Positions 1 through 64,000 of a DNA stretch of 64,000 bases are shown in pieces. Location: NCBI RefSeq assembly GCF_000384035.1, contig NZ_KB913024.1, positions 3,063,228-3,127,227 on the forward strand, read 5' to 3'. This stretch comes from Actinopolyspora mortivallis DSM 44261 (lineage in GTDB: Bacteria > Actinomycetota > Actinomycetes > Mycobacteriales > Pseudonocardiaceae). The position numbers and the translations under genes were made by a program. Each line of letters begins with the position of its first letter. The first letter of the stretch is position 1. The notes beneath the pieces are model-generated. The model made no database searches and was not told the DNA's origin. It saw nothing but the letters and a program-made list of their open reading frames with translations.

Positions 1-124
1 CCTCGCACCAGTCCTCGTTGTCGACGGCCCTGGCCGAATCGACGGCGAAGTCGACCACCATCAGACCGTCCTCCCACTTCTGGGAGTCAGGTTCGGCCTC
101 GACGAGCGGGTTCTGTTCGGCCAT
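1..124 (-). CDS. Partial CDS, N-terminus of a probable large T7SS effector
   Basis: Only the first 41 codons are in the window; the gene runs off the left edge. It starts with ATG at 124, one base past the TGA (128-126) of the gene before it, so translation is probably coupled. The peptide opens MAEQNPLVEAEPDSQKW and continues through a helical stretch with DNEDW near the edge. An NPLV opening followed by a helix and a D-W pair resembles the N-terminal secretion region of large actinobacterial type VII substrates (family knowledge, from memory). Its place after a YbaB-like and an EspC-like gene supports that. The toxin or effector part cannot be seen, so the function is inferred from context. 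Confidence 0.5.
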   Translation of the reverse strand, partial: MAEQNPLVEAEPDSQKWEDGLMVVDFAVDSARAVDNEDWCE

Positions 125-125
125 C

Positions 126-458
126 TCAGATCTCTCCCAGTTCGTCGCGGACAGACTCCAGCAGCTCACCGGCCTGGCGGTCCACCTCGTCGTAGGTCTC
201 GGCGGCACCGCGCACTCCGGCGGCGGTGGCCTCCACGGCCGCCGTGGCCGTGCCGATGGTGGTGAGTGCCGCCGTCTCGAACATCCCGATCAACGGTGTC
301 AACACGGGGCTGCACAGCACGCCGTAGGCGTCCGTGCCGTTCAGCGAGACCTGCCCGGCCGCCTCCCGCGCGGTCCCGAGCCGGTCGGTCACCTTCCCCA
401 GGTTCCGGGCGTGCTGTCGTACGGCCCCGGTGTCGACTTCGAATCCGCTCTGTGCCAA
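126..458 (-). CDS. EspC-like type VII secretion target (DUF2580 family)
   Basis: A 110-residue all-helical protein, the usual size for the ESX secretion-associated EspC/DUF2580 family. It begins MAQSGFEVDTGAVRQHA, a typical opening with a first helix of about 30 residues. The centre is small and hydrophobic (FETAALTTIGTATAAV) and the C-terminal helix carries the motif ETYDEVDRQAGELL. There is no signal peptide, as expected for a helical-hairpin substrate or secretion partner. The start at 458 lies 3 bases after the upstream YbaB-like stop and the stop is 1 base before the next ATG, so the three genes form a tight operon. Most likely it escorts or is co-secreted with the downstream effector (inference). 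Confidence 0.75.
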   Translation of the reverse strand: MAQSGFEVDTGAVRQHARNLGKVTDRLGTAREAAGQVSLNGTDAYGVLCSPVLTPLIGMFETAALTTIGTATAAVEATAAGVRGAAETYDEVDRQAGELLESVRDELGEI

Positions 459-461
459 GGG

Positions 462-920
462 TCACCTCCTGCGTGAGTTCATCCAGTCGAACTCGTCGAA
501 CTCCTCGTCGTCCTCGCCCCGCGTCGACGCGGCAGCCCCCTCCCGTGGTTCCGCGTCCTCGGCGGGGAAACGCTCCCGCATCCCGGACAGCACCGAACCG
601 AGCGTTTCGGTGTCCGCCCCCAGCACCGGCTCCATGGCCTCCCGCATCCGCTCGGTCAATCGGGTCTGCGCGGCACGCACCGTGGACAGGATCTCCGAGG
701 AGAGTTCCTCGGGCCGCTTGCGCAGTGCCCCCTCGGTGAGGTCCAGTTCGGCCAGGTTCCCGTTCTGGTCGACGGTCACCCGCACCGACCCGTCCCGGTT
801 GGACTCCTCGGCGCGTACCGAGGAGGCGGCCTCCCTGATGCGGTCGGCCTGGCGCATCTTGTCCTCGATCCGCTCGCGGAAACCGGCGAGCGTCTCGTCC
901 GGGTCCGACGGTGTCGTCAT
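462..920 (-). CDS. YbaB/EbfC-like nucleoid-associated family protein
   Basis: A 152-residue protein starting with ATG at 920, preceded by a good GAGGAGAAG ribosome binding site. Residues about 10-105 fit the YbaB/EbfC fold: a long N-terminal helix (FRERIEDKMRQADRIREA), a short beta section with the recognisable VTVDQNGNLAELDLTEGAL, and a C-terminal helix. The last 35 residues are a charged, acidic tail (EDDEEFDEFDW). YbaB proteins are small DNA-binding proteins, but versions like this commonly sit first in actinobacterial T7SS substrate operons, as here and again at 35474-35923. The role in that setting is not established; it could be regulatory or a chaperone-like partner. Confidence 0.75.
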   Translation of the reverse strand: MTTPSDPDETLAGFRERIEDKMRQADRIREAASSVRAEESNRDGSVRVTVDQNGNLAELDLTEGALRKRPEELSSEILSTVRAAQTRLTERMREAMEPVLGADTETLGSVLSGMRERFPAEDAEPREGAAASTRGEDDEEFDEFDWMNSRRR

Positions 921-1185
921 GTCCTTCTCCTCGTGAACTCGGCGGAACGGACCTCCGTGCCCGGCCCCCACGCCGGGCCACGTGGCGCCTCATGATGAAA
1001 CCAGACAGACAGTCACTCTGTCGGAGGATTGTTTCCGAACGCGCGTGGACAGCGGTCATGGACTCGCCCTCGCTCGTCTCGGCGACGCCGATTTTCGGCA
1101 CAACCGGCCCGGCCCCGGACCGCCCGAAGGCCGGACCTCCCACCGCCGGGTATCCGTCGCACGGCCGTAGGGCAAGCTTGGGAAC
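921..1185. promoter_or_regulatory. Divergent promoter region
   Basis: These 265 bases separate the minus-strand YbaB-like gene from the plus-strand glycosyltransferase and must carry promoters for both. The only clear structure is a short inverted repeat, GACAGA (1004-1009) and TCTGTC (1017-1022), about 85 bases from the YbaB-like start. I could not assign convincing -35/-10 boxes. Confidence 0.35.
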
Positions 1186-3705
1186 GTGGCTGACTCCCGG
1201 GACAGTGCCGACCTGCCGACCGTGTCGGTGATCACCGTCAACTACCGCACCACCGAGGACACCGTCACCTGCCTGAGCAGGCTGCGCGCGGAACTCGACT
1301 ACCCCGCGGACAAACTCGAACTGATCTGCGTGGACAACGCCTCGGACGCCGACAGTGCCGCCCGCCTGGGCTCTCTCCGGGACGTGCGCCTGATCACCTC
1401 GGCGGACAACCTCGGCTTCGCGGGCGGATGCAACCTCGGTGCCCGCGCGGCGAACGGCGACGTGCTGGCCTTCCTGAACAACGACGCCGTCGCCCATCCA
1501 CAGTGGGCCCGCAGCGCGGTACGTGTGCTGCGCGACGAGCCCACCGTCGGGGCGGTGGCGGGCAAGGTGCTCGACCGGTCGGGAGAGCGTGTCGACTTCG
1601 TCGACGGCGGGCTGACCTGGTTCGGCATGGGCTACAAGCGGCACGCGGGCGAGATCGACGACGGCAGTCACGACGCCCCCAGGGACGTGCTGTTCGGAAC
1701 CGGCTCCTCGCTGTTCGTGCGGGCCGAGCCGTTCGCCCTGCTGGGCGGTTTCGACGAGCGCTTGTTCATGTTCTACGAGGACGTGGACCTGGGCTGGCGG
1801 CTCAACCTGCGCGGGTGGCGGGTGCGCTACGTGCCGGAGTGCCTGTCCTACCACTCCCACCACGGCTCCATGTCCGGTGTGGACTCGGCCCGCGAGCACT
1901 ACCTGTTGGAGCGCAACGCGCTGGCCGTGCTCTACAAGAACGCCTCGGAGGACACCCTCGCCCGGGCGCTGCCCGCTGCGCTGGCGCTGGCCGTGCGCAG
2001 GTCCACGGCACGCGGCGAGGTGGACCCGAAACAGCTGGAGTTGGACCGCCGCCCCGAGGATCCGGCGGAGGACGGGACCACCCCGGTCAGCACCCAGGCC
2101 CTCGCCGGGGTGCTGGCCATCGACCAGTTCGTCGAGCTGTTACCCGAGCTGCGACGCTCCCGCGAGGTCGAGCAGCGCGAGCGGGTCCGGACGGACGTGG
2201 ACCTGCGCCCGCTGATGCGCAGGGCCCTGGAACCCGCCTACCCGCTGCCGCGCTACCTGGCCGCGCACGACGTCCTCGTGGAGGCCTTCGGACTGGACCG
2301 GGCGTTCGGCGCGCCGCGTCGGATCGTGGTGATCACCGGGGACGCGGTGACCGAGCGGATGGCCGGTCCGGCGATCCGTGCCTGGCACACCGCCGAACTC
2401 CTCGCCGAGGAACACGAGGTGCGGCTGGTCAGCACCAACGAGCGCGTGCACACCCACCAGGGGCGCTTCTGCGTGCTGCGCGCCGACGTCAGGGAACTCG
2501 CCGGTCACGTGGAGTGGGCCGACGTGGTCGTGCTCCAGGGGCACGCCCTGGAGATGGTCCCGGCGTTGAAACGCGCCGACTCCGACAAGATCGTGGTCTG
2601 CGACATCTACGACCCGATGCACCTGGAGCTGCTCGAACAGGGCAGGGACACCGACGAGCAGCGCCGTCACGCCGACCTGCGCGGGGCGACCGAGGTGCTC
2701 AACGCGCAGCTGCGTCGCGGCGACTTCTTCCTGTGCGCCTCGCAGCGCCAGCGCCACTTCTGGCTGGGGCACCTGGCAGCGCTGGGCCGGATCACACCAC
2801 GGATCTACGACACCGACCCGACCATGCGTTCGCTGATCTCGGTGGCCCCGTTCGGCCTGCCCGCGGCGCCGCCCCGGCGCACCGGCCCCGGGATCAGGGG
2901 CGAACACACCGGCATCGGCGCCGAGGACAGAATCGTGCTGTGGGCGGGCGGGGTCTACAGCTGGTTCGACCCGCTCACCCTGCTTCGCGCCGTGCACCGG
3001 CTGTCCGAGCGGAGAAAGAACCCGCGGTTGTTCTTCCTCGGCATGAACCACCCCAACCCGGAGGTCCCCGAGATGGGGATGGCCGACCGCACCCGCGAAC
3101 TCGCCGAGGAACTCGACCTGGTGGACCGCCACGTGTTCTTCAACGAGGGGTGGGTGCCCTACCGGCACCGTCAGAACCACCTGCTGGACGCCGACTGCGG
3201 AGTCACCACCCACTTCGAGCACGTGGAGACCACCTTCTCCTTCCGCACCAGGATGTTGGACTATCTCTGGGCGGGTCTTCCCGTGGTCACCACGGAAGGC
3301 GACTCGTTCGCCGACCTGGTGCGGGAAGAGGGGATCGGGCTGGTGGTACCCGCCGAGTCCCCCGAGGAACTCGCCGAGGCCCTGGACCGCGTGCTCTACG
3401 ACGAGGACTTCGCCGCACGGTGCCGGGAACGCCTCGCCGAGGTCCGTGAACGCTTCACCTGGGAGTCCGTCCTCGCCCCGTTGACCGAGTTCTGTCGCGA
3501 CCCGCGCCCGGCCCCGGACCGGTTGCGCGGTTCGGCCCCGCTGAGCCGCAGCCCACGGGAGAGCGGGGTCGCCGCGCTGCGCAAGGACGTGGCGCTGCTG
3601 CGTGAGTACCTGGATCGGGGCGGTCCCCGGGAGGTGGCCAGACGCGCCGCGGGCAGGATCCGCCGCGTGGCCACGCGACGCCTGCGCGGCGGGGATTCGG
3701 AGTGA
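1186..3705 (+). CDS. Two-domain glycosyltransferase (GT2 fused to GT4)
   Basis: An 839-residue cytoplasmic protein with two catalytic modules, starting at GTG 1186 (the frame is closed upstream). Residues about 12-270 are a GT2 (GT-A fold) domain: VSVITVNYRTTEDTV at the nucleotide-sugar site, NNDAVAHP as the metal-binding region, and FYEDVDLGWR, typical of rhamnosyl/galactofuranosyl-type GT2 enzymes. Residues about 375-770 are a GT4 (GT-B) domain with VLWAGGVYSWFDP and a C-terminal AGLPVVTTEGDSFADL plus VPAESPEELAEAL. Such a protein could add two different sugars or a repeating disaccharide. With the neighbouring GT4 gene and rmlB/rmlD, a role in a rhamnose-containing envelope glycan is likely but inferred; the acceptor is unknown. 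Confidence 0.85.
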   Translation: MADSRDSADLPTVSVITVNYRTTEDTVTCLSRLRAELDYPADKLELICVDNASDADSAARLGSLRDVRLITSADNLGFAGGCNLGARAANGDVLAFLNNDAVAHPQWARSAVRVLRDEPTVGAVAGKVLDRSGERVDFVDGGLTWFGMGYKRHAGEIDDGSHDAPRDVLFGTGSSLFVRAEPFALLGGFDERLFMFYEDVDLGWRLNLRGWRVRYVPECLSYHSHHGSMSGVDSAREHYLLERNALAVLYKNASEDTLARALPAALALAVRRSTARGEVDPKQLELDRRPEDPAEDGTTPVSTQALAGVLAIDQFVELLPELRRSREVEQRERVRTDVDLRPLMRRALEPAYPLPRYLAAHDVLVEAFGLDRAFGAPRRIVVITGDAVTERMAGPAIRAWHTAELLAEEHEVRLVSTNERVHTHQGRFCVLRADVRELAGHVEWADVVVLQGHALEMVPALKRADSDKIVVCDIYDPMHLELLEQGRDTDEQRRHADLRGATEVLNAQLRRGDFFLCASQRQRHFWLGHLAALGRITPRIYDTDPTMRSLISVAPFGLPAAPPRRTGPGIRGEHTGIGAEDRIVLWAGGVYSWFDPLTLLRAVHRLSERRKNPRLFFLGMNHPNPEVPEMGMADRTRELAEELDLVDRHVFFNEGWVPYRHRQNHLLDADCGVTTHFEHVETTFSFRTRMLDYLWAGLPVVTTEGDSFADLVREEGIGLVVPAESPEELAEALDRVLYDEDFAARCRERLAEVRERFTWESVLAPLTEFCRDPRPAPDRLRGSAPLSRSPRESGVAALRKDVALLREYLDRGGPREVARRAAGRIRRVATRRLRGGDSE

Positions 3706-3772
3706 GCCGGGGGCTCCTCACGGTGGAGACGGCACGGGCGTGCGGCAACGACACGTGGAGAGGACCCGGGAC

Positions 3773-4831
3773 GTGCGCGTGACCCTGGACGGCACCCCGG
3801 TGTTGGGGAGGCGAACCGGCATCGGGCGCTACACCGCGCGACTGGCGCGGACCCTGGCCGAGTTCCCGAGCACCCGGGTGCGGCTGCTCGGACTGACCAC
3901 CCGGGGATGGCGCGCGTTGCGCGAGAACGCCCCGCCGGGCACCACGGCCTGCGGCCCTCCGGTTCCGGCCCGGCTGCTGCGTTCCTGCTGGTCGCGCGCG
4001 GAGTTCCCTCCGGTGGAACTGCTGTGTCCGGGTGCGGAGGTGGTGCACGGAACGAACCTCGTGCAACCCCCGGCCACCCGTGCCGCCGGGGTGCTGACCG
4101 TGCACGACCTGGACTTCGTCGACGCGGCGGGGGCGGGCCCCGACCCACGTGGTTTCGTGCGGTCGTTGCACCGCGCGGCCGTGGTGTGCACTCCCACCCG
4201 GGCGGTGGCCGACCGGCTCACCGCCCGGTTCGGCGTGGATCCGGACCGCGTCGTGGTCACCCCCCTCGGGGTGGACGGTGCCTGGTTTCACGCCGAACCG
4301 CCGGACGCGGCGCTGCGGGAGCGCTACGGGCTGCCTGCCGAATACCTGCTCTTCGTCGGCCAGCCCGGTCCCCGCAAGGGGCTGTCCACGCTGGTGGAGG
4401 CGCTCGACCCGGAGCTCCCGCCGCTGGTGCTGGCCGGGCCACCCGCCACCGAGCCCCCCCTCGTCGACAGTGGACTGAGAAGCACCGGATACCTGCCCGA
4501 GGAGACGCTGCGCCGGGTGGTGGCCGGTGCGCGGGCGCTGGTGCTGCCCTCCCGGGACGAGGGGTTCGGACTGCCCGCCCTGGAGGCCATGGCGGCGGGA
4601 ACCCCGGTGGTGTGCAGCGACATCCCCGCACTGCGAGAGGTCACCGGTGGGCACGCGCTGCTGGCCCCGCACGGCGACTCCTCCGCGCTGCGGTCCGCCC
4701 TGCACAGGGCCGTGAGTTCGGAGAGCGACCACGGGATCGCGGCCGCGCGCCGACACGCGGCCGGGTTCACCTGGCGGCGCTGCGCCACCGAGACACTGCG
4801 GGCCTACCGGCTGGCACTGACCAGCCGCTGA
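3773..4831 (+). CDS. GT4 family glycosyltransferase
   Basis: About 352 residues from GTG at 3773; in-frame GTG codons at 3755 and 3779 are alternatives. GGAGAGG lies 10 bases upstream of 3773. The protein opens VRVTLDGTPVLGRRTGIGRY, the typical start of mannosyltransferase-like GT4 enzymes. It has TVHDLDF and VVVTPLGVD in the middle, the donor-site segment YLLFVGQPGPRKG (about residues 190-202), and the retaining GT-B motif SRDEGFGLPALEAMAAGTPV with catalytic-site glutamates (about 260-280). It follows the bifunctional glycosyltransferase by 67 bases and probably shares its transcript. It is probably cytoplasmic and uses an NDP-sugar; sugar and acceptor cannot be read from the sequence. Confidence 0.85.
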   Translation: MRVTLDGTPVLGRRTGIGRYTARLARTLAEFPSTRVRLLGLTTRGWRALRENAPPGTTACGPPVPARLLRSCWSRAEFPPVELLCPGAEVVHGTNLVQPPATRAAGVLTVHDLDFVDAAGAGPDPRGFVRSLHRAAVVCTPTRAVADRLTARFGVDPDRVVVTPLGVDGAWFHAEPPDAALRERYGLPAEYLLFVGQPGPRKGLSTLVEALDPELPPLVLAGPPATEPPLVDSGLRSTGYLPEETLRRVVAGARALVLPSRDEGFGLPALEAMAAGTPVVCSDIPALREVTGGHALLAPHGDSSALRSALHRAVSSESDHGIAAARRHAAGFTWRRCATETLRAYRLALTSR

Positions 4832-4970
4832 GCACCCTCCACTGTCACGAAAACCGTCTCACCACCCCGCCCCGTCCGGTTACGATCACCCCGGGTGGGC
4901 ACTGACGCACCGACAGTGCCCGGGAAGCACTCGTCGACGGGTTCCCCGTGTTCCCCCGTGCGGAGGTCCG

Positions 4971-5459
4971 GTGCTCTGGGTTCTCAGTGTTTTCACCGTG
5001 AGCGTGTCCACCGCCGTGGTGCCGGTGTTCAGTTCCGAGGTGTACCTGGTGAGTGTGGCCCTGACCCAGCCCGAACTGTCCTGGTGGGTGTTGGGTCCGG
5101 CCGCCGCCGTGGGACAGCTGGTGGGGAAAACGGTCCACTACCTGGCGGCGCGGGGGGCGCTGCGGATTCCCCGGCTGCTACGTCGGGGTCAGCACCGGCC
5201 CGACGGGGCGACACTGCGGAGGCTGCGCGCGGCGTGCACGCGGCACCGCCTGTCCGGAGCCACGACCGTGTTCGCCAGTGGCCTGGTGGGGCTGCCTCCC
5301 TTCACGCTCGTGGCCCCGGCCGCGGGACTGCTGAAGGCCCCGCTCGCGGTGTGGGTTCCCGCCGCGACGGTCGGACGGCTCATCCGGTTCTGTCTGCTGG
5401 CCGCGCTTCCCGGGCTGTTGCACCTGGGCATACTGCCCCTCGACTGGCCACCCTGGTGA
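4971..5459 (+). CDS. Small VTT/YqaA-type membrane protein
   Basis: A 162-residue membrane protein starting at GTG 4971, with GGAGG at 4962-4966. Hydrophobic segments are visible at about residues 2-30 (VLSVFTVSVSTAVVPVF), 37-55 (WWVLGPAAAVGQLVG), 100-120 (ATTVFASGLVGLPPFTLV) and 128-158. GLPPFTLVAPAAG with its flanking glycines resembles the re-entrant motif of the VTT (DedA/YqaA/TMEM41) superfamily, whose members have been linked to lipid scrambling or transport. The protein is shorter than a full DedA (about 200 residues). It may help supply lipid carriers for the neighbouring glycosyltransferases, but that is inference. Confidence 0.6.
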   Translation: MLWVLSVFTVSVSTAVVPVFSSEVYLVSVALTQPELSWWVLGPAAAVGQLVGKTVHYLAARGALRIPRLLRRGQHRPDGATLRRLRAACTRHRLSGATTVFASGLVGLPPFTLVAPAAGLLKAPLAVWVPAATVGRLIRFCLLAALPGLLHLGILPLDWPPW

Positions 5460-5479
5460 GTGGGTTCGCCCCGCTCACC
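5455..5479. terminator. Bidirectional stem-loop terminator between convergent genes
   Basis: GGTGAGTGGG (5455-5464), loop TTCGC and CCCGCTCACC (5470-5479) form a 10-pair stem with one G-T wobble. The hairpin contains both the stop codon of the VTT-type gene (5457-5459) and that of rmlD (5475-5477), so the two convergent genes share one compact terminator. There is no T-run on either side. Confidence 0.65.
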
Positions 5480-6389
5480 GCCCCGGCCAACGGGTCCCGT
5501 GGTGGCGGAAGGCCGCGTTCAGCGCCTGCCGCCACGGACGCAGTCCGGTGAGTCCACTGTCGGTCCACCTCCGGTCGGACAGCACCGAGAAGGCGGGGCG
5601 TGGCGCGGGGCGGGGCACCTCCGAGGAGGGAACCGGGCGTACCCGCTCGGGGTCGGCTCCCAACTCCTCGAACACCGCCCTGGCGAACTCGTAGCGGCTG
5701 GCCACACCGCTGTTGGTGCAGTGCAGCACCCGGTGGACAGCGTCCCGTCGCACCACGGACTCGGCCAGTTCCAGCAGCCCGCCGGCCAGGTCGGCCGCCC
5801 AGGTGGGGGAGCCGAACTGGTCGTCGGCGACGGAGAGCGTCTCCCGCTCGCCTTCCAGCCGGACCATGGAACTCACGAAGTTCGTCCCGGCGGCTCCGTA
5901 CACCCAGGCCGTGCGCACCACCCACGAGCGGGGGTGGGTGTCGAGCACGGCCCGTTCCCCGTCGAGTTTCGTGCGCCCGTAGACGCTGCGCGGCCCGGTC
6001 TCGTCCTCGGGCTCGTAGGGCTGCCGTGCGTCCCCGGAGAACACGTAGTCGGTGGAGACGTGCACCAGGGGGACACCGCGCTTGCGGCAGATCCGGGCCA
6101 GCGTCGCCGGGGCCGTGCTGTTCACGCCGGCCGCCGTCGCGCTGTCGGACTCGGCGGCGTCCACGGCGGTGTAGGCGGCGAGATTGACCACGACCGGGCG
6201 CAGCCCCGAGTCGGCGGCCGCGTCGGTGAAGGAGTCCACCGCGTCGGTGAGCGCGGCGGAGTCGGTGACGTCGAGTTCCCCCGAACCGGGGGCGTGGACC
6301 AGCCCGTTGCGGGCGCCCCGGGCCAACCCGGCCAGCTCGACGCCGACCTGCCCACGTCCTCCGGGGATCAGCAGGGCGGGCGGAGTCAT
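5475..6389 (-). CDS. rmlD: dTDP-4-dehydrorhamnose reductase RmlD
   Basis: A 304-residue NAD(P)-dependent reductase performing the last step of dTDP-L-rhamnose synthesis (dTDP-4-keto-L-rhamnose to dTDP-L-rhamnose). ATG at 6389 overlaps the rmlB stop by 4 bases (ATGA), so translation is coupled. Visible features are LLIPGGRGQVGVEL (Rossmann start; the second G of the classical GxxGxxG is altered), NLAAYTAVDAAESD, and HVSTDYVFSGDARQPYEPED carrying the STDYVF motif. The catalytic YGRTKLDGE supplies the Tyr-x3-Lys pair. The length is normal. The product probably feeds the rhamnosyl linker of the arabinogalactan-type wall and the glycosyltransferases at 1186-4831 (inference from context). Confidence 0.93.
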   Translation of the reverse strand: MTPPALLIPGGRGQVGVELAGLARGARNGLVHAPGSGELDVTDSAALTDAVDSFTDAAADSGLRPVVVNLAAYTAVDAAESDSATAAGVNSTAPATLARICRKRGVPLVHVSTDYVFSGDARQPYEPEDETGPRSVYGRTKLDGERAVLDTHPRSWVVRTAWVYGAAGTNFVSSMVRLEGERETLSVADDQFGSPTWAADLAGGLLELAESVVRRDAVHRVLHCTNSGVASRYEFARAVFEELGADPERVRPVPSSEVPRPAPRPAFSVLSDRRWTDSGLTGLRPWRQALNAAFRHHGTRWPGR

Positions 6390-7375
6390 GCGAAGGCCCC
6401 CTCGTGGGATTTCAGCGGTTGCCACCAGGAACGGTTCTCCCGGTACCAGCGGACCGTCTCGGCCAGCCCCTCCTCCAGACCGACCCGGGGGGCGTAGCCG
6501 AGTTCCCTGCTGATCTTGTCGTAGCGCAGCGAGTAACGCCGGTCGTGTCCCTTGCGGTCGGTGACCGGCAGCACCATCGACCAGTCGGAACCGGTGGCCT
6601 CCAGCAGCATGGCGGTCAGTTCCGCGTTGGTGAGCTCGGTTCCGCCTCCGATGTTGTAGACCTCCCCGGGCTCGCCGGACTCGGCGACCAGTTGGATGCC
6701 ACGGCAGTGGTCGGCCACGTGCAGCCAGTCCCGCACGTTCCTCCCGTCGCCGTAGAGCGGGACCTTCCTCCCGTCGAGCAGGTTCGTCACGAACAGCGGG
6801 ATCATCTTCTCGGGGTGCTGGTACGGCCCGTAGTTGTTGGAGCACCTGGTCACGCACACCGGAAGTCCGTGGGTGCGGTGATAGGCCCGCGCCAGCAGGT
6901 CCGAGCCGGCCTTGGAGGCGGAGTAGGGCGAGTTCGGTTCGAGCGGGTGCCCCTCCGACCAGGAGCCCTCGTCGATGGAGCCGTACACCTCGTCGGTGGA
7001 GACGTGGACGAAACGGCTCACCCCGGCGGCCAGTGCCGCCTGCAACAACGTGTCGGTCCCCACCACGTTGGTGAGCACGAAGTCGGAGGCCCCCGAGATG
7101 GAACGGTCCACATGGGACTCGGCGGCGAAGTGCACCACCACGTCGGTGCCGGGCATCCACTCGGCGAGCAGTTCGGGGTCCCGCACGTCACCCCGGACCA
7201 CGCGCAGCCGCGGGTCGGTGGAGAACTCGGCCAGATTGGCGGTGTTGCCCGCGTAGGTGAGCTTGTCCAGCACCACCACCTCGGCACCGGCGAAGGCGGG
7301 GTAGTGCCCACCGAGCAGCTGCCGCACGTAGTAGGAGCCGATGAAACCGGCCCCTCCGGTAACGAGAACCTTCAT
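6386..7375 (-). CDS. rmlB: dTDP-glucose 4,6-dehydratase RmlB
   Basis: A 329-residue extended SDR enzyme that dehydrates dTDP-glucose to dTDP-4-keto-6-deoxyglucose. ATG 7375 is the correct start, because MKVLVTGGAGFIGSYYV is the canonical opening; an upstream in-frame extension to 7546 is unconvincing. Other markers are the acidic ribose-binding region VVVLDKLTYAGN, HFAAESHVDRSI, the catalytic STDEVYGS and YSASKAGSDLL (Tyr-x3-Lys), and RCSNNYGPYQHPEKMIP. These are all diagnostic of RmlB. It is the first gene of a two-gene operon with rmlD and faces the LCP gene across a 317-base divergent region. Confidence 0.96.
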   Translation of the reverse strand: MKVLVTGGAGFIGSYYVRQLLGGHYPAFAGAEVVVLDKLTYAGNTANLAEFSTDPRLRVVRGDVRDPELLAEWMPGTDVVVHFAAESHVDRSISGASDFVLTNVVGTDTLLQAALAAGVSRFVHVSTDEVYGSIDEGSWSEGHPLEPNSPYSASKAGSDLLARAYHRTHGLPVCVTRCSNNYGPYQHPEKMIPLFVTNLLDGRKVPLYGDGRNVRDWLHVADHCRGIQLVAESGEPGEVYNIGGGTELTNAELTAMLLEATGSDWSMVLPVTDRKGHDRRYSLRYDKISRELGYAPRVGLEEGLAETVRWYRENRSWWQPLKSHEGAFA

Positions 7376-7692
7376 CGCGCCTTTCCTGTAGAACCCTGTG
7401 GCCGTGGTCGCCGGGAAGCGGGGCGCACGACGGAGCCGCCCGCGGCCACGCCACGCCCCTGACGCCGGCCCGCACCACGGCCTCCGTGGAGTCTGACATG
7501 CGGGCTCCGGCCGCGCTCCACCAACCACGCAACCCGACGCGCACACGACGCGTCACCTGAAAGAGTATGCCGCGCGTCGCGTCGACCGAACGCACCGTGC
7601 CGCTGTGATCGGCGTTAACCTGCACCCGCAAGGCCAGTACAGCCTCTTTCCGAGGTGATTCCGGCCCGCCAGGCACCCAAGGAGGACTCGCC
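7376..7692. promoter_or_regulatory. Divergent intergenic region (rmlB / LCP)
   Basis: 317 bases with no gene I can support. It should hold promoters for rmlB (minus) and the first LCP gene (plus). An AAGGAGG Shine-Dalgarno near 7679-7685 serves the LCP gene. No strong inverted repeat or clear -10/-35 pair was found. Confidence 0.3.
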
Positions 7693-9465
7693 GTGGACAA
7701 CCGCCCACGACGGCCAGGCGACCCTGACGGACACCCCCACAGGCCCGGTCCCCGTCAACCCCGTCGGAACGGCGGGGAGGGCGGGCCGCGACCGCTCGAC
7801 TCCGATGGGCGCGGCGATCCGGGCGGCTCACGGCCGTCACGGCGTCCCTCGCGGGCCGAAGCCGACTCCGGCGGCGGGGTCCGGCGGGACCGGCGCGACG
7901 GAACACGCGCGGAACCCCGCAGCGCTCCACCCGCGAAGGACGTCTGGGCCGACCGGCGAGGCGGCTCCACGCGGTCCTCCCGGGGCGGCCGCGTGACGCT
8001 GCGTTCCGTGCAGATGTGTGTGGCCACGCTCTCGGTGATCGTGCTGGCCACCACCGGCTACGCCTGGGGAACCCTGCGGGGGTTCACCAGCAGTATCAGT
8101 GGGGACCTCAGGATCAACAACGAACGGGACTCCCCCGACGGAGCGACCGACATCCTGTTGGTCGGCAAGGACAGCCGAACCGACGCGCAGGGCAACCCGC
8201 TGCCGGACGAGGTGCTGCGCAAGCTCCGGGCCAGCGACGCCGGTGGTCACCTCACCGACACCATGATCCTCCTCCGCATCCCCGACGACGGCGAACACGC
8301 CCGGGCCGTGTCCTTCCCCCGGGACACCATGGTCGACATGGGGAAGTTCGGCACGAACAAACTGAACTCCGCCCTGAACCGCAAGCGGGTCGCCACGCTG
8401 CGGAAACTCAAGGCCGAAGGGGTCACCGACGAGCGCGAGCTGGCCCGCGAGTCCCGGATCGCCGGGCAGCAGTTCCTGATGGACACCATCGAGGACTTCG
8501 CCGGGGTCAGCATCGACCACTACGCCGAGGTGAACCTGCTCGGCTTCTACAAACTCACCCAGGTGGTCGGAGGGGTGAAGGTCTGCCTGAAGAACCCGGT
8601 GGACGACCCCAACTCCGGGGCCGACTTCCCGGCGGGAACACAGACCATCTCCGGCGCCGACGCGCTGGCCTTCGTCCGACAACGCCATGGGCTGCCCCGG
8701 GGAGACCTGGACCGGATCGTGCGCCAGCAGGTCTTCATGTCCGGGCTGGCCCGGAAGATGCTCTCGGCGAACACGCTGGGCAACCACGGCAAGCTCCAGG
8801 AGTTGATGAACGCGCTCGGTGACTCGGTCCTGCTGGACGACGGCTGGGACGTGTTGGACTTCGCCACGCGGATGCAGGGCATCGCGGCGGGCGACATCAC
8901 CTTCGAGACTATCCCCGTGGAGATGACCGGCCCCAGCTCCGGCCTGAAGGCCGATCCTGTCGAAGTGCGGCGCTTCGTGGACAACCTCCTCCTGCCGCCG
9001 GAGGAACGCGAGGCCGCGCGACGCGAGGCCGAACGTGCCGAGAAGCTGCGCGCCGAGACCGAGGTGAACGTCTACAACGCCTCGGGCGTGTCCGGGCTGG
9101 CGGGCCGCGTCCGGGACGACCTCGACGAGGACGGATTCGAGCGGGGGGCGGCGGCCAACGCGGAACGGATGCGGGAGGAGTCGGTGATCCGCTACTCCTC
9201 CGGCGACCGGGAGGCCGCCGAACTCGTCTCGGAGGAGCTGGGCGGGATCACCGTCGAGCAGAGCTCACAGCCGGAGCCGGGCACGGTCTCCGTCTACCTC
9301 GGAGACGACTATCAGGGCCCCGGAGCCAGGAAGTTCACCGGTACCGACGGGTTGCGGCTGGACGGGAGGACGACGAACCGGGCTCTGGGTACCCACAGCG
9401 ACGGAAGCGACCAGCTCGGCGACGGGAAGTCCATCACCGCCGACGGCATCCCCTGCGTGAACTGA
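7693..9465 (+). CDS. LCP family cell-wall glycopolymer ligase with LytR_C domain
   Basis: A 590-residue LytR-CpsA-Psr protein starting at GTG 7693 with AAGGAGG upstream. Residues 1-100 are a long, Arg/Gly/Pro-rich cytoplasmic tail. One membrane helix follows (VATLSVIVLATTGYAW, about 110-126). The extracellular LCP domain spans about 150-330, with ILLVGKDSRTD, DTMILLRIPDDG, SFPRDTMVDMG (Arg of the pyrophosphate site) and ALAFVRQRHGLPRGDLDRI, the LCP signature. A LytR_C domain follows at about 455-545 (VNVYNASGVSGLAGRV). LCP enzymes move lipid-linked glycopolymers onto peptidoglycan; in this order the substrate is probably arabinogalactan or a wall polysaccharide made with the adjacent rml products. 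The C-terminus ends TADGIPCVN. Confidence 0.92.
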   Translation: MDNRPRRPGDPDGHPHRPGPRQPRRNGGEGGPRPLDSDGRGDPGGSRPSRRPSRAEADSGGGVRRDRRDGTRAEPRSAPPAKDVWADRRGGSTRSSRGGRVTLRSVQMCVATLSVIVLATTGYAWGTLRGFTSSISGDLRINNERDSPDGATDILLVGKDSRTDAQGNPLPDEVLRKLRASDAGGHLTDTMILLRIPDDGEHARAVSFPRDTMVDMGKFGTNKLNSALNRKRVATLRKLKAEGVTDERELARESRIAGQQFLMDTIEDFAGVSIDHYAEVNLLGFYKLTQVVGGVKVCLKNPVDDPNSGADFPAGTQTISGADALAFVRQRHGLPRGDLDRIVRQQVFMSGLARKMLSANTLGNHGKLQELMNALGDSVLLDDGWDVLDFATRMQGIAAGDITFETIPVEMTGPSSGLKADPVEVRRFVDNLLLPPEEREAARREAERAEKLRAETEVNVYNASGVSGLAGRVRDDLDEDGFERGAAANAERMREESVIRYSSGDREAAELVSEELGGITVEQSSQPEPGTVSVYLGDDYQGPGARKFTGTDGLRLDGRTTNRALGTHSDGSDQLGDGKSITADGIPCVN

Positions 9466-9672
9466 GGCTCCACCGGTCCGGGGAGCACCGGCGGGCCACC
9501 ACGGCGGCGAACACGACGGACACCCCCGAACCGGGTGATCTCCACACGAGCCGGCACCCCGAACGTTAGCCTGTGAACAGCCCCGATCCGGGCCGAGGAG
9601 CCACGGGCCCGGCCCGGATCGGGCCTCACGGCGATCCTGTCCGGACACCACGCCCGAGAGGGAGGACCACAG

Positions 9673-11091
9673 GTGGACGAGCCCGAGGAGCGGTCCCCGT
9701 CGTCCGGCGCGGCGCCCGACGACTCCGGACGGCACCGCACCCCGGAGAGCTCGGCGGAGGAGGTCGCCCCCGGAGAGGGGCCTCGACCGCGTTCCACGGA
9801 AGAGGAGTCCGGCGGTGAGCCGGAGGATCCGGGCCCGGGAACCCGTCGGGGTTCCGCACGCCGCCTCGCCCGGCTCGTGGGCCGGGGGCTGCTCGTGGTG
9901 CTGTCGGTGCTGGCGCTGGGTGTCACGGCGACCGGCTGGACCGTGGTCCAACGGTTCCAGAACGGGACCGCAAGCGTCGACATCCTCGGTGGGAACTCCA
10001 TGCGGCAGGTCGACGAGAGGGACACCGCCGAGGACATCCTGCTCGTCGGCAGCGACAGCCGAACCGACACGCAGGGCAATCCGCTTCCCCCCGAGGTGCT
10101 CGACCTGCTGCGCACCGAGTCCGCCTCGGGGTTGAACACCGACACGATCATCCTGGTCCGCGTTCCCGAGGACGGCAGCGAGGCCACGGCGATCTCCATC
10201 CCCAGGGACACGGCGGTGGAGTACGAGGGCGGAACCGAGAAGATCAACGGGATCTACGGGCTCACCAAGGCGGACCGGGCCGAGCGGTTGCGCGCCGAAG
10301 GCGGCCACGACGAACGGGAGATCCGGCGGAAGTCCCGGGTGGCCGGTCAGCGTGCGCTGGTCGAGGCCGTGCAGTCGTTGACCGGTGTCCGGGTGGACCA
10401 CTACGCCAAGGTGAACCTGCTGGGTTTCTACGAGGTCACCAAGGCGTTGGGCGGGGTGCGGGTCTGCCTGCGGCGTGCCACCAGCGACGAGGACTCGGGG
10501 GCGGACTTCCGGGCGGGTCCCCAGGTCATCTCGGGAGCCGACGCGTTGGCCTTCGTACGGCAGCGCCACGGGCTGCCCAACGGGGACCTGGATCGGATCG
10601 TGCGCCAGCAGGCCTTCCTCGCGGCGGTGGCCGACAAGCTGCTGTCGACCGAGATCCTGACCGACATGTCCGCGATGAACCAGCTCGTCACGGCGGCGCG
10701 CAAGTCGGTCGTGCTGGACAGCGACTGGCAGGTGATCGACTTCGTGGACCGGATGCGGTCCCTGGCCTCGGGGGAGATCGGCTTCACCACCATCCCGGTG
10801 GAGAACACCACGGCCACCGACGAGCGGGGCCGCAGCGTCGTCACCGTGGACGAGAAGAGGGTGCGCCGCTTCGTCGCTGATCTCGGGGGCGACGTGGACT
10901 CCACCGACTCCGGCGGAGCCCCGGGGAACCCCTCGTCCGAGCCGGACGGTTCGACCGGATCGACACCGCGCTTCACGGGCGGTTCCGGGCTGGTGCTGGA
11001 CGGAGCCCGCTCCACCGGGGAAGGCTCGACGGCGGCGAGCGCCCGGACCGGTGGGCGGATCACCACCGACGGGATTCCCTGCGTCTACTGA
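9673..11091 (+). CDS. Second LCP family cell-wall ligase
   Basis: A 472-residue paralogue of the preceding gene, starting at GTG 9673. It has an acidic, disordered N-terminal tail of about 65 residues and one membrane helix (LLVVLSVLALGVTATGW). The LCP domain shows ILLVGSDSRTD, ISIPRDTAVEYEG and ALAFVRQRHGLPNGDLDRI. Unlike the first copy it lacks an evident LytR_C domain; after about residue 385 there is only a Ser/Gly/Pro-rich linker. Even so it ends in almost the same tail, TTDGIPCVY. Tandem LCP genes are common in actinobacteria, which need several for different glycopolymers; the division of labour here is unknown. Confidence 0.9.
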   Translation: MDEPEERSPSSGAAPDDSGRHRTPESSAEEVAPGEGPRPRSTEEESGGEPEDPGPGTRRGSARRLARLVGRGLLVVLSVLALGVTATGWTVVQRFQNGTASVDILGGNSMRQVDERDTAEDILLVGSDSRTDTQGNPLPPEVLDLLRTESASGLNTDTIILVRVPEDGSEATAISIPRDTAVEYEGGTEKINGIYGLTKADRAERLRAEGGHDEREIRRKSRVAGQRALVEAVQSLTGVRVDHYAKVNLLGFYEVTKALGGVRVCLRRATSDEDSGADFRAGPQVISGADALAFVRQRHGLPNGDLDRIVRQQAFLAAVADKLLSTEILTDMSAMNQLVTAARKSVVLDSDWQVIDFVDRMRSLASGEIGFTTIPVENTTATDERGRSVVTVDEKRVRRFVADLGGDVDSTDSGGAPGNPSSEPDGSTGSTPRFTGGSGLVLDGARSTGEGSTAASARTGGRITTDGIPCVY

Positions 11092-11167
11092 CGCCCCGGC
11101 CGGGGCCGGTCGACTCCGGTGTGCGACAGAGCGACCGGATGGTGATCACGTCCGTTAGTCTGCACGC

Positions 11168-11893
11168 ATGAGCGTCACCGAAGCGCTGCTGAGTCCGCTG
11201 TTGGCCCGGGGGGCACCGCGCCCGTTGATCACGCACTACGACGAGGCCGTGGGAGGCCGGGTGGAACTGTCCCGAGCCACCGTGGCCAACTGGGCGGCCA
11301 AGACGGCCAACTGGCTGACCGAGGAACTCGACGTCGAACCGGGAACCCCGGTGGCCGTGCGTCTGCCCGCGCACTGGCAGACCGCCGGAATCCTGCTCGG
11401 GGCCTGGTGGTGCGGGGCCAGGGTGGTGCACTCCCCCTCCGCCGCGGAAGCCGCTTTCGTGCCGGGAGACCGGATCGCCGAGGGCGAGGGTTCGGGCGCC
11501 ACGGTGGCGGTCGCGCTGGACGCGCTGGGAGGATCGGTGTCCTGTCTGGACGAGGACGTGGTGGACTTCGCCTCCGAGGTACGCATCCGGGGCGACGAGT
11601 TCACCCCGTTGATCCCCGTGTCCGGGGACACACCCGCGCTGCTGGACCGCACCGTGGACGAGGTGGTCAGCGCCGCCCGCGAGCGCGCCGAGACGCTGGG
11701 CATCGGTGGGAACGACCGCGTACTGTCCGCATTGGACTGGACGTTGCCGCACGGGGTGCTGGACGGTCTGTTGGCCGTGCTGGCGGCGGGGGCCTCCCTG
11801 GTGCAGCTCTCCGGTCTGGACGAGGCGGATCCCGGAGTGCCGGACAAGCGGCGCGCCGACGAGCGCACCACGGTGGAGCTGGGCCTGGACTGA
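11168..11893 (+). CDS. TIGR03089 family protein (AMP-binding-like, incomplete fold)
   Basis: A 241-residue protein whose first 100 residues look like the N-terminal part of acyl-CoA synthetases: TVANWAAKTANWLTEELDVEPGTPVAVRLPAHWQTAGILLGAWWCGARVV. The adenylation motifs (P-loop-like TSGTTG and the YGxTE region) are missing, which fits the actinobacterial TIGR03089 family rather than an active ligase. The gene is typically found near LCP and rml genes in this order, as here. Function is unknown; a degenerate regulatory or structural role is possible. ATG 11168 is the start, 76 bases after the second LCP gene. Confidence 0.8.
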   Translation: MSVTEALLSPLLARGAPRPLITHYDEAVGGRVELSRATVANWAAKTANWLTEELDVEPGTPVAVRLPAHWQTAGILLGAWWCGARVVHSPSAAEAAFVPGDRIAEGEGSGATVAVALDALGGSVSCLDEDVVDFASEVRIRGDEFTPLIPVSGDTPALLDRTVDEVVSAARERAETLGIGGNDRVLSALDWTLPHGVLDGLLAVLAAGASLVQLSGLDEADPGVPDKRRADERTTVELGLD

Positions 11894-12029
11894 GTACCCA
11901 CGGATTCCGGAGGGCACGCCGGTTCCGCCCGGCGAGGTCGCGCCGACCGGCGTGTCCCGAGGAAGCCCACACCGAGAAACGACCCCGAACCGTCTCGCAA
12001 TTTTCTTTACCGACGAGTAGCATCCGGGT

Positions 12030-12815
12030 GTGTCCGACAACACGCAGACGCTGTTCCAGTTCACCAGGGACGGGTTCCTGCCCACCGAGGCGGCTGGCAA
12101 CCCGTGGGGAGAGCTGACCGGGGGCGGACCGGTCGCCGGGCTGCTCACCCGCGCCGTCGAGCGGTCCCTGCCCGACGAGGAACTGTCCCTCGCCCGGATG
12201 ACCTTCGACCTGATGCGGCCGGTGCCGCGTCGTGAGGTGGCGGTGGACACGCGAACACTGCGCTCCGGGAAACGGCTCCACGTGGTGGAGGCCGAACTCA
12301 CCTGCGAGGGCCGCCCCCTGACCCGCGCCACCTTCCAGGCCCTGCGCCCCACCGAGCTGGACGGCCGGGGCGAACGGACGGAAGTCCCGTTCCCCGGACC
12401 GGACGGGATCCCCGACGGCTCGTTGATCCCGCCCGAGTTGGGGCTGCGCTGGGGGGTGCACGACGTGGTCGACGTCCGCTGGGTCGCCGACCAGAGCAGC
12501 CCGGACGCCAGTCGGCTGTGGATGCGCATGCCCGTGCCGCTGCTGCCGGGCGAGGAGCTCAGCCCGCTGGTGCACACCGCGACCCTGGTGGACTGCGTCA
12601 GCGCGGCCAGTCCGGTCGGCGAGCTGTTCGGGCCGTGGATCAACACCGACATCACCTGCTATCTGCACCGCAGGCCCGCGGGGGACTGGCTCGGCATGGA
12701 GATCCGGCGTTCGGTGGAGACCAACGGGATCGGCCTCGCCCGGGCCCGCCTGTTCGACCGGCAGGGTGCCGTCGGCACCGCCCAGGAGGCCGTGCTGGTC
12801 AACGACCTCGGCTGA
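12030..12815 (+). CDS. Acyl-CoA thioesterase family protein (double hot-dog, TesB-like)
   Basis: A 261-residue protein starting at GTG 12030. It has the layout of TesB-like double hot-dog thioesterases. The first half contains FTRDGFLPTEAAGNPWG, GGGPVAGLLTRAVER and MTFDLMRPVPRREVAVDTRTL; the second half contains SPLVHTATLVDCVSAASPVG and WINTDITCYLHRRPAGDWLGME. The last segment carries the Asp, Thr and structural Trp region expected at the active-site interface. It would hydrolyse acyl-CoA thioesters, but chain-length preference cannot be read. An AT-richer stretch (12001-12020) with TAGCAT about 10 bases upstream of the start may be its promoter. It converges on purE with a 27-base gap. Confidence 0.85.
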   Translation: MSDNTQTLFQFTRDGFLPTEAAGNPWGELTGGGPVAGLLTRAVERSLPDEELSLARMTFDLMRPVPRREVAVDTRTLRSGKRLHVVEAELTCEGRPLTRATFQALRPTELDGRGERTEVPFPGPDGIPDGSLIPPELGLRWGVHDVVDVRWVADQSSPDASRLWMRMPVPLLPGEELSPLVHTATLVDCVSAASPVGELFGPWINTDITCYLHRRPAGDWLGMEIRRSVETNGIGLARARLFDRQGAVGTAQEAVLVNDLG

Positions 12816-12842
12816 GGAAGGGCCAGGCTACGGCCTCGGCAG

Positions 12843-13385
12843 TCACCGCTCCTCGGCCCGCTGCCGCAGCGCGGCGTGCTTGTCCAGCACCTTGCCTTCC
12901 AGCTCGTCCTGGTACTCGGCCATGCGGGAGCGCAGCCTGCCGCCCAGCTCACCCGAGTCGGCCGAGAGGGTGCGCACCGCCAGCAGCCCGGCGTTGCGGG
13001 CACCGCCGACCGAGACGGTGGCCACGGGGATACCGGCGGGCATCTGCACGATCGACAGCAGCGAGTCCATCCCGTCCAGGTGCTTCAGCGGCACGGGCAC
13101 GCCGATCACGGGAAGCACCGTGGCCGAGGCGACCATGCCGGGCAGGTGCGCCGCTCCCCCGGCACCGGCGATGATCACCCGGATTCCCCGGTCGGCGGCG
13201 CCACGCGCGTAGTCCAGCATCCGCCGCGGAGTGCGGTGCGCCGAGTACACCCCCACCTCGTGGGGAACCCCGAACTCGGCCAGAACCTCCCCGGCCTCCC
13301 CCATCACCGGCCAGTCCGAGTCACTTCCCATCACCAGACCGACCAGTGGCTCCCCGGAACGTTGCTGTTCCCCCGACTCCGCCAA
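12843..13385 (-). CDS. purE: N5-carboxyaminoimidazole ribonucleotide mutase PurE
   Basis: A 180-residue class I PurE converting N5-CAIR to CAIR in purine synthesis, working after PurK encoded just upstream at 14048. It starts with TTG at 13385, preceded by GGGAGGAAACC. Key features are [14 protein letters not shown] (the GSDSD phosphate-binding motif), [14 protein letters not shown] (catalytic His region), [16 protein letters not shown] and [25 protein letters not shown]. All are canonical and the length is normal. It lies in the same direction as purK but is separated from it by the broken DUF397 gene. Confidence 0.96.
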
Positions 13386-13496
13386 GGTTTCCTCCCGATA
13401 CGTGGCTTGCGAACTCCCCGCAGAGCCTAGACCTCCCCCGGCGGCGGAGTTCGCGCCGGAGTCTTGAGGACGGTCCCGAGTCGCGGGCGCACGGAA

Positions 13497-13542
13497 CGAG
13501 GCCCGGAACCCCTGGGTTTCGCCGGGCGGTTCGCGGGCCTCG
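13497..13542 (-). terminator. Stem-loop downstream of the DUF397 remnant
   Basis: CGAGGCCCG (13497-13505) pairs with CGGGCCTCG (13534-13542), a perfect 9-bp stem with an internal AACCC/GGGTT mini-stem in the loop. It lies between the DUF397 gene and purE on the minus strand and probably ends the upstream transcript. There is no T-run. Confidence 0.45.
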
Positions 13543-13655
13543 TCGTCACGCTCGCGCGGGATGAAGCGACGTTCTCGTCAGGAGGAGCCGCCGTCGCTGT
13601 TGCCCCAGTTGCACGTGTGCTGCAGCGGCCCGACGGCTCACGGACACGAGCCCGG

Positions 13656-13852
13656 TCACCGCGCCAGAGCGCTCACGAAGGCCCGCCAACGCGCCCGGTC
13701 GAAACCAGCACCGGCGACTGCTCACCCCGCTTGCTGTCCCGCACACCGACCACACCAAAGGCCCCGGCCACCTCGACGCAGTCCCGCTCCGGGTCACTGT
13801 GACTGGACTTGCGCCATGCGACCCCACTCCACAGCCCCTCAACCGCCTTCAC
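13656..13852 (-). pseudogene. DUF397 gene with an apparent 1-base frameshift
   Basis: The reading starts at GTG 13852 behind an excellent AAGGAGGTC site and gives WRKSSHSDPERDCVEVA, GVVGVRDSKRGEQSPVLV, the classic DUF397 core. In frame the protein then ends at 13673 as STGRVGGPS. Shifting one base restores the conserved family ending FDRARWRAFVSALAR, with a stop at 13656-13658. This means one base is missing near 13695-13700 (CTGGTTTCG where CTGGTGTTCG would be expected). Either the gene is newly inactivated or it is a sequencing error. DUF397 proteins are small actinobacterial partners of XRE-type regulators, and no such regulator is adjacent here. The open product would be about 60 residues. 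Confidence 0.7.
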
Positions 13853-14047
13853 TCGGTGACCTCCTTCGCAGCTCGCCGGACAGCTTCCGAAGCCCACGAT
13901 CGAACCACGAAGAGGAGGAGCACGGAACCCGTCGCCACCGGTTCTCACCTCACCGGACTCCGGCCACGCGAAACGACAGTGCTCGACCCCGCCACCGACA
14001 CCGGCTGTCCGGCGACACCGCCCGCACGAGCCGAAACAGCGCGCCGG

Positions 14048-15232
14048 TCAGTGCACCGAATAGCCGTCCGGCCACTCGGCGTGGGCCAACCAGTGCGCGG
14101 CCAGCCGAGCCTGCTCGCGGACCTCGTCCATCCGGTCGCCGAGCATGTTCACGTGGCCGATCTTGCGGCCGGGCCGGGAGGTCTTGCCGTACAGGTGCAC
14201 CTTCGCGTGCGGGTAGCGGGCGAACAGGTGATGTAGCCGCTCGTCCACGCTCATCCTCGGCTCGGTGGCGGCGGCGAGCACGTTGCCCATCACCACGGCG
14301 GGCGCGGTCAGCTCGGTGCTGCCGAGCGGGTAGTCCAGCACGGCGCGAACGTGCTGTTCGAACTGCGAGGTCCGCGCCCCGTCGATGCTGAAGTGCCCGG
14401 AGTTGTGCGGACGCATGGCCAACTCGTTGATCACCAGGCCGTCAGGGGTCTCGAACAGCTCCACGGCGAGTACCCCCACCACCCCGAGTTCCTCGGCGAT
14501 CCGCAGGCCGATGTTCTGGGCCTGTTCCCGCAGCTGCTCGGAAAGATTCGGCGCGGGGGCCAGCACCTGCACACAGACGCCCTCCGACTGCACGGTCTCC
14601 ACCACCGGCCAGGCCCCGCCCTGGCCGAACGGGGACCGTGCCACCAGCACGGCCAGCTCACGGCGCAGCGGCACCCGCTGCTCCGCCAGCAACGGAGCCC
14701 CCGCCTCCAGCAGTTCTCCGGTGGTGCGCCGAGCCCCGTCGGGGGTGTTCAGCACCCACACTCCCTTGCCGTCGTAGCCGCCCCGGGCCGTTTTCAGCAC
14801 GCACGGCCAGCCGTGTTCGGCCCCGAAGGACAGCACGTCCTCCACGCGGGTGATCTCGGCGAACGGCGGAACCGGCAGCCCCAGCTCACCGAGCCCGCGT
14901 CGCATGACGAGCTTGTCCTGGGCGTGCAGCAGGGCCCGCGGGCCCGGGTGGACGGCGACCCCCTCGGCCGCCAGGGCGCGCAGGTGCTCGTTGGGCACGT
15001 GCTCGTGGTCGAAGGTGACGGCGTCACACCCCTCGGCGAACGCGCGCAGGGCGGCCAGGTCGGTGTGCGAGCCGATCTCCACGTTCGGGGCCACGAGGGC
15101 CGCCGACTCGTCCGGAGAGGAAGCCAATATTTTCAGCGACTGGCCGAGTCCGATGGCCGCCTGATGCGTCATGCGCGCCAGCTGGCCACCACCGACCATG
15201 CCGACGACGGGAGTTGCAGTCCGGTGGTCCAC
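14048..15232 (-). CDS. purK: N5-carboxyaminoimidazole ribonucleotide synthase PurK
   Basis: A 394-residue ATP-grasp enzyme that carboxylates AIR to N5-CAIR using ATP and bicarbonate. It starts with GTG at 15232. The N-terminal pre-ATP-grasp domain has VVGMVGGGQLARMTHQAA; the ATP-grasp domain has FDHEHVP, HAQDKLVMRRGL, VLKTARGGYDGKGVWV and VELFETPDGLVINELAMRPHNSGHFS, the last being the metal/ATP site. The C-terminal domain contains KVHLYGKTSRPGRKIGHVN. This is a textbook PurK of normal length and is paired functionally with purE downstream. Confidence 0.96.
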   Translation of the reverse strand: MDHRTATPVVGMVGGGQLARMTHQAAIGLGQSLKILASSPDESAALVAPNVEIGSHTDLAALRAFAEGCDAVTFDHEHVPNEHLRALAAEGVAVHPGPRALLHAQDKLVMRRGLGELGLPVPPFAEITRVEDVLSFGAEHGWPCVLKTARGGYDGKGVWVLNTPDGARRTTGELLEAGAPLLAEQRVPLRRELAVLVARSPFGQGGAWPVVETVQSEGVCVQVLAPAPNLSEQLREQAQNIGLRIAEELGVVGVLAVELFETPDGLVINELAMRPHNSGHFSIDGARTSQFEQHVRAVLDYPLGSTELTAPAVVMGNVLAAATEPRMSVDERLHHLFARYPHAKVHLYGKTSRPGRKIGHVNMLGDRMDEVREQARLAAHWLAHAEWPDGYSVH

Positions 15233-15292
15233 AGCCCGGACAGCTTACCCGCTCCGGGTGAACCCGCCGCGACCGAGGGGCACGGTGCGCAC

Positions 15293-16183
15293 TCAGCACA
15301 ACGAGTCGATCAGCGCGCAGGCCTGCGCGTACTCCGCGGGCAGCCGCAACCACCGCAAGCGAGGCCCCTCCCCCGGAGCGCAGACCCGCGCCAGCTCCGG
15401 GTCGGACCGCAGCCGCTCGGCGATCGTCCGTTCGGCCCGAAGGCGCCGCTCGGCGAGCCCCTTCCGCTGTCTGACCAACACCACCGGGGTGGACTCCCGC
15501 AGCAGGGACACCGTCTCGCCCGCGTCGAACTCGGTGCGCAGCACGTCGGAGGCCAGCACCACCCCCATCAGGTGCGTCCAACGGTCCGTTCCCTCCGTCG
15601 GGCACAGGGTCACCACCAGCAGGGCGTAGTGATCCCATCCCTGCCGGTCTCCCTGTCCGGCCCCGGCGGTCTCGCGGTACACCTCGTACAGCCGCATCCG
15701 CAGGTACGCCCCGGTGGTGAGCCCGGTCAACGCGTCCACCACCTCCCGGGAGGCGGAACGGCCCGCCGTCACGTCGGCCCAGGACACGGCCACGGTGCGC
15801 AGCGGCTCGGCCGGCAGCTCGGAACAGTCCCCCCGGGCGGGCACCACTCCCTCGCCCTCGCTTCCGAGCACCTCGTACAACGCGGCCAGATCGTTGAGCG
15901 TCTCGTCCAGACCGATCCCGGCGCGGGCCCGCTGCTGGCCGAGTTCGGTGAGGGCGTCGAACAACTCTCCCCGCCCCAACAGAGCGTCGCAGACCTGGTC
16001 CACCCCCGAGCAGGACCAGTCCCCCGGGAACGGCCACCCTGCGGCCAGCGTCGCGCTCAACCACCACGCGCGCAGTGCGCGACGACGTTCCCGGAGGTCG
16101 CCGTCCTCGGGCAGCCCCGTCGACAGCGGAAGCCCGCGCTCCCCCGCACGGGAACCCCGCTCGTGTTCGCCAGACCGACGCAT
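15293..16183 (-). CDS. Degenerate GGDEF-like domain protein
   Basis: A 296-residue protein starting at ATG 16183 with GGGAGGTCGG just upstream. The first 150 residues are helical and acidic (QQRARAGIGLDETLNDLAALYEVLG). From about residue 158 it reads VVDALTGLTTGAYLRMRLYEVY, which matches the opening D-x-LTGL-x-N/R helix of diguanylate cyclase domains. It continues HYALLVVTLC, then VLRTEFDAGETVSLLRESTPVVLV, the position where GGDEF would sit. The catalytic GG(D/E)EF is absent, so it is probably a non-catalytic sensor or scaffold. It is transcribed divergently from the sigma-factor fusion gene. Assignment to the GGDEF fold is inference from the LTGL block and strand order. Confidence 0.55.
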   Translation of the reverse strand: MRRSGEHERGSRAGERGLPLSTGLPEDGDLRERRRALRAWWLSATLAAGWPFPGDWSCSGVDQVCDALLGRGELFDALTELGQQRARAGIGLDETLNDLAALYEVLGSEGEGVVPARGDCSELPAEPLRTVAVSWADVTAGRSASREVVDALTGLTTGAYLRMRLYEVYRETAGAGQGDRQGWDHYALLVVTLCPTEGTDRWTHLMGVVLASDVLRTEFDAGETVSLLRESTPVVLVRQRKGLAERRLRAERTIAERLRSDPELARVCAPGEGPRLRWLRLPAEYAQACALIDSLC

Positions 16184-16246
16184 CCGACCTCCCTACTCGT
16201 GACTCCCACAGTCGGGACGTGTGGGCGGCTACCCCGTGACGGTGAT

Positions 16247-16261
16247 GTGAATAGCGTTCAC
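16247..16261. promoter_or_regulatory. Inverted repeat in the sigma-factor leader
   Basis: GTGAA (16247-16251) and TTCAC (16257-16261) flank TAGCG, about 100 bases before the sigma-fusion start. It may be an operator in the divergent region 16184-16361. Weak evidence: short arms only. Confidence 0.25.
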
Positions 16262-16361
16262 CCGGAGAGTTCGATCACAATCCCCGCTGGGTACAGTCCC
16301 GGTCCGAGTCGTTCATGGAACGCGTCCGGTTGCCGGTGATCCGACGAGGGGAGAACACAGC

Positions 16362-18761
16362 GTGGGAACGGTCCCAGGCGATTTCGAAGACGCCGGCGAC
16401 AGCGAGCTCATCGAAGCCGTCCGCGAGGGCTCCGGTGAGGCCTACGGCGTTCTCTACCGGCGGCACGTCGCCGCCGCCTACAACATGGCCCGGCAACTGA
16501 CCAACGGCTCCGGCGAAGCCGACGACCTGGTCTCCGAGGCCTTCGCGAAGGTACTCACCGGGCTGCGCTCCGGGCAGGGCCCCGACACCGCCTTCCGCGC
16601 CTACCTGCTCACCACGATCCGCCGCACCGCCTACGACCGCAGCCGCAAGGACAGCAAGCTGCGGTACTCGGAGGAGATCTCCGCCGAACAGAACACCGAC
16701 CTGCACGTGCCGTTCACCGACACCGCTGTGGCCGGGTTGGAACGCTCCCTGGCCGCGCGGGCCTTCCAACGCCTGCCCGAACGCTGGCAGACGGTGCTGT
16801 GGCACCTGGAGATCGAGGAGCAGTCCCCCGCCGAGGTCGCCCCCCTGCTCGGTCTCACCCCAAACGGGGTCTCCGCCCTGGCCTACCGGGCCCGGGAGGG
16901 ACTGCGCCAGGCCTACCTCCAGGTCCACCTCGGCGAACTCGAAGAGTCCGCGGAGGGCCTCCAACGGTGCGGGGCGACCGTGCGGCGGCTGGGGGCCTGG
17001 ACCAGAGGCGGCCTCTCCCGCAGGGAAACGGCCCAGGTGGACGCCCACCTGGACTCCTGCTCCCGGTGCAGCGCCCTGGCCGCCGAACTGGGCGACATCA
17101 ACGGCGGTCTGCGCAGCGTGGTGGCCCCGTTCCTGCTGGGAACGGCGGCGGCCGGATACCTGGCCGGAAAATCCGCGAGCACGGCGGCGGCCGCGGGCGT
17201 CACCGGGGCCGCCGGTGCGGGAACGGCGGCGGGAGCCGCCGAGGCCGCCACCTCCCTGCCCCGCCAGATCCTCGGCGGTGCCGCCTCCACAGTCGCCCTG
17301 GTGGTCGCCGTCGCGCTCGGCCTGGCCGCCGACGGGCAACAGTCCGTCCCGGCGGCCTCCGAACCACCCCCGCCGGAACGGAGCACCCCCACCCCGCGCC
17401 CGCCGGAACCGGACCCGTCCCCACCCGACCCACCACCGCGACCCGGACCGTCACCGGAACCTGTCGAACCGAGTACCCCCGAGGAACCACCCCCCGCCCC
17501 GCCGGAACCACAGCCGGAGCTGGTGGCCAGTGGTCCCGCCGAACCGATCCGGCTGGTGGCGGGCGGAGATCCGAAGAAGCTGCCGGTGACGGTGCGCAAC
17601 AAGGGCGACGGAACCTCGGCACCGGTGACCATGCGCGTCAGCCTCCCGGAGGGCATCACGGCCCGCCTGCCCGAAGCCGACACGGCCGGAGGCTCCGGAA
17701 CGGCACCCGCCAACACCGCACCGGCCTGGTTCCCGGCCCCGTCCACGACCGCGCGTCGGGCGGCCGAGACCTCCCCCGGGCCGGGTTTCACGTGCACCGT
17801 CGCCGACGAGGCGTTGAGCTGCACCACCCGGCGGGGGTTACGCCCCGGGGAGACGCTACGACCGGAGTTCCGGCTGCGTGCCGGGCAGCGGGCCAACGAT
17901 GGCAGGATCGTCCTGGACGTCACCACAGCCAACGGGCTCTCGCTGCCGCTGGCCGACGTGACCGTGCACGTGACTCCGGAACGTGAGCCCGGAGTGGCGG
18001 TCACCGCGCGCGGCTGGACCGGTATCCCGTGGCTGGCCCGGATCAGCGCCCGGGTGACCAACACCGGCGACGTGCCGGGAACGGCGGTGACCACGATCAC
18101 GCTTCCCGAGCGGATGCGGCCCGTGCGGATCCCGGACTCCTGCACGCACTCCGAGGCGGCGCTGCGGTGCACGGCGCCCCTCGATCCCGAGGAACGCACC
18201 GACGTGACCGTGTGGCTGGTCGACAGTCGCTTCCCCGATCGGGAGAACGGGGCGGAACCCGGACACGGCTTCCCGTGGCAGCGGGAGGAACCGGCCGAGG
18301 TGACCGTCACCGCCGAGCTGGGTGAGGCCACCGACCGGCAGCGCGTCGAACTCGGACCGTGGTGGCCGCCGCTGCCGCACGACTGGCCGCATCCCGACGG
18401 CCCCGGTCCGCCGGAGGAACCGCCGTCTCCGGAGCGGCCGAGCCCGCCCACCACCTCCCCCGAAGGGACGGAAACACCGGGCACCTCCCCGCCCGGAACG
18501 ACTCCCCCGACGGAGGAGCCCGGAACGGATTCGACGTCTCCGCCTCCGACCCCGGGGAACTCGCCACCGACCACCTCCGCCCCACCGGAAACCGACAGAG
18601 GACCGGAGCCGAACCCGGCACCCCCGGAAACCACCGAGCACTCCCCCGCCGAACGTGGACACGGGCACCACGGCCACGGGCCGCCGGACGGGCAGGGGTC
18701 GCCTCCCGGCCACGGACGAGGCGGTCCGCCCGGGAGCCCTCCCGGGAAAGGACACCGATGA
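16362..18761 (+). CDS. ECF sigma factor fused to zinc finger, membrane segment and extracellular domains
   Basis: A 799-residue multidomain protein from GTG 16362 (GAGGGGAG upstream). Residues about 12-190 are an ECF sigma factor: sigma2 (LIEAVREGSGEAYGVLYRRH, DDLVSEAFAKVL) and sigma4 (LPERWQTVLWHLEIEEQSPAEVAPLLGLTPNGV). Residues about 225-240 carry HLDSCSRCSAL, the H-x3-C-x2-C of anti-sigma zinc fingers. Hydrophobic stretches lie at about 250-268 and 303-325. A Pro-rich linker, two or more beta-rich regions of DUF11 or filamin-like character (VRNKGDGTSAPVTMRVSLPEG; RVTNTGDVPGTAVTTI) and a Pro/His/Gly-rich tail follow. It resembles ECF classes with fused zinc-finger and membrane extensions known from Streptomyces. 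Sigma, inhibitor and surface sensor appear joined in one chain, so activity probably needs release or conformational signalling. Confidence 0.85.
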   Translation: MGTVPGDFEDAGDSELIEAVREGSGEAYGVLYRRHVAAAYNMARQLTNGSGEADDLVSEAFAKVLTGLRSGQGPDTAFRAYLLTTIRRTAYDRSRKDSKLRYSEEISAEQNTDLHVPFTDTAVAGLERSLAARAFQRLPERWQTVLWHLEIEEQSPAEVAPLLGLTPNGVSALAYRAREGLRQAYLQVHLGELEESAEGLQRCGATVRRLGAWTRGGLSRRETAQVDAHLDSCSRCSALAAELGDINGGLRSVVAPFLLGTAAAGYLAGKSASTAAAAGVTGAAGAGTAAGAAEAATSLPRQILGGAASTVALVVAVALGLAADGQQSVPAASEPPPPERSTPTPRPPEPDPSPPDPPPRPGPSPEPVEPSTPEEPPPAPPEPQPELVASGPAEPIRLVAGGDPKKLPVTVRNKGDGTSAPVTMRVSLPEGITARLPEADTAGGSGTAPANTAPAWFPAPSTTARRAAETSPGPGFTCTVADEALSCTTRRGLRPGETLRPEFRLRAGQRANDGRIVLDVTTANGLSLPLADVTVHVTPEREPGVAVTARGWTGIPWLARISARVTNTGDVPGTAVTTITLPERMRPVRIPDSCTHSEAALRCTAPLDPEERTDVTVWLVDSRFPDRENGAEPGHGFPWQREEPAEVTVTAELGEATDRQRVELGPWWPPLPHDWPHPDGPGPPEEPPSPERPSPPTTSPEGTETPGTSPPGTTPPTEEPGTDSTSPPPTPGNSPPTTSAPPETDRGPEPNPAPPETTEHSPAERGHGHHGHGPPDGQGSPPGHGRGGPPGSPPGKGHR

Positions 18762-18879
18762 GTATGAACAGAAATATCGCCTCGGACGGGCGAAACGTTA
18801 CTGTGAGATCGTCCACTTTCCGGGTCCGATGTCTGCCGACCCCGGGGGACACCCGGGAGGAGCTCCGTAGACTCGGCGG

Positions 18880-19500
18880 GTGTCTGTAGTCGATACGGTG
18901 CTCACGCGCGTGCCCACTCCGCTGCGGGGTCTGGTCGTCAGACATCGCGAGCTGGTGAAGTTCGCCTTCGTCGGTGCGAGCACCTTCGCCATCGACACGG
19001 CACTGTTCTACCTGCTCAAGTGGACCGTGCTGGAACCCAAGCCGGTCACGGCCAAGGTCGTGGCGGTGTTGGTGGCCACTGTCGTGTCCTACGTCCTCAA
19101 CCGGGAGTGGGCCTTCCGTACCCGGGGCGGGCGTCGACGCCACCACGAGGCGGGGCTGTACTTCCTGGTCAGTGGGACAGCCGTGGCGCTCTACGCGGCA
19201 CCGCTGTGGATCTCCCGCTATGTGCTGCATCTGCAGACGCCCCACACCACACCGCTCGTCGAGGAGCTGGCCGACTTCACGGCGGGACAGGTGCTCGGTG
19301 TGCTGCTCGGCATGGCCTTCCGCTGGTGGGCGTTCCGCCGCTGGGTCTTCCCCACTCGGGAGCAGGAGAGCACCGAGGAACGTTCCAACGTCGAACCCTT
19401 TCCCGTCGAGCGAGCCGCCGGAGAACGCGACGGTGACCAGAACGGCGCTCCCCACGAGCCGGACGAGGAGCGGGGCGTCTCCCGTCCCGCCGCGGGCTGA
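18880..19500 (+). CDS. GtrA family membrane protein
   Basis: A 206-residue protein starting at GTG 18880. After 25 residues it has the GtrA/DPMS-flippase core with four membrane helices: ELVKFAFVGASTFAIDTALFYLL, KVVAVLVATVVSYVLNREWAF, GLYFLVSGTAVALYAAPLWI and AGQVLGVLLGMAFRWWAFRRWVF. The NREWAF and FRRWVF boxes are family hallmarks. GtrA proteins help flip or use polyprenyl-linked sugars during wall and arabinogalactan glycosylation. The C-terminal 45 residues are acidic and disordered. It is convergent with the GH43 gene across a run of three hairpins. Confidence 0.9.
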   Translation: MSVVDTVLTRVPTPLRGLVVRHRELVKFAFVGASTFAIDTALFYLLKWTVLEPKPVTAKVVAVLVATVVSYVLNREWAFRTRGGRRRHHEAGLYFLVSGTAVALYAAPLWISRYVLHLQTPHTTPLVEELADFTAGQVLGVLLGMAFRWWAFRRWVFPTREQESTEERSNVEPFPVERAAGERDGDQNGAPHEPDEERGVSRPAAG

Positions 19501-19514
19501 GTGCGGCCCCGGAA

Positions 19515-19543
19515 CCGGGTGGGGTCCGGCGGACCCCACCCGG
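19515..19543. terminator. Tandem hairpin 1 of 3
   Basis: CCGGGTGGGGTCC (19515-19527), triloop GGC and GGACCCCACCCGG (19531-19543): a perfect 13-bp stem 14 bases after the GtrA stop. It is the first of three strong stem-loops between convergent genes and is likely a terminator for GtrA. Confidence 0.7.
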
Positions 19544-19545
19544 AA

Positions 19546-19581
19546 GTCCGCGCACGCGGGGGGCGTTTCTCGTGCGCGGAC
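19546..19581. terminator. Tandem hairpin 2 of 3
   Basis: GTCCGCGCACG (19546-19556) and CGTGCGCGGAC (19571-19581) form a perfect 11-bp stem with a 14-base loop, only two bases after the first hairpin. Confidence 0.65.
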
Positions 19582-19595
19582 CGCGTGGAGCCCGA

Positions 19596-19628
19596 CCACG
19601 GCACCGGACGGGGCTCTCGGTGCCGTGG
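19596..19628. terminator. Tandem hairpin 3 of 3
   Basis: CCACGGCACC (19596-19605) and GGTGCCGTGG (19619-19628) form a perfect 10-bp stem with a 13-base loop. It ends 8 bases before the GH43 stop (19637), so it probably terminates that minus-strand transcript. Confidence 0.65.
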
Positions 19629-19636
19629 CGGGCGGC

Positions 19637-21142
19637 TCACCGCACCCGGAAGGTCGCCCGCTGTCGGTCCGCCCAACTCCGGGGGCGCTCGACCACGAGC
19701 CTGCCCTCGCGATGTGCGAGATAACTGTGCGGGTCCTCCGACAACCGGAAGGACACGCCCTCGCGACCGGCCAGCCCCTCGTCCCGGATGAATCCGCTGG
19801 CCCGGCCGTACTCGTCGCTGTCGGTGTAGGGCGCGATCACGGGGGATCCGTCACTCACCCGGACGTGGTGGTCGGGGAGATCGACGCACCGCAGCGCCAC
19901 CCTGCCGGGGTCCAGGAAGCCGGGCACGATCCGGAACTGGCTCCGCTCGACACGGTCGGCGACCCGGTCGACCACCAGCCGGCCGCCCTGGCCGTGCCGC
20001 ACGAAGGACTCCGGGCTGTCCAACGGTGAGAACCGGACCACCGACTCGCCCTCGGCGATCGGGATCCCGAGCGCGGGCGTCCCGTCCGGGTACCAGTTCA
20101 ACTTCTGCACCCTGGTGTGGCGGTTCGGGTCGTACAACGGATCACCGTCGATCTCGCGGTAGGACCGCGCGTGGTAGACCAGCACGTCGGTCTCTCCGTC
20201 CTCGGCCACCGTGAAGGAGTTGTGCCCGGGGCCGTACCTGCTGTTGGCCTCGTTGGTCTCCAGCAACGGCTGGGGAGACTTGGTCCAGGAGGCCGGATCG
20301 AGCAGGTTCGCCTCCGCGTCGGCGGTCAGCAGTCCCACGCAGTAGTTGGCGTCGGTGGCGCTGGCCGAGAAGGTCATGAAGACCCGCCCGTTGCGGATCA
20401 GCACGTAGGCCCCCTCGTTGACCCTGAAACCTCGGGTCTCCCACTCCTTCGTGGGCACCGCGATCCGGACCGGGTCCCCCTTGATCGCCACCGGGGAGTC
20501 CATCTCGGCGATGTAGAGGTTGCTGTTGGTGTCGATGCCGGGTTCGGCCTGGGCCCAGACGTAGTACAGGCTGCCCCGGTGTTCGAACGTGGTGGCGTCC
20601 AGCGCGAAGGTGTCCCAGGCGGTGGTGATCTGCCCACGCAGTTCCCAGGCGTCCTCGCGGGGGTCCTCGGCACGGGATTCGAGCACGTACATCCGGATGC
20701 GGAACACGTCGTCGGAGTCACCGGCGGCGAAGTAGATGTACCAGCGGCCGTCGATGCGGTGCAGTTCCGGCGCCCAGATGTGGCCGCCCATCCTTCCCGA
20801 GGAGGGACGTTTCCAGACCGTGCTCTCCCTGGTGTGCGCCAGCCCCTCAAGCGTGGGAGCCCCCCGTACGACGATGCGGTCGTAGGCGGGCACCGAACCG
20901 GTCATGTAGTACATGCCGCGGTGTGGGTATGTGATGAGCGGATCGGCGCGCTGCTCGATCAGCGGGTCGCGCGTTGGTACCACGGAGTCCGCACCGCCGA
21001 CCGGGGGGCCGTGTCCGACTCCCCCACCGGGCCGTTGCTCCGTCGCACCCGCCGGGGTGCCGAGCAGCGGTACGGCCGCCGCTCCCGCCGCGGCGGCTCC
21101 TCCGCCGCGCAGTAACGAGCGGCGATTCAGGTTGTTCGTCAT
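19637..21142 (-). CDS. Exported GH43 arabinofuranosidase/arabinanase with AbfB (CBM42) domain
   Basis: A 501-residue secreted glycoside hydrolase starting at ATG 21142. MTNNLNRRSLLRGGG plus an Ala-rich stretch is a twin-arginine (Tat) signal. The catalytic five-blade propeller spans about 60-360: RADPLITYPHRGMYY (general-base Asp), GGHIWAPELHRIDG (the WAPE motif), FALDATTFEHRGSLYYVWA (Asp that tunes the acid) and FRVNEGAYVLIRNGRVF (general-acid Glu). Residues about 370-501 look like an AbfB/CBM42 arabinose-binding beta-trefoil (SPESFVRHGQGGRLVV, DPHSYLAHREGRLVV). It would trim arabinose from plant arabinan/arabinoxylan. It lies downstream of the GH51 gene in the same direction; together they form an arabinose-releasing pair. 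Confidence 0.88.
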   Translation of the reverse strand: MTNNLNRRSLLRGGGAAAAGAAAVPLLGTPAGATEQRPGGGVGHGPPVGGADSVVPTRDPLIEQRADPLITYPHRGMYYMTGSVPAYDRIVVRGAPTLEGLAHTRESTVWKRPSSGRMGGHIWAPELHRIDGRWYIYFAAGDSDDVFRIRMYVLESRAEDPREDAWELRGQITTAWDTFALDATTFEHRGSLYYVWAQAEPGIDTNSNLYIAEMDSPVAIKGDPVRIAVPTKEWETRGFRVNEGAYVLIRNGRVFMTFSASATDANYCVGLLTADAEANLLDPASWTKSPQPLLETNEANSRYGPGHNSFTVAEDGETDVLVYHARSYREIDGDPLYDPNRHTRVQKLNWYPDGTPALGIPIAEGESVVRFSPLDSPESFVRHGQGGRLVVDRVADRVERSQFRIVPGFLDPGRVALRCVDLPDHHVRVSDGSPVIAPYTDSDEYGRASGFIRDEGLAGREGVSFRLSEDPHSYLAHREGRLVVERPRSWADRQRATFRVR

Positions 21143-21273
21143 GTCGTACTCCTCGTCGAGGTTTTCCGGGCGCTGTTTTCGCGGGGCTCGCTTGGCGGGT
21201 GCGGTGTTTTCGGCGCTTCCGGCGCCGAAACGAGCAGTACGCGGCTCGACCAACCGCGGGTTCTCCGGTGCGG

Positions 21274-21339
21274 CTCTCGCGAGGAAGGCCCGACGTGGTG
21301 TAGGTGCCTACCCGATGTCGGGCCTCCCCGGAGCGAGAG
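21274..21339 (-). repeat. Long nested inverted repeat between the GH51 and GH43 genes
   Basis: Three nested arms pair around one axis: CTCTCGC (21274-21280) with GCGAGAG (21333-21339), AGGCCCGAC (21286-21294) with GTCGGGCCT (21317-21325), and GTAGG (21300-21304) with CCTAC (21307-21311) around a TG loop. The 66-base structure would fold in RNA from either strand. It may end the GH51 transcript partially or protect its 3' end. Confidence 0.6.
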
Positions 21340-21397
21340 TCGTGCGGGAGGTTCCGCCACCCGAACTCCCGGGCGAGCCGGCCGGAAAGCTTCGCCG

Positions 21398-23941
21398 TCA
21401 GTTGCCTTGCGTCCTGATCCGCATCACGGTGATCGAGTGGGCCGGGAAGGTGTGGGTGAAGTTCTCGTCCACACCCCGCACCACGGACTTCTCGGGTTTG
21501 ATCGGCCGGGACTCGGCGGTGTTCACCGCGTCGGGATCGCCCTGGAGCGTGGTCAGGTGGGCCGTGCTCGCCAGTCGCGAGGCACCCTCGATGTCCAGCT
21601 CCGTGCGGGCCGGGTTGTTCTGGGCGTTGACGACCTTGACGATCAGCTCACCGGTCTCCTCGTCCCTGGTGACCACCTGACGGAACGGTTCGGCCCGCTG
21701 CTCGTCGGTGAAGCTGCCCCACTTCTCGCCGTCGAGGAAAAGGGTCACCCGCCGCCCGCGGACCTCGATCCGGATGTCGTACTCCCGGCCGGTCTCGATG
21801 GTGGTGTCCTTGGACAGCACGGTCTGCGAGCTGCCGGCGGTGGTCTTCTGCACCGCCGAGCGGGTGTTGTTCCAGCCGCCCAGGTTCCACCAGTAGTGGT
21901 TGTCGGTGCCCTTGACTCCGAAGGCCACGAGGAACCCTTCGCTGCCGGCGCGTTTGGTGGCACTCAGTCGCAGGTCGTAGTCGCTCCAGCTCCTGTCGCC
22001 CGCCGTGACCATGGTGTTCTGGACGGTGGCGTCCGACTGCACGTAGGCCCCGTCCTGGATGGACCAGTCACCCGTACCGGTGAGCTCGCTCCACTGCGAG
22101 GCGTCGCCGGAGAAGTCGTCGGTCAGCAGCGTCCGGCCGTCGGCGGAGGTCACCCGCACGTCGTCGTAGGCCGCGCTGGTGTTCCAGGTGGACAGCCCCA
22201 CCGCACCGCTGATCGGTTTCTCCTCGACCGGGGTCGAGGAGGCTTCGCTGGCAACGACCTCGTCACCGACGTTGTTGCCGAACAGCTTCTGGGCCTCGTA
22301 GGAGGCCGAGCCCCACGAGCGGTGGTTGTCGAACCAGATCATGTCCGGCCTCCACTGTGGATCTTCCTCGTGGGCCAGCAGCGGGGCGTAGGAACTCATC
22401 CGCACCATGTCGGCGTTGCGTTCCAGGCCGGTCATGAAGGCCGCCTCGACCAGCGCGTTGTAGAACCTGTTGCCCTCGGAGGCGTACTCGGTCAACGAGA
22501 CCTTCGGTCCCGAACGGTCATAGGAGTCGTAGCGCCGGTTGTTCTCCAGGAACCACTGGGGATTGTTGTAGTAGTGCTCGTCGACCATCTCCGCGTTCTG
22601 CTCGCGCGCCAGTTCCCAGGCACGGTCGAAGACGGGGCCGCTGTCGTCGGGGCCCGAGTTGGCGACCACGGTGATCCCGGGATAGCGCTGCTCGATGGCC
22701 TCGCGGAACTTCTCGAAGTGCGCGTAGAAGTCCTCGGGCAGGTTCTCCTCGTTGCCCACGGCCAGGTGCGTGAGCCCGAAGGGCTCGGGGTGGCCCATGG
22801 CGGCGCGCTTGGCACCCCACTCGGTGTCGACCGGGCCGTTGGCGAACTGGATCAGGTCGAGGGTGTCCTGGATGTGGCGTCGCAGCAGCCGCGGGTCGTG
22901 GGTGGCCTCGTTCTCACCGCAGCCGGTGACCAGCGCGGGCACCACCGGCAACGGCATGGCGCCGATGTTCTCGGCGAACCGGAAGTACTCGTAGTAGCCG
23001 AGGCCGTAGGACTGGTTGTAGCCCCAGAAGTTGGCGTTGGTGGGGCGTTGTTCGACCGGACCGATGGTGTCCTTCCACTGGTAGGAGCGGCGGCGCTCCC
23101 AGTCCGGGGCCTGGTAGGACTCGTGGCTGCCGGTGTTGACCAGGCATCCGCCCGGGAACCGCAGGAATCCGGGGTTGAGCGCCTCGATCCTGCGGGCCAG
23201 GTCCGGGCGCAGCCCGTTGGGCTCGTTCTTGTAGGTCTCGCGCGGGAAGAGTGAGACCATGTCCAGCCGCACCGTTCCCGAACCGTGGGCGAGCACGCGC
23301 AGCCGACCGGTGGTGGTGTCACTGTGCGCCACGAAGGTGGTGGTGTACTCGGTCCACTCGTCACCCCGGACCCGGACCCGCATGGTGCGGCCGACCGGGG
23401 AGCCGGAGCCGTCGGTGGCGGTCACGGTCAGCGGGGTGCCGCCGGGTTGGTCGCTGCGGGCCCAGACCGAGAAGTCGTACTTCTCGCCGCGCTCCAGCGC
23501 CATCCCGGAGTGGTATCCGGCGTTGGTCACCCCGTAGGCGGCACGACCGTGGGCGTTCGGACGCAGCCGCAGGTAGTGGCGGTTGTTCTCGTTGAGCCGT
23601 TCGGCGTCGTCGACCACCTCGGCGGCCCCCTCGGCACCACCGACCGAGGTGGTGCTCCAGCCGGTCATGGGTGTGTAGGAGGGGTTGTCCACCGTGTCGT
23701 ACTCGAAGGAGCGGTTGCGCACCAGCTCCGCGTAGATGCCGCCGTCGGCGGCGTCGTTGATGTCCTCGAAGAAGACTCCGTGCATGGTCTCGGGGATCGA
23801 GGTGGTCTCCCCGGCGGCGTTGACCCGCAGGGAGTAGTCGATCGGTGAGCTGTCGGCGGGGTCCGCGAACGCCGAGGGCAGCAGCGTTCCGCCCAGCAGT
23901 GCGGCCGCTGCCAGGCCGACCACCGAGTGTAATCGGGACAT
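21398..23941 (-). CDS. Secreted GH51-type alpha-L-arabinofuranosidase with accessory domains
   Basis: An 847-residue exported enzyme from ATG 23941; MSRLHSVVGLAAAALLGG is a Sec signal cleaved near PSAFADPADS. After an opening strand (HGVFFEDINDAADGG) there is a carbohydrate-binding-type insert (about 70-215: SVWARSDQPGGTPLTV). The TIM barrel follows, with PGFLRFPGGCLVNTG, the acid/base motif LAVGNEEN near residue 395 and the nucleophile motif SLTEYASEG near 483. A lectin-like DUF1080/LamG-type insert (about 600-760: DDFSGDASQW, YWWNLGGWNN) precedes the C-terminal beta-sandwich, which ends in PAHSITVMRIRT. It removes terminal arabinofuranose from arabinans. It probably shares regulation with GH43 through the operator at 23991-24009. 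Confidence 0.9.
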   Translation of the reverse strand: MSRLHSVVGLAAAALLGGTLLPSAFADPADSSPIDYSLRVNAAGETTSIPETMHGVFFEDINDAADGGIYAELVRNRSFEYDTVDNPSYTPMTGWSTTSVGGAEGAAEVVDDAERLNENNRHYLRLRPNAHGRAAYGVTNAGYHSGMALERGEKYDFSVWARSDQPGGTPLTVTATDGSGSPVGRTMRVRVRGDEWTEYTTTFVAHSDTTTGRLRVLAHGSGTVRLDMVSLFPRETYKNEPNGLRPDLARRIEALNPGFLRFPGGCLVNTGSHESYQAPDWERRRSYQWKDTIGPVEQRPTNANFWGYNQSYGLGYYEYFRFAENIGAMPLPVVPALVTGCGENEATHDPRLLRRHIQDTLDLIQFANGPVDTEWGAKRAAMGHPEPFGLTHLAVGNEENLPEDFYAHFEKFREAIEQRYPGITVVANSGPDDSGPVFDRAWELAREQNAEMVDEHYYNNPQWFLENNRRYDSYDRSGPKVSLTEYASEGNRFYNALVEAAFMTGLERNADMVRMSSYAPLLAHEEDPQWRPDMIWFDNHRSWGSASYEAQKLFGNNVGDEVVASEASSTPVEEKPISGAVGLSTWNTSAAYDDVRVTSADGRTLLTDDFSGDASQWSELTGTGDWSIQDGAYVQSDATVQNTMVTAGDRSWSDYDLRLSATKRAGSEGFLVAFGVKGTDNHYWWNLGGWNNTRSAVQKTTAGSSQTVLSKDTTIETGREYDIRIEVRGRRVTLFLDGEKWGSFTDEQRAEPFRQVVTRDEETGELIVKVVNAQNNPARTELDIEGASRLASTAHLTTLQGDPDAVNTAESRPIKPEKSVVRGVDENFTHTFPAHSITVMRIRTQGN

Positions 23942-23990
23942 GCGGGCTCCAAGTCCTTTTCCGGATGACCGAAGTCCTTTTTGTTTGGTA

Positions 23991-24009
23991 TACCGGACTA
24001 AGTCCGATA
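23991..24009. promoter_or_regulatory. Operator-like palindrome in the GH51 promoter
   Basis: TACCGGACT (23991-23999), central A, AGTCCGATA (24001-24009): 8 of 9 positions are symmetric, with partial symmetry continuing outward. It lies 50 bases upstream of the GH51 start in an AT-richer patch (23960-24020), where a LacI- or GntR-type sugar repressor would bind. No regulator gene is adjacent. Confidence 0.55.
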
Positions 24010-24083
24010 TCCCGAAAAAGTAATCGCCCGCACACCGATGGTCAACAGGAGGAAACCGGGTGGCAACACCACGACCACCGCCG

Positions 24084-24121
24084 AAAAACCCGAGGCCGGA
24101 GGTGACGCCTCCGGCCTCGGG
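24084..24121 (-). terminator. Intrinsic terminator of the ABC transporter operon
   Basis: CCGAGGCCGGAGG (24090-24102), loop TGACG and CCTCCGGCCTCGG (24108-24120) give a 13-bp stem, extended by one C-G pair. Read on the minus strand it is followed at once by TTTTT (24088-24084). This is a classical Rho-independent terminator 21 bases after the ATPase stop. Confidence 0.88.
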
Positions 24122-24141
24122 CTCCTCGGACGGCGGGTGCA

Positions 24142-24858
24142 CTACGCGCCGTCGTGGCGCCCGGTGGAGGGGAAGGTGTCGGTGTCCTCGACGGCCAGAC
24201 GTCCGTCCTCCATGGGCAGGATCCGGTCGCATCGCTCGGCCACGCGGGGATCATGGGTGGCCATCAGGACGGAGGTGCCCCGCTGGCGCATCGACAACAG
24301 CAGCGTCACGATCTCGTAAGCCGTGGCGACGTCCAGGGCCGCGGTGGGTTCGTCGGCGAGCACCAGACCGGGCTCGTTGACCAGCGCCCGCGCGATGGCC
24401 ACCCGTTGTCGCTCGCCACCGGAGAGTTCGGAGGCCCTGCGGTGCAGCGCCCAGCCGAGGCCGACGCTGTCCACCGCCTGACGGGCCCGTTCGAGCCGTT
24501 GTCGCCGCCGGAGACGTGGGCGGGCGTACTCCAGGGGGATGGTGACGTTGGCGGCGACCGTGTCGGATTCGACGATGGCGAACTCCTGGTGCAGGTAGCC
24601 GAAGAACTCGTTGCGCAGCCATGCCCGCTGACGCTCGCGGGTGGGAACCGGCTCACCGTGGACGAACAGTTCCCCGCTGGTGGCCGGCAGGGTGAGCCCG
24701 AGCAGGCTCAGCAACGTGGACTTGCCGCAACCGGAGGGCCCCATCAGCGCCACCGCCTCCCCGGGTTCGACGGCCAGGGACACCTCGTCCAGTGCCTCGA
24801 CACGCAACCGCCCCTGCCCATAGGTCTTGGACAGCCCGGCGGCCTTCAGTAGGGACAT
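24142..24858 (-). CDS. ABC transporter ATP-binding protein (MacB/LolD type)
   Basis: A 238-residue ATPase, ATG at 24858. All motifs are intact: Walker A GPSGCGKSTLL, Q-loop YLHQEFAIVE, signature LSGGERQRVAIARAL, Walker B GLVLADEPTAALD and switch His in MATHDPR. The closest family is the MacB/LolD/FtsE-like branch that works with FtsX-fold permeases involved in export or cell-envelope mechanics. It lies 7 bases after the permease at 24866, making a three-gene operon with 25941-26945. The substrate is unknown. Confidence 0.93.
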   Translation of the reverse strand: MSLLKAAGLSKTYGQGRLRVEALDEVSLAVEPGEAVALMGPSGCGKSTLLSLLGLTLPATSGELFVHGEPVPTRERQRAWLRNEFFGYLHQEFAIVESDTVAANVTIPLEYARPRLRRRQRLERARQAVDSVGLGWALHRRASELSGGERQRVAIARALVNEPGLVLADEPTAALDVATAYEIVTLLLSMRQRGTSVLMATHDPRVAERCDRILPMEDGRLAVEDTDTFPSTGRHDGA

Positions 24859-24865
24859 GGTGTGC

Positions 24866-25951
24866 TCACCGGCCTTTCAGTTCGTGCCCGCTCTGCCGTC
24901 TCATCGCCCAGGCCCACAGCACCGCGAAGACCGCCACGACGAACGCCATGACCCACACCACCACCCCGGAGGAGAGCGGGCCACCGAGCAGCCACAGACC
25001 GACCAGCGGCGGCAACGGAGGAAGAAGCACCACGAGGCCGACGAACCCGGCCAGCCGGGCGGCGGTGTGTCCGCGGCCGGCGCCGTGGGTGCGGCGGATC
25101 GCGAAGACCGCCCGCTGGCGGTGCAGCGTCTGCCGCGTGACGGCGGCGAAGGCGACCAGCACCAGGGTCAGGAAAGCCGCCAGCCCGACGACGTACATCG
25201 CCGACATGACCATGATCTCGGCCAGCCGCCGCGGCTGGTCAACAGCGATACGATGCGGGATCAGGTAGAGTTCTCCGTCGGCGTTGCCGGCGACGTAGGC
25301 GTCCAGTTCGGACTCGCTCACCTCCAGCAGCACGGCCCGCGACATCGACTCCTCGCGCTCCCTCGCGTCAATCCGGGACAGTGCCTCCGGCGGCAGATTG
25401 AGCACCAGCCGCTCGTCCAACGGCACCGCGCCGAGATAGGCGTCGAAGTGGGCGGAGGAGTGGGGCAACCGCTGGAACGTGGTGAAAGTGTGTCCGGCCA
25501 ACTCGACCGGTTCCGGGGGCGGGGCGAGTTCGGCGCCGCGCATGGCACAGGGAACCGGCTCGCACAACTCCAGATCGGGTATGGTCTCCTCCAACTCCGA
25601 GCCGAAAAACAGCACGGTGGGCGCGCCACCCGCGAAGCCCGGATCGTCGACTCGCACGTTGTTGATGACGGCGGTGTAGGCGCGCTCCTCACGGATCAGC
25701 TCGACGAGATCGGACACCGCCCGGTCGGGCACAGCCGTGGGACCCGTGATACTGCCGTAGTAGGGCTTGAAAACCACCGCGCCGCGCTCGCGCATCTCGT
25801 GGGCACCACGCAACGCCTTGAACTGGACGAGCACGTCGGCCAGCACGAGGGCCAGCACCAGACAACTCAGTGCGATCATGGCGGCCAGCGAGAGCATCGT
25901 GGGCCAGCGCCGCAGCGCCATCCGCGCCCCGCCCCAGAGATCACCCAGCAT
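24866..25951 (-). CDS. FtsX-type ABC transporter permease
   Basis: A 361-residue membrane protein from ATG 25951, overlapping the upstream gene by 11 bases. One helix at about 18-40 (MLSLAAMIALSCLVLALVLADVL) is followed by an extracellular region of about 210 residues with two cysteines (LELCEPVPCAM). Three C-terminal helices come next (MYVVGLAAFLTLVLVAFAAV, AGFVGLVVLLPPLPPLVGLWLL, VVVWVMAFVVAVFAVLWAWAM). The 1+3 helix plan with a large outer domain is that of MacB/FtsX permeases. Between helices 2 and 3 the segment RQRAVFAIRRTHGAGRG is the coupling region, matching the family's typical lineage-specific LRxxGAxxxQI loop. It pairs with the ATPase downstream. Confidence 0.8.
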   Translation of the reverse strand: MLGDLWGGARMALRRWPTMLSLAAMIALSCLVLALVLADVLVQFKALRGAHEMRERGAVVFKPYYGSITGPTAVPDRAVSDLVELIREERAYTAVINNVRVDDPGFAGGAPTVLFFGSELEETIPDLELCEPVPCAMRGAELAPPPEPVELAGHTFTTFQRLPHSSAHFDAYLGAVPLDERLVLNLPPEALSRIDAREREESMSRAVLLEVSESELDAYVAGNADGELYLIPHRIAVDQPRRLAEIMVMSAMYVVGLAAFLTLVLVAFAAVTRQTLHRQRAVFAIRRTHGAGRGHTAARLAGFVGLVVLLPPLPPLVGLWLLGGPLSSGVVVWVMAFVVAVFAVLWAWAMRRQSGHELKGR

Positions 25952-26945
25952 GACGCACCTCGCCGCGCACCCGGACCCCGAGCACGGTGGCCAACAGCCA
26001 CGTTCCCGCCGCGAGCAGCAGACCGCCCGCAGCGCCCGCGCCCAGCACCAGGTACTCCACCCGGTCCAGGGGCTGGAGTCCCACCCCCACCACCAGCACG
26101 CCCGACAGCGCGCCACCACTCACCACGCCCAGGAGCTGGAACGGAAGACCGCGCGGCCACACCTGCCACACCAGCCGAGCGGGGGTGGCGCCGTGACGCA
26201 TCCGGATCACGAACTCGTCCGCCCGATCCCGCAGCCCCAACGTCCAGAACAGCACAGCGGCCAGGCTTCCGGCTCCCAGCAGCACACCGGTGGTTCCCAC
26301 CAGTGGATCGGTCCTGATGTACTTTCCTAAAGGCATACTTTTCGCTGAATGATCAGCAAGTCCAGCCCCATGGATAATACTTCGGAGTTCAGCAAGTTCT
26401 GCTGGATCAGTGGTGTTGATGGTGTAGTCACCGGGGGGAAGCTGATAACTCCCCAAGGGACGCACGAACTGCAGGTCACCGACCCCTTCCGGCGGTGAGA
26501 CAGTGCCGAGGATCTCGAATCCCTCTGGTATCAGAGCAGGCACCTTCCCCCCTTTCCACTGTCGTTGCGAGTAGGTTCCCTCAAAAACATAGACTCCCTG
26601 AGCCTTGTCCGTACTGTCACTACCTGCCGATCGGGCCGAGTTGTACCAGGACAGCGATCCGCCGGGATCAGCCACTATGAGCTGCGGAGCGCCCTCCCCG
26701 TCAGAAGTGATCACCAGCACCAGAGCATGTTCATTGAGAAAGTTCCACAGTTCATCAGCGACCACGGACGGTTCGACTGTCTTCTGCCCAGGTTCCGACC
26801 CATGACCGACCGCCAGCGTCGTCGCTGTTCCCGGCATCCTGTAAGTGACCTCTTGATAAGCACTGAACGCCCAGTACACCGCCCATCCGGAGAAGGCGCT
26901 CAACACCCCCAGCAGCACGCCGCTGACAAGTAAATTCACTCGCAT
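25941..26945 (-). CDS. Membrane protein, probable second permease half of the ABC exporter
   Basis: A 334-residue membrane protein, first gene of the ABC operon. It has one N-terminal helix (LLVSGVLLGVLSAFSGWAVYWAF), an outer region of about 180 residues and three C-terminal helices (TTGVLLGAGSLAAVLFWTLGL, LLGVVSGGALSGVLVVGVG, LGAGAAGGLLLAAGTWLLATVLG). EFVIRMRHGATPARLVW after the second helix resembles the FtsX/MacB coupling loop (RxxGA). With 24866-25951 it probably forms a heterodimeric permease. The 5' half is clearly less GC-rich than its surroundings (33/60 in the line at 26581), possibly marking recent transfer. The substrate is unknown. Confidence 0.65.
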   Translation of the reverse strand: MRVNLLVSGVLLGVLSAFSGWAVYWAFSAYQEVTYRMPGTATTLAVGHGSEPGQKTVEPSVVADELWNFLNEHALVLVITSDGEGAPQLIVADPGGSLSWYNSARSAGSDSTDKAQGVYVFEGTYSQRQWKGGKVPALIPEGFEILGTVSPPEGVGDLQFVRPLGSYQLPPGDYTINTTDPAELAELRSIIHGAGLADHSAKSMPLGKYIRTDPLVGTTGVLLGAGSLAAVLFWTLGLRDRADEFVIRMRHGATPARLVWQVWPRGLPFQLLGVVSGGALSGVLVVGVGLQPLDRVEYLVLGAGAAGGLLLAAGTWLLATVLGVRVRGEVRHAG

Positions 26946-27408
26946 GCGCAGCCCTGTCTTGATATTCTGGGCTTACTCACCTGATCGACAACCCGCCCTG
27001 ATGTTCTCTGCTTCACCCGAAGATCTAAACAAATCAGGGTGAAACAATTAGATATCATCACCCTGTTCGCTCAGAATTAAACGAAAAAACATACCACCCG
27101 CAAGGATCACAAGCGGTTGAAACCATAATAAAAAATCTTCCTCCCACCCCCAGATCCCCAGAAAGACCAACGACAACCACGCTAGGAAGGAGACGCACTT
27201 ATCCTCAACAAGCAATGAAGATCATCACACTTTCTCGTGCCGGATTGACGCGAGCACGAACGAAAACGGGAAACTCCCCCGAAAGAACCAGAAAGATCGG
27301 TTCCTTCGTATGCGGAGCGCACTGTCTCAGGTCTTTTCGGAGGGATTCCGTCGACATTCGCTCGGCCACACGTGTCAACGCGTGCGGAAAGCGCACACAC
27401 CGACACCG
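26946..27408. promoter_or_regulatory. AT-rich gap upstream of the ABC operon
   Basis: 463 bases without a supportable gene and with reduced G+C (29/60 and 28/60 in the lines at 27061 and 27121). It should contain the minus-strand promoter of the ABC operon and the end of the histidine kinase transcript. An inverted repeat is listed separately. Short reading frames here have no recognisable features. Confidence 0.4.
27035..27065. promoter_or_regulatory. Inverted repeat upstream of the ABC operon
   Basis: CAGGGTGA (27035-27042) and TCACCCTG (27058-27065) are perfect 8-bp arms with a 15-base AT-rich spacer. They lie 90-120 bases upstream of the first permease gene. This could be a regulator-binding site or a leader hairpin. 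Confidence 0.45.
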
Positions 27409-28683
27409 TCACCGTGGGGTGGAGTCGGTCCTCCAGGGGACTCCGAGCACGTCGTCGGCCCGGGCGACCGGCAGGTAGATCTCGAAGGTGGCCGGTCGGG
27501 ACGAGCTGAGTTCGAGCCGACCCCCGTCGGCCTCGACCAGCGCGCGGGCCAGGGCGAGCCCCACCCCGGTGGAGCCGCCGCCGGAGAACCCCCGGGTGAA
27601 CACGTGCGGCACCAGCTCGTCGGGCACCCCGGGTCCGCTGTCGGCGACCTGCACCAGCACCGTCCCGCTGGCGTAACGCCCGGACAGCGACACCGTGCCC
27701 TCGCCGTGCCGCAGCGCGTTGTCCAGCAGCACACCGATGGCCTCCCGCAGCCGCGCCGGAGTGGCGCGCGCCAACAACCCCTCCTCGATCCGGGTTCGCA
27801 GGGTGCGCCCCTCGGAACGGAAGTGGTCACGCCACTCCTCGGCGACGGTGGACAGCTCGGCGGAGACGTCGAGAGGTTCGGCGTCCCGGGCCCTCGCGGC
27901 GGTGGCGGCGGCCAGCAGATCGTCCAGCACCCCGGAAAGCCGTTCGGCCTGTTCCAGGGCCGCCCCGGCCTCCTCGGCCGTCTCGGGGTCATCGGTCTCC
28001 GACAACGCCTCCAGCCGCAGTTGCAGCGCCGTCAACCTGCTGCGCAACTGGTGGGAGACATCCCCGACGAGCTCGCGTTCCCGCTGCATCAGCTGGGACA
28101 ACGCCGCCCCCGAGGCGTCCAGCGCGTCGGCCACCCGGTCCAGTTCCGGCAGCCCGTGTCTCCTGGGATCCGGGCGGAAGTCCCCCGCACCCAACCGGCT
28201 CGCCCGCCCGGCCACGTGCCGCAGCGGCTCGGCCAGCCTGCGCGCGGTCAGAATGGCCACGAAGCCACCGGCGGTCGCCGAGAACGCCGCCAGCAACAAC
28301 ACGCCCCCGGCCACCTGGAGCTGCTTCGTGCGCACCGGCCCGCTCGGCACGGCCAGTTTCACGGTGCCGCCCCCCACCATGGACACCGTTTCGACGATGG
28401 GGTCCTCACCCGGATCGTCACCGTAGGAGTACCGCTGGTCACGCACCCGCACGGTCAGTCTGGCGTCGTGGGGGATCACCAGTCGGACGTTGGCCAGCTC
28501 GATCGGTTCCCCGGCGGCGACCTGCTCGTCCAGCCTGGTGGCGATCTGCTGTGCCCTGCCGGAGAGATCACCCCGGGTCAGATCCTCCACGAGCTTCAAC
28601 GCGCTGACGGCGAGCGGAATCCCCAACACCAGTGCCGTGACGGCGACCGCGAGCAGCGTCGCCTGCAACAGTCGCCTGCGCAT
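27409..28683 (-). CDS. Sensor histidine kinase
   Basis: A 424-residue two-helix membrane kinase: helix 1 at about 8-30, an extracellular sensor of about 90 residues with the acidic patch YSYGDDPGEDP, and helix 2 (VAGGVLLLAAFSATAGGFVAILT). A HAMP linker, the phospho-acceptor motif VGDVSHQLRSRLTALQ and a HATPase domain follow, the latter with LLDNALRHGEG (N box), VADSGPGVPDEL (G1) and GGSTGVGLALARALVEADGG (G2). It follows the response regulator by 21 bases and should phosphorylate it. The resemblance to PhoR/MprB-type kinases suggests envelope or ion sensing, but the signal cannot be read from the sequence. Confidence 0.93.
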   Translation of the reverse strand: MRRRLLQATLLAVAVTALVLGIPLAVSALKLVEDLTRGDLSGRAQQIATRLDEQVAAGEPIELANVRLVIPHDARLTVRVRDQRYSYGDDPGEDPIVETVSMVGGGTVKLAVPSGPVRTKQLQVAGGVLLLAAFSATAGGFVAILTARRLAEPLRHVAGRASRLGAGDFRPDPRRHGLPELDRVADALDASGAALSQLMQRERELVGDVSHQLRSRLTALQLRLEALSETDDPETAEEAGAALEQAERLSGVLDDLLAAATAARARDAEPLDVSAELSTVAEEWRDHFRSEGRTLRTRIEEGLLARATPARLREAIGVLLDNALRHGEGTVSLSGRYASGTVLVQVADSGPGVPDELVPHVFTRGFSGGGSTGVGLALARALVEADGGRLELSSSRPATFEIYLPVARADDVLGVPWRTDSTPR

Positions 28684-28704
28684 GTGCCCGCCCCCGAAAC
28701 CGGA

Positions 28705-29379
28705 TCAGTCGACGTTGAAGCGGAAACCCACACCGCGCACCGTGGCGATGCGTTGCTCGGCCGTGCGGTAGTGCCCGTCCCCGAGCTTGCGGCGCAGCCA
28801 CGAGATGTGCATGTCCAGGGTCTTACTTCCCTTGCGGCTGGGCTCCGGCCACACCTGACGCAGGATCTCCTCCCTGGTCACCACCTCACCCGCGTGCCAC
28901 ATCAGCACCCGCAGCAGCTCGAACTCCTTGTTGGCCAGCTGTACCTCGTGGTCGTCCACCAGCACCCTGCGCGCGGTCAGCTCCAGTCGGACCCCGCCCG
29001 CCTCCAGCGTCTCGGGCGCCCCGCGCCGTAACAGCGCCCGGATCCGGGCCATGAGCTCGGCCAGCCGGAACGGCTTGGCCACGTAGTCGTCGGCCCCCGC
29101 GTCCAGTCCCACCACGAAGTCGACCTCGTCGGTCCTGGCCGTGAGCATCAGCACGGGGGTTCCCCTTCCCTGCGCGCGGAGCCTGCGGCAGACCTCCAGC
29201 CCGTCCATCCCGGGCAGCCCGAGGTCGAGCACCAACAGATCCACCCCTCCCGCGCACGTCTCGCGCAGGGTCGCGTTGCCGTCCTCGAGCACCCGCACCG
29301 AGTACCCCTCGCGCTGCAGCGCCCTGGACAACGGCATCGCGATGGCTGGATCGTCTTCGGCCAGCAGCACTACGCTCAC
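28705..29379 (-). CDS. OmpR/PhoP-type response regulator
   Basis: 224 residues from GTG 29379 (GGGACGA upstream); a longer open frame upstream is not needed. The receiver domain has VVLLAEDDPAI (acidic pocket), LLVLDLGLPGMDG with the phosphorylated Asp, LMLTARTDEVD and YVAKPFRLAEL (Thr and Lys switch residues). The winged-helix DNA-binding domain spans about 125-220 with LANKEFELLRVLMWHAGEV and TLDMHISWLRRKLGD. It is the first gene of the pair with the kinase downstream and is divergent from hisN. Its targets are unknown. Confidence 0.94.
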   Translation of the reverse strand: MSVVLLAEDDPAIAMPLSRALQREGYSVRVLEDGNATLRETCAGGVDLLVLDLGLPGMDGLEVCRRLRAQGRGTPVLMLTARTDEVDFVVGLDAGADDYVAKPFRLAELMARIRALLRRGAPETLEAGGVRLELTARRVLVDDHEVQLANKEFELLRVLMWHAGEVVTREEILRQVWPEPSRKGSKTLDMHISWLRRKLGDGHYRTAEQRIATVRGVGFRFNVD

Positions 29380-29555
29380 TCGTCCCAGCCTAGTTGCATT
29401 ACCGGGCGAAGCGGGTGGCGCTTCGCGTGCTCGGCAGCACATCACGTCACGAACCCGCACGCCGGTGGAGCGGGCCGCGTGCAAGACACCAGCCCGACTG
29501 GGTAACCGACCCCACCCCGGCCTGTCCTCGCGGAAGGACTCCTTAGGCTGCGGTT

Positions 29556-30338
29556 GTGAGCACATTGACCGACCTGCAACTCGCCTGTCTGCTCGCCGAC
29601 CGGGCTGACGGGATCACCAGCGCGCGTTTCCGTTCCACGGACCTGCGGGTGGACCGCAAACCCGACCGCACCCCGGTGACCGACGCCGACACGGCCGTGG
29701 AGGACGCGGTGCGCGCCGAACTCGCCGAGCACCGGCCGGGCGACGTCGTGGTGGGCGAGGAACGCGGTGGCAGCGCCACCACCGGGCGCAGTTGGATCAT
29801 CGACCCGATCGACGGGACCAAGAACTTCCTGCGCGGGGTGCCCGCCTGGGCCACCCTGCTGGCCCTGGTGGAGGACGGGACACCGGTGGTCGGCGTGATC
29901 AGCGCTCCCGCTCTGGAGCGTCGCTGGTGGGCCGCTACGGGCGAGGGTGCTTTTCGGCGGGTCGGTGCCGACGGGACCGTGGAACGGATCTCGGTGTCCG
30001 GAGTGACCGAACTCAGCGACGCTTACGTCTCCACCACCCACCTGGGCAGCTGGGCTGAGCAGGGGCGGCGCGCGGACTACCTGCGGCTGGTGGACTCCTG
30101 CTGGGAGAGCCGCGCTTTCGGTGACTTCTGGCACCACTGTCTGGTGGCCGAAGGGGTGATCGACCTGGCCGTGGAGCCGGTCGCCAACCCGTGGGACCTC
30201 GCCGCCGCGCAGATCCTCGTGGAGGAGGCCGGGGGCGGGTTCACCGACCTGGCGGGCGAGCGGCGCTTCGACGGCGGCAACGCGCTGAGCTCCAACGGCG
30301 CGCTGCACCGGGCGGCGCTGCGCGCGTTGGACGGCTGA
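29556..30338 (+). CDS. hisN: Histidinol-phosphatase HisN (inositol monophosphatase family)
   Basis: A 260-residue Mg-dependent phosphatase starting at GTG 29556. Metal-binding motifs are intact: VVVGEERGG (Glu), IDPIDGTKNFLRG (Asp-Pro-Ile-Asp-Gly) and NPWDLAAAQILVEEAGG (C-terminal Asp). FWHHCLVAEGVIDLAVE and the GTKNF(L/V)RG wording match the HisN subgroup that dephosphorylates histidinol phosphate in high-GC actinobacteria, rather than inositol-specific enzymes. It is an isolated housekeeping gene; the AT-rich island begins just behind it. Confidence 0.87.
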   Translation: MSTLTDLQLACLLADRADGITSARFRSTDLRVDRKPDRTPVTDADTAVEDAVRAELAEHRPGDVVVGEERGGSATTGRSWIIDPIDGTKNFLRGVPAWATLLALVEDGTPVVGVISAPALERRWWAATGEGAFRRVGADGTVERISVSGVTELSDAYVSTTHLGSWAEQGRRADYLRLVDSCWESRAFGDFWHHCLVAEGVIDLAVEPVANPWDLAAAQILVEEAGGGFTDLAGERRFDGGNALSSNGALHRAALRALDG

Positions 30339-30367
30339 GATACGCGAGGGGGAGGTGCTCGCCTCCA

Positions 30368-30568
30368 CTAGAGAACGAGTGCTTCCCACACCTTGCCCTG
30401 AGCACTGGCCCCTTCCAGCCTCCATGGTGCTGGGCCAGTTTTCGATAAAAGCTGGCATCCTGATTGACCCACAATCCGGCGGACATACGGGGCAACATCT
30501 TCCGCCTCGAACAGATGATGAACCTGAAAGATATATTCACTCCTGCTTGCTAAATCCTCGTCAAACAA
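30368..30568 (-). CDS. Short ORF directly downstream of the SAVED-mCpol gene
   Basis: A 66-codon reading frame with a TTG start at 30568, 23 bases after the end of the SAVED-mCpol gene on the same strand. The predicted peptide opens MFDEDLASRSEYIFQVHH and continues with LLSKTGPAPWRLEGAS. I recognise no family, and no clear ribosome binding site precedes it. An in-frame ATG-initiated peptide in another frame (MKYIIV, then stop) lies just before it, so it could also be a decayed fragment. A hairpin with TTTT at 30404-30442 falls inside it, which weakens the case. Its only support is position and orientation. Confidence 0.3.
   Translation of the reverse strand: MFDEDLASRSEYIFQVHHLFEAEDVAPYVRRIVGQSGCQLLSKTGPAPWRLEGASAQGKVWEALVL
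30404..30442 (+). terminator. Possible terminator of hisN
   Basis: ACTGGCCC (30404-30411) and GGGCCAGT (30432-30439) form an 8-bp stem followed by TTTT. It lies about 65 bases beyond the hisN stop and may end its transcript before the island. Confidence 0.45.
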
Positions 30569-30591
30569 TAATATATTTCATATTTTCCACA

Positions 30592-32112
30592 TCAATAAAT
30601 TCCAACGCTGATATTTTTCCCGGACGTCTTGGCGACTCGCAAAGAATTAAAAGCCTCCCTGGAATCAGTTCCATATCCACACGAAACCCGAAAACCCGTA
30701 TCCATTCTGAGAATATCGAGAAACTCCAAAAACTCAGAAAGAGAACTGCTTCTCAATGAGAATATGGCACTGTCCCCACCCTTTGAAACAAGAGAAACGC
30801 CAGACAAATTCTGCATTTTCTCAACAATATCACGCAGCGATTGATCAGCTTTTTTGCTCCACATGACAGCATTATCCAAATCCCGGGAAAGAAGACTTCT
30901 CTCCGTTTGTTCCCCCACGTCGTCACCGTCGACAATGGCAACTATTTCATTCCCCGTCCAACGAGAATATTCGACGTAACTTTGAGAGTAGCGAACAATC
31001 CTGCTACCATCAGGAAAATACGCTCCAGCAGCGAAAGCGAATACAGAAGGTATATTAGTAAAAAGTCGCACTGGAACATCCCTACGACCGTGAAGACGCG
31101 CGTTGTACTCCTGACATTTATGCAACACCTCACAGATAGTCGACTCCGCTTCTCCGTTTACTAGTTTTTCGAAGAAACAATTCGCATTAATGCTGAAAAA
31201 TACCGCCTGGTCGCACTTGTCCTCTTCCATCACCATATAACCATTGTTGGCCACTCCCGCAGAAGCCAGAACCGCCCCGTCACGAAAAGCATTCGCACTT
31301 CCTTCTACAGATTCGACATGAAGGATAACAGCCAATTGAGACTTTTCAAGCGAAGGGAGTCCATTATCTTCCCTCTTCTTTTTCAGGTCAATACTTTCGA
31401 AACGATGACGACAACAGTCTTGACCCAATTCGCGGTATTTTTCGGAAAAAATTTTCCTCAAATTTAGCTCGTATATGCGCTCCCTACCTCCATAGACCGT
31501 GAAAGAACGAACACGAAAGTCGATGCTCAAAGGATAAGGAGGGTGCTCATATCCTTCTTCGCGGATAGAATTCTCCTTCCAGAGAACCGCTGCTCTCTGT
31601 CCAACAGCGAATGCTTCCGGAAGACGACTGTGTATATAGAGGAACAGAGGTTCGTCCTCTTGATTTTTAATTTGCGCTTCATTGATACGGTGTTCAATAG
31701 TGTTAATCACCCAACGCGCTCGCTTATATTCTGAACCCATCAACTTGTCAGGTCCGTAGATAAACCAGTCCCGATGGGAACGATTCATCGCCTTCCGCAC
31801 CGACGAAGGAAGCGATGACTCTTTCTTACCATCATTTTTTGATGGCAGACTAATATAGATACCAACTCCGTACTTCCGTTTGTTCTTGTACCAGAGCACG
31901 ACCGCGACTATCCCCATAAGAATCCATATCGACACAAGTCCCCAGATTCCAAAATTATCTGCGAGGTTGGGACCAGCTCCGGCCACGAAAGCAACAGAAA
32001 ACCAGAAGGCGAAGGATTCAAAATCCACCATCCAGTACCGAAATCGAAACACTTTTGAGTTCCTCAATATTTCCCACCTAGAAAAACATGTTTTCCATAG
32101 CTTCACATTCAC
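30592..32112 (-). CDS. Two-helix membrane protein with SAVED-like sensor fused to mCpol (minimal CRISPR polymerase-like) domain
   Basis: A 506-residue protein coded by AT-rich DNA (25/60 to 27/60 G+C in three counted lines). Two membrane helices lie at about 31-48 and 54-75. Residues about 155-386 look like SAVED, a double-CARF cyclic-oligonucleotide sensor: each half has a P-x(1-2)-AFA-type turn (LPEAFAVG, 164-171; IPSVFAFAAG, 354-363), the second inside VPVRLFTNIPSVFAF. Residues about 388-506 read like the Cas10/GGDEF-type Palm of mCpol: VAIVDGDDVG (394-400 metal site), VSKGGDSAIF (GGDS at 445-448) and FRVSCGYGTDSREAFNSL then AKTSGKN. Synthase, sensor and membrane effector are therefore apparently in one chain. 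GTG 32112 has no clear ribosome binding site; ATG 32031 (MVDFESF) is an alternative start. An antiphage role is inferred. Confidence 0.8.
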   Translation of the reverse strand: MNVKLWKTCFSRWEILRNSKVFRFRYWMVDFESFAFWFSVAFVAGAGPNLADNFGIWGLVSIWILMGIVAVVLWYKNKRKYGVGIYISLPSKNDGKKESSLPSSVRKAMNRSHRDWFIYGPDKLMGSEYKRARWVINTIEHRINEAQIKNQEDEPLFLYIHSRLPEAFAVGQRAAVLWKENSIREEGYEHPPYPLSIDFRVRSFTVYGGRERIYELNLRKIFSEKYRELGQDCCRHRFESIDLKKKREDNGLPSLEKSQLAVILHVESVEGSANAFRDGAVLASAGVANNGYMVMEEDKCDQAVFFSINANCFFEKLVNGEAESTICEVLHKCQEYNARLHGRRDVPVRLFTNIPSVFAFAAGAYFPDGSRIVRYSQSYVEYSRWTGNEIVAIVDGDDVGEQTERSLLSRDLDNAVMWSKKADQSLRDIVEKMQNLSGVSLVSKGGDSAIFSLRSSSLSEFLEFLDILRMDTGFRVSCGYGTDSREAFNSLRVAKTSGKNISVGIY

Positions 32113-32272
32113 TCGCGCAGGAAACGCGAAGACTGAGCACCGAGATCATCTCATAATTTCTCGTTATGAAACAGTCCAGGTTATCCGTCATACTGTCGCA
32201 AGCATTCAAACATGGGCCATCCGTGTGGATCGAGGCGCTCGGCTCCACAGACGAAAAACATGATTCACATTC
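32081..32272. repeat. Short direct repeats and palindrome at the 5' end of the SAVED-mCpol gene
   Basis: GAAAAACATG occurs at 32081-32090 and 32253-32262, each followed by TTCACATTC (32102-32110 and 32264-32272). The first copy overlaps the 12-base palindrome AAAACATGTTTT (32083-32094). The repeats straddle the GTG start and may be remnants of duplication or binding sites. Confidence 0.4.
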
Positions 32273-32537
32273 TCGTGACACTACCGCACTGCACAAAGAA
32301 CACATGCACGCTAAAACACCCTCAGAGACAACAAGGTGACTAAGAACGATCCAAAGAAACCACCCGACGGATCCACTCACTCCTATCGGCGAAGGAGCTC
32401 GGAGACGTATGTGATGCAGAGATCCACAAACGGCCATATCCAAGAAATCTGCGCACGAGTTGCGCATGAGGGAACGCCTCGCCTGGAGCAGGAACCGGCG
32501 ACCGGTACGGACACGACCGGGGCTCGGGAGAGCCCGC
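32113..32537. promoter_or_regulatory. Gap upstream of the SAVED-mCpol gene
   Basis: 425 bases between the SAVED-mCpol gene and the T7SS immunity gene. AT-rich up to about 32420, then switching to ordinary high GC by about 32470, which marks the island edge. It should hold the minus-strand promoter of the SAVED-mCpol gene. A 57-codon plus-strand frame (32166-32339) has no ribosome binding site and no recognisable family. Confidence 0.4.
32520..32535 (-). terminator. Stem-loop after the T7SS toxin operon
   Basis: GGGCTC (32520-32525), loop GGGA and GAGCCC (32530-32535): a 6-bp stem just beyond the stop of the last operon gene (32538). Probable operon end; no T-run. Confidence 0.45.
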
Positions 32538-32975
32538 TCAGCCGCCCGCCTTTTCCCGCTCGGCGCCGGAGGCCGGTGGCCCCCCGGCCTCACCACCCGG
32601 TGCGGGAGTTCCGGTGGGTGGACTTCCGGCGGTGTTGCCCACAGCGGGAACGTCCCCGGTGGCCTCGGCCGCACCCTCGGACACCGGAATCCCCCGGGGC
32701 GGGGTGCTTCCGGTGTCGAGCGGGCCCACCACACCGCGCAGTGCCTGGGTCCAGGTCAGCCGCCCGAACAGATAGAAACAGGCGACCTGCTCGGAGGTGA
32801 ACCGGGCCCAGTCGTAGCGGTTGCCCTGCTCCCTCCAGAACACGTCCCAGACCGGCTGCCCCTCGGACTCCCCACGCAGCAGACACCACGCGTCGTCCGC
32901 CTCCGCGCCCAGCGAGACCACCCGCGCGGGAACGCCCATCGCCTCCAGCCATCCGGCAACGGACTCGGTGTTCAT
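32538..32975 (-). CDS. Probable immunity protein for the TNT toxin
   Basis: A 145-residue acidic, cytoplasmic protein whose ATG (32975) overlaps the toxin stop by 4 bases. Its folded part is about 85 residues: MNTESVAGWLEAMGV, then DDAWCLLRGESEG, VWDVFWREQGNRYDW and SEQVACFYLFGRLTW. A Pro/Gly-rich disordered tail of 60 residues follows. I do not recognise a named family. The position directly behind a NAD+-cleaving TNT toxin gene with translational coupling is the standard place for the cognate immunity gene, like IFT behind the mycobacterial toxin CpnT. The role is inferred from position, not sequence. Confidence 0.6.
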   Translation of the reverse strand: MNTESVAGWLEAMGVPARVVSLGAEADDAWCLLRGESEGQPVWDVFWREQGNRYDWARFTSEQVACFYLFGRLTWTQALRGVVGPLDTGSTPPRGIPVSEGAAEATGDVPAVGNTAGSPPTGTPAPGGEAGGPPASGAEREKAGG

Positions 32976-35122
32976 CCAGCCCCCCGATCCGACTCGTCCA
33001 CGGCGTGCTCCTCCTCCGGCACGTGTGCCCGGTCCTCGACGCGGATCCGGAGGGTGTCGCCCTCCGCGTGCCCCACTGCGGGATCCGGCTCCTCCCCGTC
33101 GAGTTCGGCCAGCAGGCCGCAGGCGAGCAGTTCGACGACAGGGTGCGTGGCACGGTAACGCACCCCCGCGCCGGGCTGTTCGAACCAGCCCACGGAAAGC
33201 ACCCGCCACACCGGCAACGGAGCCACCACCCGGTAGCGCCGGTAGTCGCGACGCGTGAACTCGGGGGGAAGCGAACGCCGGGCGAAGAGCGTGCCCTCCG
33301 GAGCCAACACCCTGCCGTACTCGTCCCCGATGCGGTCGAGCGTGGTTCCCGGTTCCAGCACGAGCGGAACCGCCTCGTCCGAACCGTTCTCCGGGAAACC
33401 GTGCCGGGCGGGCCAGTCGTACGATACCGGTGTCCCCTCGGGAACGGGCGGCAGGTACCGCAGCTCCCACTCGTACTCGCTCAGTCCCGGGTCCACACCG
33501 AACGGTTCGTAGCCCTCCAGCAGTTCCTCCGGAACCCCGGCCTCGGAGGCGGTTCCGCGCCCCGGCCGCGTCCGGCCGCCACGTGCGGAGAACATCGCCC
33601 GCCGGACCAGGTCCTCCCTCGGATGGTCCCCGACAGGGAAGCACGGCGGTCGCTGCTCGCGCTGTTCGGGGACAGCGGACCACTGTCTGTTCGGACGCTG
33701 GTGGGCCACCGGCATGTGTCCGATGGGGAACTGGTGCAGCACGAAGGCGACCACGGCGGACTCCCGCTCGTTGTCCCGCAGCGGACGCTGCCCGCCCCCC
33801 TGCTGCGACGCGGGCGGCGGCTGGGGACCGCCCGCCACCGGGGGTCCGGCGTACGGCCCGGCGCCCCCGCCGTGTGCGGGATGCGCGGTACCCGGTGGGA
33901 AACCGCGTGGGGGCTGCGGAGGGCCTGCCACCACTCCCGGTGGGAAGGGAACACGTCCTCCCCCCGGTGCCGCCCCGGTCACGCCGGGTTGCGGGCGTGC
34001 GGGACCACCCGCGTACGGCTGGTTCGGCGGAGGAGGGGGCGGTGCCTGCTGCCCGGGTTGGGCGGGTGCTCCGCCGCCCACCACGGGGCCACCGGCGCGA
34101 GGCGCGGGGGCGGCCTCGGAGCCCTGGGGCGCGGCCCACGCCTGGTGCATCGCGCCGGGCGTGGTCCGCGGATCCCCTCCGGAGGGGACATCCTCTCGGC
34201 CGCCGGGGGTGGGAATCGGTCCCGTGTCGGGATCTGCTTCGTCCCTCCCCTGTTCGGCCGCCCGCACGGTCTCCGGCGCCACCGGCCCCGTCGCCTCCCG
34301 AGCGGGAGCCTCCGGCTGCTCCCCGGACGTGGACCCGGGATCGGCCGCCTCGGCCGGAGTGGCAGGGGGCTGGTCGTCCCCCACGGGAAGCGGCCGGAGT
34401 CCGGCCTCCTCTGTCACGGACTGGGAGGGCACCTCGGACGAGACTCCGGCGGCTTCCCCCACCGTCCGTACGACTCCCTCCCCGGCGGGCCGATCTCCCC
34501 CTGCCGACAGGGGGTCTTCGGCCTCGTCCCGAACCGTCTCGACAATCCCCGGATCCGGAGCACCGGCGTCGGCCCCCGCCCGTCCGGACACCGGCGAGTC
34601 CACCGCCTCCACCGTCACCCCGCCGTCACGGTCCACCGCACGGACCAGGGTGTGGTTGAGTTCGGCGACGTTGGTGGCCGTGGCGTCGGTGAGCGCCCGC
34701 ACCTCCGCATCGACTCCCGGTCCCGCCGCCGTGTTCTCGGCGACGTCGAGTTGCTTGGCCAACGCGACCAGCTCCCGCACGATCCGGAGCTTGGCCGCAC
34801 CCACCTGTCCCGCCGCGTGTTCCAGGCGGTCCGCCGCGGCGGTGCACTCACGCACGCACACCGGCAGACGGCCGGAGTCCGGGTCCACGAAACCGTCCCA
34901 CTCCCGGCGGGCCGCCCGACTCGCCTCCCCCTCGAAGGCGGCCAGGGCCCGCTGGGCGGAGGCGTCCGAGGCCCGCGCCAGCGCCGCCAGTGACTCGGCC
35001 GCCGTGCGCCAGGCACGGGCGGCCTCCCGCATGGCGTCCTCGTCGGCCTCCGGCCAGTGCGTTCCGGTGCGCTCGGCGACCTCGCGCAGTTCGGGGGGCA
35101 GTTCGATCCCCAACCGACTCAC
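32972..35122 (-). CDS. T7SS-type polymorphic toxin with C-terminal TNT (NAD+ glycohydrolase) domain
   Basis: A 716-residue protein starting at GTG 35122, overlapping the WXG-like gene by 4 bases. The first about 170 residues are a helical secretion domain (GIELPPELREVAERTG, AWRTAAESLAALARASD). A long Pro/Gly-rich linker with many PPP and GGP runs spans about 200-490. The C-terminal about 115 residues match the tuberculosis necrotizing toxin fold: ARHGFPENGSDE, LVLEPGTTLDRIGDEYG, LFARRSLPPEF, YRRYRVVAPLPV and GWFEQPGAGVRY, the last holding the conserved Gln near the NAD site. TNT domains hydrolyse NAD+ and kill target cells. The protein is probably exported by a type VII system encoded elsewhere. 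Confidence 0.87.
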   Translation of the reverse strand: MSRLGIELPPELREVAERTGTHWPEADEDAMREAARAWRTAAESLAALARASDASAQRALAAFEGEASRAARREWDGFVDPDSGRLPVCVRECTAAADRLEHAAGQVGAAKLRIVRELVALAKQLDVAENTAAGPGVDAEVRALTDATATNVAELNHTLVRAVDRDGGVTVEAVDSPVSGRAGADAGAPDPGIVETVRDEAEDPLSAGGDRPAGEGVVRTVGEAAGVSSEVPSQSVTEEAGLRPLPVGDDQPPATPAEAADPGSTSGEQPEAPAREATGPVAPETVRAAEQGRDEADPDTGPIPTPGGREDVPSGGDPRTTPGAMHQAWAAPQGSEAAPAPRAGGPVVGGGAPAQPGQQAPPPPPPNQPYAGGPARPQPGVTGAAPGGGRVPFPPGVVAGPPQPPRGFPPGTAHPAHGGGAGPYAGPPVAGGPQPPPASQQGGGQRPLRDNERESAVVAFVLHQFPIGHMPVAHQRPNRQWSAVPEQREQRPPCFPVGDHPREDLVRRAMFSARGGRTRPGRGTASEAGVPEELLEGYEPFGVDPGLSEYEWELRYLPPVPEGTPVSYDWPARHGFPENGSDEAVPLVLEPGTTLDRIGDEYGRVLAPEGTLFARRSLPPEFTRRDYRRYRVVAPLPVWRVLSVGWFEQPGAGVRYRATHPVVELLACGLLAELDGEEPDPAVGHAEGDTLRIRVEDRAHVPEEEHAVDESDRGAG

Positions 35123-35451
35123 TCCCGTCCCCGCTGAGCCCCGTCCACGGCCCGCAACCCGGCCGAGGCGTCCTCGTCGGCCCGGTCGTACTCCCCGGCG
35201 GTGTGGGCGAACTTCCCGCCCAGCGCACCGAGCCGTTCGGACAGTTCGTCCACAGTGTCCAGAGCACGTCGCGTCCCGGGGAGGTGGAGCTCGGCGAACC
35301 GGGTGCCCGCCTCGTCGGTTCCCCAACAGTCCCCGGTCCGTTCGAGCGCCTCGCGCAGTTCGGCCGCGATCCCGCGCGCGGTCGCCGCGTGTTCCTCGAA
35401 GGCCCCGGACTGCTCCGTGAGCCGCCGGAGATCGCCACGGAATCCGTTCAT
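35119..35451 (-). CDS. WXG100-like T7SS partner protein
   Basis: A 110-residue helical-hairpin protein from ATG 35451. Two long helices are separated by the turn TGDCWGTDEAGTRFAE, where W-G takes the place of the W-x-G motif. The size and the order (after YbaB-like, before toxin) fit an Esx-like partner that pairs with the N-terminal helices of the toxin for secretion. The stop overlaps the toxin's GTG (GTGA), showing coupled translation. Confidence 0.75.
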   Translation of the reverse strand: MNGFRGDLRRLTEQSGAFEEHAATARGIAAELREALERTGDCWGTDEAGTRFAELHLPGTRRALDTVDELSERLGALGGKFAHTAGEYDRADEDASAGLRAVDGAQRGRE

Positions 35452-35473
35452 CACCGCTCCGTTCCGTTCTCGC

Positions 35474-35923
35474 TCAGTCCCGCAACCAGCTGCGCTGGTG
35501 GTGCTCCTCCGGTTCCTCGGCGTCCTCGTCCCCGGCCGGCCGTGTGCTTCGCCGCCCCGCGGTCGCGACGGGGATCTCCGGGGGGCGTCCGCGCAGGGCC
35601 GCCGGATCGGATCCGGGAGGCAGTGCCTCGGCGACGACCTCGTCGGCACGGCGGGCCGCCCGCTCCGCTGCCGTGCCCGCCAGGCGCAGGATCAGCTCGG
35701 CCAGCTCGGCGGGGCGGTGCTGCTGGTAGGCCCGGTCGGACAGCCACAGGTCACGCAGCGCTCCGCCGGAACCGACGGTGACCGACACGGTGGCCCGCTC
35801 ACTGCTCACCGTCTCCTCCAACGTGGCCAGCTCCGCCTTCAGCTCGGCGACGCGTTCACGACTCCTGCGGTAGTCGGCGACCAGTTCCTCGACCCGCGCC
35901 CGGTGCTCGGTGCTCACGGGCAC
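35474..35923 (-). CDS. YbaB/EbfC-like protein, first gene of the T7SS toxin operon
   Basis: 149 residues from GTG 35923, with GGGAGG seven bases upstream; GTG 35917 is an alternative. N-terminal coiled helix (VEELVADYRRSRERVAELKAEL), YbaB-type beta section (ERATVSVTVGSGGALRDLWLSD) and C-terminal helix (LAELILRLAGTAAERAARRAD), then a disordered tail ending HHQRSWLRD. It is a paralogue of the protein at 462-920 and likewise opens a T7SS substrate operon. Confidence 0.75.
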   Translation of the reverse strand: MPVSTEHRARVEELVADYRRSRERVAELKAELATLEETVSSERATVSVTVGSGGALRDLWLSDRAYQQHRPAELAELILRLAGTAAERAARRADEVVAEALPPGSDPAALRGRPPEIPVATAGRRSTRPAGDEDAEEPEEHHQRSWLRD

Positions 35924-36049
35924 TCACCTTCCTCCCACGACCCTGCCACCCGGTGGGGGCACGACGGGTGCGACGTGTCGCTTCTCGGACGTGCCCGAGG
36001 CCGACGCGGTTCCACGGCAGCCCCGGGCCCGTCCGAAAAAGGGGTTCGT

Positions 36050-36715
36050 TCAGCTTCTGCCGGGACCGTCCACACGCAGGCCCTCGCTCACCGCACGGTG
36101 CACGGCCCGCGCCAGCGGGGCGCCCACCGCCGAACGCGGACCTCCGTACGATTCCGGGTCACCGTCGGCCGGGCACACCACCACGGTGGCGTCGGTGCAG
36201 GTTCCCGTGCCGGGAACCCCGGCCTCCACCAGCGCCTGGGTCTTGGCCTCGGCCACGGTGGCCACCAGGTTGACCAGTGCCGACTCCTTCAGACGCACGG
36301 GGCAGAAACACACCGCGTTGATGGTGCCCGGGACGTGGACCCCGGAGGGTGTGAGCTCTGCCCCCTCGTGGGCCGCCCAGACCGGCTGGCCCACACCGGT
36401 GGTCACGCCGGCCCGGACCCCGGAGTCCGTGGCCGTCACCTCGTGGCGCACGTCCACAGCGGTCAGCAGACCGCTGCCCGCGCCGTCCAGTCCCAGTTCC
36501 CCGGCGATCTCGGCCACGTGCCCCTCCGGGTCGGGCCGGTCGTAACCGCTGGGCACGGTCGCGTTGAGCACCCAGTGACGCGTTCCCAGCCCACCGCCGT
36601 ACACCGCCGAGGAGACCGTCAGCAACGGAGTGGGAAACCACCACAGCAGCAGCGGGGCCCCCTCGACCGTGTGTAGCGTCGCGGCGGGCGGGCGCCTCCG
36701 TTCCGCCGGACTCAC
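36050..36715 (-). CDS. cbiZ: Adenosylcobinamide amidohydrolase (CbiZ)
   Basis: A 221-residue enzyme starting at GTG 36715, overlapping the HMG-CoA lyase stop (GTGA). Diagnostic blocks are VLNATVPSGYDRPDPEGH, GLDGAGSGLLTAVDV, GVTTGVGQPVWAA, PGTINAVCFCPVRLKESAL and TGTCTDATVVVCPADGD. CbiZ removes the aminopropanol part of adenosylcobinamide to give cobyric acid, so salvaged corrinoids can re-enter cobalamin synthesis. No other cobalamin gene is nearby, so it works as a stand-alone salvage step. Coupling to HMG-CoA lyase is odd and may simply be operon packing. Confidence 0.9.
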   Translation of the reverse strand: MSPAERRRPPAATLHTVEGAPLLLWWFPTPLLTVSSAVYGGGLGTRHWVLNATVPSGYDRPDPEGHVAEIAGELGLDGAGSGLLTAVDVRHEVTATDSGVRAGVTTGVGQPVWAAHEGAELTPSGVHVPGTINAVCFCPVRLKESALVNLVATVAEAKTQALVEAGVPGTGTCTDATVVVCPADGDPESYGGPRSAVGAPLARAVHRAVSEGLRVDGPGRS

Positions 36716-37659
36716 AGCGCCAGTGCCCTGACCACGGCGGAGGGGCTGGGTTTGCCGAGCCGTTCCGCCATCCACGTGCTGGTGTCCACCAGCATCTTCA
36801 GGTCGACACCGTGCTCGACACCCAGTCCGTCCAGCATCCACACCAGGTCCTCCGTGGCCAGGTTCCCGGTGGCCGAGGCGGCGTAGGGACATCCGCCGAG
36901 ACCACCCGCCGAGGCGTCGACGGTGGACACACCCTGGCGCAGCGCGGCGTAGGTGTTCGCCAGGGCCTGGCCGTAGGTGTCGTGGAAGTGCACCGCGAGC
37001 CGGTCGACGGACACGCCCTCGGCGACGAAGGCCCGCAGCACGGTCTCCACCCGGCCCGGGGTGGCCACCCCGATGGTGTCGCCGAGCGAGAGCTGGTCAC
37101 ACCCCATCTCCAGCAGCCGTTTGCCCGTGTTGACCACCTGGTCGACGGCCACGGGCCCCTCCCACGGGTCCCCGAAGACCATCGAGAGGTAGCCGCGCAC
37201 GCGCAGCCCGGCCGAGACCGCCCTGCGGACGACGGGGTGGAACATCTCGAACTGCTCCTCGACCGGCCTGTTGAGGTTGCGACGGGCGAAACTGTCGGTG
37301 GCCGAGGCGAAGATCGCCACGTCCTCCACACCCGCCTGCAGGGCCCGGTGCAGACCGCGTTCGTTGGGAACCAGAACCGGGTAACGCACCCCCGGTTTGC
37401 GGGACAGTCCGTCGAGCACCTCGGCGGCGTCCGCCAGCTGCGGCACCCACTCCGGGTGGACGAAACTCGTGGTCTCGATGACCGGAAGACCCGCCGCGTT
37501 GAGCCGGTTGAGGAATTCGAGCTTGGTCTCCGAGGGCACCACGTCGCTCTCGTTCTGCAACCCGTCCCTGGGACCGACCTCCCAGATGGTCACCCGCTCC
37601 GGAACACCGGGTTCCGGGGAGCGTGTGACCTCGGGAAGACCGATTTCGCGCACACCCAT
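36712..37659 (-). CDS. mvaB: Hydroxymethylglutaryl-CoA lyase
   Basis: A 315-residue TIM-barrel lyase starting at ATG 37659 (GGAAGGAGAG upstream). Signature blocks are VTIWEVGPRDGLQNE (catalytic Arg/Asp), VIETTSFVHPEWVPQLADA, LVPNERGLHRAL, LSLGDTIGVATPG, LAVHFHDTYGQALAN (metal His pair) and VDASAGGLGGCPYA with the catalytic Cys. It splits HMG-CoA into acetyl-CoA and acetoacetate, the last step of leucine breakdown. It is co-transcribed with CbiZ. Confidence 0.94.
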   Translation of the reverse strand: MGVREIGLPEVTRSPEPGVPERVTIWEVGPRDGLQNESDVVPSETKLEFLNRLNAAGLPVIETTSFVHPEWVPQLADAAEVLDGLSRKPGVRYPVLVPNERGLHRALQAGVEDVAIFASATDSFARRNLNRPVEEQFEMFHPVVRRAVSAGLRVRGYLSMVFGDPWEGPVAVDQVVNTGKRLLEMGCDQLSLGDTIGVATPGRVETVLRAFVAEGVSVDRLAVHFHDTYGQALANTYAALRQGVSTVDASAGGLGGCPYAASATGNLATEDLVWMLDGLGVEHGVDLKMLVDTSTWMAERLGKPSPSAVVRALAL

Positions 37660-37785
37660 ACAACTCTCCTTCCGCCGCCGGCAGTGCCCTGTCGGGCCGT
37701 GGGGTACTCGGGCGAACGGGCACCCGGCTGGTGTTCTTCGGCCGCTGCGCCCGCGGCGAGGGCCGGCTTGACCGGACCGGGGCGT

Positions 37786-38292
37786 TCAGCCACCGAACCG
37801 CTCGCCGTGGGACTCGTCGTCGACCGCGCCGTGGAGCAGGGACTGGAACCGGTCGATCCCGGGCACGTCCTCGAACTCCAGCGGTTCGTCCGAAGCCGAC
37901 TCGACGATCAGCGTCCCGCTGCCCAGGATCCGGTCCAGCAGACTCCGGCGGGACTGCACGCTGTTGATCCGCGCCACCGGGATGTGCACCCCGGAGCGGG
38001 TGAGCACTCCCTCACGGATCATCAGCCGGTGGCTGGTGACGACGAAGTGGGTCGTCCCCCAGCGCGCCAGCGGAGCCAGCACCAGCCAGAGCAGCAGCAC
38101 CCCGCCGAGCCCGAGGAGGACCCACGGCAGCGGGAACCACCACGAGCCGGGCGCGGCCGCCACGGCGAGCCACCCGCCCGCACCGACGAGGAGCACGAGC
38201 GCGGCGAACGGGCCGCACAGTGTCTTCCAGTGCGGGTGCCGGTGCAGCAGCACGTGCTCCCCCTCGCCGAGGAGATCGTCGGGGTAGGCCAT
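37786..38292 (-). CDS. Bacterial PH (bPH_2) domain membrane protein
   Basis: 168 residues from ATG 38292 with GGGAGGGG upstream. Two adjacent helices at about 25-45 (ALVLLVGAGGWLAVAAA) and 52-75 (LPWVLLGLGGVLLLWLVLAPLA) precede a bacterial pleckstrin-like domain: THFVVTSHRLMIREGVLTRSG, ARINSVQSRRSLLDRILGSGTLIVES. This is the common actinobacterial two-helix/bPH_2 layout, found next to birA in this order. The function is unknown; it may stabilise membrane complexes. Confidence 0.85.
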   Translation of the reverse strand: MAYPDDLLGEGEHVLLHRHPHWKTLCGPFAALVLLVGAGGWLAVAAAPGSWWFPLPWVLLGLGGVLLLWLVLAPLARWGTTHFVVTSHRLMIREGVLTRSGVHIPVARINSVQSRRSLLDRILGSGTLIVESASDEPLEFEDVPGIDRFQSLLHGAVDDESHGERFGG

Positions 38293-38383
38293 GGGTCCCC
38301 TCCCTGTCGGGTCCGCAGCGAGCACCGATCACCGTACCGGTCCTCCCCCGGGGTTCCCGAGTCGTACGGGTCTTCGTCACCGA

Positions 38384-39214
38384 TCAGCTCTCCGCCGGGC
38401 GCAGGTGCACCACGTCACCGGCCGAGAGGGGGGTGCGCACCCCGTCCCTGCCGCGCACCACGAGCCTTCCGTGTTCGTCCACGTCCCGTGCCGTGCCTTC
38501 GAGCACCCGGCTTCCTCCCAGTTCCACCCGCACCCGCATCCCGAGCGTGGAGCACAGTGCCCTGTAGCGTTCGAGCAGTCCGCGCTCCACCCCGTCGGTG
38601 GCCCCGGTCCGCCACTGGTACTCGGCCCGGGAGAGCCGTTCCAGCAGGGTGGCCAGCAGTTCCGTCCGGTCGACCTTCACGCCCTCGGCCGCCAGCGAGG
38701 TCGCGGGAAGCCCTCCCGCGCTCTCGGGCAGGTCGGAGGGCTCGTGGTGCACATTGACCCCCATGCCGAGCACCACGGCCATCCCGTCCATGGTGGACAC
38801 GGCGTCGGCCAGGATGCCGGCGGCCTTGCGCTGGTGGCCGAGCAGCAGGTCGTTGGGCCACTTGAGCACCGCGTCCAGGCCGGTGGTCTCGCGTACCGTC
38901 TCGGCCAGCGCCGTGCCCGCCAGCAGCGGCACCCAGGACAACGCCGAGTGGGCGGCCACCACCGGCCGCAGCAGCACACTCACGTGCAAACCGTAGTGCC
39001 GCGGCGAGACCCAGGAACGCCGCATCCTGCCCCGCCCGGCCTGCTGCTCCTCGGCGACCAGCACCGTCCGGTCGGCCGCGCCGGAGTTGGCCGCGGCGAC
39101 CAGGTCGGTGTTGGTCGAACCGGTCACGGTCACCACGTCGAGCGCGGTGTACGGTCCGTTCTCGACCAGACGCGCGCGCAGCGCGTCGGCGTCCAGCGGG
39201 GGCGGGCTCGTCAT
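38384..39214 (-). CDS. birA: Biotin--[acetyl-CoA-carboxylase] ligase BirA
   Basis: A 276-residue monofunctional biotin protein ligase without an N-terminal DNA-binding domain. Motifs are TGSTNTDLVAAA, QQAGRGRMRRSWVSP (GRGRxxRxW biotinyl-AMP loop), GLDAVLKWPNDLLLG and GMGVNVHHEPSD. The C-terminal SH3-like part includes LEGTARDVDEHGRLVV. It attaches biotin to the AccA3-type subunit encoded at 50581. It is divergent from the carboxylase beta gene by 124 bases, a conserved actinobacterial neighbourhood. Confidence 0.95.
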   Translation of the reverse strand: MTSPPPLDADALRARLVENGPYTALDVVTVTGSTNTDLVAAANSGAADRTVLVAEEQQAGRGRMRRSWVSPRHYGLHVSVLLRPVVAAHSALSWVPLLAGTALAETVRETTGLDAVLKWPNDLLLGHQRKAAGILADAVSTMDGMAVVLGMGVNVHHEPSDLPESAGGLPATSLAAEGVKVDRTELLATLLERLSRAEYQWRTGATDGVERGLLERYRALCSTLGMRVRVELGGSRVLEGTARDVDEHGRLVVRGRDGVRTPLSAGDVVHLRPAES

Positions 39215-39338
39215 GCGACCAGATTAGGTGCTCGCGCGGCATCCCCGAACGGGAGACCGCCCGCCGCTCAGCACGGGTGACACGTGTCACCGGCGACCTC
39301 TTCGTGGGATGCCACCGCCCCTGGCTAGGCTGCCGGGC

Positions 39339-40976
39339 ATGAGCAGTGCGACCGAACCGATCGGTGAACCGCCCACCGGCGAGCCGGACATCCACACCAC
39401 GGCCGGGAAACTGGCCGACCTGTATCGACGCAATTTCGAGGCCGTACACGCCGGCTCCGAACGCGCGGTGGAGAAGCAACACGCCAAAGGCAAGAAGACC
39501 GCGCGCGAACGGATCGACATGCTGCTCGACGAGGGTTCCTTCGTCGAGCTGGACGAGCACGCCAGGCACAGGTCGACGAACTTCGGGATGGACGCCTCCC
39601 GCCCCTACGGCGACGGGGTCGTGACCGGATACGGCACCGTGGACGGACGTCGGGTGTGCGTGTTCTCGCAGGACTTCACCGTGTTCGGCGGTTCGCTCGG
39701 CGAGGTCTTCGGCGAGAAGATCGTCAAGGTCATGGACCTGGCCCTCAAGACGGGGTGCCCCTTGATCGGGATCAACGACTCCGGAGGAGCCCGCATCCAG
39801 GAGGGGGTCGTCGCGCTGGGCCTCTACGCCGAGATCTTCAAACGCAACACCCACGCCTCCGGGGTCATCCCGCAGATTTCGCTGATCATGGGCCCCTGCG
39901 CGGGCGGGGCGGTGTACTCACCGGCGATCACCGACTTCACCGTCATGGTCAACGAGACCTCGCACATGTTCATCACCGGACCCGACGTGATCAAAACCGT
40001 CACCGGCGAGGACGTCAGCTTCGAGGAGCTCGGGGGCGCGCACTCGCACAACTCCAAGTCCGGCAACGCGCACTACATGGCCTCCGACGAGGAGGACGCC
40101 ATCTCCTACGTGCAGGAGCTGCTGTCCTTCCTGCCCTCGAACAACCTCACGGAGCCGCCGGTGCTGGACACACCGGCCGAGCAGGGGTCGGTCGCCGACG
40201 GGCTCACCGACTCCGACCACGAGCTGGACACCCTGGTTCCCGACTCCCCGAACCAGCCCTACGACATCCACGAGGTCCTCACCCGGGTGCTGGACGACGG
40301 GGAGTTCTGCGAGGTGCACAAGCTGTTCGCCCCGAACATCGTGGTCGGCTACGGCCGCATCGAGGGCCACAGCGTGGGGATCGTCGCCAACCAGCCCACC
40401 CAGCTGGCGGGAACCCTGGACATCGAGGCCAGCGAGAAGGCGGCCAGGTTCGTCCGCACCTGCGACTCCTTCAACATCCCCGTGGTGACCTTCGTCGACG
40501 TCCCGGGCTTCCTTCCCGGAACCGACCAGGAGTGGAACGGGATCATCCGCCGCGGCGCCAAACTGCTGTACGCCTACGCCGAGGCCACCGTCCCGTTGGC
40601 CACCGTGATCACCCGCAAGGCCTACGGCGGGGCCTACGACGTGATGGGCTCCAAGCACCTGGGAGCCGACATCAACCTCGCCTGGCCCACCGCCGAGATC
40701 GCCGTGATGGGCGCGCAGGGAGCCACCAACATCCTCTACCGGCGTCAGCTCTCCGAGGCCGCCGAGCGCGGGGAGGACGTCGAGGCGGTGCGGGCGCGGT
40801 TGCAGCAGGAGTACGAGGACACCCTGTGCAACCCCTACGTGGCCGCCGAACGCGGCTATGTGGACTCGGTCATCCCCCCTTCGCACACCAGGGGATATCT
40901 GGCACGTTCGCTGCGGATGCTGCGTGACAAGCGGGAGTCGCTGCCCGCGAAGAAACACGGCAACATCCCGCTGTGA
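39339..40976 (+). CDS. Acyl-CoA carboxylase beta subunit (AccD5/PccB type)
   Basis: 545 residues from ATG 39339. It has the two crotonase-like carboxyltransferase halves: [17 protein letters not shown] and [18 protein letters not shown] at the front, [13 protein letters not shown] and [17 protein letters not shown] at the acyl-CoA site, then [18 protein letters not shown] and [19 protein letters not shown] at the biotin site. Propionyl- and acetyl-CoA carboxylases of this type make methylmalonyl-/malonyl-CoA for fatty and mycolic-like acid synthesis. It should assemble with the epsilon subunit downstream and the alpha subunit at 50581. Confidence 0.95.
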
Positions 40977-41086
40977 CCCACGGAGAATCCGGGACGCCCG
41001 TGACCGCCAGCCTGGCCCACGGGCGTCGCCGCTCCCCGTTCCCGGCGGGCGCGTCCGACGGGAGAACCCGCACACGGAGGTACGCG

Positions 41087-41380
41087 ATGACAGAGGATGG
41101 TTCCGCCGCCCCGGAGGTCGAGGGCGTCGCCGAGTCCCCGGAGCTCGGTGCGGCACGGCCGTGGCTGCGGATCGAACGGGGCAACCCGGACGAGGCCGAA
41201 CTCGCGGCGCTGACGGTGACGCTGGCGGGGCTGGCCGCTGCCGGACAACAGCGGCCCGCTCGGGGCCCGGCCCGGATGTCGGTGTGGGCCGACCGGGCGA
41301 GCGCGCTGCGCTACCCGGGTGGACGTCGCCCGCTGCGTCCGGGGCCGCACGCGTGGCGGGCCTCGGCGCTGCCCGGCTGA
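41087..41380 (+). CDS. Acyl-CoA carboxylase epsilon subunit
   Basis: A 97-residue protein from ATG 41087 with GGAGG seven bases upstream. It shows the AccE layout: a disordered acidic start, then WLRIERGNPDEAELAALTVTLAGLAA and an Arg/Pro-rich end with VWADRASALR and PHAWRASALPG. The epsilon subunit stabilises the alpha-beta carboxylase complex. It directly follows the beta gene, the usual actinobacterial order. Confidence 0.9.
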   Translation: MTEDGSAAPEVEGVAESPELGAARPWLRIERGNPDEAELAALTVTLAGLAAAGQQRPARGPARMSVWADRASALRYPGGRRPLRPGPHAWRASALPG

Positions 41381-41411
41381 GGAAGGGACTCCCAGCCGGC
41401 GACACCGTTGC

Positions 41412-41618
41412 TCACGCGGGAGGGGTCAGCCCGTTCAACCGCCCCGAACCACGGCAGGCGGGGCAGGTTCTCCACTCCCCGAGGGTCATCCCCGCGCGGG
41501 TGTCCTCGGTCGCCTGGATCATGTACAGGCGAGGTGCGTTGACCTTCCGGAAGCCCCCGCACCGAAAGCACAGCGTGTTCGGCCCGGAGGCCGGTCCGCC
41601 GGACGGATACCGTCGCAT
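41412..41618 (-). CDS. Small zinc-ribbon-like protein
   Basis: 68 residues from ATG 41618 (GAGGTGGGT upstream). Two CxxC pairs are visible, LCFRCGGFRKVNAP and RTCPACRGSGRLN, the second resembling the CxxCxGxG repeat of DnaJ. Together they probably bind one zinc. No further family is recognisable. It converges on the epsilon-subunit gene and lies behind a strong hairpin that separates it from glpK. Confidence 0.7.
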   Translation of the reverse strand: MRRYPSGGPASGPNTLCFRCGGFRKVNAPRLYMIQATEDTRAGMTLGEWRTCPACRGSGRLNGLTPPA

Positions 41619-41650
41619 ACCCACCTCGCGTCCGTGACGCCGTTCCCACG

Positions 41651-41666
41651 GGAACCGGCCGGTTCC
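41651..41666. promoter_or_regulatory. Perfect 16-base palindrome upstream of the zinc-ribbon gene
   Basis: GGAACCGGCCGGTTCC is fully symmetric and lies 33 bases upstream of the zinc-ribbon start, in promoter territory on the minus strand. It has no loop and is more likely a protein-binding site than a terminator. Confidence 0.45.
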
Positions 41667-41685
41667 GGGCGGAACGGTACACGCC

Positions 41686-41721
41686 CCGGTGGGGCCCCGC
41701 CCACTCGCGGGGCCCCACCGG
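41686..41721 (-). terminator. Strong stem-loop downstream of glpK
   Basis: CCGGTGGGGCCCCG (41686-41699), 8-base loop and CGGGGCCCCACCGG (41708-41721): a perfect 14-bp stem 56 bases after the glpK stop. It should end the glpFK transcript. Confidence 0.72.
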
Positions 41722-41776
41722 TTTCCGTGCGACACCGTCCGCCGTCACACACGCGGACCGTCCCCTCCGCGTGGAC

Positions 41777-43285
41777 TCACTCCTCGACCCAGCCGAAGGT
41801 CTTGGTGACGGCCTTCTGCCACTCGTGGTACTGCTGCTCACGCACCTGCTCGGACATCTTCGGCTCCCAGACCTTGTCCTCGGCCCAGTTGGCCCGGATG
41901 TCCTTCTCCCCGGACCAGAAGCCCACGGCCAGTCCCGCCGCGTAGGCCGCTCCCAGCGCCGTGGTCTCGTTGACCTTCGGGCGGATGACCGAGACGCCGA
42001 GGATGTCGGCCTGGAACTGCATCAGCAGCTCGTTGTTGACCATGCCGCCGTCGACCTTCAGTGCCTTCAGGTCCACGCCGGAGTCGACGTTCATCGCCTC
42101 GGCCACCTCGCGGGTCTGGAAGGCGGTGGCCTCCAGCACGGCCCGCGCCAGGTGGCCGCGGTTGACGAAGCGGGTCAGTCCGGCGATCACACCGCGGGCG
42201 TCCGAGCGCCAGTGCGGAGCGAACAGGCCGGAGAAGGCGGGCACGAAGTAGGCGCCTCCGTTGTCCTCGACCTCGGAGGCCAGTTGTTCGATCTCGGGGG
42301 CGCTGCCGATCAGTCCGATGTTGTCCCGCAGCCACTGCACCAGCGAGCCGGTCACGGCGATCGAGCCCTCCAGGCAGTACACGGTGGGCTTGTCGTCGAT
42401 CTTGTACCCGACCGTGGTGACCAGCCCGTTCTCGCTGAGCACCGGCTCGGTCCCGGTGTTGAGCAGCAGGAAGTTGCCGGTTCCGTAGGTGTTCTTGGCC
42501 TCACCGGGGGTCAGGCAGGCCTGGCCGAAGGTGGCGGCCTGCTGGTCGCCCAGGATTCCCGAGATCGGCAGCCCGCCGAGCACACCCCTGCTCCTGAAGT
42601 GGCCGTAGACCTCGGAGGAGGAGCGTATCTCCGGCAGCATCGACATGGGCACGCCGAACTCGGCGCAGATGTCCGGATCCCAGCTCAGGGTCCGCAGGTC
42701 CATGAGCATGGTGCGGGAGGCGTTGGTCGGGTCGGTGACGTGCAGCCCGCCGTCGGTGCCTCCGGTGCAGTTCCACAGCACCCAGGTGTCCATGGTGCCG
42801 AACATCAGCTCGCCCCGCTCGGCCCTGTCCCGGGCACCGTCCACGTTGTCCAGGATCCAGCGGATCTTGGGCCCGGAGAAGTAGGTGGCCAGCGGCAGGC
42901 CGGTCCGGGACTGGTAGCGGTTCTGCCCGCCCTCGCCCCGACCCAGCTCGCTGACGATGCCGTCGGTGCGGGTGTCCTGCCACACGATCGCGTTGTAGAC
43001 CGGTTCCCCGGTGTGGCGGTCCCACACCACGGTGGTCTCCCGCTGGTTGGTGATCCCGACGGCGGCTATGTCGGACAGCACCAGATCGGCCTTGGCCAGG
43101 GCTCCCGCGCACACCTGCCTGGTGTTGGTCCAGATCTCCATCGGATCGTGTTCGACCCATCCGGCCCGGGGCAGGATCTGCCGGTGTTCCACCTGGTCGA
43201 CCGCGACCACCTGTCCGGCGTGGTCGAAGACGATGCACCGGGTCGAGGTGGTCCCCTGGTCGATGGCTGCGATGTAGGAGGCCAT
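41777..43285 (-). CDS. glpK: Glycerol kinase GlpK
   Basis: 502 residues from ATG 43285; GTG 43294, three codons upstream, is an alternative and lies closer to GGAAGG. FGGY kinase motifs: [73 protein letters not shown], and the FGGY signatures around [16 protein letters not shown]. It phosphorylates glycerol to sn-glycerol-3-phosphate. It lies after glpF and completes uptake plus activation, with oxidation by GlpD at 45466. Confidence 0.97.
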
Positions 43286-43456
43286 GCTCTTCACTACCTT
43301 CCAAACGACGCGTGTCGGACGGATACGACGGTGTCGGATCCGAGAATGCCCGTTCCACGACGGGCGGGCAGAACGTGCTTCCGGGATTCCCGGCCGGATC
43401 CCCGACCACCCGGAGCGGCGCGGTCTCCGGCACCGCCGGCTCCCGCGCTCGCGCGG

Positions 43457-44200
43457 TCAGACGGTGGGCAGCGCCAGCGCCAGCCCTCCGGCCAGTGCCC
43501 CACCCACGAGGGGGCCGACGATCGGCACCCAGGCGTAGCCCCAGTCCGCGGAACCCTTGCCCCGGATGGGCAACAGCGAGTAGGCCACGCGCGGTCCGAG
43601 ATCCCGCGCGGGGTTGATCGCGTACCCGGTGGGTCCACCGAGTGAGCTTCCGATACCGATCACGATGAACGCCACGGCGGCGTAGCCCAGCGCGGCGTTG
43701 CCGAACTCGGGAATGCCGTTCGGCCCGGCGGAGGCCCCGGGGCTGAGCAGGATCCAGAACACCAGCACGAAGGTGCCGATGATCTCGGTGACCAGGTTCC
43801 ACGGGCCGCTGCGGACCGTGGGGCCGGTGGAGAAGATGCCCAGCGTGTTCGCCGGGTCGTCGTGCGTGTCGAACTGCAGTTTGTAGGCCAGCCAGCAGAC
43901 CACGGCGCCGAGAGCACCACCGATCACCTGCGCCACCAGGTAGACCGGCACGTCGGCCCAGTCGAGCTGCCCGTTCACGGCCAGTCCGAAGGTCACGGCC
44001 GGGTTGATGTGCGCCCCGGTGGGGGCGGCGATGCTCGCGCCCGCGAACACGGCGAAGCCCCAGCCGAAGTTGACCAGCAGCCATCCCCCACTGTTGCCGA
44101 GGGTGTCGCGCAGGGTCACGTTCGCGACGACCCCGCAGCCGAGCAGGGTCAACGTGGCGGTGCCGAGCAGCTCGTAGATGAAGATCGTGCCCGCGTTCAT
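43457..44200 (-). CDS. glpF: Glycerol uptake facilitator GlpF (MIP family)
   Basis: 247 residues, six helices, ATG 44200. Both half-helix NPA motifs are present (GAHINPAVTFGLAV and GYAINPARDLGPR). The Asp after the second NPAR is the glycerol-facilitator marker that separates it from water-only channels. The opening IYELLGTATLTLLGCGVVANV is typical. It is the first gene of glpFK and divergent from the DeoR-type regulator. Confidence 0.94.
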   Translation of the reverse strand: MNAGTIFIYELLGTATLTLLGCGVVANVTLRDTLGNSGGWLLVNFGWGFAVFAGASIAAPTGAHINPAVTFGLAVNGQLDWADVPVYLVAQVIGGALGAVVCWLAYKLQFDTHDDPANTLGIFSTGPTVRSGPWNLVTEIIGTFVLVFWILLSPGASAGPNGIPEFGNAALGYAAVAFIVIGIGSSLGGPTGYAINPARDLGPRVAYSLLPIRGKGSADWGYAWVPIVGPLVGGALAGGLALALPTV

Positions 44201-44540
44201 CTCGAACCTCCAACGCTGTCACCCGACACCCCGCCGGGTGCCGGTCTCCGCTCCCGCCGGGCGGGAGTTCCGTGTGTTTCGTGCCACCGCACCGCTACTA
44301 CCTCCTTCGGGTGATAACTGCGGGTGCAGCTTGACGGAAGATTGGGTCACACTAGACCTGTGAAAATAAACATTGCAATAACCTCACATTGATGTTTTTA
44401 TCGGTTCAGGTGATTCAATCGGGGTGTCCGGCGGAACTCCCCGGCGTCGGGCGGGTCGAGCCACACGGCGGAGGGGCACTTCGGAGGCGGTAGAGGATGG
44501 CAGCTGTCCGTGTAGCAGGAGTGGCACGAGAGGGATGACG
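44201..44540. promoter_or_regulatory. Divergent control region of the glp genes
   Basis: 340 bases between glpF (minus) and the DeoR-type regulator (plus). A markedly AT-rich patch at 44361-44402 is the likely promoter/operator core; the rest is ordinary GC-rich DNA without a gene. Confidence 0.5.
44366..44401. promoter_or_regulatory. Candidate glp operator
   Basis: ATAAACAT (44366-44373) and ATGTTTTTAT (44392-44401) form an imperfect inverted repeat around ATTGCAAT. It lies midway between glpF and the regulator, where a DeoR/GlpR-type repressor would act on both. Sequence match to a known site is not claimed. Confidence 0.45.
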
Positions 44541-45329
44541 ATGGCCACGCAGGGCAGGCGACCGTCCGGACGCCAGCAGGACCGCAGACGCAGGATCACC
44601 GAACTGGTCATGGCCGAGGGAACCCTGCGCATCGACGACCTGATCACGACCGTGGACGCCAGCGCGATGACCGTGTACCGGGACCTGGCGGAACTGGAGT
44701 CCCAGGGACTCGTCCACCGCAACCGGGGATACGTCTCGGCCGCGTCCTCGTTGCTGTACGAGGCCGCCTCCGAGTACCGGATGCAGCAGAACGAAGCCGA
44801 GAAGACCGAACTCGCCAAAGCCGCGATCGACCTCGTCGAACCCGGCCAGGCACTGATGCTCGACGACTCCACCACGGGCGTGTACCTGGCCAGGCTGCTT
44901 CCGGACCGCGCACCGCTGACCGTGGTGACCAACCACCGCGGAGTGTTCGGAGAGCTCGCCGGACAGCAGGGAATTCACCTGATCTGCGTCGGAGGCGACT
45001 TCCTGCCGTGGGCGGACGCCTTCGTCGGGGGCATGGCGCTGGACGCGCTCCGCGGAATGCGGGTGGATCTGGCGATCATGTCCGTCTCCGCCGTGACAGA
45101 CGGTGTCTGTTTCTATCCGCAACAGGAAATGGTGCAGCTCAAAAAGGCCATGCTCGCCTCGGCAAGCCGGTGCGTGCTCTACGTCGACCACACCAAGTTC
45201 CGCAGACGCGCCCTGCACGCGGTGGCGCCGGCGGAGCGCTTCGACACGGTGATCGTCGACTCGAAGACCCCGGATGCCGAGGTCGAGGTGCTGCGCAACA
45301 GAGGGGCCACGGTGCGCAGAGCCGGCTGA
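44541..45329 (+). CDS. DeoR family transcriptional regulator (GlpR-like)
   Basis: 262 residues from ATG 44541 (GAGAGGG six bases upstream). N-terminal winged helix: DRRRRITELVMAEGTLRIDDL and ASAMTVYRDLAELESQGLVHR. The effector domain is DeoR-type: LMLDDSTTGVYLARLL, TVVTNHRGVF, GGDFLPWADAFVGGMALDAL, and LYVDHTKFRRRALHAVAP. DeoR regulators bind phosphorylated sugars; here glycerol-3-phosphate is the likely signal. It lies between glpFK and glpD and probably represses both. Confidence 0.9.
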   Translation: MATQGRRPSGRQQDRRRRITELVMAEGTLRIDDLITTVDASAMTVYRDLAELESQGLVHRNRGYVSAASSLLYEAASEYRMQQNEAEKTELAKAAIDLVEPGQALMLDDSTTGVYLARLLPDRAPLTVVTNHRGVFGELAGQQGIHLICVGGDFLPWADAFVGGMALDALRGMRVDLAIMSVSAVTDGVCFYPQQEMVQLKKAMLASASRCVLYVDHTKFRRRALHAVAPAERFDTVIVDSKTPDAEVEVLRNRGATVRRAG

Positions 45330-45465
45330 CCCCTCCCGCCGCCGGACGGCGCACACCACGCGCGCGGCGTGTTCATCCGGCATCATGACCGCTGTCGGGT
45401 GCACTCGCGGTGAGCCGTTCCGCCTTCCTCGGCGGTGGGCTGCGAAACGAGCGAGGAGGACACAG

Positions 45466-47205
45466 GTGTCCAGTGACAAACCGGAAACCGCCGGACAGCA
45501 GGGCAAGATCGGCCCCGAGGAGCACGAGGAGAACTGGCGACGGCTCGGCGACGAGGAGTTCGACGTCGTCGTCATCGGTGGCGGAGTCACCGGAGCCGGC
45601 GTCGCGCTGGACGCCGCCACGCGGGGGCTGCGCGTGGCGCTGGTCGAAGCGCGCGACCTGGCCTCGGGAACGTCCAGCCGGTCCAGCAAACTCTTCCACG
45701 GCGGGCTGCGCTACCTGGAACAACTCGAGTTCTCCCTGGTGCGCGAGGCCCTGCACGAACGGGAACTGATGCTCAACCGGCTGGCGCCGCACCTGGTCAA
45801 ACCGGTGAGCTTCCTCTACCCGCTGACCCACCGGATCTGGGAACGTCCCTACACCGCCGCCGGGTTGCTGCTCTACGACCGCATGGGCGGGGCACGCTCC
45901 GTGCCCGGGCAGAAGCACCTCACACGCGCCGGGGCACAGCGGATGGTGCCCGCGCTCAAGCGGGACGCCATGATCGGCGGAATCCGCTACTACGACGCCC
46001 AGGCCGACGACGCCAGGCACACCATGACCGTGGCCCGCACCGCCGCACGCTACGGGGCCGTGGTCCGCACCTCGACCCAGGTGGTCGACTTCCTGCACGA
46101 GGCCGACCGGGTGGCCGGGGCGCGGCTGCGTGACGTCGACGACGGCAGGGAGACCGAGGTCCGCGCCCAGGCGGTGATCAACGCGACCGGGGTGTGGACC
46201 GACGAGCTGCAACGGCTCTCCGGAGGCCGGGGACGTTTCCGGGTGCGGGCCAGCAAGGGTGTGCACGTGGTCGTCTCCCGCGACCGGATCGTCTCCGACA
46301 GCGGCCTCATCCTGCGCACCGAGAAGTCCGTGCTGTTCGTCATCCCGTGGGGCAACCACTGGATCATCGGAACCACCGACACCGACTGGAACCTCGACCT
46401 GGCGCACCCGGCCGCCACCAAGAAGGACATCGACTACATACTCGAACACGTCAACACCGTGCTGGCCACGCCGCTGACCCACTCGGACATCGAGGGGGTC
46501 TACGCGGGCCTGCGCCCCCTGCTCGCCGGTGAGAGCGACGACACCTCGAAGCTCTCCAGGGAGCACGCCGTGGCCAGGGTGGCCCCCGGACTGGTCGCGA
46601 TCGCGGGCGGCAAGTACACCACCTACCGGGTCATGGCCAAGGACGCGGTGGACGCCGTCGCCAACGACGTCTCGGGCCGGATGGCCGAGTCCATCACCGA
46701 CAAGGTGCCGCTGCTGGGGGCCGACGGCTACCACGCGCTGGTCAACCAGATCGACCAGATCGCGGCCGCCCACGGTCTGCACCCCCACCGGGTACGCCAT
46801 CTGCTCGACCGGTACGGCTCGATGGTCCACGAGGTGCTCGCGCTGGGCGAGCAACGCCCCGAGCTGCTGAAACCGATCGACGAAGCTCCCAACTACCTCA
46901 GGGCCGAGGTGGTCTACGCGGTGCGCAACGAGGCGGCGCTGCACCTGGAGGACGTGCTGACCCGCCGGACCCGGATCTCGTTCGAGTACCCGCACCGGGG
47001 GACGGAGTGCGCCGAGCAGGTGGCGCGACTGATCGGGGAGGAGCTGAACTGGGACGAGCAACGCGTCTCCGACGAGGTGCAGCGCTACTGCGCTCGGGTG
47101 CGGGCCGAGCGCGAGTCGCAGAACCAGCCCGACGACCAGGCCGCCGACGCCACCCGGGTCGCCGCACCCGAGGCACGGGAGGAACTCGTCGAGCCGGTGA
47201 GCTGA
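45466..47205 (+). CDS. glpD: Glycerol-3-phosphate dehydrogenase GlpD (FAD, respiratory)
   Basis: 579 residues from GTG 45466 with AGGAGGA five bases upstream. FAD site: FDVVVIGGGVTGAGVALDAATRG, then LASGTSSRSSKLFHGGLRYLEQ. Substrate and flavin region: GKYTTYRVMAKDAVD, and RAEVVYAVRNEAALHLEDVLTRRTRI in the C-terminal cap. It oxidises glycerol-3-phosphate to dihydroxyacetone phosphate and passes electrons to quinone at the membrane. It follows the regulator by 136 bases. Confidence 0.96.
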   Translation: MSSDKPETAGQQGKIGPEEHEENWRRLGDEEFDVVVIGGGVTGAGVALDAATRGLRVALVEARDLASGTSSRSSKLFHGGLRYLEQLEFSLVREALHERELMLNRLAPHLVKPVSFLYPLTHRIWERPYTAAGLLLYDRMGGARSVPGQKHLTRAGAQRMVPALKRDAMIGGIRYYDAQADDARHTMTVARTAARYGAVVRTSTQVVDFLHEADRVAGARLRDVDDGRETEVRAQAVINATGVWTDELQRLSGGRGRFRVRASKGVHVVVSRDRIVSDSGLILRTEKSVLFVIPWGNHWIIGTTDTDWNLDLAHPAATKKDIDYILEHVNTVLATPLTHSDIEGVYAGLRPLLAGESDDTSKLSREHAVARVAPGLVAIAGGKYTTYRVMAKDAVDAVANDVSGRMAESITDKVPLLGADGYHALVNQIDQIAAAHGLHPHRVRHLLDRYGSMVHEVLALGEQRPELLKPIDEAPNYLRAEVVYAVRNEAALHLEDVLTRRTRISFEYPHRGTECAEQVARLIGEELNWDEQRVSDEVQRYCARVRAERESQNQPDDQAADATRVAAPEAREELVEPVS

Positions 47206-47223
47206 TCCGTCCGACGGGCACCC

Positions 47224-47253
47224 GCCCGGCGCGGACTCCTCTTCGCGCCGGGC
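47224..47253. terminator. Bidirectional hairpin between glpD and the EspG gene
   Basis: GCCCGGCGCG (47224-47233) and CGCGCCGGGC (47244-47253), a perfect 10-bp stem with a 10-base loop, centrally placed in the 69-base convergent gap. Confidence 0.75.
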
Positions 47254-47274
47254 ACCGGCCTCTCCGGAGTTCCC

Positions 47275-48099
47275 TCAGTGCCCGGCAAGAACCCGCTCGG
47301 CCGTGGCCAGCAGTAGCTCCTCCACCCGAGCGAGCAGTCCCCGGTGCCCGACGGGTGTGATCGTGCTCCAGGGTTCCCCGGAGGGGGCCGGGGTGCGCAA
47401 CTGGGCGTAGCGTCCCCAGGCGGAGTCGAAGAAGCCCACCACGTGGTCCCCCCGCCACCTTCCGGAACGCCCCCGGACGGCGACCCCGAACTGGCCCCGG
47501 TGGCTCACCCCGTCGAGCATCCCGGTCAGCATCTCCGCGTCCTCGGCACGCACCCCCCGCCGGCACAGCGCGTCCCGCAGCGCCATCGGATCGTCGGCGG
47601 CCTCCTCCGCCGCCGCGTCCAGCGCCTCGCTGGGCAGGGTGACCGAACGCCCCTCCCCGGCTGGGAGGTCGGGAAGCACCGTCAGCGCCTCCCGGGGCAG
47701 ACCGGTGGTCGCCGCGGGGCGCACCCGCACCCGGTCCTCCTCCTTGACCACCAGCACGGCCTCGTCCGACTCGGAACACCCCGTTCCCGCCACGAGCACC
47801 CGGACGCTCCGCCCCAACCAGCAGCGTCCGTCCACCTCGCGGCAGGGGGAGTCGAGCAGCCGCAGCACACGACCCAGTTCCTCGTCCAGTTCGCCGTTCG
47901 CCCCCAGACTGCGTTCCTCGACACTCCGCCAGACGCCTTCGACGAGCTCACGGCGCTCGGTGTGGGTCCTGCCCGGCGAGGGCGTCCTGAGCACGAGGGG
48001 AACCGCGCCCAGTCCCAGGTGCTCGACGAGCACGTCGAACTCCAGCAGGGACAGTTCGACGGGTTCGCCCGTGGTGGCAGCGCCGAGCGGCACGCTCAA
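47275..48099 (-). CDS. EspG-family ESX chaperone
   Basis: 274 residues with a TTG start at 48099 overlapping the PPE stop (TTGA); GTG at 48093 is an alternative. It has the EspG mixed fold: VELSLLEFDVLVEHLGLGAVPLVL at the front, a central strand set (SVRVLVAGTG, EAVLVVKEEDRVRVRPA) and an ending with GQFGVAVRG, VVGFFDSAWGRYAQLR and VGHRGLLARVEELLLATAE. EspG proteins hold PE-PPE pairs soluble in the cytoplasm before ESX export. It directly follows the PPE gene. Confidence 0.82.
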   Translation of the reverse strand: MSVPLGAATTGEPVELSLLEFDVLVEHLGLGAVPLVLRTPSPGRTHTERRELVEGVWRSVEERSLGANGELDEELGRVLRLLDSPCREVDGRCWLGRSVRVLVAGTGCSESDEAVLVVKEEDRVRVRPAATTGLPREALTVLPDLPAGEGRSVTLPSEALDAAAEEAADDPMALRDALCRRGVRAEDAEMLTGMLDGVSHRGQFGVAVRGRSGRWRGDHVVGFFDSAWGRYAQLRTPAPSGEPWSTITPVGHRGLLARVEELLLATAERVLAGH

Positions 48100-48986
48100 C
48101 CGAGATCACCGCCGATCACGGGACGCACCGGGGCACGTGGCTCGTCGAAGGGACCGGTCCCGCCGGGCGAGTCCGTCACCTCCACGAACGACTCCTCCCG
48201 CTCGTCCTCCGCGTCCCGGGAGGAGGTCGTCCCGCCGGTGTTTCGCCCCGCGTTGCCGGTCCCGTGTCCGTGCGGGCCGCCGACGGCACCCGCCGGACGG
48301 CCCGACCCCGCGGTACGCGCTCCGCCGGGGGAACGCGTCCCCGTGCCGCCGGTCGAGGCCCCCGGCGCCACGGAAGCCCCACCTCTGCCGGAGTGTCCCC
48401 AGGAGAGGGTGATCTCCCCTGTGGGAGCACTCCCGGAGGTGGTGCGCGGAACGTCCACCACCACCCCGGGTGGTTGTTCGAAGGAGGCCAGCGCGGTCGT
48501 GTTGGCCTCGGAGGAGTCCTCGTACTTCCGCATCACGTCGAAGGCGCGCTGCTCGGCCGCCTCCTGCTCGCGCTCCTGCTGTTCGTAGTCGGTCTGCCCG
48601 CCGAACAGGTGAACCAGGGTGGAGGTGACCGGATTCGGCCTCTCGGTGGTGATCTCCACCGGGGCCGGCATCTCCGCGCGTGCCCGGGCGACGAAATCGG
48701 CCTGCTGTTCCGAGCAGAACCGCATCCACTCGGCCGCCTGTCGCGCGCGCTGCGCCCAGTTCTCCAGCGGGGTCAGCGCCCGGCGGGCGCTCTCGGCCGC
48801 CTCGCCCTGCCACTCCGCGCCGGAGCTCCGCAGGGCCGCGAGCAGATCGTCGTCGATCTCCTCCAGTGCCCGGCCGAGTTCGCTCCATCGCCGGGCGCAG
48901 GTCCCGGAAGCGGACGGGCCCGGTCCCTGGTGCAGCAGTTCGAACAGCTCGGCGTGGGTGTATCCCTGCCAGCGGTGGTCCGTCAT
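48096..48986 (-). CDS. PPE-like T7SS substrate
   Basis: 296 residues from ATG 48986 (GGGGAAGG upstream). The first about 140 residues are helical: YTHAELFELLHQG, WSELGRALEEIDDDLLAALRSSGAEWQGEAAES (WQG as the W-x-G motif), and LENWAQRARQAAEWM. The remaining 150 residues are a low-complexity Gly/Ser/Thr tail with an acidic end. This is the short PPE-type layout of non-mycobacterial actinomycetes. It lies between the PE-like and EspG genes. Confidence 0.8.
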   Translation of the reverse strand: MTDHRWQGYTHAELFELLHQGPGPSASGTCARRWSELGRALEEIDDDLLAALRSSGAEWQGEAAESARRALTPLENWAQRARQAAEWMRFCSEQQADFVARARAEMPAPVEITTERPNPVTSTLVHLFGGQTDYEQQEREQEAAEQRAFDVMRKYEDSSEANTTALASFEQPPGVVVDVPRTTSGSAPTGEITLSWGHSGRGGASVAPGASTGGTGTRSPGGARTAGSGRPAGAVGGPHGHGTGNAGRNTGGTTSSRDAEDEREESFVEVTDSPGGTGPFDEPRAPVRPVIGGDLG

Positions 48987-49007
48987 TTTCGCCTTCCCCG
49001 CCGTGAC

Positions 49008-49397
49008 TCAGCATCCGGTGTGCAACCGGGTCACATTGGACTCCTCGGTGCCCCGGTATCTCCGCTCCACCGAACGCAGTGCGTCCACCGCCTCCTGCAA
49101 CCGGTCGCGATAGCCGCACAACGCCGTGAGCGCCGCCTGTTCCCCGCCGACCGAGCGCTCGTTGAACTTCTCGGCGGTGCCGGTGCTGACGGGGTCACCG
49201 GCCCAGGGACGTATGCGGAGCTCGGTGACGGCGTGTCCGATCTGGACTCCCACCGAGTCCAGCGAGGACTGCAGAGCTTCGATCAGGTTCGGAACGGCTG
49301 ACGGCTCGACACTCATGGAACCGGCGTGTCCGGCAGCTTCCGCGGGCGGAAGTGCACCGGTCACACCGTCCCGATGGGAACTGTCCGGCACGAACAC
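49008..49397 (-). CDS. PE-like T7SS partner protein
   Basis: 129 residues if started at GTG 49397; GTG 49364 or ATG 49316 (MSVEPSAVPNLI) are possible and none has a strong ribosome binding site. The core is two helices: SAVPNLIEALQSSLDSVG and YRDRLQEAVDALRSVERRY, with AGDPVSTGTAEKFNE between. The SVEPSAV opening is like PE proteins, which pair with PPE partners for export. It is the first gene of PE-PPE-EspG. Confidence 0.7.
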   Translation of the reverse strand: MFVPDSSHRDGVTGALPPAEAAGHAGSMSVEPSAVPNLIEALQSSLDSVGVQIGHAVTELRIRPWAGDPVSTGTAEKFNERSVGGEQAALTALCGYRDRLQEAVDALRSVERRYRGTEESNVTRLHTGC

Positions 49398-49520
49398 CCT
49401 CCACTGTCGGGTACCTACCGTCCCACCTTAATGGCTCGGAAGGGCCGCAGGGAGTACTCCGATCGCGGGCATTATCGGTCACAGGCGGTGAAAACCCGTT
49501 CGTGGAACGGTTCTCCGGCG

Positions 49521-50159
49521 TCAGTCCGGGGGCGTCCCGGTGGAGACGGTGTACAGACTCCGCACGGCGGCCTCGGCGACACGACGGGCCCCGGCGCACA
49601 ACCGGTCCAACGGCGGTGGCGGAGTGGCCCCGTCGTCCCGGTAGAGCACGTCCAGGTGCTGCCCCTCGGCCACGTCGACGGCGACGTTGCAGGCGAGATC
49701 CAGCCCCGGTGTCCTGATGACCAGGGCGGGCATTCCCTCCACGGTCACCGGGCTCGCCCGCACCTGGGCGGTGTCGCTGGTCCAGACGTGAACCCCCTCA
49801 CCGGTGACCAGAGCCAACCGCGCTCCCACCTTGGCCCTGCTGTTGCGGTAACTACAGGTTTCCGCGTCCGCGAACCCCCGCTCCACGCCGGGCAACGGGT
49901 CCCGGTCGAACCCCAGCGCGGCACGCTGCCGCTTGCTCAGCACACCGCACGGTTCCAGTCCCCGCAGGGACAGCTCCACCGGACGGGTGGGCAACGAGAC
50001 GCTGCTCTCGGCGGGCATCGGAACCGGCTCGGGAGGCACGGGCCCCTCCTCGGCGCTCCGCTGGGGGGAGAGCACAGCACAGCCGCCGAGCAGCAGAACT
50101 CCGAGCAGTCCCGGTAGACAACACCGGGTGACCCTTGTCCGGGCACGCATGTGGTTCAC
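49521..50159 (-). CDS. DUF3558-family lipoprotein
   Basis: 212 residues starting at GTG 50159 (ATG 50150 is an alternative). A lipoprotein signal is clear: TRCCLPGLLGVLLLGGC, with the lipobox LGGC giving the acylated Cys. The mature part shows the DUF3558 pattern: LEPCGVLSKRQRAALGFDR, ETCSYRN, ACNVAVDVAEGQHLDV, and a final Cys in LDRLCAGARR. These are surface lipoproteins of unknown function, common in actinobacteria. Confidence 0.82.
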   Translation of the reverse strand: MNHMRARTRVTRCCLPGLLGVLLLGGCAVLSPQRSAEEGPVPPEPVPMPAESSVSLPTRPVELSLRGLEPCGVLSKRQRAALGFDRDPLPGVERGFADAETCSYRNSRAKVGARLALVTGEGVHVWTSDTAQVRASPVTVEGMPALVIRTPGLDLACNVAVDVAEGQHLDVLYRDDGATPPPPLDRLCAGARRVAEAAVRSLYTVSTGTPPD

Positions 50160-50192
50160 CGTAGTGGAGAACGCGCGGCGGACGCGCCCCGG

Positions 50193-50576
50193 TCAGTCCC
50201 GCGTGGCGAACCAGAAGAACCAGAACCCCACCAGCGGGAGCACGATCCAGACCTGCTTGGTGAACCACAGCAGAGCCAGCATGACCAGCAACACGGAACC
50301 TGCCACCACCCCCGCCCCCACTCGACGGCGGGCGGGCCTGCCGGACTCCGGCGAACCCGCCGGGGCGGGAGAGGCGAGCACCTCCGGGTAGGGCTCGGGC
50401 AGATCGGCGAACAGGGCGGCTATCTCCGAGCGGTACCGCGCCCGTGCGGCACGCCCGCACCGCTCGTCGAACTCGTCGACCTCCAGGCGCCCCGCGGAGA
50501 AGTGCTCGCCGAGCAGGGCGACCGCGCGGTCCCGATCCCGGTCGCCGACACGAAACTCGTTGCCCTGCCCGGCCAC
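50193..50576 (-). CDS. DUF1707 (SHOCT-like) membrane protein
   Basis: 127 residues from GTG 50576. N-terminal DUF1707 domain: RVGDRDRDRAVALLGEHFSAGRL, then EVDEFDERCGRAARARYRSEIAALFADLP. Two C-terminal hydrophobic segments, VVAGSVLLVMLALLWF and WIVLPLVGFWFFWFA. The DUF1707 domain resembles SHOCT oligomerisation modules; function unknown. It is 4 bases after the carboxylase alpha stop and may be translationally coupled. Confidence 0.85.
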   Translation of the reverse strand: MAGQGNEFRVGDRDRDRAVALLGEHFSAGRLEVDEFDERCGRAARARYRSEIAALFADLPEPYPEVLASPAPAGSPESGRPARRRVGAGVVAGSVLLVMLALLWFTKQVWIVLPLVGFWFFWFATRD

Positions 50577-50580
50577 GAAC

Positions 50581-52374
50581 CTAGTCCTTGATCTCGCAGA
50601 GAGTGCTCTCCTGGCTGATGGAGTCACCCGGCTGCGCCTTCAGCCCGGTGACGGTTCCGCTCTTGTGGGCGGTAACCGGATTCTCCATCTTCATCGCCTC
50701 CAACACCAGGAGCTTGTCCCCGGCATCCACCCACTGGCCGTCCTCCACGGCCACGGTGACCACCGTGCCCTGCATCGGGGCGGTGACGGCGTCCCCGGAG
50801 GGAGCCGCTCCCCCACCCGAGGCGCGGCGTTTGCGCGGCTTGCCCGCACCCTGTTTCTCACCGCCACCGGCGGCGGGGGCCGCGGCGAGGGAGGCGGGCA
50901 GCGAGACCTCCAGTCTGCGTCCCCCGACCTCCACGGTGAACCGGCTGCGCTGTTCCCCCTCGGCGGGCTCGGTACCGCCGGTGTGGGGCTCGATCGTGTT
51001 CTCGAACTCGGTCTCGATCCAGCGGGTGTGCACCGTGAAACCGTCGGTGCCGGTGAAGGCCGGATCACGCAGCACCACCCGGTGGAAGGGCAGCACCGTG
51101 GCGATGCCCTCCACCCGCATCTCGTCCAGGGCCCGGCGGGAACGCTGTACCGCCTCGGCCCGGTCGGCACCGGTGACGATCACCTTCGCCAACAGCGAGT
51201 CGAACTGTCCCCCGATGACACTGCCGCTGTCGACGCCCCCGTCGACACGGACCCCGGGTCCGGCCGGCGGTACGAACTCGCTCACCGTGCCCGGGGTGGG
51301 CAGGAAGTTGCGCCCGGCGTCCTCCCCGTTGATCCGGAACTCGATGGAGTGTCCCCGCGGTTCGGGATCCGAGGTGATCTCCAGCGGCCTGCCCTCGGCG
51401 ATCAGGAACTGCTGGCGCACCAGGTCGATCCCCGTGGTCTCCTCGGAGACCGGGTGCTCGACCTGCAGACGCGTGTTGACCTCCAGGAAGGAGATGGTCC
51501 CGTCGGCGCCCACCAGGAACTCCACCGTTCCGGCACCGTGGTAGCCGGCCTCCGAACAGATCCCCTTGGCGGCCTCGTGGATCCGGGCCCGCTGTTCCTC
51601 GGACAGGAACGGGGCGGGGGCCTCCTCGACCAGCTTCTGGTGTCGCCGCTGCAACGAGCAATCCCGCGTGCCGACCACGATCACGTTTCCGTGCTGGTCG
51701 GCCAGCACCTGGGCCTCCACGTGGCGCGGCTTGTCCAGGTAGCGCTCCACGAAGCACTCGCCACGGCCGAAGGCCCCCTCGGCCTCCCGCACGGCCGAGT
51801 CGTACAGCTCGGGGATCTCCTCCAGGGTGCGGGCCACCTTGAGCCCACGACCCCCACCGCCGAAGGCGGCCTTGATCGCCACCGGCAGCCCGTGCTTCTC
51901 GGCGAAGGCCACCACCTCGTCCGAGCCGGACACCGGATCCTGGGTGCCGGGCACCAGCGGGGCACCCGCCCTGGTGGCGATGTGCCTGGCGGTGACCTTG
52001 TCCCCGAGGTCACGGATGGCGCGCGGGGAGGGGCCGATCCACACCAGGCCGGCGTCGAGCACCGCCTGGGCGAAGTCGGCGTTCTCCGACAGGAAGCCGT
52101 ATCCGGGGTGCACCGCGTCGGCGCCGCTGCGTCGGGCGGCCTCGATCACCTTGCCGATGTCGAGATAGCTGTCGGCCGCCGTGGATCCGCCCAGCGCGAA
52201 GGCCTCGTCGGCGAGACGGACGAACGGGGCCTCGGCGTCCGGCTCGGCGTAGACCGCCACACTCGCGATCCCCACATCGGCACACGCCCGCGCGACACGA
52301 ACAGCGATCTCCCCGCGGTTCGCTATCAGTACCTTGCGCAACCGGTTCTGTGTGGTCGAGTCCTGCTCGGGCAC
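50581..52374 (-). CDS. accA3: Acyl-CoA carboxylase alpha subunit (biotin carboxylase + BCCP, AccA3 type)
   Basis: 597 residues from GTG 52374, AGGAGGT upstream. Biotin carboxylase: [45 protein letters not shown] (ATP-grasp Gly loop), [19 protein letters not shown] and [17 protein letters not shown]. The C-terminal BCCP domain carries the biotinylation motif [12 protein letters not shown] (Lys is the attachment site). It uses ATP and bicarbonate to carboxylate biotin and serves the beta subunit at 39339. BirA at 38384 should modify it. Confidence 0.95.
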
Positions 52375-52516
52375 CCCGTACCTCCTGTCACGACAGCGTG
52401 GACCTTCAGAGAGTCTAGGAGCTTCCCACCTCATCCGGACAGGTGGTGGCGAGTACGTTTCCCTCCCGTCCGGTCCCGCCGCCGGGGGAAGCACTCCGAC
52501 AGCGGACGGAACACGC

Positions 52517-52547
52517 GGTGCGGGGCGCCGGATCGGCACCCCGCACC
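52517..52547 (-). terminator. Second hairpin after the symporter gene
   Basis: GGTGCGGGG (52517-52525) and CCCCGCACC (52539-52547) form a perfect 9-bp stem. It stands 15 bases beyond the first hairpin on the minus strand, another tandem arrangement. Confidence 0.55.
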
Positions 52548-52562
52548 ACAACGCTCTCCTCC

Positions 52563-52586
52563 CCCGGCGGGTTGCGCCCCGCCGGG
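52563..52586 (-). terminator. Hairpin terminator of the DAACS symporter gene
   Basis: CCCGGCGGG (52563-52571), 6-base loop and CCCGCCGGG (52578-52586): a perfect 9-bp stem 10 bases after the symporter stop (52597). Confidence 0.65.
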
Positions 52587-52596
52587 AAAGCCCTCG

Positions 52597-53988
52597 TCAC
52601 GCCTTGGCGAGAACGGGCTCCTCCCGGGAGCTCTGCCCGGTCTCCGGGTCCTCCGGACTCCCGTCCACCAGCAGTGGGGAGGAGGGGGCGTTGAGCACCT
52701 CGTCGTCCAGTATCCCCTCGGTCCGGGCCACGACGGTCGGAACCGTGATCTGACCCGCGACGTTGGTCATCGTGCGCATCATGTCCATGATCGGATCCAC
52801 CGCGTAGGCGATCGCGATTCCCGTGGCGATGATGGCGGGTGGGAAGTCCAGGGCCCCCACCGTCAGGGTCAGCATGGTGAACCAGCCGGTGACCCCAGCG
52901 GTGGCGATCGCACCGAACACCGCCACGGCCACGATCGTCAGGTACTGCACGAGCCCCATCTCGATCCCGAACAGGTTCGCGATGAACAGCGACCCCACGG
53001 CGGGGTACACGGCCGCGCAGCCGTCCATCTTCGTCGTCGTGGCCAGCGGGACGGCGAAATTCGCGTAGGAGCGGTCCACCCCGAGGTTGACGGCCGCCTG
53101 CCTGCTCAGCGGCAGACTGGCCCCGGAGGACCGGGACACGAAGGCGAACTGCAACACGGTCCAGGCCTTGCCGAAGAACCGGGCCGGGCTGACGCGGGCC
53201 ACGAACCACAGCAGCAGGGGATAGAGACCGAACAGCACCAGCGCGCAGCCGAGGTAGGTGGCTCCGGTGAGTTTCAGCAACGGGGTGAAGAACTCGTTGC
53301 CGTAGGTGGCCACGGCGTTGCCGATCAGCCCCAACGTGCCGAGCGGGGCGAGCCGGATGATCCAGCCCAGCACGCGCTGGATGATCTCGAAGGCGGCCTT
53401 GTTGAACTCGACGAAGGGCTTGGCCTTGTCCCCCAGACTGTAGGCCGCCGCGCCCACCAGCAGCGACACGAAGACGACCTGGAGGGTTTCGCCCTCGGCG
53501 AAGGCCCCGACCAGGTGTTCCGGCACGAGCCCCCGCACGAGGTCGAGCCAGGAGCCCCCGCTCATCTCACTGACCTCGTCCACCCGCTGTTGGTCGGGGG
53601 TGATGTCGACCCCCTGTCCCGGGCGCAGCAGGGAGGCCACTCCGATACCGATCAGCACGGACACCAGCGAGGTCAGCGCGAACCACAGGGCCGTCTTGCC
53701 TCCGAGCCTGGCCGCCGTACGCCCCCCGCCGATGGTGCGCAGGCTGGTGATGCCGACCACGATGGCCGTGAAGATCAACGGCAGCACCGTGAAGGTGAGC
53801 AGTTTGGTGAACGTGGACCCGACGGTGTCCAGGGTCGTCACGAGCCATTCCGCACCGGTGGAGTCGGCCACCCAGCCGAGCAGGGCTCCGAACAGGAGGG
53901 AGGCGATCACCGCCAGGGCGAACACCTTCGGGTTGAAACGTAAGAAGGAACCGCGTCGACGCGAGGATGCGACCTGTGTCTCGGACAC
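52597..53988 (-). CDS. Dicarboxylate/amino-acid:cation symporter (DAACS family)
   Basis: 463 residues with about eight helices and two re-entrant hairpins, GTG 53988 behind GGGAG. FALAVIASLLFGALLGWV opens the transporter; FTVLPLIFTAIVVGITSL is helix 2/3. The hairpin-1 serine motif is SRSSGASLPLS and the cation/substrate site is ATTTKMDGCAAVYP (variant of the NMDGT motif). Helix 8 ends DPIMDMMRTMTNVAG. It takes up glutamate, aspartate or C4-dicarboxylates with Na+ or H+; substrate not decided by sequence. Confidence 0.93.
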   Translation of the reverse strand: MSETQVASSRRRGSFLRFNPKVFALAVIASLLFGALLGWVADSTGAEWLVTTLDTVGSTFTKLLTFTVLPLIFTAIVVGITSLRTIGGGRTAARLGGKTALWFALTSLVSVLIGIGVASLLRPGQGVDITPDQQRVDEVSEMSGGSWLDLVRGLVPEHLVGAFAEGETLQVVFVSLLVGAAAYSLGDKAKPFVEFNKAAFEIIQRVLGWIIRLAPLGTLGLIGNAVATYGNEFFTPLLKLTGATYLGCALVLFGLYPLLLWFVARVSPARFFGKAWTVLQFAFVSRSSGASLPLSRQAAVNLGVDRSYANFAVPLATTTKMDGCAAVYPAVGSLFIANLFGIEMGLVQYLTIVAVAVFGAIATAGVTGWFTMLTLTVGALDFPPAIIATGIAIAYAVDPIMDMMRTMTNVAGQITVPTVVARTEGILDDEVLNAPSSPLLVDGSPEDPETGQSSREEPVLAKA

Positions 53989-54311
53989 TTGTTGTCTCCC
54001 GGAAAGCAGGTTTTACCGGGGCACGCTGCCACGCGCCCCGATGGGCTCGGAATACGAGTACTGGGAATTTCGTCCGGGTGACGGGAGTCCGCTACTGCCC
54101 GAGTCGCAGGGCGACCACCCACGGTGGGCGGACTCTACCTGTCCCGGAGGTTCACCGGCGACAAATACAACTGGCCTGCCGTCGCAGATCGACGTGCAGG
54201 CGCTGCGTGAGATACCGGGCGAGGCTCCGGTTCGTTCGGGGTGTCATCGCGTCCGTGGTCAACAACCCCACGGTCGGCTTTGTTCCCACCTGCCCGCCGG
54301 GGTGGTCACGA
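53989..54311. other. Intergenic region, no feature seen
   Basis: 323 bases between the symporter start and the Maf stop, both minus-strand. It must hold the symporter promoter. I found no convincing gene, hairpin or operator. Confidence 0.35.
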
Positions 54312-54995
54312 TCACACGACGGAGCCGGAGTCCGTTCGGCAGGGAGTCTGCTCGGCGCTGTCCGCGCGGTTCCACAACGAGACCACCTCGACGCCCACCC
54401 GGGCCAGCAGGGCACGGGTGAGCGGAAGGCTGATACCGATCACGCTGGAGGGATCCCCGTCCACCCCGTTGACGAACCAACCGCCGAGTCCGTCCAGGGT
54501 GAACCCCCCGGCCACCCGAAGCGGCTCCCCGGTGGCGATGTAGTGGTCCAGCTCGTGCGCGGAAGGCTCCCCGAAACGCACCCCGGTGGAGAGGTGGTCG
54601 CTGACGCGGTCGACGACGGTGCCCCCGCTCAGCCGCAGGACCGCGTGGCCGGTGAGCAGTTCACCGGAACCGCCGGCCATCCGCTCCCAGCGCCGCGCCG
54701 CCAGCTCGGCGGTCGCCGGTTTGCCGACCAGCTCGTCCCCCTCTTCTCCGGGGACCCACAGCATCGAGTCACAACCGACGATCACCGCCTCGTCGAAGTC
54801 GGCGGCCACCCCCTCGACGACGGCCTCGGCCTTCGCCGTGGCCAGAGCCGTCACCAGCTCGGCCGGGGTGGGATCGGACAACGACTCCCACACGGCTCGC
54901 TCGTCCACGCCGGAGACCCGGACGACCGGTTCGATCCCGGCGGCGCGCAACACGGACAGCCGGGCGGGGGAGGCGGAAGCGAGTACGAAACGCAC
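54312..54995 (-). CDS. maf: Maf family nucleotide pyrophosphatase
   Basis: 227 residues from GTG 54995. FVLASASPARLSVLRAAGI carries the S-x-S-x-x-R phosphate motif; VIVGCDSMLW the metal-binding Asp; VGKPATAELAARRWERMAGG and GGFTLDGLGGWFVNGVDGD complete the fold. Maf proteins hydrolyse non-canonical or modified nucleotides (house-cleaning). The gene neighbours the carboxylase genes in many actinobacteria. The last 15 residues are disordered. Confidence 0.92.
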   Translation of the reverse strand: MRFVLASASPARLSVLRAAGIEPVVRVSGVDERAVWESLSDPTPAELVTALATAKAEAVVEGVAADFDEAVIVGCDSMLWVPGEEGDELVGKPATAELAARRWERMAGGSGELLTGHAVLRLSGGTVVDRVSDHLSTGVRFGEPSAHELDHYIATGEPLRVAGGFTLDGLGGWFVNGVDGDPSSVIGISLPLTRALLARVGVEVVSLWNRADSAEQTPCRTDSGSVV

Positions 54996-55077
54996 GCCCC
55001 CGACTGTAGCGGTGAGCGGGATTACTCGATTCGGGTGACTGGATGGGTGAGCGGATCCGCCGCTGCATACTGGCGGT

Positions 55078-56382
55078 GTGCGACTGTTCACCCGGTCTCT
55101 CGAAGGAGACGCCACCGCCGCCGAGGTACTGCGTACGCTGCGCGAACGAGCGAGCCGTCGCGGGCTCGCCTGTCCGGCGGCCCTGACCGGAGAGTGGTTC
55201 GGCGGTGAGGCGGTGCTGGTCCCCTCGGTCCACGTCGAGGCCCACCAGGCGGACACGGCCCTGCGGCGCGTCGACGACCAGCCCACCGTTCTGCCCGACC
55301 CGGATGCTCCGCCGGAGGCGGTCGGCGGCGGCTGGATCGGCTACCTGGGGTACGGGCTGGCCGACCCGGCCGCCCGGGAACGACTGCCACGACAGCGGCT
55401 TCCGCCGGCGGCCTGGGGATGGGCCGACCACGTGCTCCGCCGGGACACCACCGGCCGGTGGTGGTTCGAGGCGCTCGCGCACCGGGAGCCGAGGGAGTTG
55501 GTCGCCGAGCTCGGCGAACTGGTCAAACACGCGGGCGCCACCCCCGCCGGGCACATTCCCGCCTGCGAAGAGGTCCACCGCCCGGACCCGGCCCTGCACC
55601 GCAAGGCGGTACGCCGCTGCGTGGAGGAGATCGCCGCGGGCGAGATCTTCCAGGCGAACGTGTGCAGCAGGTTCACCCTGCCTTTCACCGGGGATCCGCT
55701 GGAGCTGTTCACCGCGGGCAGTGCCCGGTTCCATCCCGCCAGGGCCGCCTACGTCGCGGGCGACTGGGGCGCGGTGGCCTCGCTGTCCCCGGAACTGTTC
55801 CTCGCCCGTCACGACCGGGTGGTGCGCAGCAGCCCCATCAAGGGAACCACGCCCCGGCGCGGGCCCGAGGACGAGCACAACGCCGACGTGCTGCGGGGCT
55901 CGACCAAGGACATCGCCGAGAACGTGATGATCGTGGACATGGCCCGCAACGACCTCGGCAGAGTGGCCACCACCGGCACCGTCACCACCCCCGAGCTGCT
56001 CCGTGTGCAGCCGCACCCGGGGGTCTGGCACCTCGTCTCCGAGGTGCGGGCCGAGCTGCCCCGGGGCCTGCCCGACGGGGAACTGCTGCGGGCGGCGTTC
56101 CCTCCCGCCTCGGTCACGGGGGCGCCGAAGGAACGGGCACTGGAGATCATCGCCGAGTTGGAGGACCAGCCCCGCGAGGTCTACTGCGGTTCGGTCGGCA
56201 TGTCCTCACCGGTCGCCGGTACCGAACTCAACGTGGCCATCCGCACCCTGGAGTACGCCGCCGGCGAGGTGGCCTTCGGGGTGGGAGGCGGGATCACGGC
56301 CGACTCCGACCCCGAGGCCGAGTGGCGGGAGTGCCTGACCAAGGCGGCACCGCTGCTGTCCCTGCTGGGGCGGGACGGCTGA
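55078..56382 (+). CDS. Aminodeoxychorismate synthase component I-like (PabB, chorismate-binding)
   Basis: 434 residues from GTG 55078. The C-terminal chorismate-binding domain is complete: EEIAAGEIFQANVCSRF, SSPIKGTTPRR (PIKGT motif), ENVMIVDMARNDLGRVA, PPASVTGAPKERALEII and FGVGGGITADSDPEAEW. The last three are the Mg/chorismate site. The N-terminal 170 residues are the accessory beta sandwich. It would make aminodeoxychorismate for folate from chorismate with an amidotransferase that is not adjacent. The lysine in PIKGT favours PabB over TrpE. Confidence 0.87.
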   Translation: MRLFTRSLEGDATAAEVLRTLRERASRRGLACPAALTGEWFGGEAVLVPSVHVEAHQADTALRRVDDQPTVLPDPDAPPEAVGGGWIGYLGYGLADPAARERLPRQRLPPAAWGWADHVLRRDTTGRWWFEALAHREPRELVAELGELVKHAGATPAGHIPACEEVHRPDPALHRKAVRRCVEEIAAGEIFQANVCSRFTLPFTGDPLELFTAGSARFHPARAAYVAGDWGAVASLSPELFLARHDRVVRSSPIKGTTPRRGPEDEHNADVLRGSTKDIAENVMIVDMARNDLGRVATTGTVTTPELLRVQPHPGVWHLVSEVRAELPRGLPDGELLRAAFPPASVTGAPKERALEIIAELEDQPREVYCGSVGMSSPVAGTELNVAIRTLEYAAGEVAFGVGGGITADSDPEAEWRECLTKAAPLLSLLGRDG

Positions 56383-56436
56383 TCCCGTCACCCGGCCCTA
56401 CCGCACCACGGTACGAACGGGGCCCCGCACCTTCCC

Positions 56437-56456
56437 GACCTCGCCGGAGCGAGGTC
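56437..56456. terminator. Bidirectional hairpin between PabB-like and aquaporin genes
   Basis: GACCTCGC (56437-56444), loop CGGA and GCGAGGTC (56449-56456): a perfect 8-bp stem with a tetraloop. It touches the stop codon of the aquaporin gene (56456-56458). Confidence 0.6.
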
Positions 56457-57343
56457 TACTCGGGAACCCGCCCCACCTCCGGTTCCGCCCGGTCCGCCAG
56501 CACGTGCCCCACGAACAGGTCGTAGACCACGGCACCGAGCACCCCTCCGACCAGCGGCCCGACTATCGGGATCCAGAAGTACCAGGAGAACCACTCGTAG
56601 CTGCCGGGAAAAGCCAGCTCCTGCCACCCGGCCAGATAGGTCCACAACCGGGGGCCGAAGTCCCGGGCGGGGTTGATCGCGTACCCCGCTCCCGGACCGA
56701 AGGTCAGCCCGACCACGGTGACGACCATCCCGATCAGGAACGGCCCGAGGTTGGAGGCGGGGGCCATGTTGCGTCGGTCGATCAGCGCGCAGATCAGCCC
56801 GACCAGCACCGCCGTCCCCACGATCTGGTCCAGCAACGGTCCCCACCATCCCCCGCCGAAGTACTCGGCGGGAAACGTCGCGAAGACCGAGAAGGTGTCC
56901 AGTGACTCCGCGCGCGGCGTCCCCGAGGAGACCTCGAAAGCCCGCAGCGCCGGTGCGTAGACGGCGTGGACCACGGCAGCCGCCAGGAAGGCCCCCACCA
57001 CCTGGGCGAACCAGTAGGGCACCACCTTGTACAGAGGGAAACCCCTGCGCACGGCGAACGCCAGTGTCACCGCCGGGTTGATGTGGGCCCCGCTGACCCC
57101 GCCGGCCACGTAGACCCCGAAGACGACCCCGAAACCCCATCCCCAGATGATGATCAGCCAGTTGGCGGGACCGAACTCGGTCACCTGCCGACCGGACTCG
57201 GGCAGGGCGGCCACGGCGACGGCCACCGAACCACATCCCAGCAGGATCAGTACGAAGGTTCCGAGGATCTCGGCGAGCATCTCACCGCCGAGTCCCCGCC
57301 GATAACGCCAACGGGTGTGCGCGGAATCCGTCCCCCCGGTCAT
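56456..57343 (-). CDS. MIP family aquaglyceroporin, second copy
   Basis: 295 residues from ATG 57343. The two pore motifs are GAHINPAVTLAFAV and GYAINPARDFGPR, with Asp after the second as in glycerol facilitators. Compared with 43457-44200 it has about 50 extra residues, mainly an extracellular loop (SSGTPRAESLDTFSVFA) and an extended C-terminus (ADRAEPEVGRVPE). No kinase or oxidase is adjacent, so it may serve glycerol, polyol or water traffic rather than catabolism. Confidence 0.9.
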   Translation of the reverse strand: MTGGTDSAHTRWRYRRGLGGEMLAEILGTFVLILLGCGSVAVAVAALPESGRQVTEFGPANWLIIIWGWGFGVVFGVYVAGGVSGAHINPAVTLAFAVRRGFPLYKVVPYWFAQVVGAFLAAAVVHAVYAPALRAFEVSSGTPRAESLDTFSVFATFPAEYFGGGWWGPLLDQIVGTAVLVGLICALIDRRNMAPASNLGPFLIGMVVTVVGLTFGPGAGYAINPARDFGPRLWTYLAGWQELAFPGSYEWFSWYFWIPIVGPLVGGVLGAVVYDLFVGHVLADRAEPEVGRVPE

Positions 57344-57519
57344 CCGCCCCCTCCTCGACCGCAGCGGGCACTACTCACACGGAAAAACCCGGAGACGGAC
57401 GGCCCCCGTTCCGCCTCCCCGGACGCGAGCGGCTCTGACGGAATCAGCGTAGTCGAGCGACGACGGCAACGCCGGACGGCGAGGACCGGGGCACCGAGGA
57501 GGTCCCGCCGGGGCGAACC

Positions 57520-58065
57520 TCAGCGGGAGTGCCCCAACGGCCGCTCCCTGCGCCAGACCATCTCGATTCCGCATCCCCCGGGCGCCACCTGCTGGGCGGG
57601 AGGCAGAGTTCCCACCTGCCGGTAACCGAGGCGCTCGGGAACACCACGGCTGCGCACGTTGGCCAGATCGTGCGTGATCTCCACACGCAGCGCCCCACGA
57701 CGGAGGGCCTCGTCGGTCAGTACCGCCACCGCCGTGGTCATCACTCCCCGGCCGGTGCGGGCGGGGTGCAGCCAGTACCCGACCTCCACTCCGGCGCACG
57801 CCCGGGGCATCAGGCTCACGCTCCCGGCGAGTCCGTGCTCGTGGAGCACCGCGAAGTCGAACTGTTTCCCGGACCGCCACCCGGAGACGCTGTCACGCAG
57901 GAACCCCAGGGCGCTGTCCCGGTCGTAGTGGCGGGCCCAGGGCATCCACGGAGCGAGGTGGCCGAGGGACTGGCGCACCGTCCGGACCAGTTCGTCGACG
58001 TCCTCGGGCCTCCAGCGACGCAACCCCACCCCGGAGGAGGAGAAACACTCGGCCGGTGTGTCCAT
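57520..58065 (-). CDS. GNAT family N-acetyltransferase (RimJ/RimL-like)
   Basis: 181 residues from ATG 58065; a longer version from 58131 is possible but adds no family sequence. It opens with the RimJ/RimL pattern GVGLRRWRPEDVDELVRTV and LAPWMPWARHYD. The acetyl-CoA region reads VGYWLHPARTGRGVMTTAVAVL, and NVRSRGVPERLGYRQVGTL is the terminal Asn-x-x-Ser/Gly motif. Likely acetylates a protein N-terminus or small amine; substrate unknown. Confidence 0.87.
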   Translation of the reverse strand: MDTPAECFSSSGVGLRRWRPEDVDELVRTVRQSLGHLAPWMPWARHYDRDSALGFLRDSVSGWRSGKQFDFAVLHEHGLAGSVSLMPRACAGVEVGYWLHPARTGRGVMTTAVAVLTDEALRRGALRVEITHDLANVRSRGVPERLGYRQVGTLPPAQQVAPGGCGIEMVWRRERPLGHSR

Positions 58066-58170
58066 CCCACGATGATGCGACAACACGACTGTCGCGGTCA
58101 CTCCTTTTTCCCGCCGTACCACCAACGACAACGTGCCCCGCCGAAGGCGCTCGCGTGCGCGCCCACGTCC

Positions 58171-59085
58171 TCACCGGACGGCGGCCTCCGGGGCCGACCA
58201 CGTGTCACAGGCTCCGGTGTTCGCCTGCCGGTAACCGGCCTCCCTCCAGCGCCGCTGGTTGTCCGGCGAGCCGTGGGTGTTCGTCATCTTCGTACTGCCC
58301 GGAGCGGTCACGAGGCGTTCGACGACCGCGGCATCACCCGCCGGGGTCTCGGCGAGGCGTGCCATGAACATCCCGGCGAAGCACTCGGCCTGCAGCTCCA
58401 GCCTCCGGATGAGTCGGAGGGTCTTCGGGTCGTCGCCGGCGGCCCCACCCCGGCGCACGGCCGAGGCCCGCATGATCTCGGAGAGGTGCTGGACGTGGTG
58501 TCCGTACTCGTGGGCCAACAGCATCAGGTGGGACTCCTCCCTGGTGCCGATGTCGGCCAGTACCCACTGCCTGGGCAGGTGGATCGTTCCGGAGCAGTAG
58601 AAGGCCGTGGGACGGCTGCGCTCCTCCGACCTCTCCCGACAGTCGGGGGCCCGCGCGTCCAGACTCACCCGAGGAGTGCGCCGCTGCACTCCCGCACCGG
58701 TGAGCACCTCGCTCCAGGCCCGGTCCAGGCACTCCACCGCCCGGCGGTAGTAGTCCAGCATCCGCTCCCGCGTCTCGGTGAGTTCCGGAAGCTCGCACTC
58801 CACCTCGGCCAGCCGGAGGGAGCGGTCGGTCACCGGGTTGTGCTCCAGCTTGCCCGCGGGTTCGATCCGCTGCGGGGCTCCCTCCCGCTCCCGCGGGGTA
58901 GCCGTGCTCGACCGTTCCGGCGGCTCGTCCGGGAACAGCCCCTCCGGTTTGGCCAGGGCGGTGACCAGTACGACACCGAAAACCAGTCCGAGAACCCCGA
59001 GAATCGCCCACGGTGAGTTCCGCTGTTCGCCGGGATCGTCCTCCGAAAAGGACGGCGTTTTCCTCCGGCGTCTGCTCCGAAACAC
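58171..59085 (-). CDS. Membrane-anchored neutral zinc metallopeptidase (YpfJ-like)
   Basis: 304 residues from ATG 59085. A short basic N-terminus and one helix (WAILGVLGLVFGVVLVTAL) anchor an extracellular peptidase. LLAHEYGHHVQHL is the zinc-binding HEYGHH motif; LELQAECFAGMFMARL supplies the further metal ligand (Glu); the C-terminal TNTHGSPDNQRRWREAGYRQ is typical of the family. Two Cys pairs may form disulfides. Physiological substrate unknown. Confidence 0.9.
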   Translation of the reverse strand: MFRSRRRRKTPSFSEDDPGEQRNSPWAILGVLGLVFGVVLVTALAKPEGLFPDEPPERSSTATPREREGAPQRIEPAGKLEHNPVTDRSLRLAEVECELPELTETRERMLDYYRRAVECLDRAWSEVLTGAGVQRRTPRVSLDARAPDCRERSEERSRPTAFYCSGTIHLPRQWVLADIGTREESHLMLLAHEYGHHVQHLSEIMRASAVRRGGAAGDDPKTLRLIRRLELQAECFAGMFMARLAETPAGDAAVVERLVTAPGSTKMTNTHGSPDNQRRWREAGYRQANTGACDTWSAPEAAVR

Positions 59086-59214
59086 TTCCCGAATCTCCTG
59101 CCCCGACCGTTCCGTGCGAGCCGTCAGTGGGCTCCCCGAGCATTGTCCACGCTCGCTCGCACGGCGCTCGCCGACCCACAGCGGGTCCTCGGCACCGTCC
59201 GGGTGGACTCGGCC

Positions 59215-59619
59215 CTACCGGTGGTTTCCGCCCTGCCCGGGTCTGCGTTCCGGGGGCAGCCGACAGGCCGGGGTCTCCCCCGGCAGTCGGTGCCTGTTGT
59301 CGGCCACCACCCGGTACACCCACTCGACCACCGTGGCCACGCCCGGCAGGGCCAGCAGCCCTCCCAACAGTCGCAGTGGACCCCGGCAGTGCCGCAACAG
59401 CGCGGCCACCGCCGCCGCCCCGCCGTGGACCCGCCCCGAGAACGGTTCCACGAGCACCACCTCGTGCCGAACACGTCGTTCGGTGACCCCGAGTCGGGCC
59501 AGGTCGGCCTCCTGCCAGGGGACCGCGTTCACCCGAACGGGAAGGCGATCCACCACACGGACGCTGCGGGTGCAGAATCCGCAGTCACCGTCGTAGACGA
59601 GTACCGGCCTGTCACGCAC
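59215..59619 (-). CDS. DUF393 (DCC) thiol-disulfide oxidoreductase-like protein
   Basis: 134 residues, ATG 59619. It starts VLVYDGDCGFCTRSVRVV, the DGDCxFC redox motif of the DCC family, with VNAVPWQEADLARLGV and a hydrophobic C-terminal stretch (LRLLGGLLALPGVATVVEWVYRVVADNRHRLPG). It is predicted to have a thioredoxin-like fold; the partner is unknown. It follows LpdA by 36 bases and may be co-transcribed. Confidence 0.88.
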   Translation of the reverse strand: MRDRPVLVYDGDCGFCTRSVRVVDRLPVRVNAVPWQEADLARLGVTERRVRHEVVLVEPFSGRVHGGAAAVAALLRHCRGPLRLLGGLLALPGVATVVEWVYRVVADNRHRLPGETPACRLPPERRPGQGGNHR

Positions 59620-59655
59620 GGATGGTCCCCTCCGGCTCTCGGGTGGGCGGTGGAG

Positions 59656-61059
59656 TCAGTCGAGATCGTCGTGTCTCATCAGCTGGCGCCCCGCCTCGGT
59701 CAACGACCCGGACAGCGCGGGATACACCGAGAAGGTGTTCGCCAGGTCCTCCACCGTCACCTGGTTCTGCACCGACAGCGCCAACGGGAGGATCAGCTCG
59801 CTGGCGTTGGGGGCCACCACCACACCACCGACCACCACACCGGTGGCGGGACGGCAGAAAACCTTGAGGAAACCACGGCGCACGCCTTCCATCTTCGCCC
59901 TCGGGTTCCCCGACAGGGGCAGCACCACGCTGCGGGCGGGCACCTCCCCGGACTCGATGGCCTGCTGGCTGATTCCCACGGTGGCGATCTCCGGGTGGGT
60001 GAACACGTTGGCCGCCACCGTCTTCAGCTTGATCGGGGACACTCCCTCCCCCAGGGCGTGCCACATGGCGATCCGACCCTGCATCGCCGCCACCGAGGCC
60101 AGCAGCAGCACTCCGGTGCAGTCCCCGGCGGCGTAGATCCCGGTCGCGCTGGTCCGCGAGACCCGGTCCACCGGGATGTAGCCGGAGCGGTCGACCTCGA
60201 TACCGACCCGTTCCAGGCCGATGTCCGAGGTGTTGGGCACGGAACCGACGGTCATCAGGGCGTGGCTGGCTTCCAGCTGCCTCCCGTCGGCCAGGTGGAT
60301 GAGCACCCCGGAGTCGGTGCGGTCGATCCGCTCCGCCCTGGCGTGCTTGACCACGCTGGCTCCCCGCTCGGAGAAGACCTCCTCCAGCACGGCGGCCGCG
60401 TCGGCGTCCTCGTGCGGCAGCACGCGGTCCCTGCTGGAGACCAGGGTGACCTTCACCCCCATCTCCGCGTAGGCGGAGGCGAACTCGACGCCGGTGACTC
60501 CGGAGCCGACCACGGCGAGGTGTTCGGGAAGCTCGGGCAGGTCGTAGAGCTGACGCCAGGTCAGGATCCGCTCCCCGTCGGGCTGGGCGCCGGGCAGGAT
60601 ACGCGGGGTGGCGCCCGTGGATATCAGCACGATGTCGGCGACCAGTTCCTCGTACCCGCCGTCGCCGAGGTCCACGCGGATGCGGTGGCGGGCCAGCCCC
60701 GGGGACTCGTCGACGAAGCGGGCGCGTCCCCCCAGAATGCGTACTCCCTCGCGGTGCACCCGGGAACGTATGTCGGCGGACTGGGCCAGGGCCAGCCCCT
60801 TCACCCGGCCGTGGACCACGGAGGTGTCCACATCGGTGGCTCCCTCCTTGACACGGATCCCGAGTTCCTGGACGTCGCGGATGGAGGAGCGCGCGCCGCC
60901 GGAAGCGATGAAGGTCTTCGACGGGACGCAGTCGTAGAGCACGCAGGAACCGCCCAGTCCTTCCGCCTCGACCAGCGTGACGTCCGCTCCGTTCTGCGCG
61001 GCCACGAGGGCTGCCTCGTATCCCGCGGGCCCGCCTCCCATGATTACGATGCGGGTCAC
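59656..61059 (-). CDS. lpdA: NAD(P)H-quinone dehydrogenase, LpdA type
   Basis: 467 residues, ATG 61059. Flavoprotein of the disulfide reductase superfamily: IVIMGGGPAGYEAALVAAQNG (FAD), GLGGSCVLYDCVPSKTFIA, VVGSGVTGVEFASAYAEMG (NAD(P)), AAGDCTGVLLLASVAAMQGR and the dimerisation domain FTHPEIATVGIS. The disulfide region reads CVLYDC, one residue off the CxxxxC of true dihydrolipoyl dehydrogenases only in content, yet the rest resembles mycobacterial LpdA (Rv3303c), which reduces quinones. Function by family; the electron acceptor is uncertain. Confidence 0.88.
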   Translation of the reverse strand: MTRIVIMGGGPAGYEAALVAAQNGADVTLVEAEGLGGSCVLYDCVPSKTFIASGGARSSIRDVQELGIRVKEGATDVDTSVVHGRVKGLALAQSADIRSRVHREGVRILGGRARFVDESPGLARHRIRVDLGDGGYEELVADIVLISTGATPRILPGAQPDGERILTWRQLYDLPELPEHLAVVGSGVTGVEFASAYAEMGVKVTLVSSRDRVLPHEDADAAAVLEEVFSERGASVVKHARAERIDRTDSGVLIHLADGRQLEASHALMTVGSVPNTSDIGLERVGIEVDRSGYIPVDRVSRTSATGIYAAGDCTGVLLLASVAAMQGRIAMWHALGEGVSPIKLKTVAANVFTHPEIATVGISQQAIESGEVPARSVVLPLSGNPRAKMEGVRRGFLKVFCRPATGVVVGGVVVAPNASELILPLALSVQNQVTVEDLANTFSVYPALSGSLTEAGRQLMRHDDLD

Positions 61060-61542
61060 TTCGCTCTCCTCCTAGGATCCGTCCGGGAGTTGGTCAGATG
61101 GTGGCCGAGCGGCCGCCGGCGGCGGCACGGCACACGATTCACGAAACCGGTTCCGCGTTGTGCGCGCCCGATTCGTTTCTCGGCGGTACCGCGTGAGCCG
61201 GGTCCTCCGCGACTCCCTCACGGGCGGAGCGGGGTGCATCCCACCACAAAAAGGTATAGACCACTCGCACACCCCTTCGTCTCCGGGCTCACGCCCACCG
61301 GGTCAACGGTACGCCGCCGTGTCCGACGAACACGCCACCGGTGCCGACCACGCCTCGCGCCGGAACGACGACTCACTGTCCGAGGGGTGCCGAGGGCGGA
61401 ACGAACACGACCCACCCCCAGTCGTGTGCCCGGCGGTTTCGCCGCCGGACGGAACTCCGGCCGGGCACGGCACGAAACGTGACGCAATCCCAACACCACA
61501 CGGTGAGGGACAACGGCCACCAGCATGGTTACCCTGTGAGCC
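61060..61542. other. Divergent intergenic region, no gene seen
   Basis: 483 bases between lpdA (minus) and the cyclotransferase (plus). Promoters for both must lie here. GGTATAGACC near 61252 is AT-rich and could contain a -10 element, but I cannot pair it with a -35 box. No strong hairpin, RNA or small gene was found. Confidence 0.3.
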
Positions 61543-61995
61543 GTGCCGCTATACGCAGCCTACGGATCCAACATGGATCCGGCTCGGATGGTCGAACGCG
61601 CCCCCCATTCCCCCGTGGCGGGGACAGGGTGGCTGATGGACTGGCGCCTCACCTTCGGAGGTGAGGACCTGGGCTGGGAAGGTGCGCTGGCCACCATCGT
61701 CGAAGAGCCCGGCTCACACGTGTTCACCGTGCTCTACGACGTCAGCCCCGAGGACGAGCAACGACTCGACAGTTGGGAGGGGGCGGAACTCGGTCTCCAC
61801 AAGAAGCTGCGGGTACGCATCCACACCCTCGACGGCCCCACGCTCGCCTGGCTCTACGTCCTGGACGCCTACGAGGGGGGTCTGCCCTCGGCACGCTATC
61901 TCGGCCTGATCGCCGACGCCGCCGAGGCGGCGGGAGCCCCGGCGGACTACGTGGAGAAGCTGCGTGCCAAGCCCTGCACCAACGTGGGGCCCTGA
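61543..61995 (+). CDS. Gamma-glutamylcyclotransferase family protein
   Basis: 150 residues from GTG 61543. The N-terminal YAAYGSNMDPARM is the family's Y-GSN phosphate/substrate loop. The catalytic Glu lies in LDSWEGAELGLHKKLRVRI, and VLDAYEGGLPSARYLGLI completes the fold. It would release 5-oxoproline from gamma-glutamyl compounds. It converges on the AbiEi-like gene with a 25-base gap. Confidence 0.88.
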   Translation: MPLYAAYGSNMDPARMVERAPHSPVAGTGWLMDWRLTFGGEDLGWEGALATIVEEPGSHVFTVLYDVSPEDEQRLDSWEGAELGLHKKLRVRIHTLDGPTLAWLYVLDAYEGGLPSARYLGLIADAAEAAGAPADYVEKLRAKPCTNVGP

Positions 61996-62020
61996 CCGAA
62001 CCGCCACGGCGGGAACGTCC

Positions 62021-62668
62021 TCAGCGGGAGGAGCCGGGGTGCTCCGCCGACCGGGCGGGGCGGCGGAGCCCCCCGGGAACGGTCCGCAACAGGGCACGCG
62101 CCCGCCGTGTCCCCCGACGGTCCCGCCGCACGCGGAGTCGCTGCTCCACCAGGGCCCACAGCCCCTCCGTGCCCGACGGCAGGGACGCGACCTGACGCAG
62201 ACAGCTCACCGCACGCTGCTCCTCGACCGTGCACAGCACCTCGGTCAGCGCCAGGTCGAGCACCTGTGTGGGCAACCCGTCGAGCTCCACCACCTCGCCC
62301 TCCCGAACGCCGTTCTGACGCACCACCAGCCCGGGGGCACGACGCACCTGCCGGTGGTACGGGACCGTCACGTACGTGACGCGGGAGAGCGCGGCCCGGC
62401 ACCCGTGCACCGCCAGGGCGGTCAGGCCGGACAACACGGCCTCGGGACCGGCCCGCAGCAGAGCGGCCCGCGCCCTCGTGGTCGGATCGTCCACCTCCTC
62501 GGCCGGGACGACCACTCCCGGCCAGAGGTTCACCAGCGTTCCCGTGGACAGCGCACGGCGTAGTTCCTCCCGTCCTCCCAGGCGGCGGCACGCCTCGGCG
62601 TGGGTCGAGGCGCCACCCATCCGCCGGCGGAGCGTGGACTCGGCTCGGTTCCGTTCCGTTCGTCCCAT
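62021..62668 (-). CDS. AbiEi antitoxin-like winged-helix protein
   Basis: 215 residues from ATG 62668. The first 60 residues form a winged-helix-like domain (THAEACRRLGGREELRRALSTGTLVNLWPGVVVP), and about 65-180 match the AbiEi core: AALLRAGPEAVLSGLTALAVHG, VTVPYHRQVRRAPGLVVRQ and GLPTQVLDLALTEVLCTVEEQRAV. The VSR/DUF559-like nuclease that often completes such actinobacterial proteins is absent; the end is a basic tail. No AbiEii toxin gene is adjacent, so it may be a transcriptional regulator. Confidence 0.6.
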   Translation of the reverse strand: MGRTERNRAESTLRRRMGGASTHAEACRRLGGREELRRALSTGTLVNLWPGVVVPAEEVDDPTTRARAALLRAGPEAVLSGLTALAVHGCRAALSRVTYVTVPYHRQVRRAPGLVVRQNGVREGEVVELDGLPTQVLDLALTEVLCTVEEQRAVSCLRQVASLPSGTEGLWALVEQRLRVRRDRRGTRRARALLRTVPGGLRRPARSAEHPGSSR

Positions 62669-62740
62669 ACCCGTAGGGAGGGCGAGGCCCCCGCCACGGA
62701 TACATCCCGAACGGGTGAGTTCTTCTCCGGGGTGCTCGCG

Positions 62741-63958
62741 CTACCGGCCGAGGGCGGCCAGGGCGGTGTGCACCATGGTGCGTACCCCCACGGGCAGCGC
62801 GCGCTCGTCCAGCTCGAAGTCGGGCTGGTGCAGATCCGTACTGCGGGTGTGTTCCCCGGCCACCCCCAGGCGTGCGAAGGATCCGGAGACGTGCTCCAGG
62901 TACCATCCGAAGTCCTCACCACCCGAGGACTGGGGAGTCCCACTCTGCGCCTGCTCACCGAGCGCCTCCCCCACGGCGGCCCGCATCAGCCGGGTGCTCT
63001 CGGTGTCGTTGACCACCGGCGGAACCCCGCGCCGGTGCTGTAGGTCGAACTCCACCCCCAACGGGGACAACAACCCCTGGACCAGCTCACGCACCAGTGG
63101 CCCCAGCTCGGCCCACGTGTCCCGGTCCCCGGTGCGCAGCGTGCCACGCAGCGTCCCCTCCCTGGGAATGGCGTTGGCGGCCTGGCCCGCGTGCACCGCT
63201 CCCCAGGCGAGCACCGTGCCGGTACGCGGATCCACTCGGCGGGAGAGCAGGGTCGGCAGACCGGTGATCAGCGTTCCCAACGCGTGCACCAGATCCCCGG
63301 TCAGGTGCGGCCGGGAGGTGTGTCCACCCGGAGAGTCCAGCCGGATTTCGAGCAGGTCACTGGCCGAGGTCAACGCACCGATCCGCGTGCCCACCGTGCC
63401 GACCGGCAGCCGCGGGTCGCAGTGCAGCCCGAAGACGCGTTCCACACCGTCGAGCCCGCCTGCGGCCAGCACGTCCAACGCTCCACCGGGCATGACCTCC
63501 TCGGCCGGTTGGAAGATCAGCCGTACCCGGCCCGGAAGCCGGGGGGCCGTGGTCAGGGCCGAGGCCACGCCCAGCAGGATCGCGGTGTGCGCGTCGTGAC
63601 CGCAGCAGTGGGCCACCCCAGCCTCGTTCGAGGCGAAGGGCACCCCGCTCGTCTCCGTCAACGGAAGCGCGTCGATGTCGGCTCGCAACGCCACCGTACG
63701 GTCGCTGTCCGCCCCGTTGTCCAGGTCACAGACCAGGCCGGTGCCGACCGGCAGCACGCGAGGGCGCAGCCCCAGTGCGGTGAGCCGCTCGGCGAGCCAC
63801 GCGGTCGTGCGGTGCTCGGAACGGGACAGTTCCGGCTCGGAGTGCAGCTTCCTGCGCCACTCCACGACACGTTCGGCATTGGCCGCGAGCCACTCGTCCA
63901 ACCATCCGGGCCCACGGCCGGCACCGAGGTCCGTCACGCCGGAGCGCACGCCCCCCAT
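62741..63958 (-). CDS. M20 family amidohydrolase
   Basis: 405 residues from ATG 63958 (GAGAGGAGAG immediately upstream); a GTG at 63994 would add 12 residues. M20D pattern: VALRADIDALPLTE, AGVAHCCGHDAHTAILLG (metal ligands), LIFQPAEEVMPGGA (catalytic Glu and metal Glu), GLHCDPRLPVG, and the dimerisation domain with DSPGGHTSRPHLTGD. SGGEDFGWYLEHVSG supplies the final Glu/Asp region. Such enzymes cleave N-acyl or aminoacyl-amide bonds (hippurate, indole-acetyl amino acids, acyl-diaminopimelate); exact substrate unknown. Confidence 0.92.
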   Translation of the reverse strand: MGGVRSGVTDLGAGRGPGWLDEWLAANAERVVEWRRKLHSEPELSRSEHRTTAWLAERLTALGLRPRVLPVGTGLVCDLDNGADSDRTVALRADIDALPLTETSGVPFASNEAGVAHCCGHDAHTAILLGVASALTTAPRLPGRVRLIFQPAEEVMPGGALDVLAAGGLDGVERVFGLHCDPRLPVGTVGTRIGALTSASDLLEIRLDSPGGHTSRPHLTGDLVHALGTLITGLPTLLSRRVDPRTGTVLAWGAVHAGQAANAIPREGTLRGTLRTGDRDTWAELGPLVRELVQGLLSPLGVEFDLQHRRGVPPVVNDTESTRLMRAAVGEALGEQAQSGTPQSSGGEDFGWYLEHVSGSFARLGVAGEHTRSTDLHQPDFELDERALPVGVRTMVHTALAALGR

Positions 63959-64000
63959 GCTCTCCTCTCGACCGGGTTCCGGCGCGGTGGACACGGACTC

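What the first reader, a model, noticed from the sequence alone, without database searches (positions are those of the whole stretch)
30592..32112. Single-protein 2TM-SAVED-mCpol fusion: likely new nucleotide-signalling antiphage architecture
Seen: two membrane helices (31-75), a duplicated CARF-like region with LPEAFAVG and IPSVFAFAAG at equivalent places (155-386), and a C-terminal Palm-like domain with VDGDDVG, KGGDS and AKTSGKN (388-506). Known: TM-SAVED proteins are CBASS effectors (Cap14 type) activated by a separate cyclase, and mCpol is a Cas10/GGDEF-like synthase that in Panoptes systems is paired with a separate 2TM-beta effector. Inference: here synthase, sensor and membrane effector are fused. 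That allows two models: phage-triggered synthesis that opens the membrane effector in the same oligomer, or a decoy signal whose loss (for example to a phage sponge) releases the effector. I know of no described system with this exact fusion.
Basis: partly seen in the sequence, partly recalled or inferred. Interest (0 to 1): 0.93.

Follow-up and report, generated by a model that had tools for sequence, protein, structure and literature searches.

The report
Fused nucleotide-synthase, sensor and membrane protein
One bacterial gene, probably acquired from elsewhere, joins in a single protein an enzyme that should make a small cyclic nucleotide signal, a domain that should sense such signals, and membrane-spanning helices; it looks like a one-gene relative of recently described defences against bacterial viruses, and one mutant could test whether the signal restrains or triggers the membrane part.

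Summary

Eight of 297 genomes of the host's family carry it, in the same domain order, and no other mCpol gene was found there. Catalytic aspartates D395 and D447 are invariant in 8 of 8. The gene (45% GC in a 70% GC window) sits in a 2.2-kb insert with no other Pfam-matching frame; three congeners have 15-116 bp there and four have type III CRISPR genes.

Best reading: a one-gene Panoptes-like defence in which the protein's own nucleotide holds its membrane part inactive. The sign of the signal is not shown. Operons of mCpol with separate 2TM-SAVED genes are published (PMC12657218); I found this fusion in none of the text I read. New variant of a known kind.

The parts
30592..32067 (-).
32073..32079 (-). 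AGGTGGG, probable ribosome-binding site of the TTG start
   Evidence: sequence; inferred
31882..32022 (-). two predicted membrane helices (residues 31-50 and 56-77 of the 506-aa frame)
   Evidence: model helices; hydropathy; inferred
30970..31878 (-). SAVED sensor domain, residues 79-381
30595..30948 (-). mCpol (minimal CRISPR polymerase, Cas10-like Palm) domain, residues 389-506
30928..30930 (-). codon of D395, equivalent of OptS Asp6
   Evidence: invariant 8 of 8
30772..30774 (-). codon of D447 (in KGGDS), equivalent of OptS Asp57
   Evidence: invariant 8 of 8
30339..32537 (.). 2,199-bp low-GC interval between an inositol-monophosphatase-like gene and a small gene; three congeners have 15, 112 and 116 bp here

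Best explanation
It is a self-contained, single-gene nucleotide-signalling defence protein that works like Panoptes folded into one chain. The C-terminal mCpol makes a cyclic nucleotide from NTPs all the time; the SAVED domain of the same oligomer binds it; the bound state keeps the two membrane helices inactive. When a phage sponge or nuclease removes the nucleotide, the helices assemble or open, the membrane fails and the infected cell stops growing. Shown by computation: the domain order, both folds (as predicted models), the invariant catalytic aspartates, and a gene that comes and goes on its own at one chromosomal site. Inferred: catalysis, constitutive activity, ligand binding, inhibitory sign, membrane damage, phage trigger.
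For: mCpol domain with OptS fold, with D395, D397, D447 and S419 invariant in 8 of 8. OptS Asp6/Asp57 are the putative active site (PMC12657218) and D57A removes the product (PMC12657230). Standalone mCpol is described as constitutively active, without a need for RNA binding, and nothing recognisable here is a phage-sensing subunit. SAVED fold. Among open frames within 8 kb in the eight loci no partner is shared, apart from the syntenic Actinopolyspora pair and five other matches; six other frames in the insert match no Pfam family at E<=0.01. The same site holds type III CRISPR genes in 4 of 10 congeners.
Against: The inhibitory sign is shown only for the beta-barrel effector OptE/2TM-beta; the CARF and TM effectors of type III and CBASS in the passages I read are activated by ligand. 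PMC12657218 says the sign for other mCpol effectors is open. Panoptes is coupled to CBASS, but SMODS was found in 0 of 8 carriers against 32 of 297 in the family (0 of 8 is also likely by chance), so the guarded pathway is not visible. Cas10 over cut-off is in 1 of 8 carriers against 36 of 297: no enrichment. In PMC12657218 the sponge Acb2, not the nuclease Acb1, was the trigger. Tethering may shield the signal from a sponge (inference).
Confidence: 0.5

Rival explanations
1. Activating logic: mCpol is off or slow until infection changes it (for example through NTP pools, a phage protein, or oligomerisation on the membrane); its product then binds SAVED and drives SAVED stacking, which opens or assembles the membrane helices, as in CBASS TM-SAVED or type III CARF membrane effectors.
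For: Filaments of CalpL, SAVED-CHAT and 3TM-SAVED with ligand or activated are among the fold matches (titles). Cap1, a 2TM-CARF-like effector, opens its pore on cA4 (PMC12642688, abstract and passages).
Against: No phage-sensing partner or domain was recognised; standalone mCpol is constitutive (PMC12657230), which would make an always-on activator in the same chain lethal.
Confidence: 0.27
2. The SAVED domain listens to another system's messenger (type III CRISPR or CBASS), and mCpol amplifies or counteracts that signal.
For: In S. flava the gene lies 175 bp upstream of a Cmr2/Cas10 frame, with 23 CRISPR-type repeats 2.6-7.7 kb on the other side; congeners carry type III genes at the same site.
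Against: Only 1 of 8 carriers has Cas10 over cut-off (a second, G224, has a match below it) and 0 of 8 has SMODS; the host genome has neither.
Confidence: 0.1
3. SAVED is a ring nuclease that clears the mCpol product, making a timer rather than a sensor.
For: The first Foldseek match is a viral SAVED ring nuclease, 9r8s, and CalpL, whose SAVED is a ring nuclease by the title of a reference in PMC13148439, is the highest-Z SAVED match, though tied with others.
Against: Catalytic residues were not mapped; Cap4 and others match at tied Z; the membrane helices would then have no clear role.
Confidence: 0.07
4. A catalytically inactive or housekeeping signalling protein with no defence role.
For: No direct phage evidence; plasmid, phage and viral-contig searches were empty.
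Against: Invariant catalytic residues, presence in only 8 of 297 genomes, GC below the surroundings in 8 of 8, insertion at a site used by CRISPR genes.
Confidence: 0.06

Closest known systems
Panoptes (OptS mCpol + OptE S-2TM-beta)
   Same: mCpol synthase fold and catalytic aspartates; a two-helix membrane effector part
   Different: two genes there, one here; the sensor is a beta-barrel there and SAVED here; no SMODS-type CBASS enzyme found in carriers here
mCpol operons with separate 2TM-CARF or 2TM-SAVED genes (PMC12657218, section 12)
   Same: the same three kinds of domain
   Different: separate genes there; here one polypeptide in 8 of 8
CARF_HEPN_mCpol (PADLOC model PDLC01967)
   Same: by its name, sensor, effector and mCpol together; matches this protein's mCpol part
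   Different: by its name, HEPN RNase instead of membrane helices and CARF instead of SAVED
PADLOC family PDLC01176 'CorA-like' (310 positions)
   Same: matches nearly the whole 2TM plus SAVED part of the S. flava relative (45-345, E=8.6e-5) and 127-347 of the G190 relative (E=4.3e-6), so it may be a form without mCpol
   Different: no match for the window protein at E<=10; weak in the others; its members were not examined
CBASS TM-SAVED effectors (Cap14 type, recalled) and 3TM-SAVED (9wq2, 9wq3)
   Same: by name, membrane helices with SAVED
   Different: a separate CD-NTase makes the signal (recalled); no mCpol
Cap1, type III-A membrane effector (PMC12642688)
   Same: short N-terminal part, two helices, nucleotide-binding domain, C-terminal domain
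   Different: CARF-like tetramer activated by Cas10-made cA4; its C-terminal domain is DUF4579, not a cyclase

Membership tests
mCpol (PF18182) | profile match over cut-off | tested here: met
   68.8 bits against cut-off 26.4; 8 of 8 genomes over cut-off; NCBIfam mCpol 39.4 against 40, just under, for the window protein
mCpol (PF18182) | OptS-type Palm fold | tested here: met
mCpol (PF18182) | catalytic aspartates (OptS D6, D57) | tested here: met
   D395 and D447, 8 of 8, placed by the alignment
mCpol (PF18182) | cyclic nucleotide synthesis | not testable with these tools
   S30 equivalent S419 is invariant; N34 equivalent D423 varies, so the product may differ (roles)
SAVED | SAVED fold | tested here: met
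SAVED | curated sequence model over cut-off | tested here: not met
   NCBIfam SAVED 12.6 bits against 33 for the window protein; 7 of 8 members at E<=1, best 4.8e-4; Pfam SAVED 1 of 8 at E 0.026. The assignment rests on the fold
SAVED | binds cyclic nucleotide | not testable with these tools
   needs a binding assay
Panoptes | two-gene optSE operon with S-2TM-beta effector | tested here: not met
   single chain with SAVED; no shared partner gene among frames within 8 kb
Panoptes | inhibitory signalling, release by sponge | not testable with these tools
   needs catalytic mutant and sponge co-expression
Panoptes | association with CBASS | tested here: inconclusive
   SMODS 0 of 8 carriers, 32 of 297 in the family
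CBASS | CD-NTase partner | tested here: not met
   SMODS model: 0 of 8 carrier genomes; other CD-NTase models were not searched
Type III CRISPR effector | Cas10 in the genome | tested here: not met
   1 of 8 carriers over cut-off (G063), one more below it (G224), none in the host genome

The most novel reading that the evidence does not exclude
A one-gene, one-polypeptide decoy-nucleotide defence: synthase, sensor and membrane killer joined so that toxin and its small-molecule antitoxin source are always made one to one, with SAVED rewired from ligand-activated to ligand-restrained. No described system of this composition was found in the text I searched.
Probability: 0.42. Interest if true: 0.82.

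Novelty: new variant of a known kind. Interest (0 to 1): 0.66.

Why it matters
PMC12657218 leaves open whether mCpol nucleotides restrain or activate effectors other than OptE. Here synthase, SAVED sensor and membrane helices are one protein, so one catalytic point mutant should tell the sign: toxic if the signal restrains, harmless if it activates. If it restrains, SAVED would be shown to work in both directions, and a toxin and its nucleotide antitoxin would be tied in one chain, a compact defence that moves as a single gene.

Tried and rejected
Single-sequence scan of genome contigs found no relative; the alignment scan found five loci. Plasmid, phage and viral-contig searches gave nothing. 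Wider PF18182 samples gave only the host itself: 1 of 394 in the class and 1 of 376 in the phylum, so no split form could be compared directly. Guarding of CBASS or type III CRISPR was tested by co-occurrence and found no support. A shared partner gene was sought by all-against-all comparison of open frames of 80 or more residues within 8 kb in the eight loci: apart from the syntenic window/A. righensis pair (45 matching pairs) there were 5 matches in 4 locus pairs; four are generic by my reading (one TetR-like, one dehydrogenase-like, two MFS-like) and one joins a pentapeptide-repeat protein in L014 to a protein in L040. Sequence search of the PDB with the profile found OptS but no SAVED. Promoter scan showed no site between the gene and its upstream neighbour. 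PADLOC 'CorA-like' matched 4 of 8 members and was followed up only by its match positions. Literature: searches listed no paper that I could see describes this fusion; of the listed papers I opened passages or sections of five (PMC12657218, PMC12657230, PMC13148439, PMC12642688, PMC12669027). Burroughs 2015 is not held, and Extended Data Fig. 9d of PMC12657218 could not be seen, so an earlier drawing of it cannot be excluded.

Full report
What is there. The frame lies on the minus strand of the window, 32112 to 30592, GTG start, 506 aa. The better start is TTG at 32067, behind AGGTGGG, giving 491 aa; relatives align from there and A. righensis also has TTG at that place. Residue numbers below use the 506-aa frame.

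Active site. OptS Asp6 and Asp57 are its putative active site (PMC12657218, passages), and D57A abolishes the product (PMC12657230, passages). Their equivalents D395 and D447 are invariant in 8 of 8 members; D397, GGDSAIF and GKN are invariant too. The two residues reported to give ATP selectivity, S30 and N34, map to S419, invariant, and D423, variable. So catalysis is likely, but the product cannot be predicted. mCpol is the best conserved part: mean identity to the window 0.51, against 0.35 for the sensor and 0.41 for the N-terminal part.

Membrane part. The model has helices at 31-50 and 56-77 with low confidence. Nineteen-residue hydropathy passes 1.5 for the second helix in 7 of 8 members and for the first in 5 of 8, not in the window protein. 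Two membrane helices are therefore likely, not shown.

Distribution. Of 297 genomes of the host's family, 8 carry the protein. The same 8, and no others, have a PF18182 match, so in this sample every mCpol found is fused in this way. Elsewhere it is rare: only the host in 394 genomes of the class and in 376 of the phylum. Carriers found by name are Actinopolyspora righensis, Saccharopolyspora rosea and flava, Lentzea sp. NEAU-D7 and Streptoalloteichus tenebrarius.

Mobility and site. The gene is 45% GC in a 70% GC window; the 7 other members are also poorer in GC than the flanks held, by 3 points in S. flava and by up to 27 in A. righensis. In the genus, 2 of 10 genomes have it and 10 of 10 have its inositol-monophosphatase-like neighbour. 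The interval to the next gene on the other side is 2,199 bp in the window and 15, 112 and 116 bp in three congeners. Six other frames of 66-218 aa that lie in or reach into the window's insert match no Pfam family at E<=0.01. In four other congeners the same interval contains Cas10 and RAMP-family or Cmr3 genes of type III CRISPR (Cas10 over cut-off in G038, G117, G134, G177; frames; Pfam). The remaining one, G165, has neither an mCpol nor a Cas10 match. A. righensis has the gene at the same site and in the same direction, with extra genes around it; the DNA match to it (68%) covers only about window 30601-32092, the gene itself.

Neighbourhoods elsewhere. In Lentzea the gene lies between two copies of an exact 54-bp repeat, one of them overlapping a tRNA-Lys gene, which looks like an integrated element; an integrase-like frame there was read by eye only. 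In G190 it follows a tRNA-Thr gene and an integrase. In S. flava it is followed after 175 bp by a Cmr2/Cas10 frame, and 23 CRISPR-type repeats lie 2.6-7.7 kb on the other side. In S. rosea an Mrr-type endonuclease and a Vsr-like frame (below Pfam's cut-off) are near; in S. tenebrarius a Schlafen-type helicase and an HNH nuclease. In G043 no defence gene was recognised; only one of its neighbours was scanned. No partner gene is shared across the eight loci.

How it most likely works. Everything needed for nucleotide signalling appears to be in one chain, and no partner travels with it. Standalone mCpol is constitutively active and its product restrains the membrane effector in Panoptes; phage sponges release it, and by PMC12657230 phosphodiesterases do too, while in PMC12657218 Acb2 but not Acb1 mattered (passages). 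By the same logic the fused mCpol would keep its own SAVED domain loaded and the helices quiet. This sign is inference. Ligand-activated membrane effectors of similar layout are known, such as Cap1 (PMC12642688, abstract and passages), and PMC12657218 states that the sign for the other mCpol effectors is open (section 12 read in full). I give the inhibitory reading 0.5 and the activating one 0.27.

What is known and new. PMC12657218 reports mCpol operons with separate 2TM-CARF or 2TM-SAVED genes, and mCpol coupled in operons or fused to HEPN and 2TM domains. PADLOC has a CARF_HEPN_mCpol model. The single-chain 2TM-SAVED-mCpol was not in the text I read, and a search for mCpol with SAVED listed only the two Panoptes papers (3 records held the terms, 2 listed). 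The figure that might show it was not available. It is a new variant of a known kind.

Noticed in passing
window 32972-35326 (minus strand) and equivalents in congeners: Near the insert lies a WXG100-like protein with a C-terminal TNT domain (Pfam 'Tuberculosis necrotizing toxin', E=2.1e-27), conserved in the A. righensis and G165 copies.
   Followed up: partly
L031-L035, L041-L045: The interval beside the inositol-monophosphatase-like gene is variable in the genus: nearly empty, mCpol fusion, type III CRISPR genes, or XRE-like and unknown genes.
   Followed up: partly
L014:11879-13219 and L040:4661-5890: Proteins 35% identical over 274 aa near the fusion gene in two loci of different genera; the L014 one has pentapeptide repeats. 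Possibly chance, possibly an accessory.
   Followed up: no
L041:9865-11259, L042:1262-2656, L043:11722-13137, L044:3877-5292: The Cas10-like proteins at the site in four congeners are short (464-471 aa) and match only the second-Palm model of Pfam; their subtype was not worked out.
   Followed up: no
L016:45-345 (residues of the S. flava protein) and the G190 protein: PADLOC's 'CorA-like' family aligns with the helix-plus-sensor part, which suggests that this family holds 2TM-SAVED-like proteins under a CorA label.
   Followed up: partly
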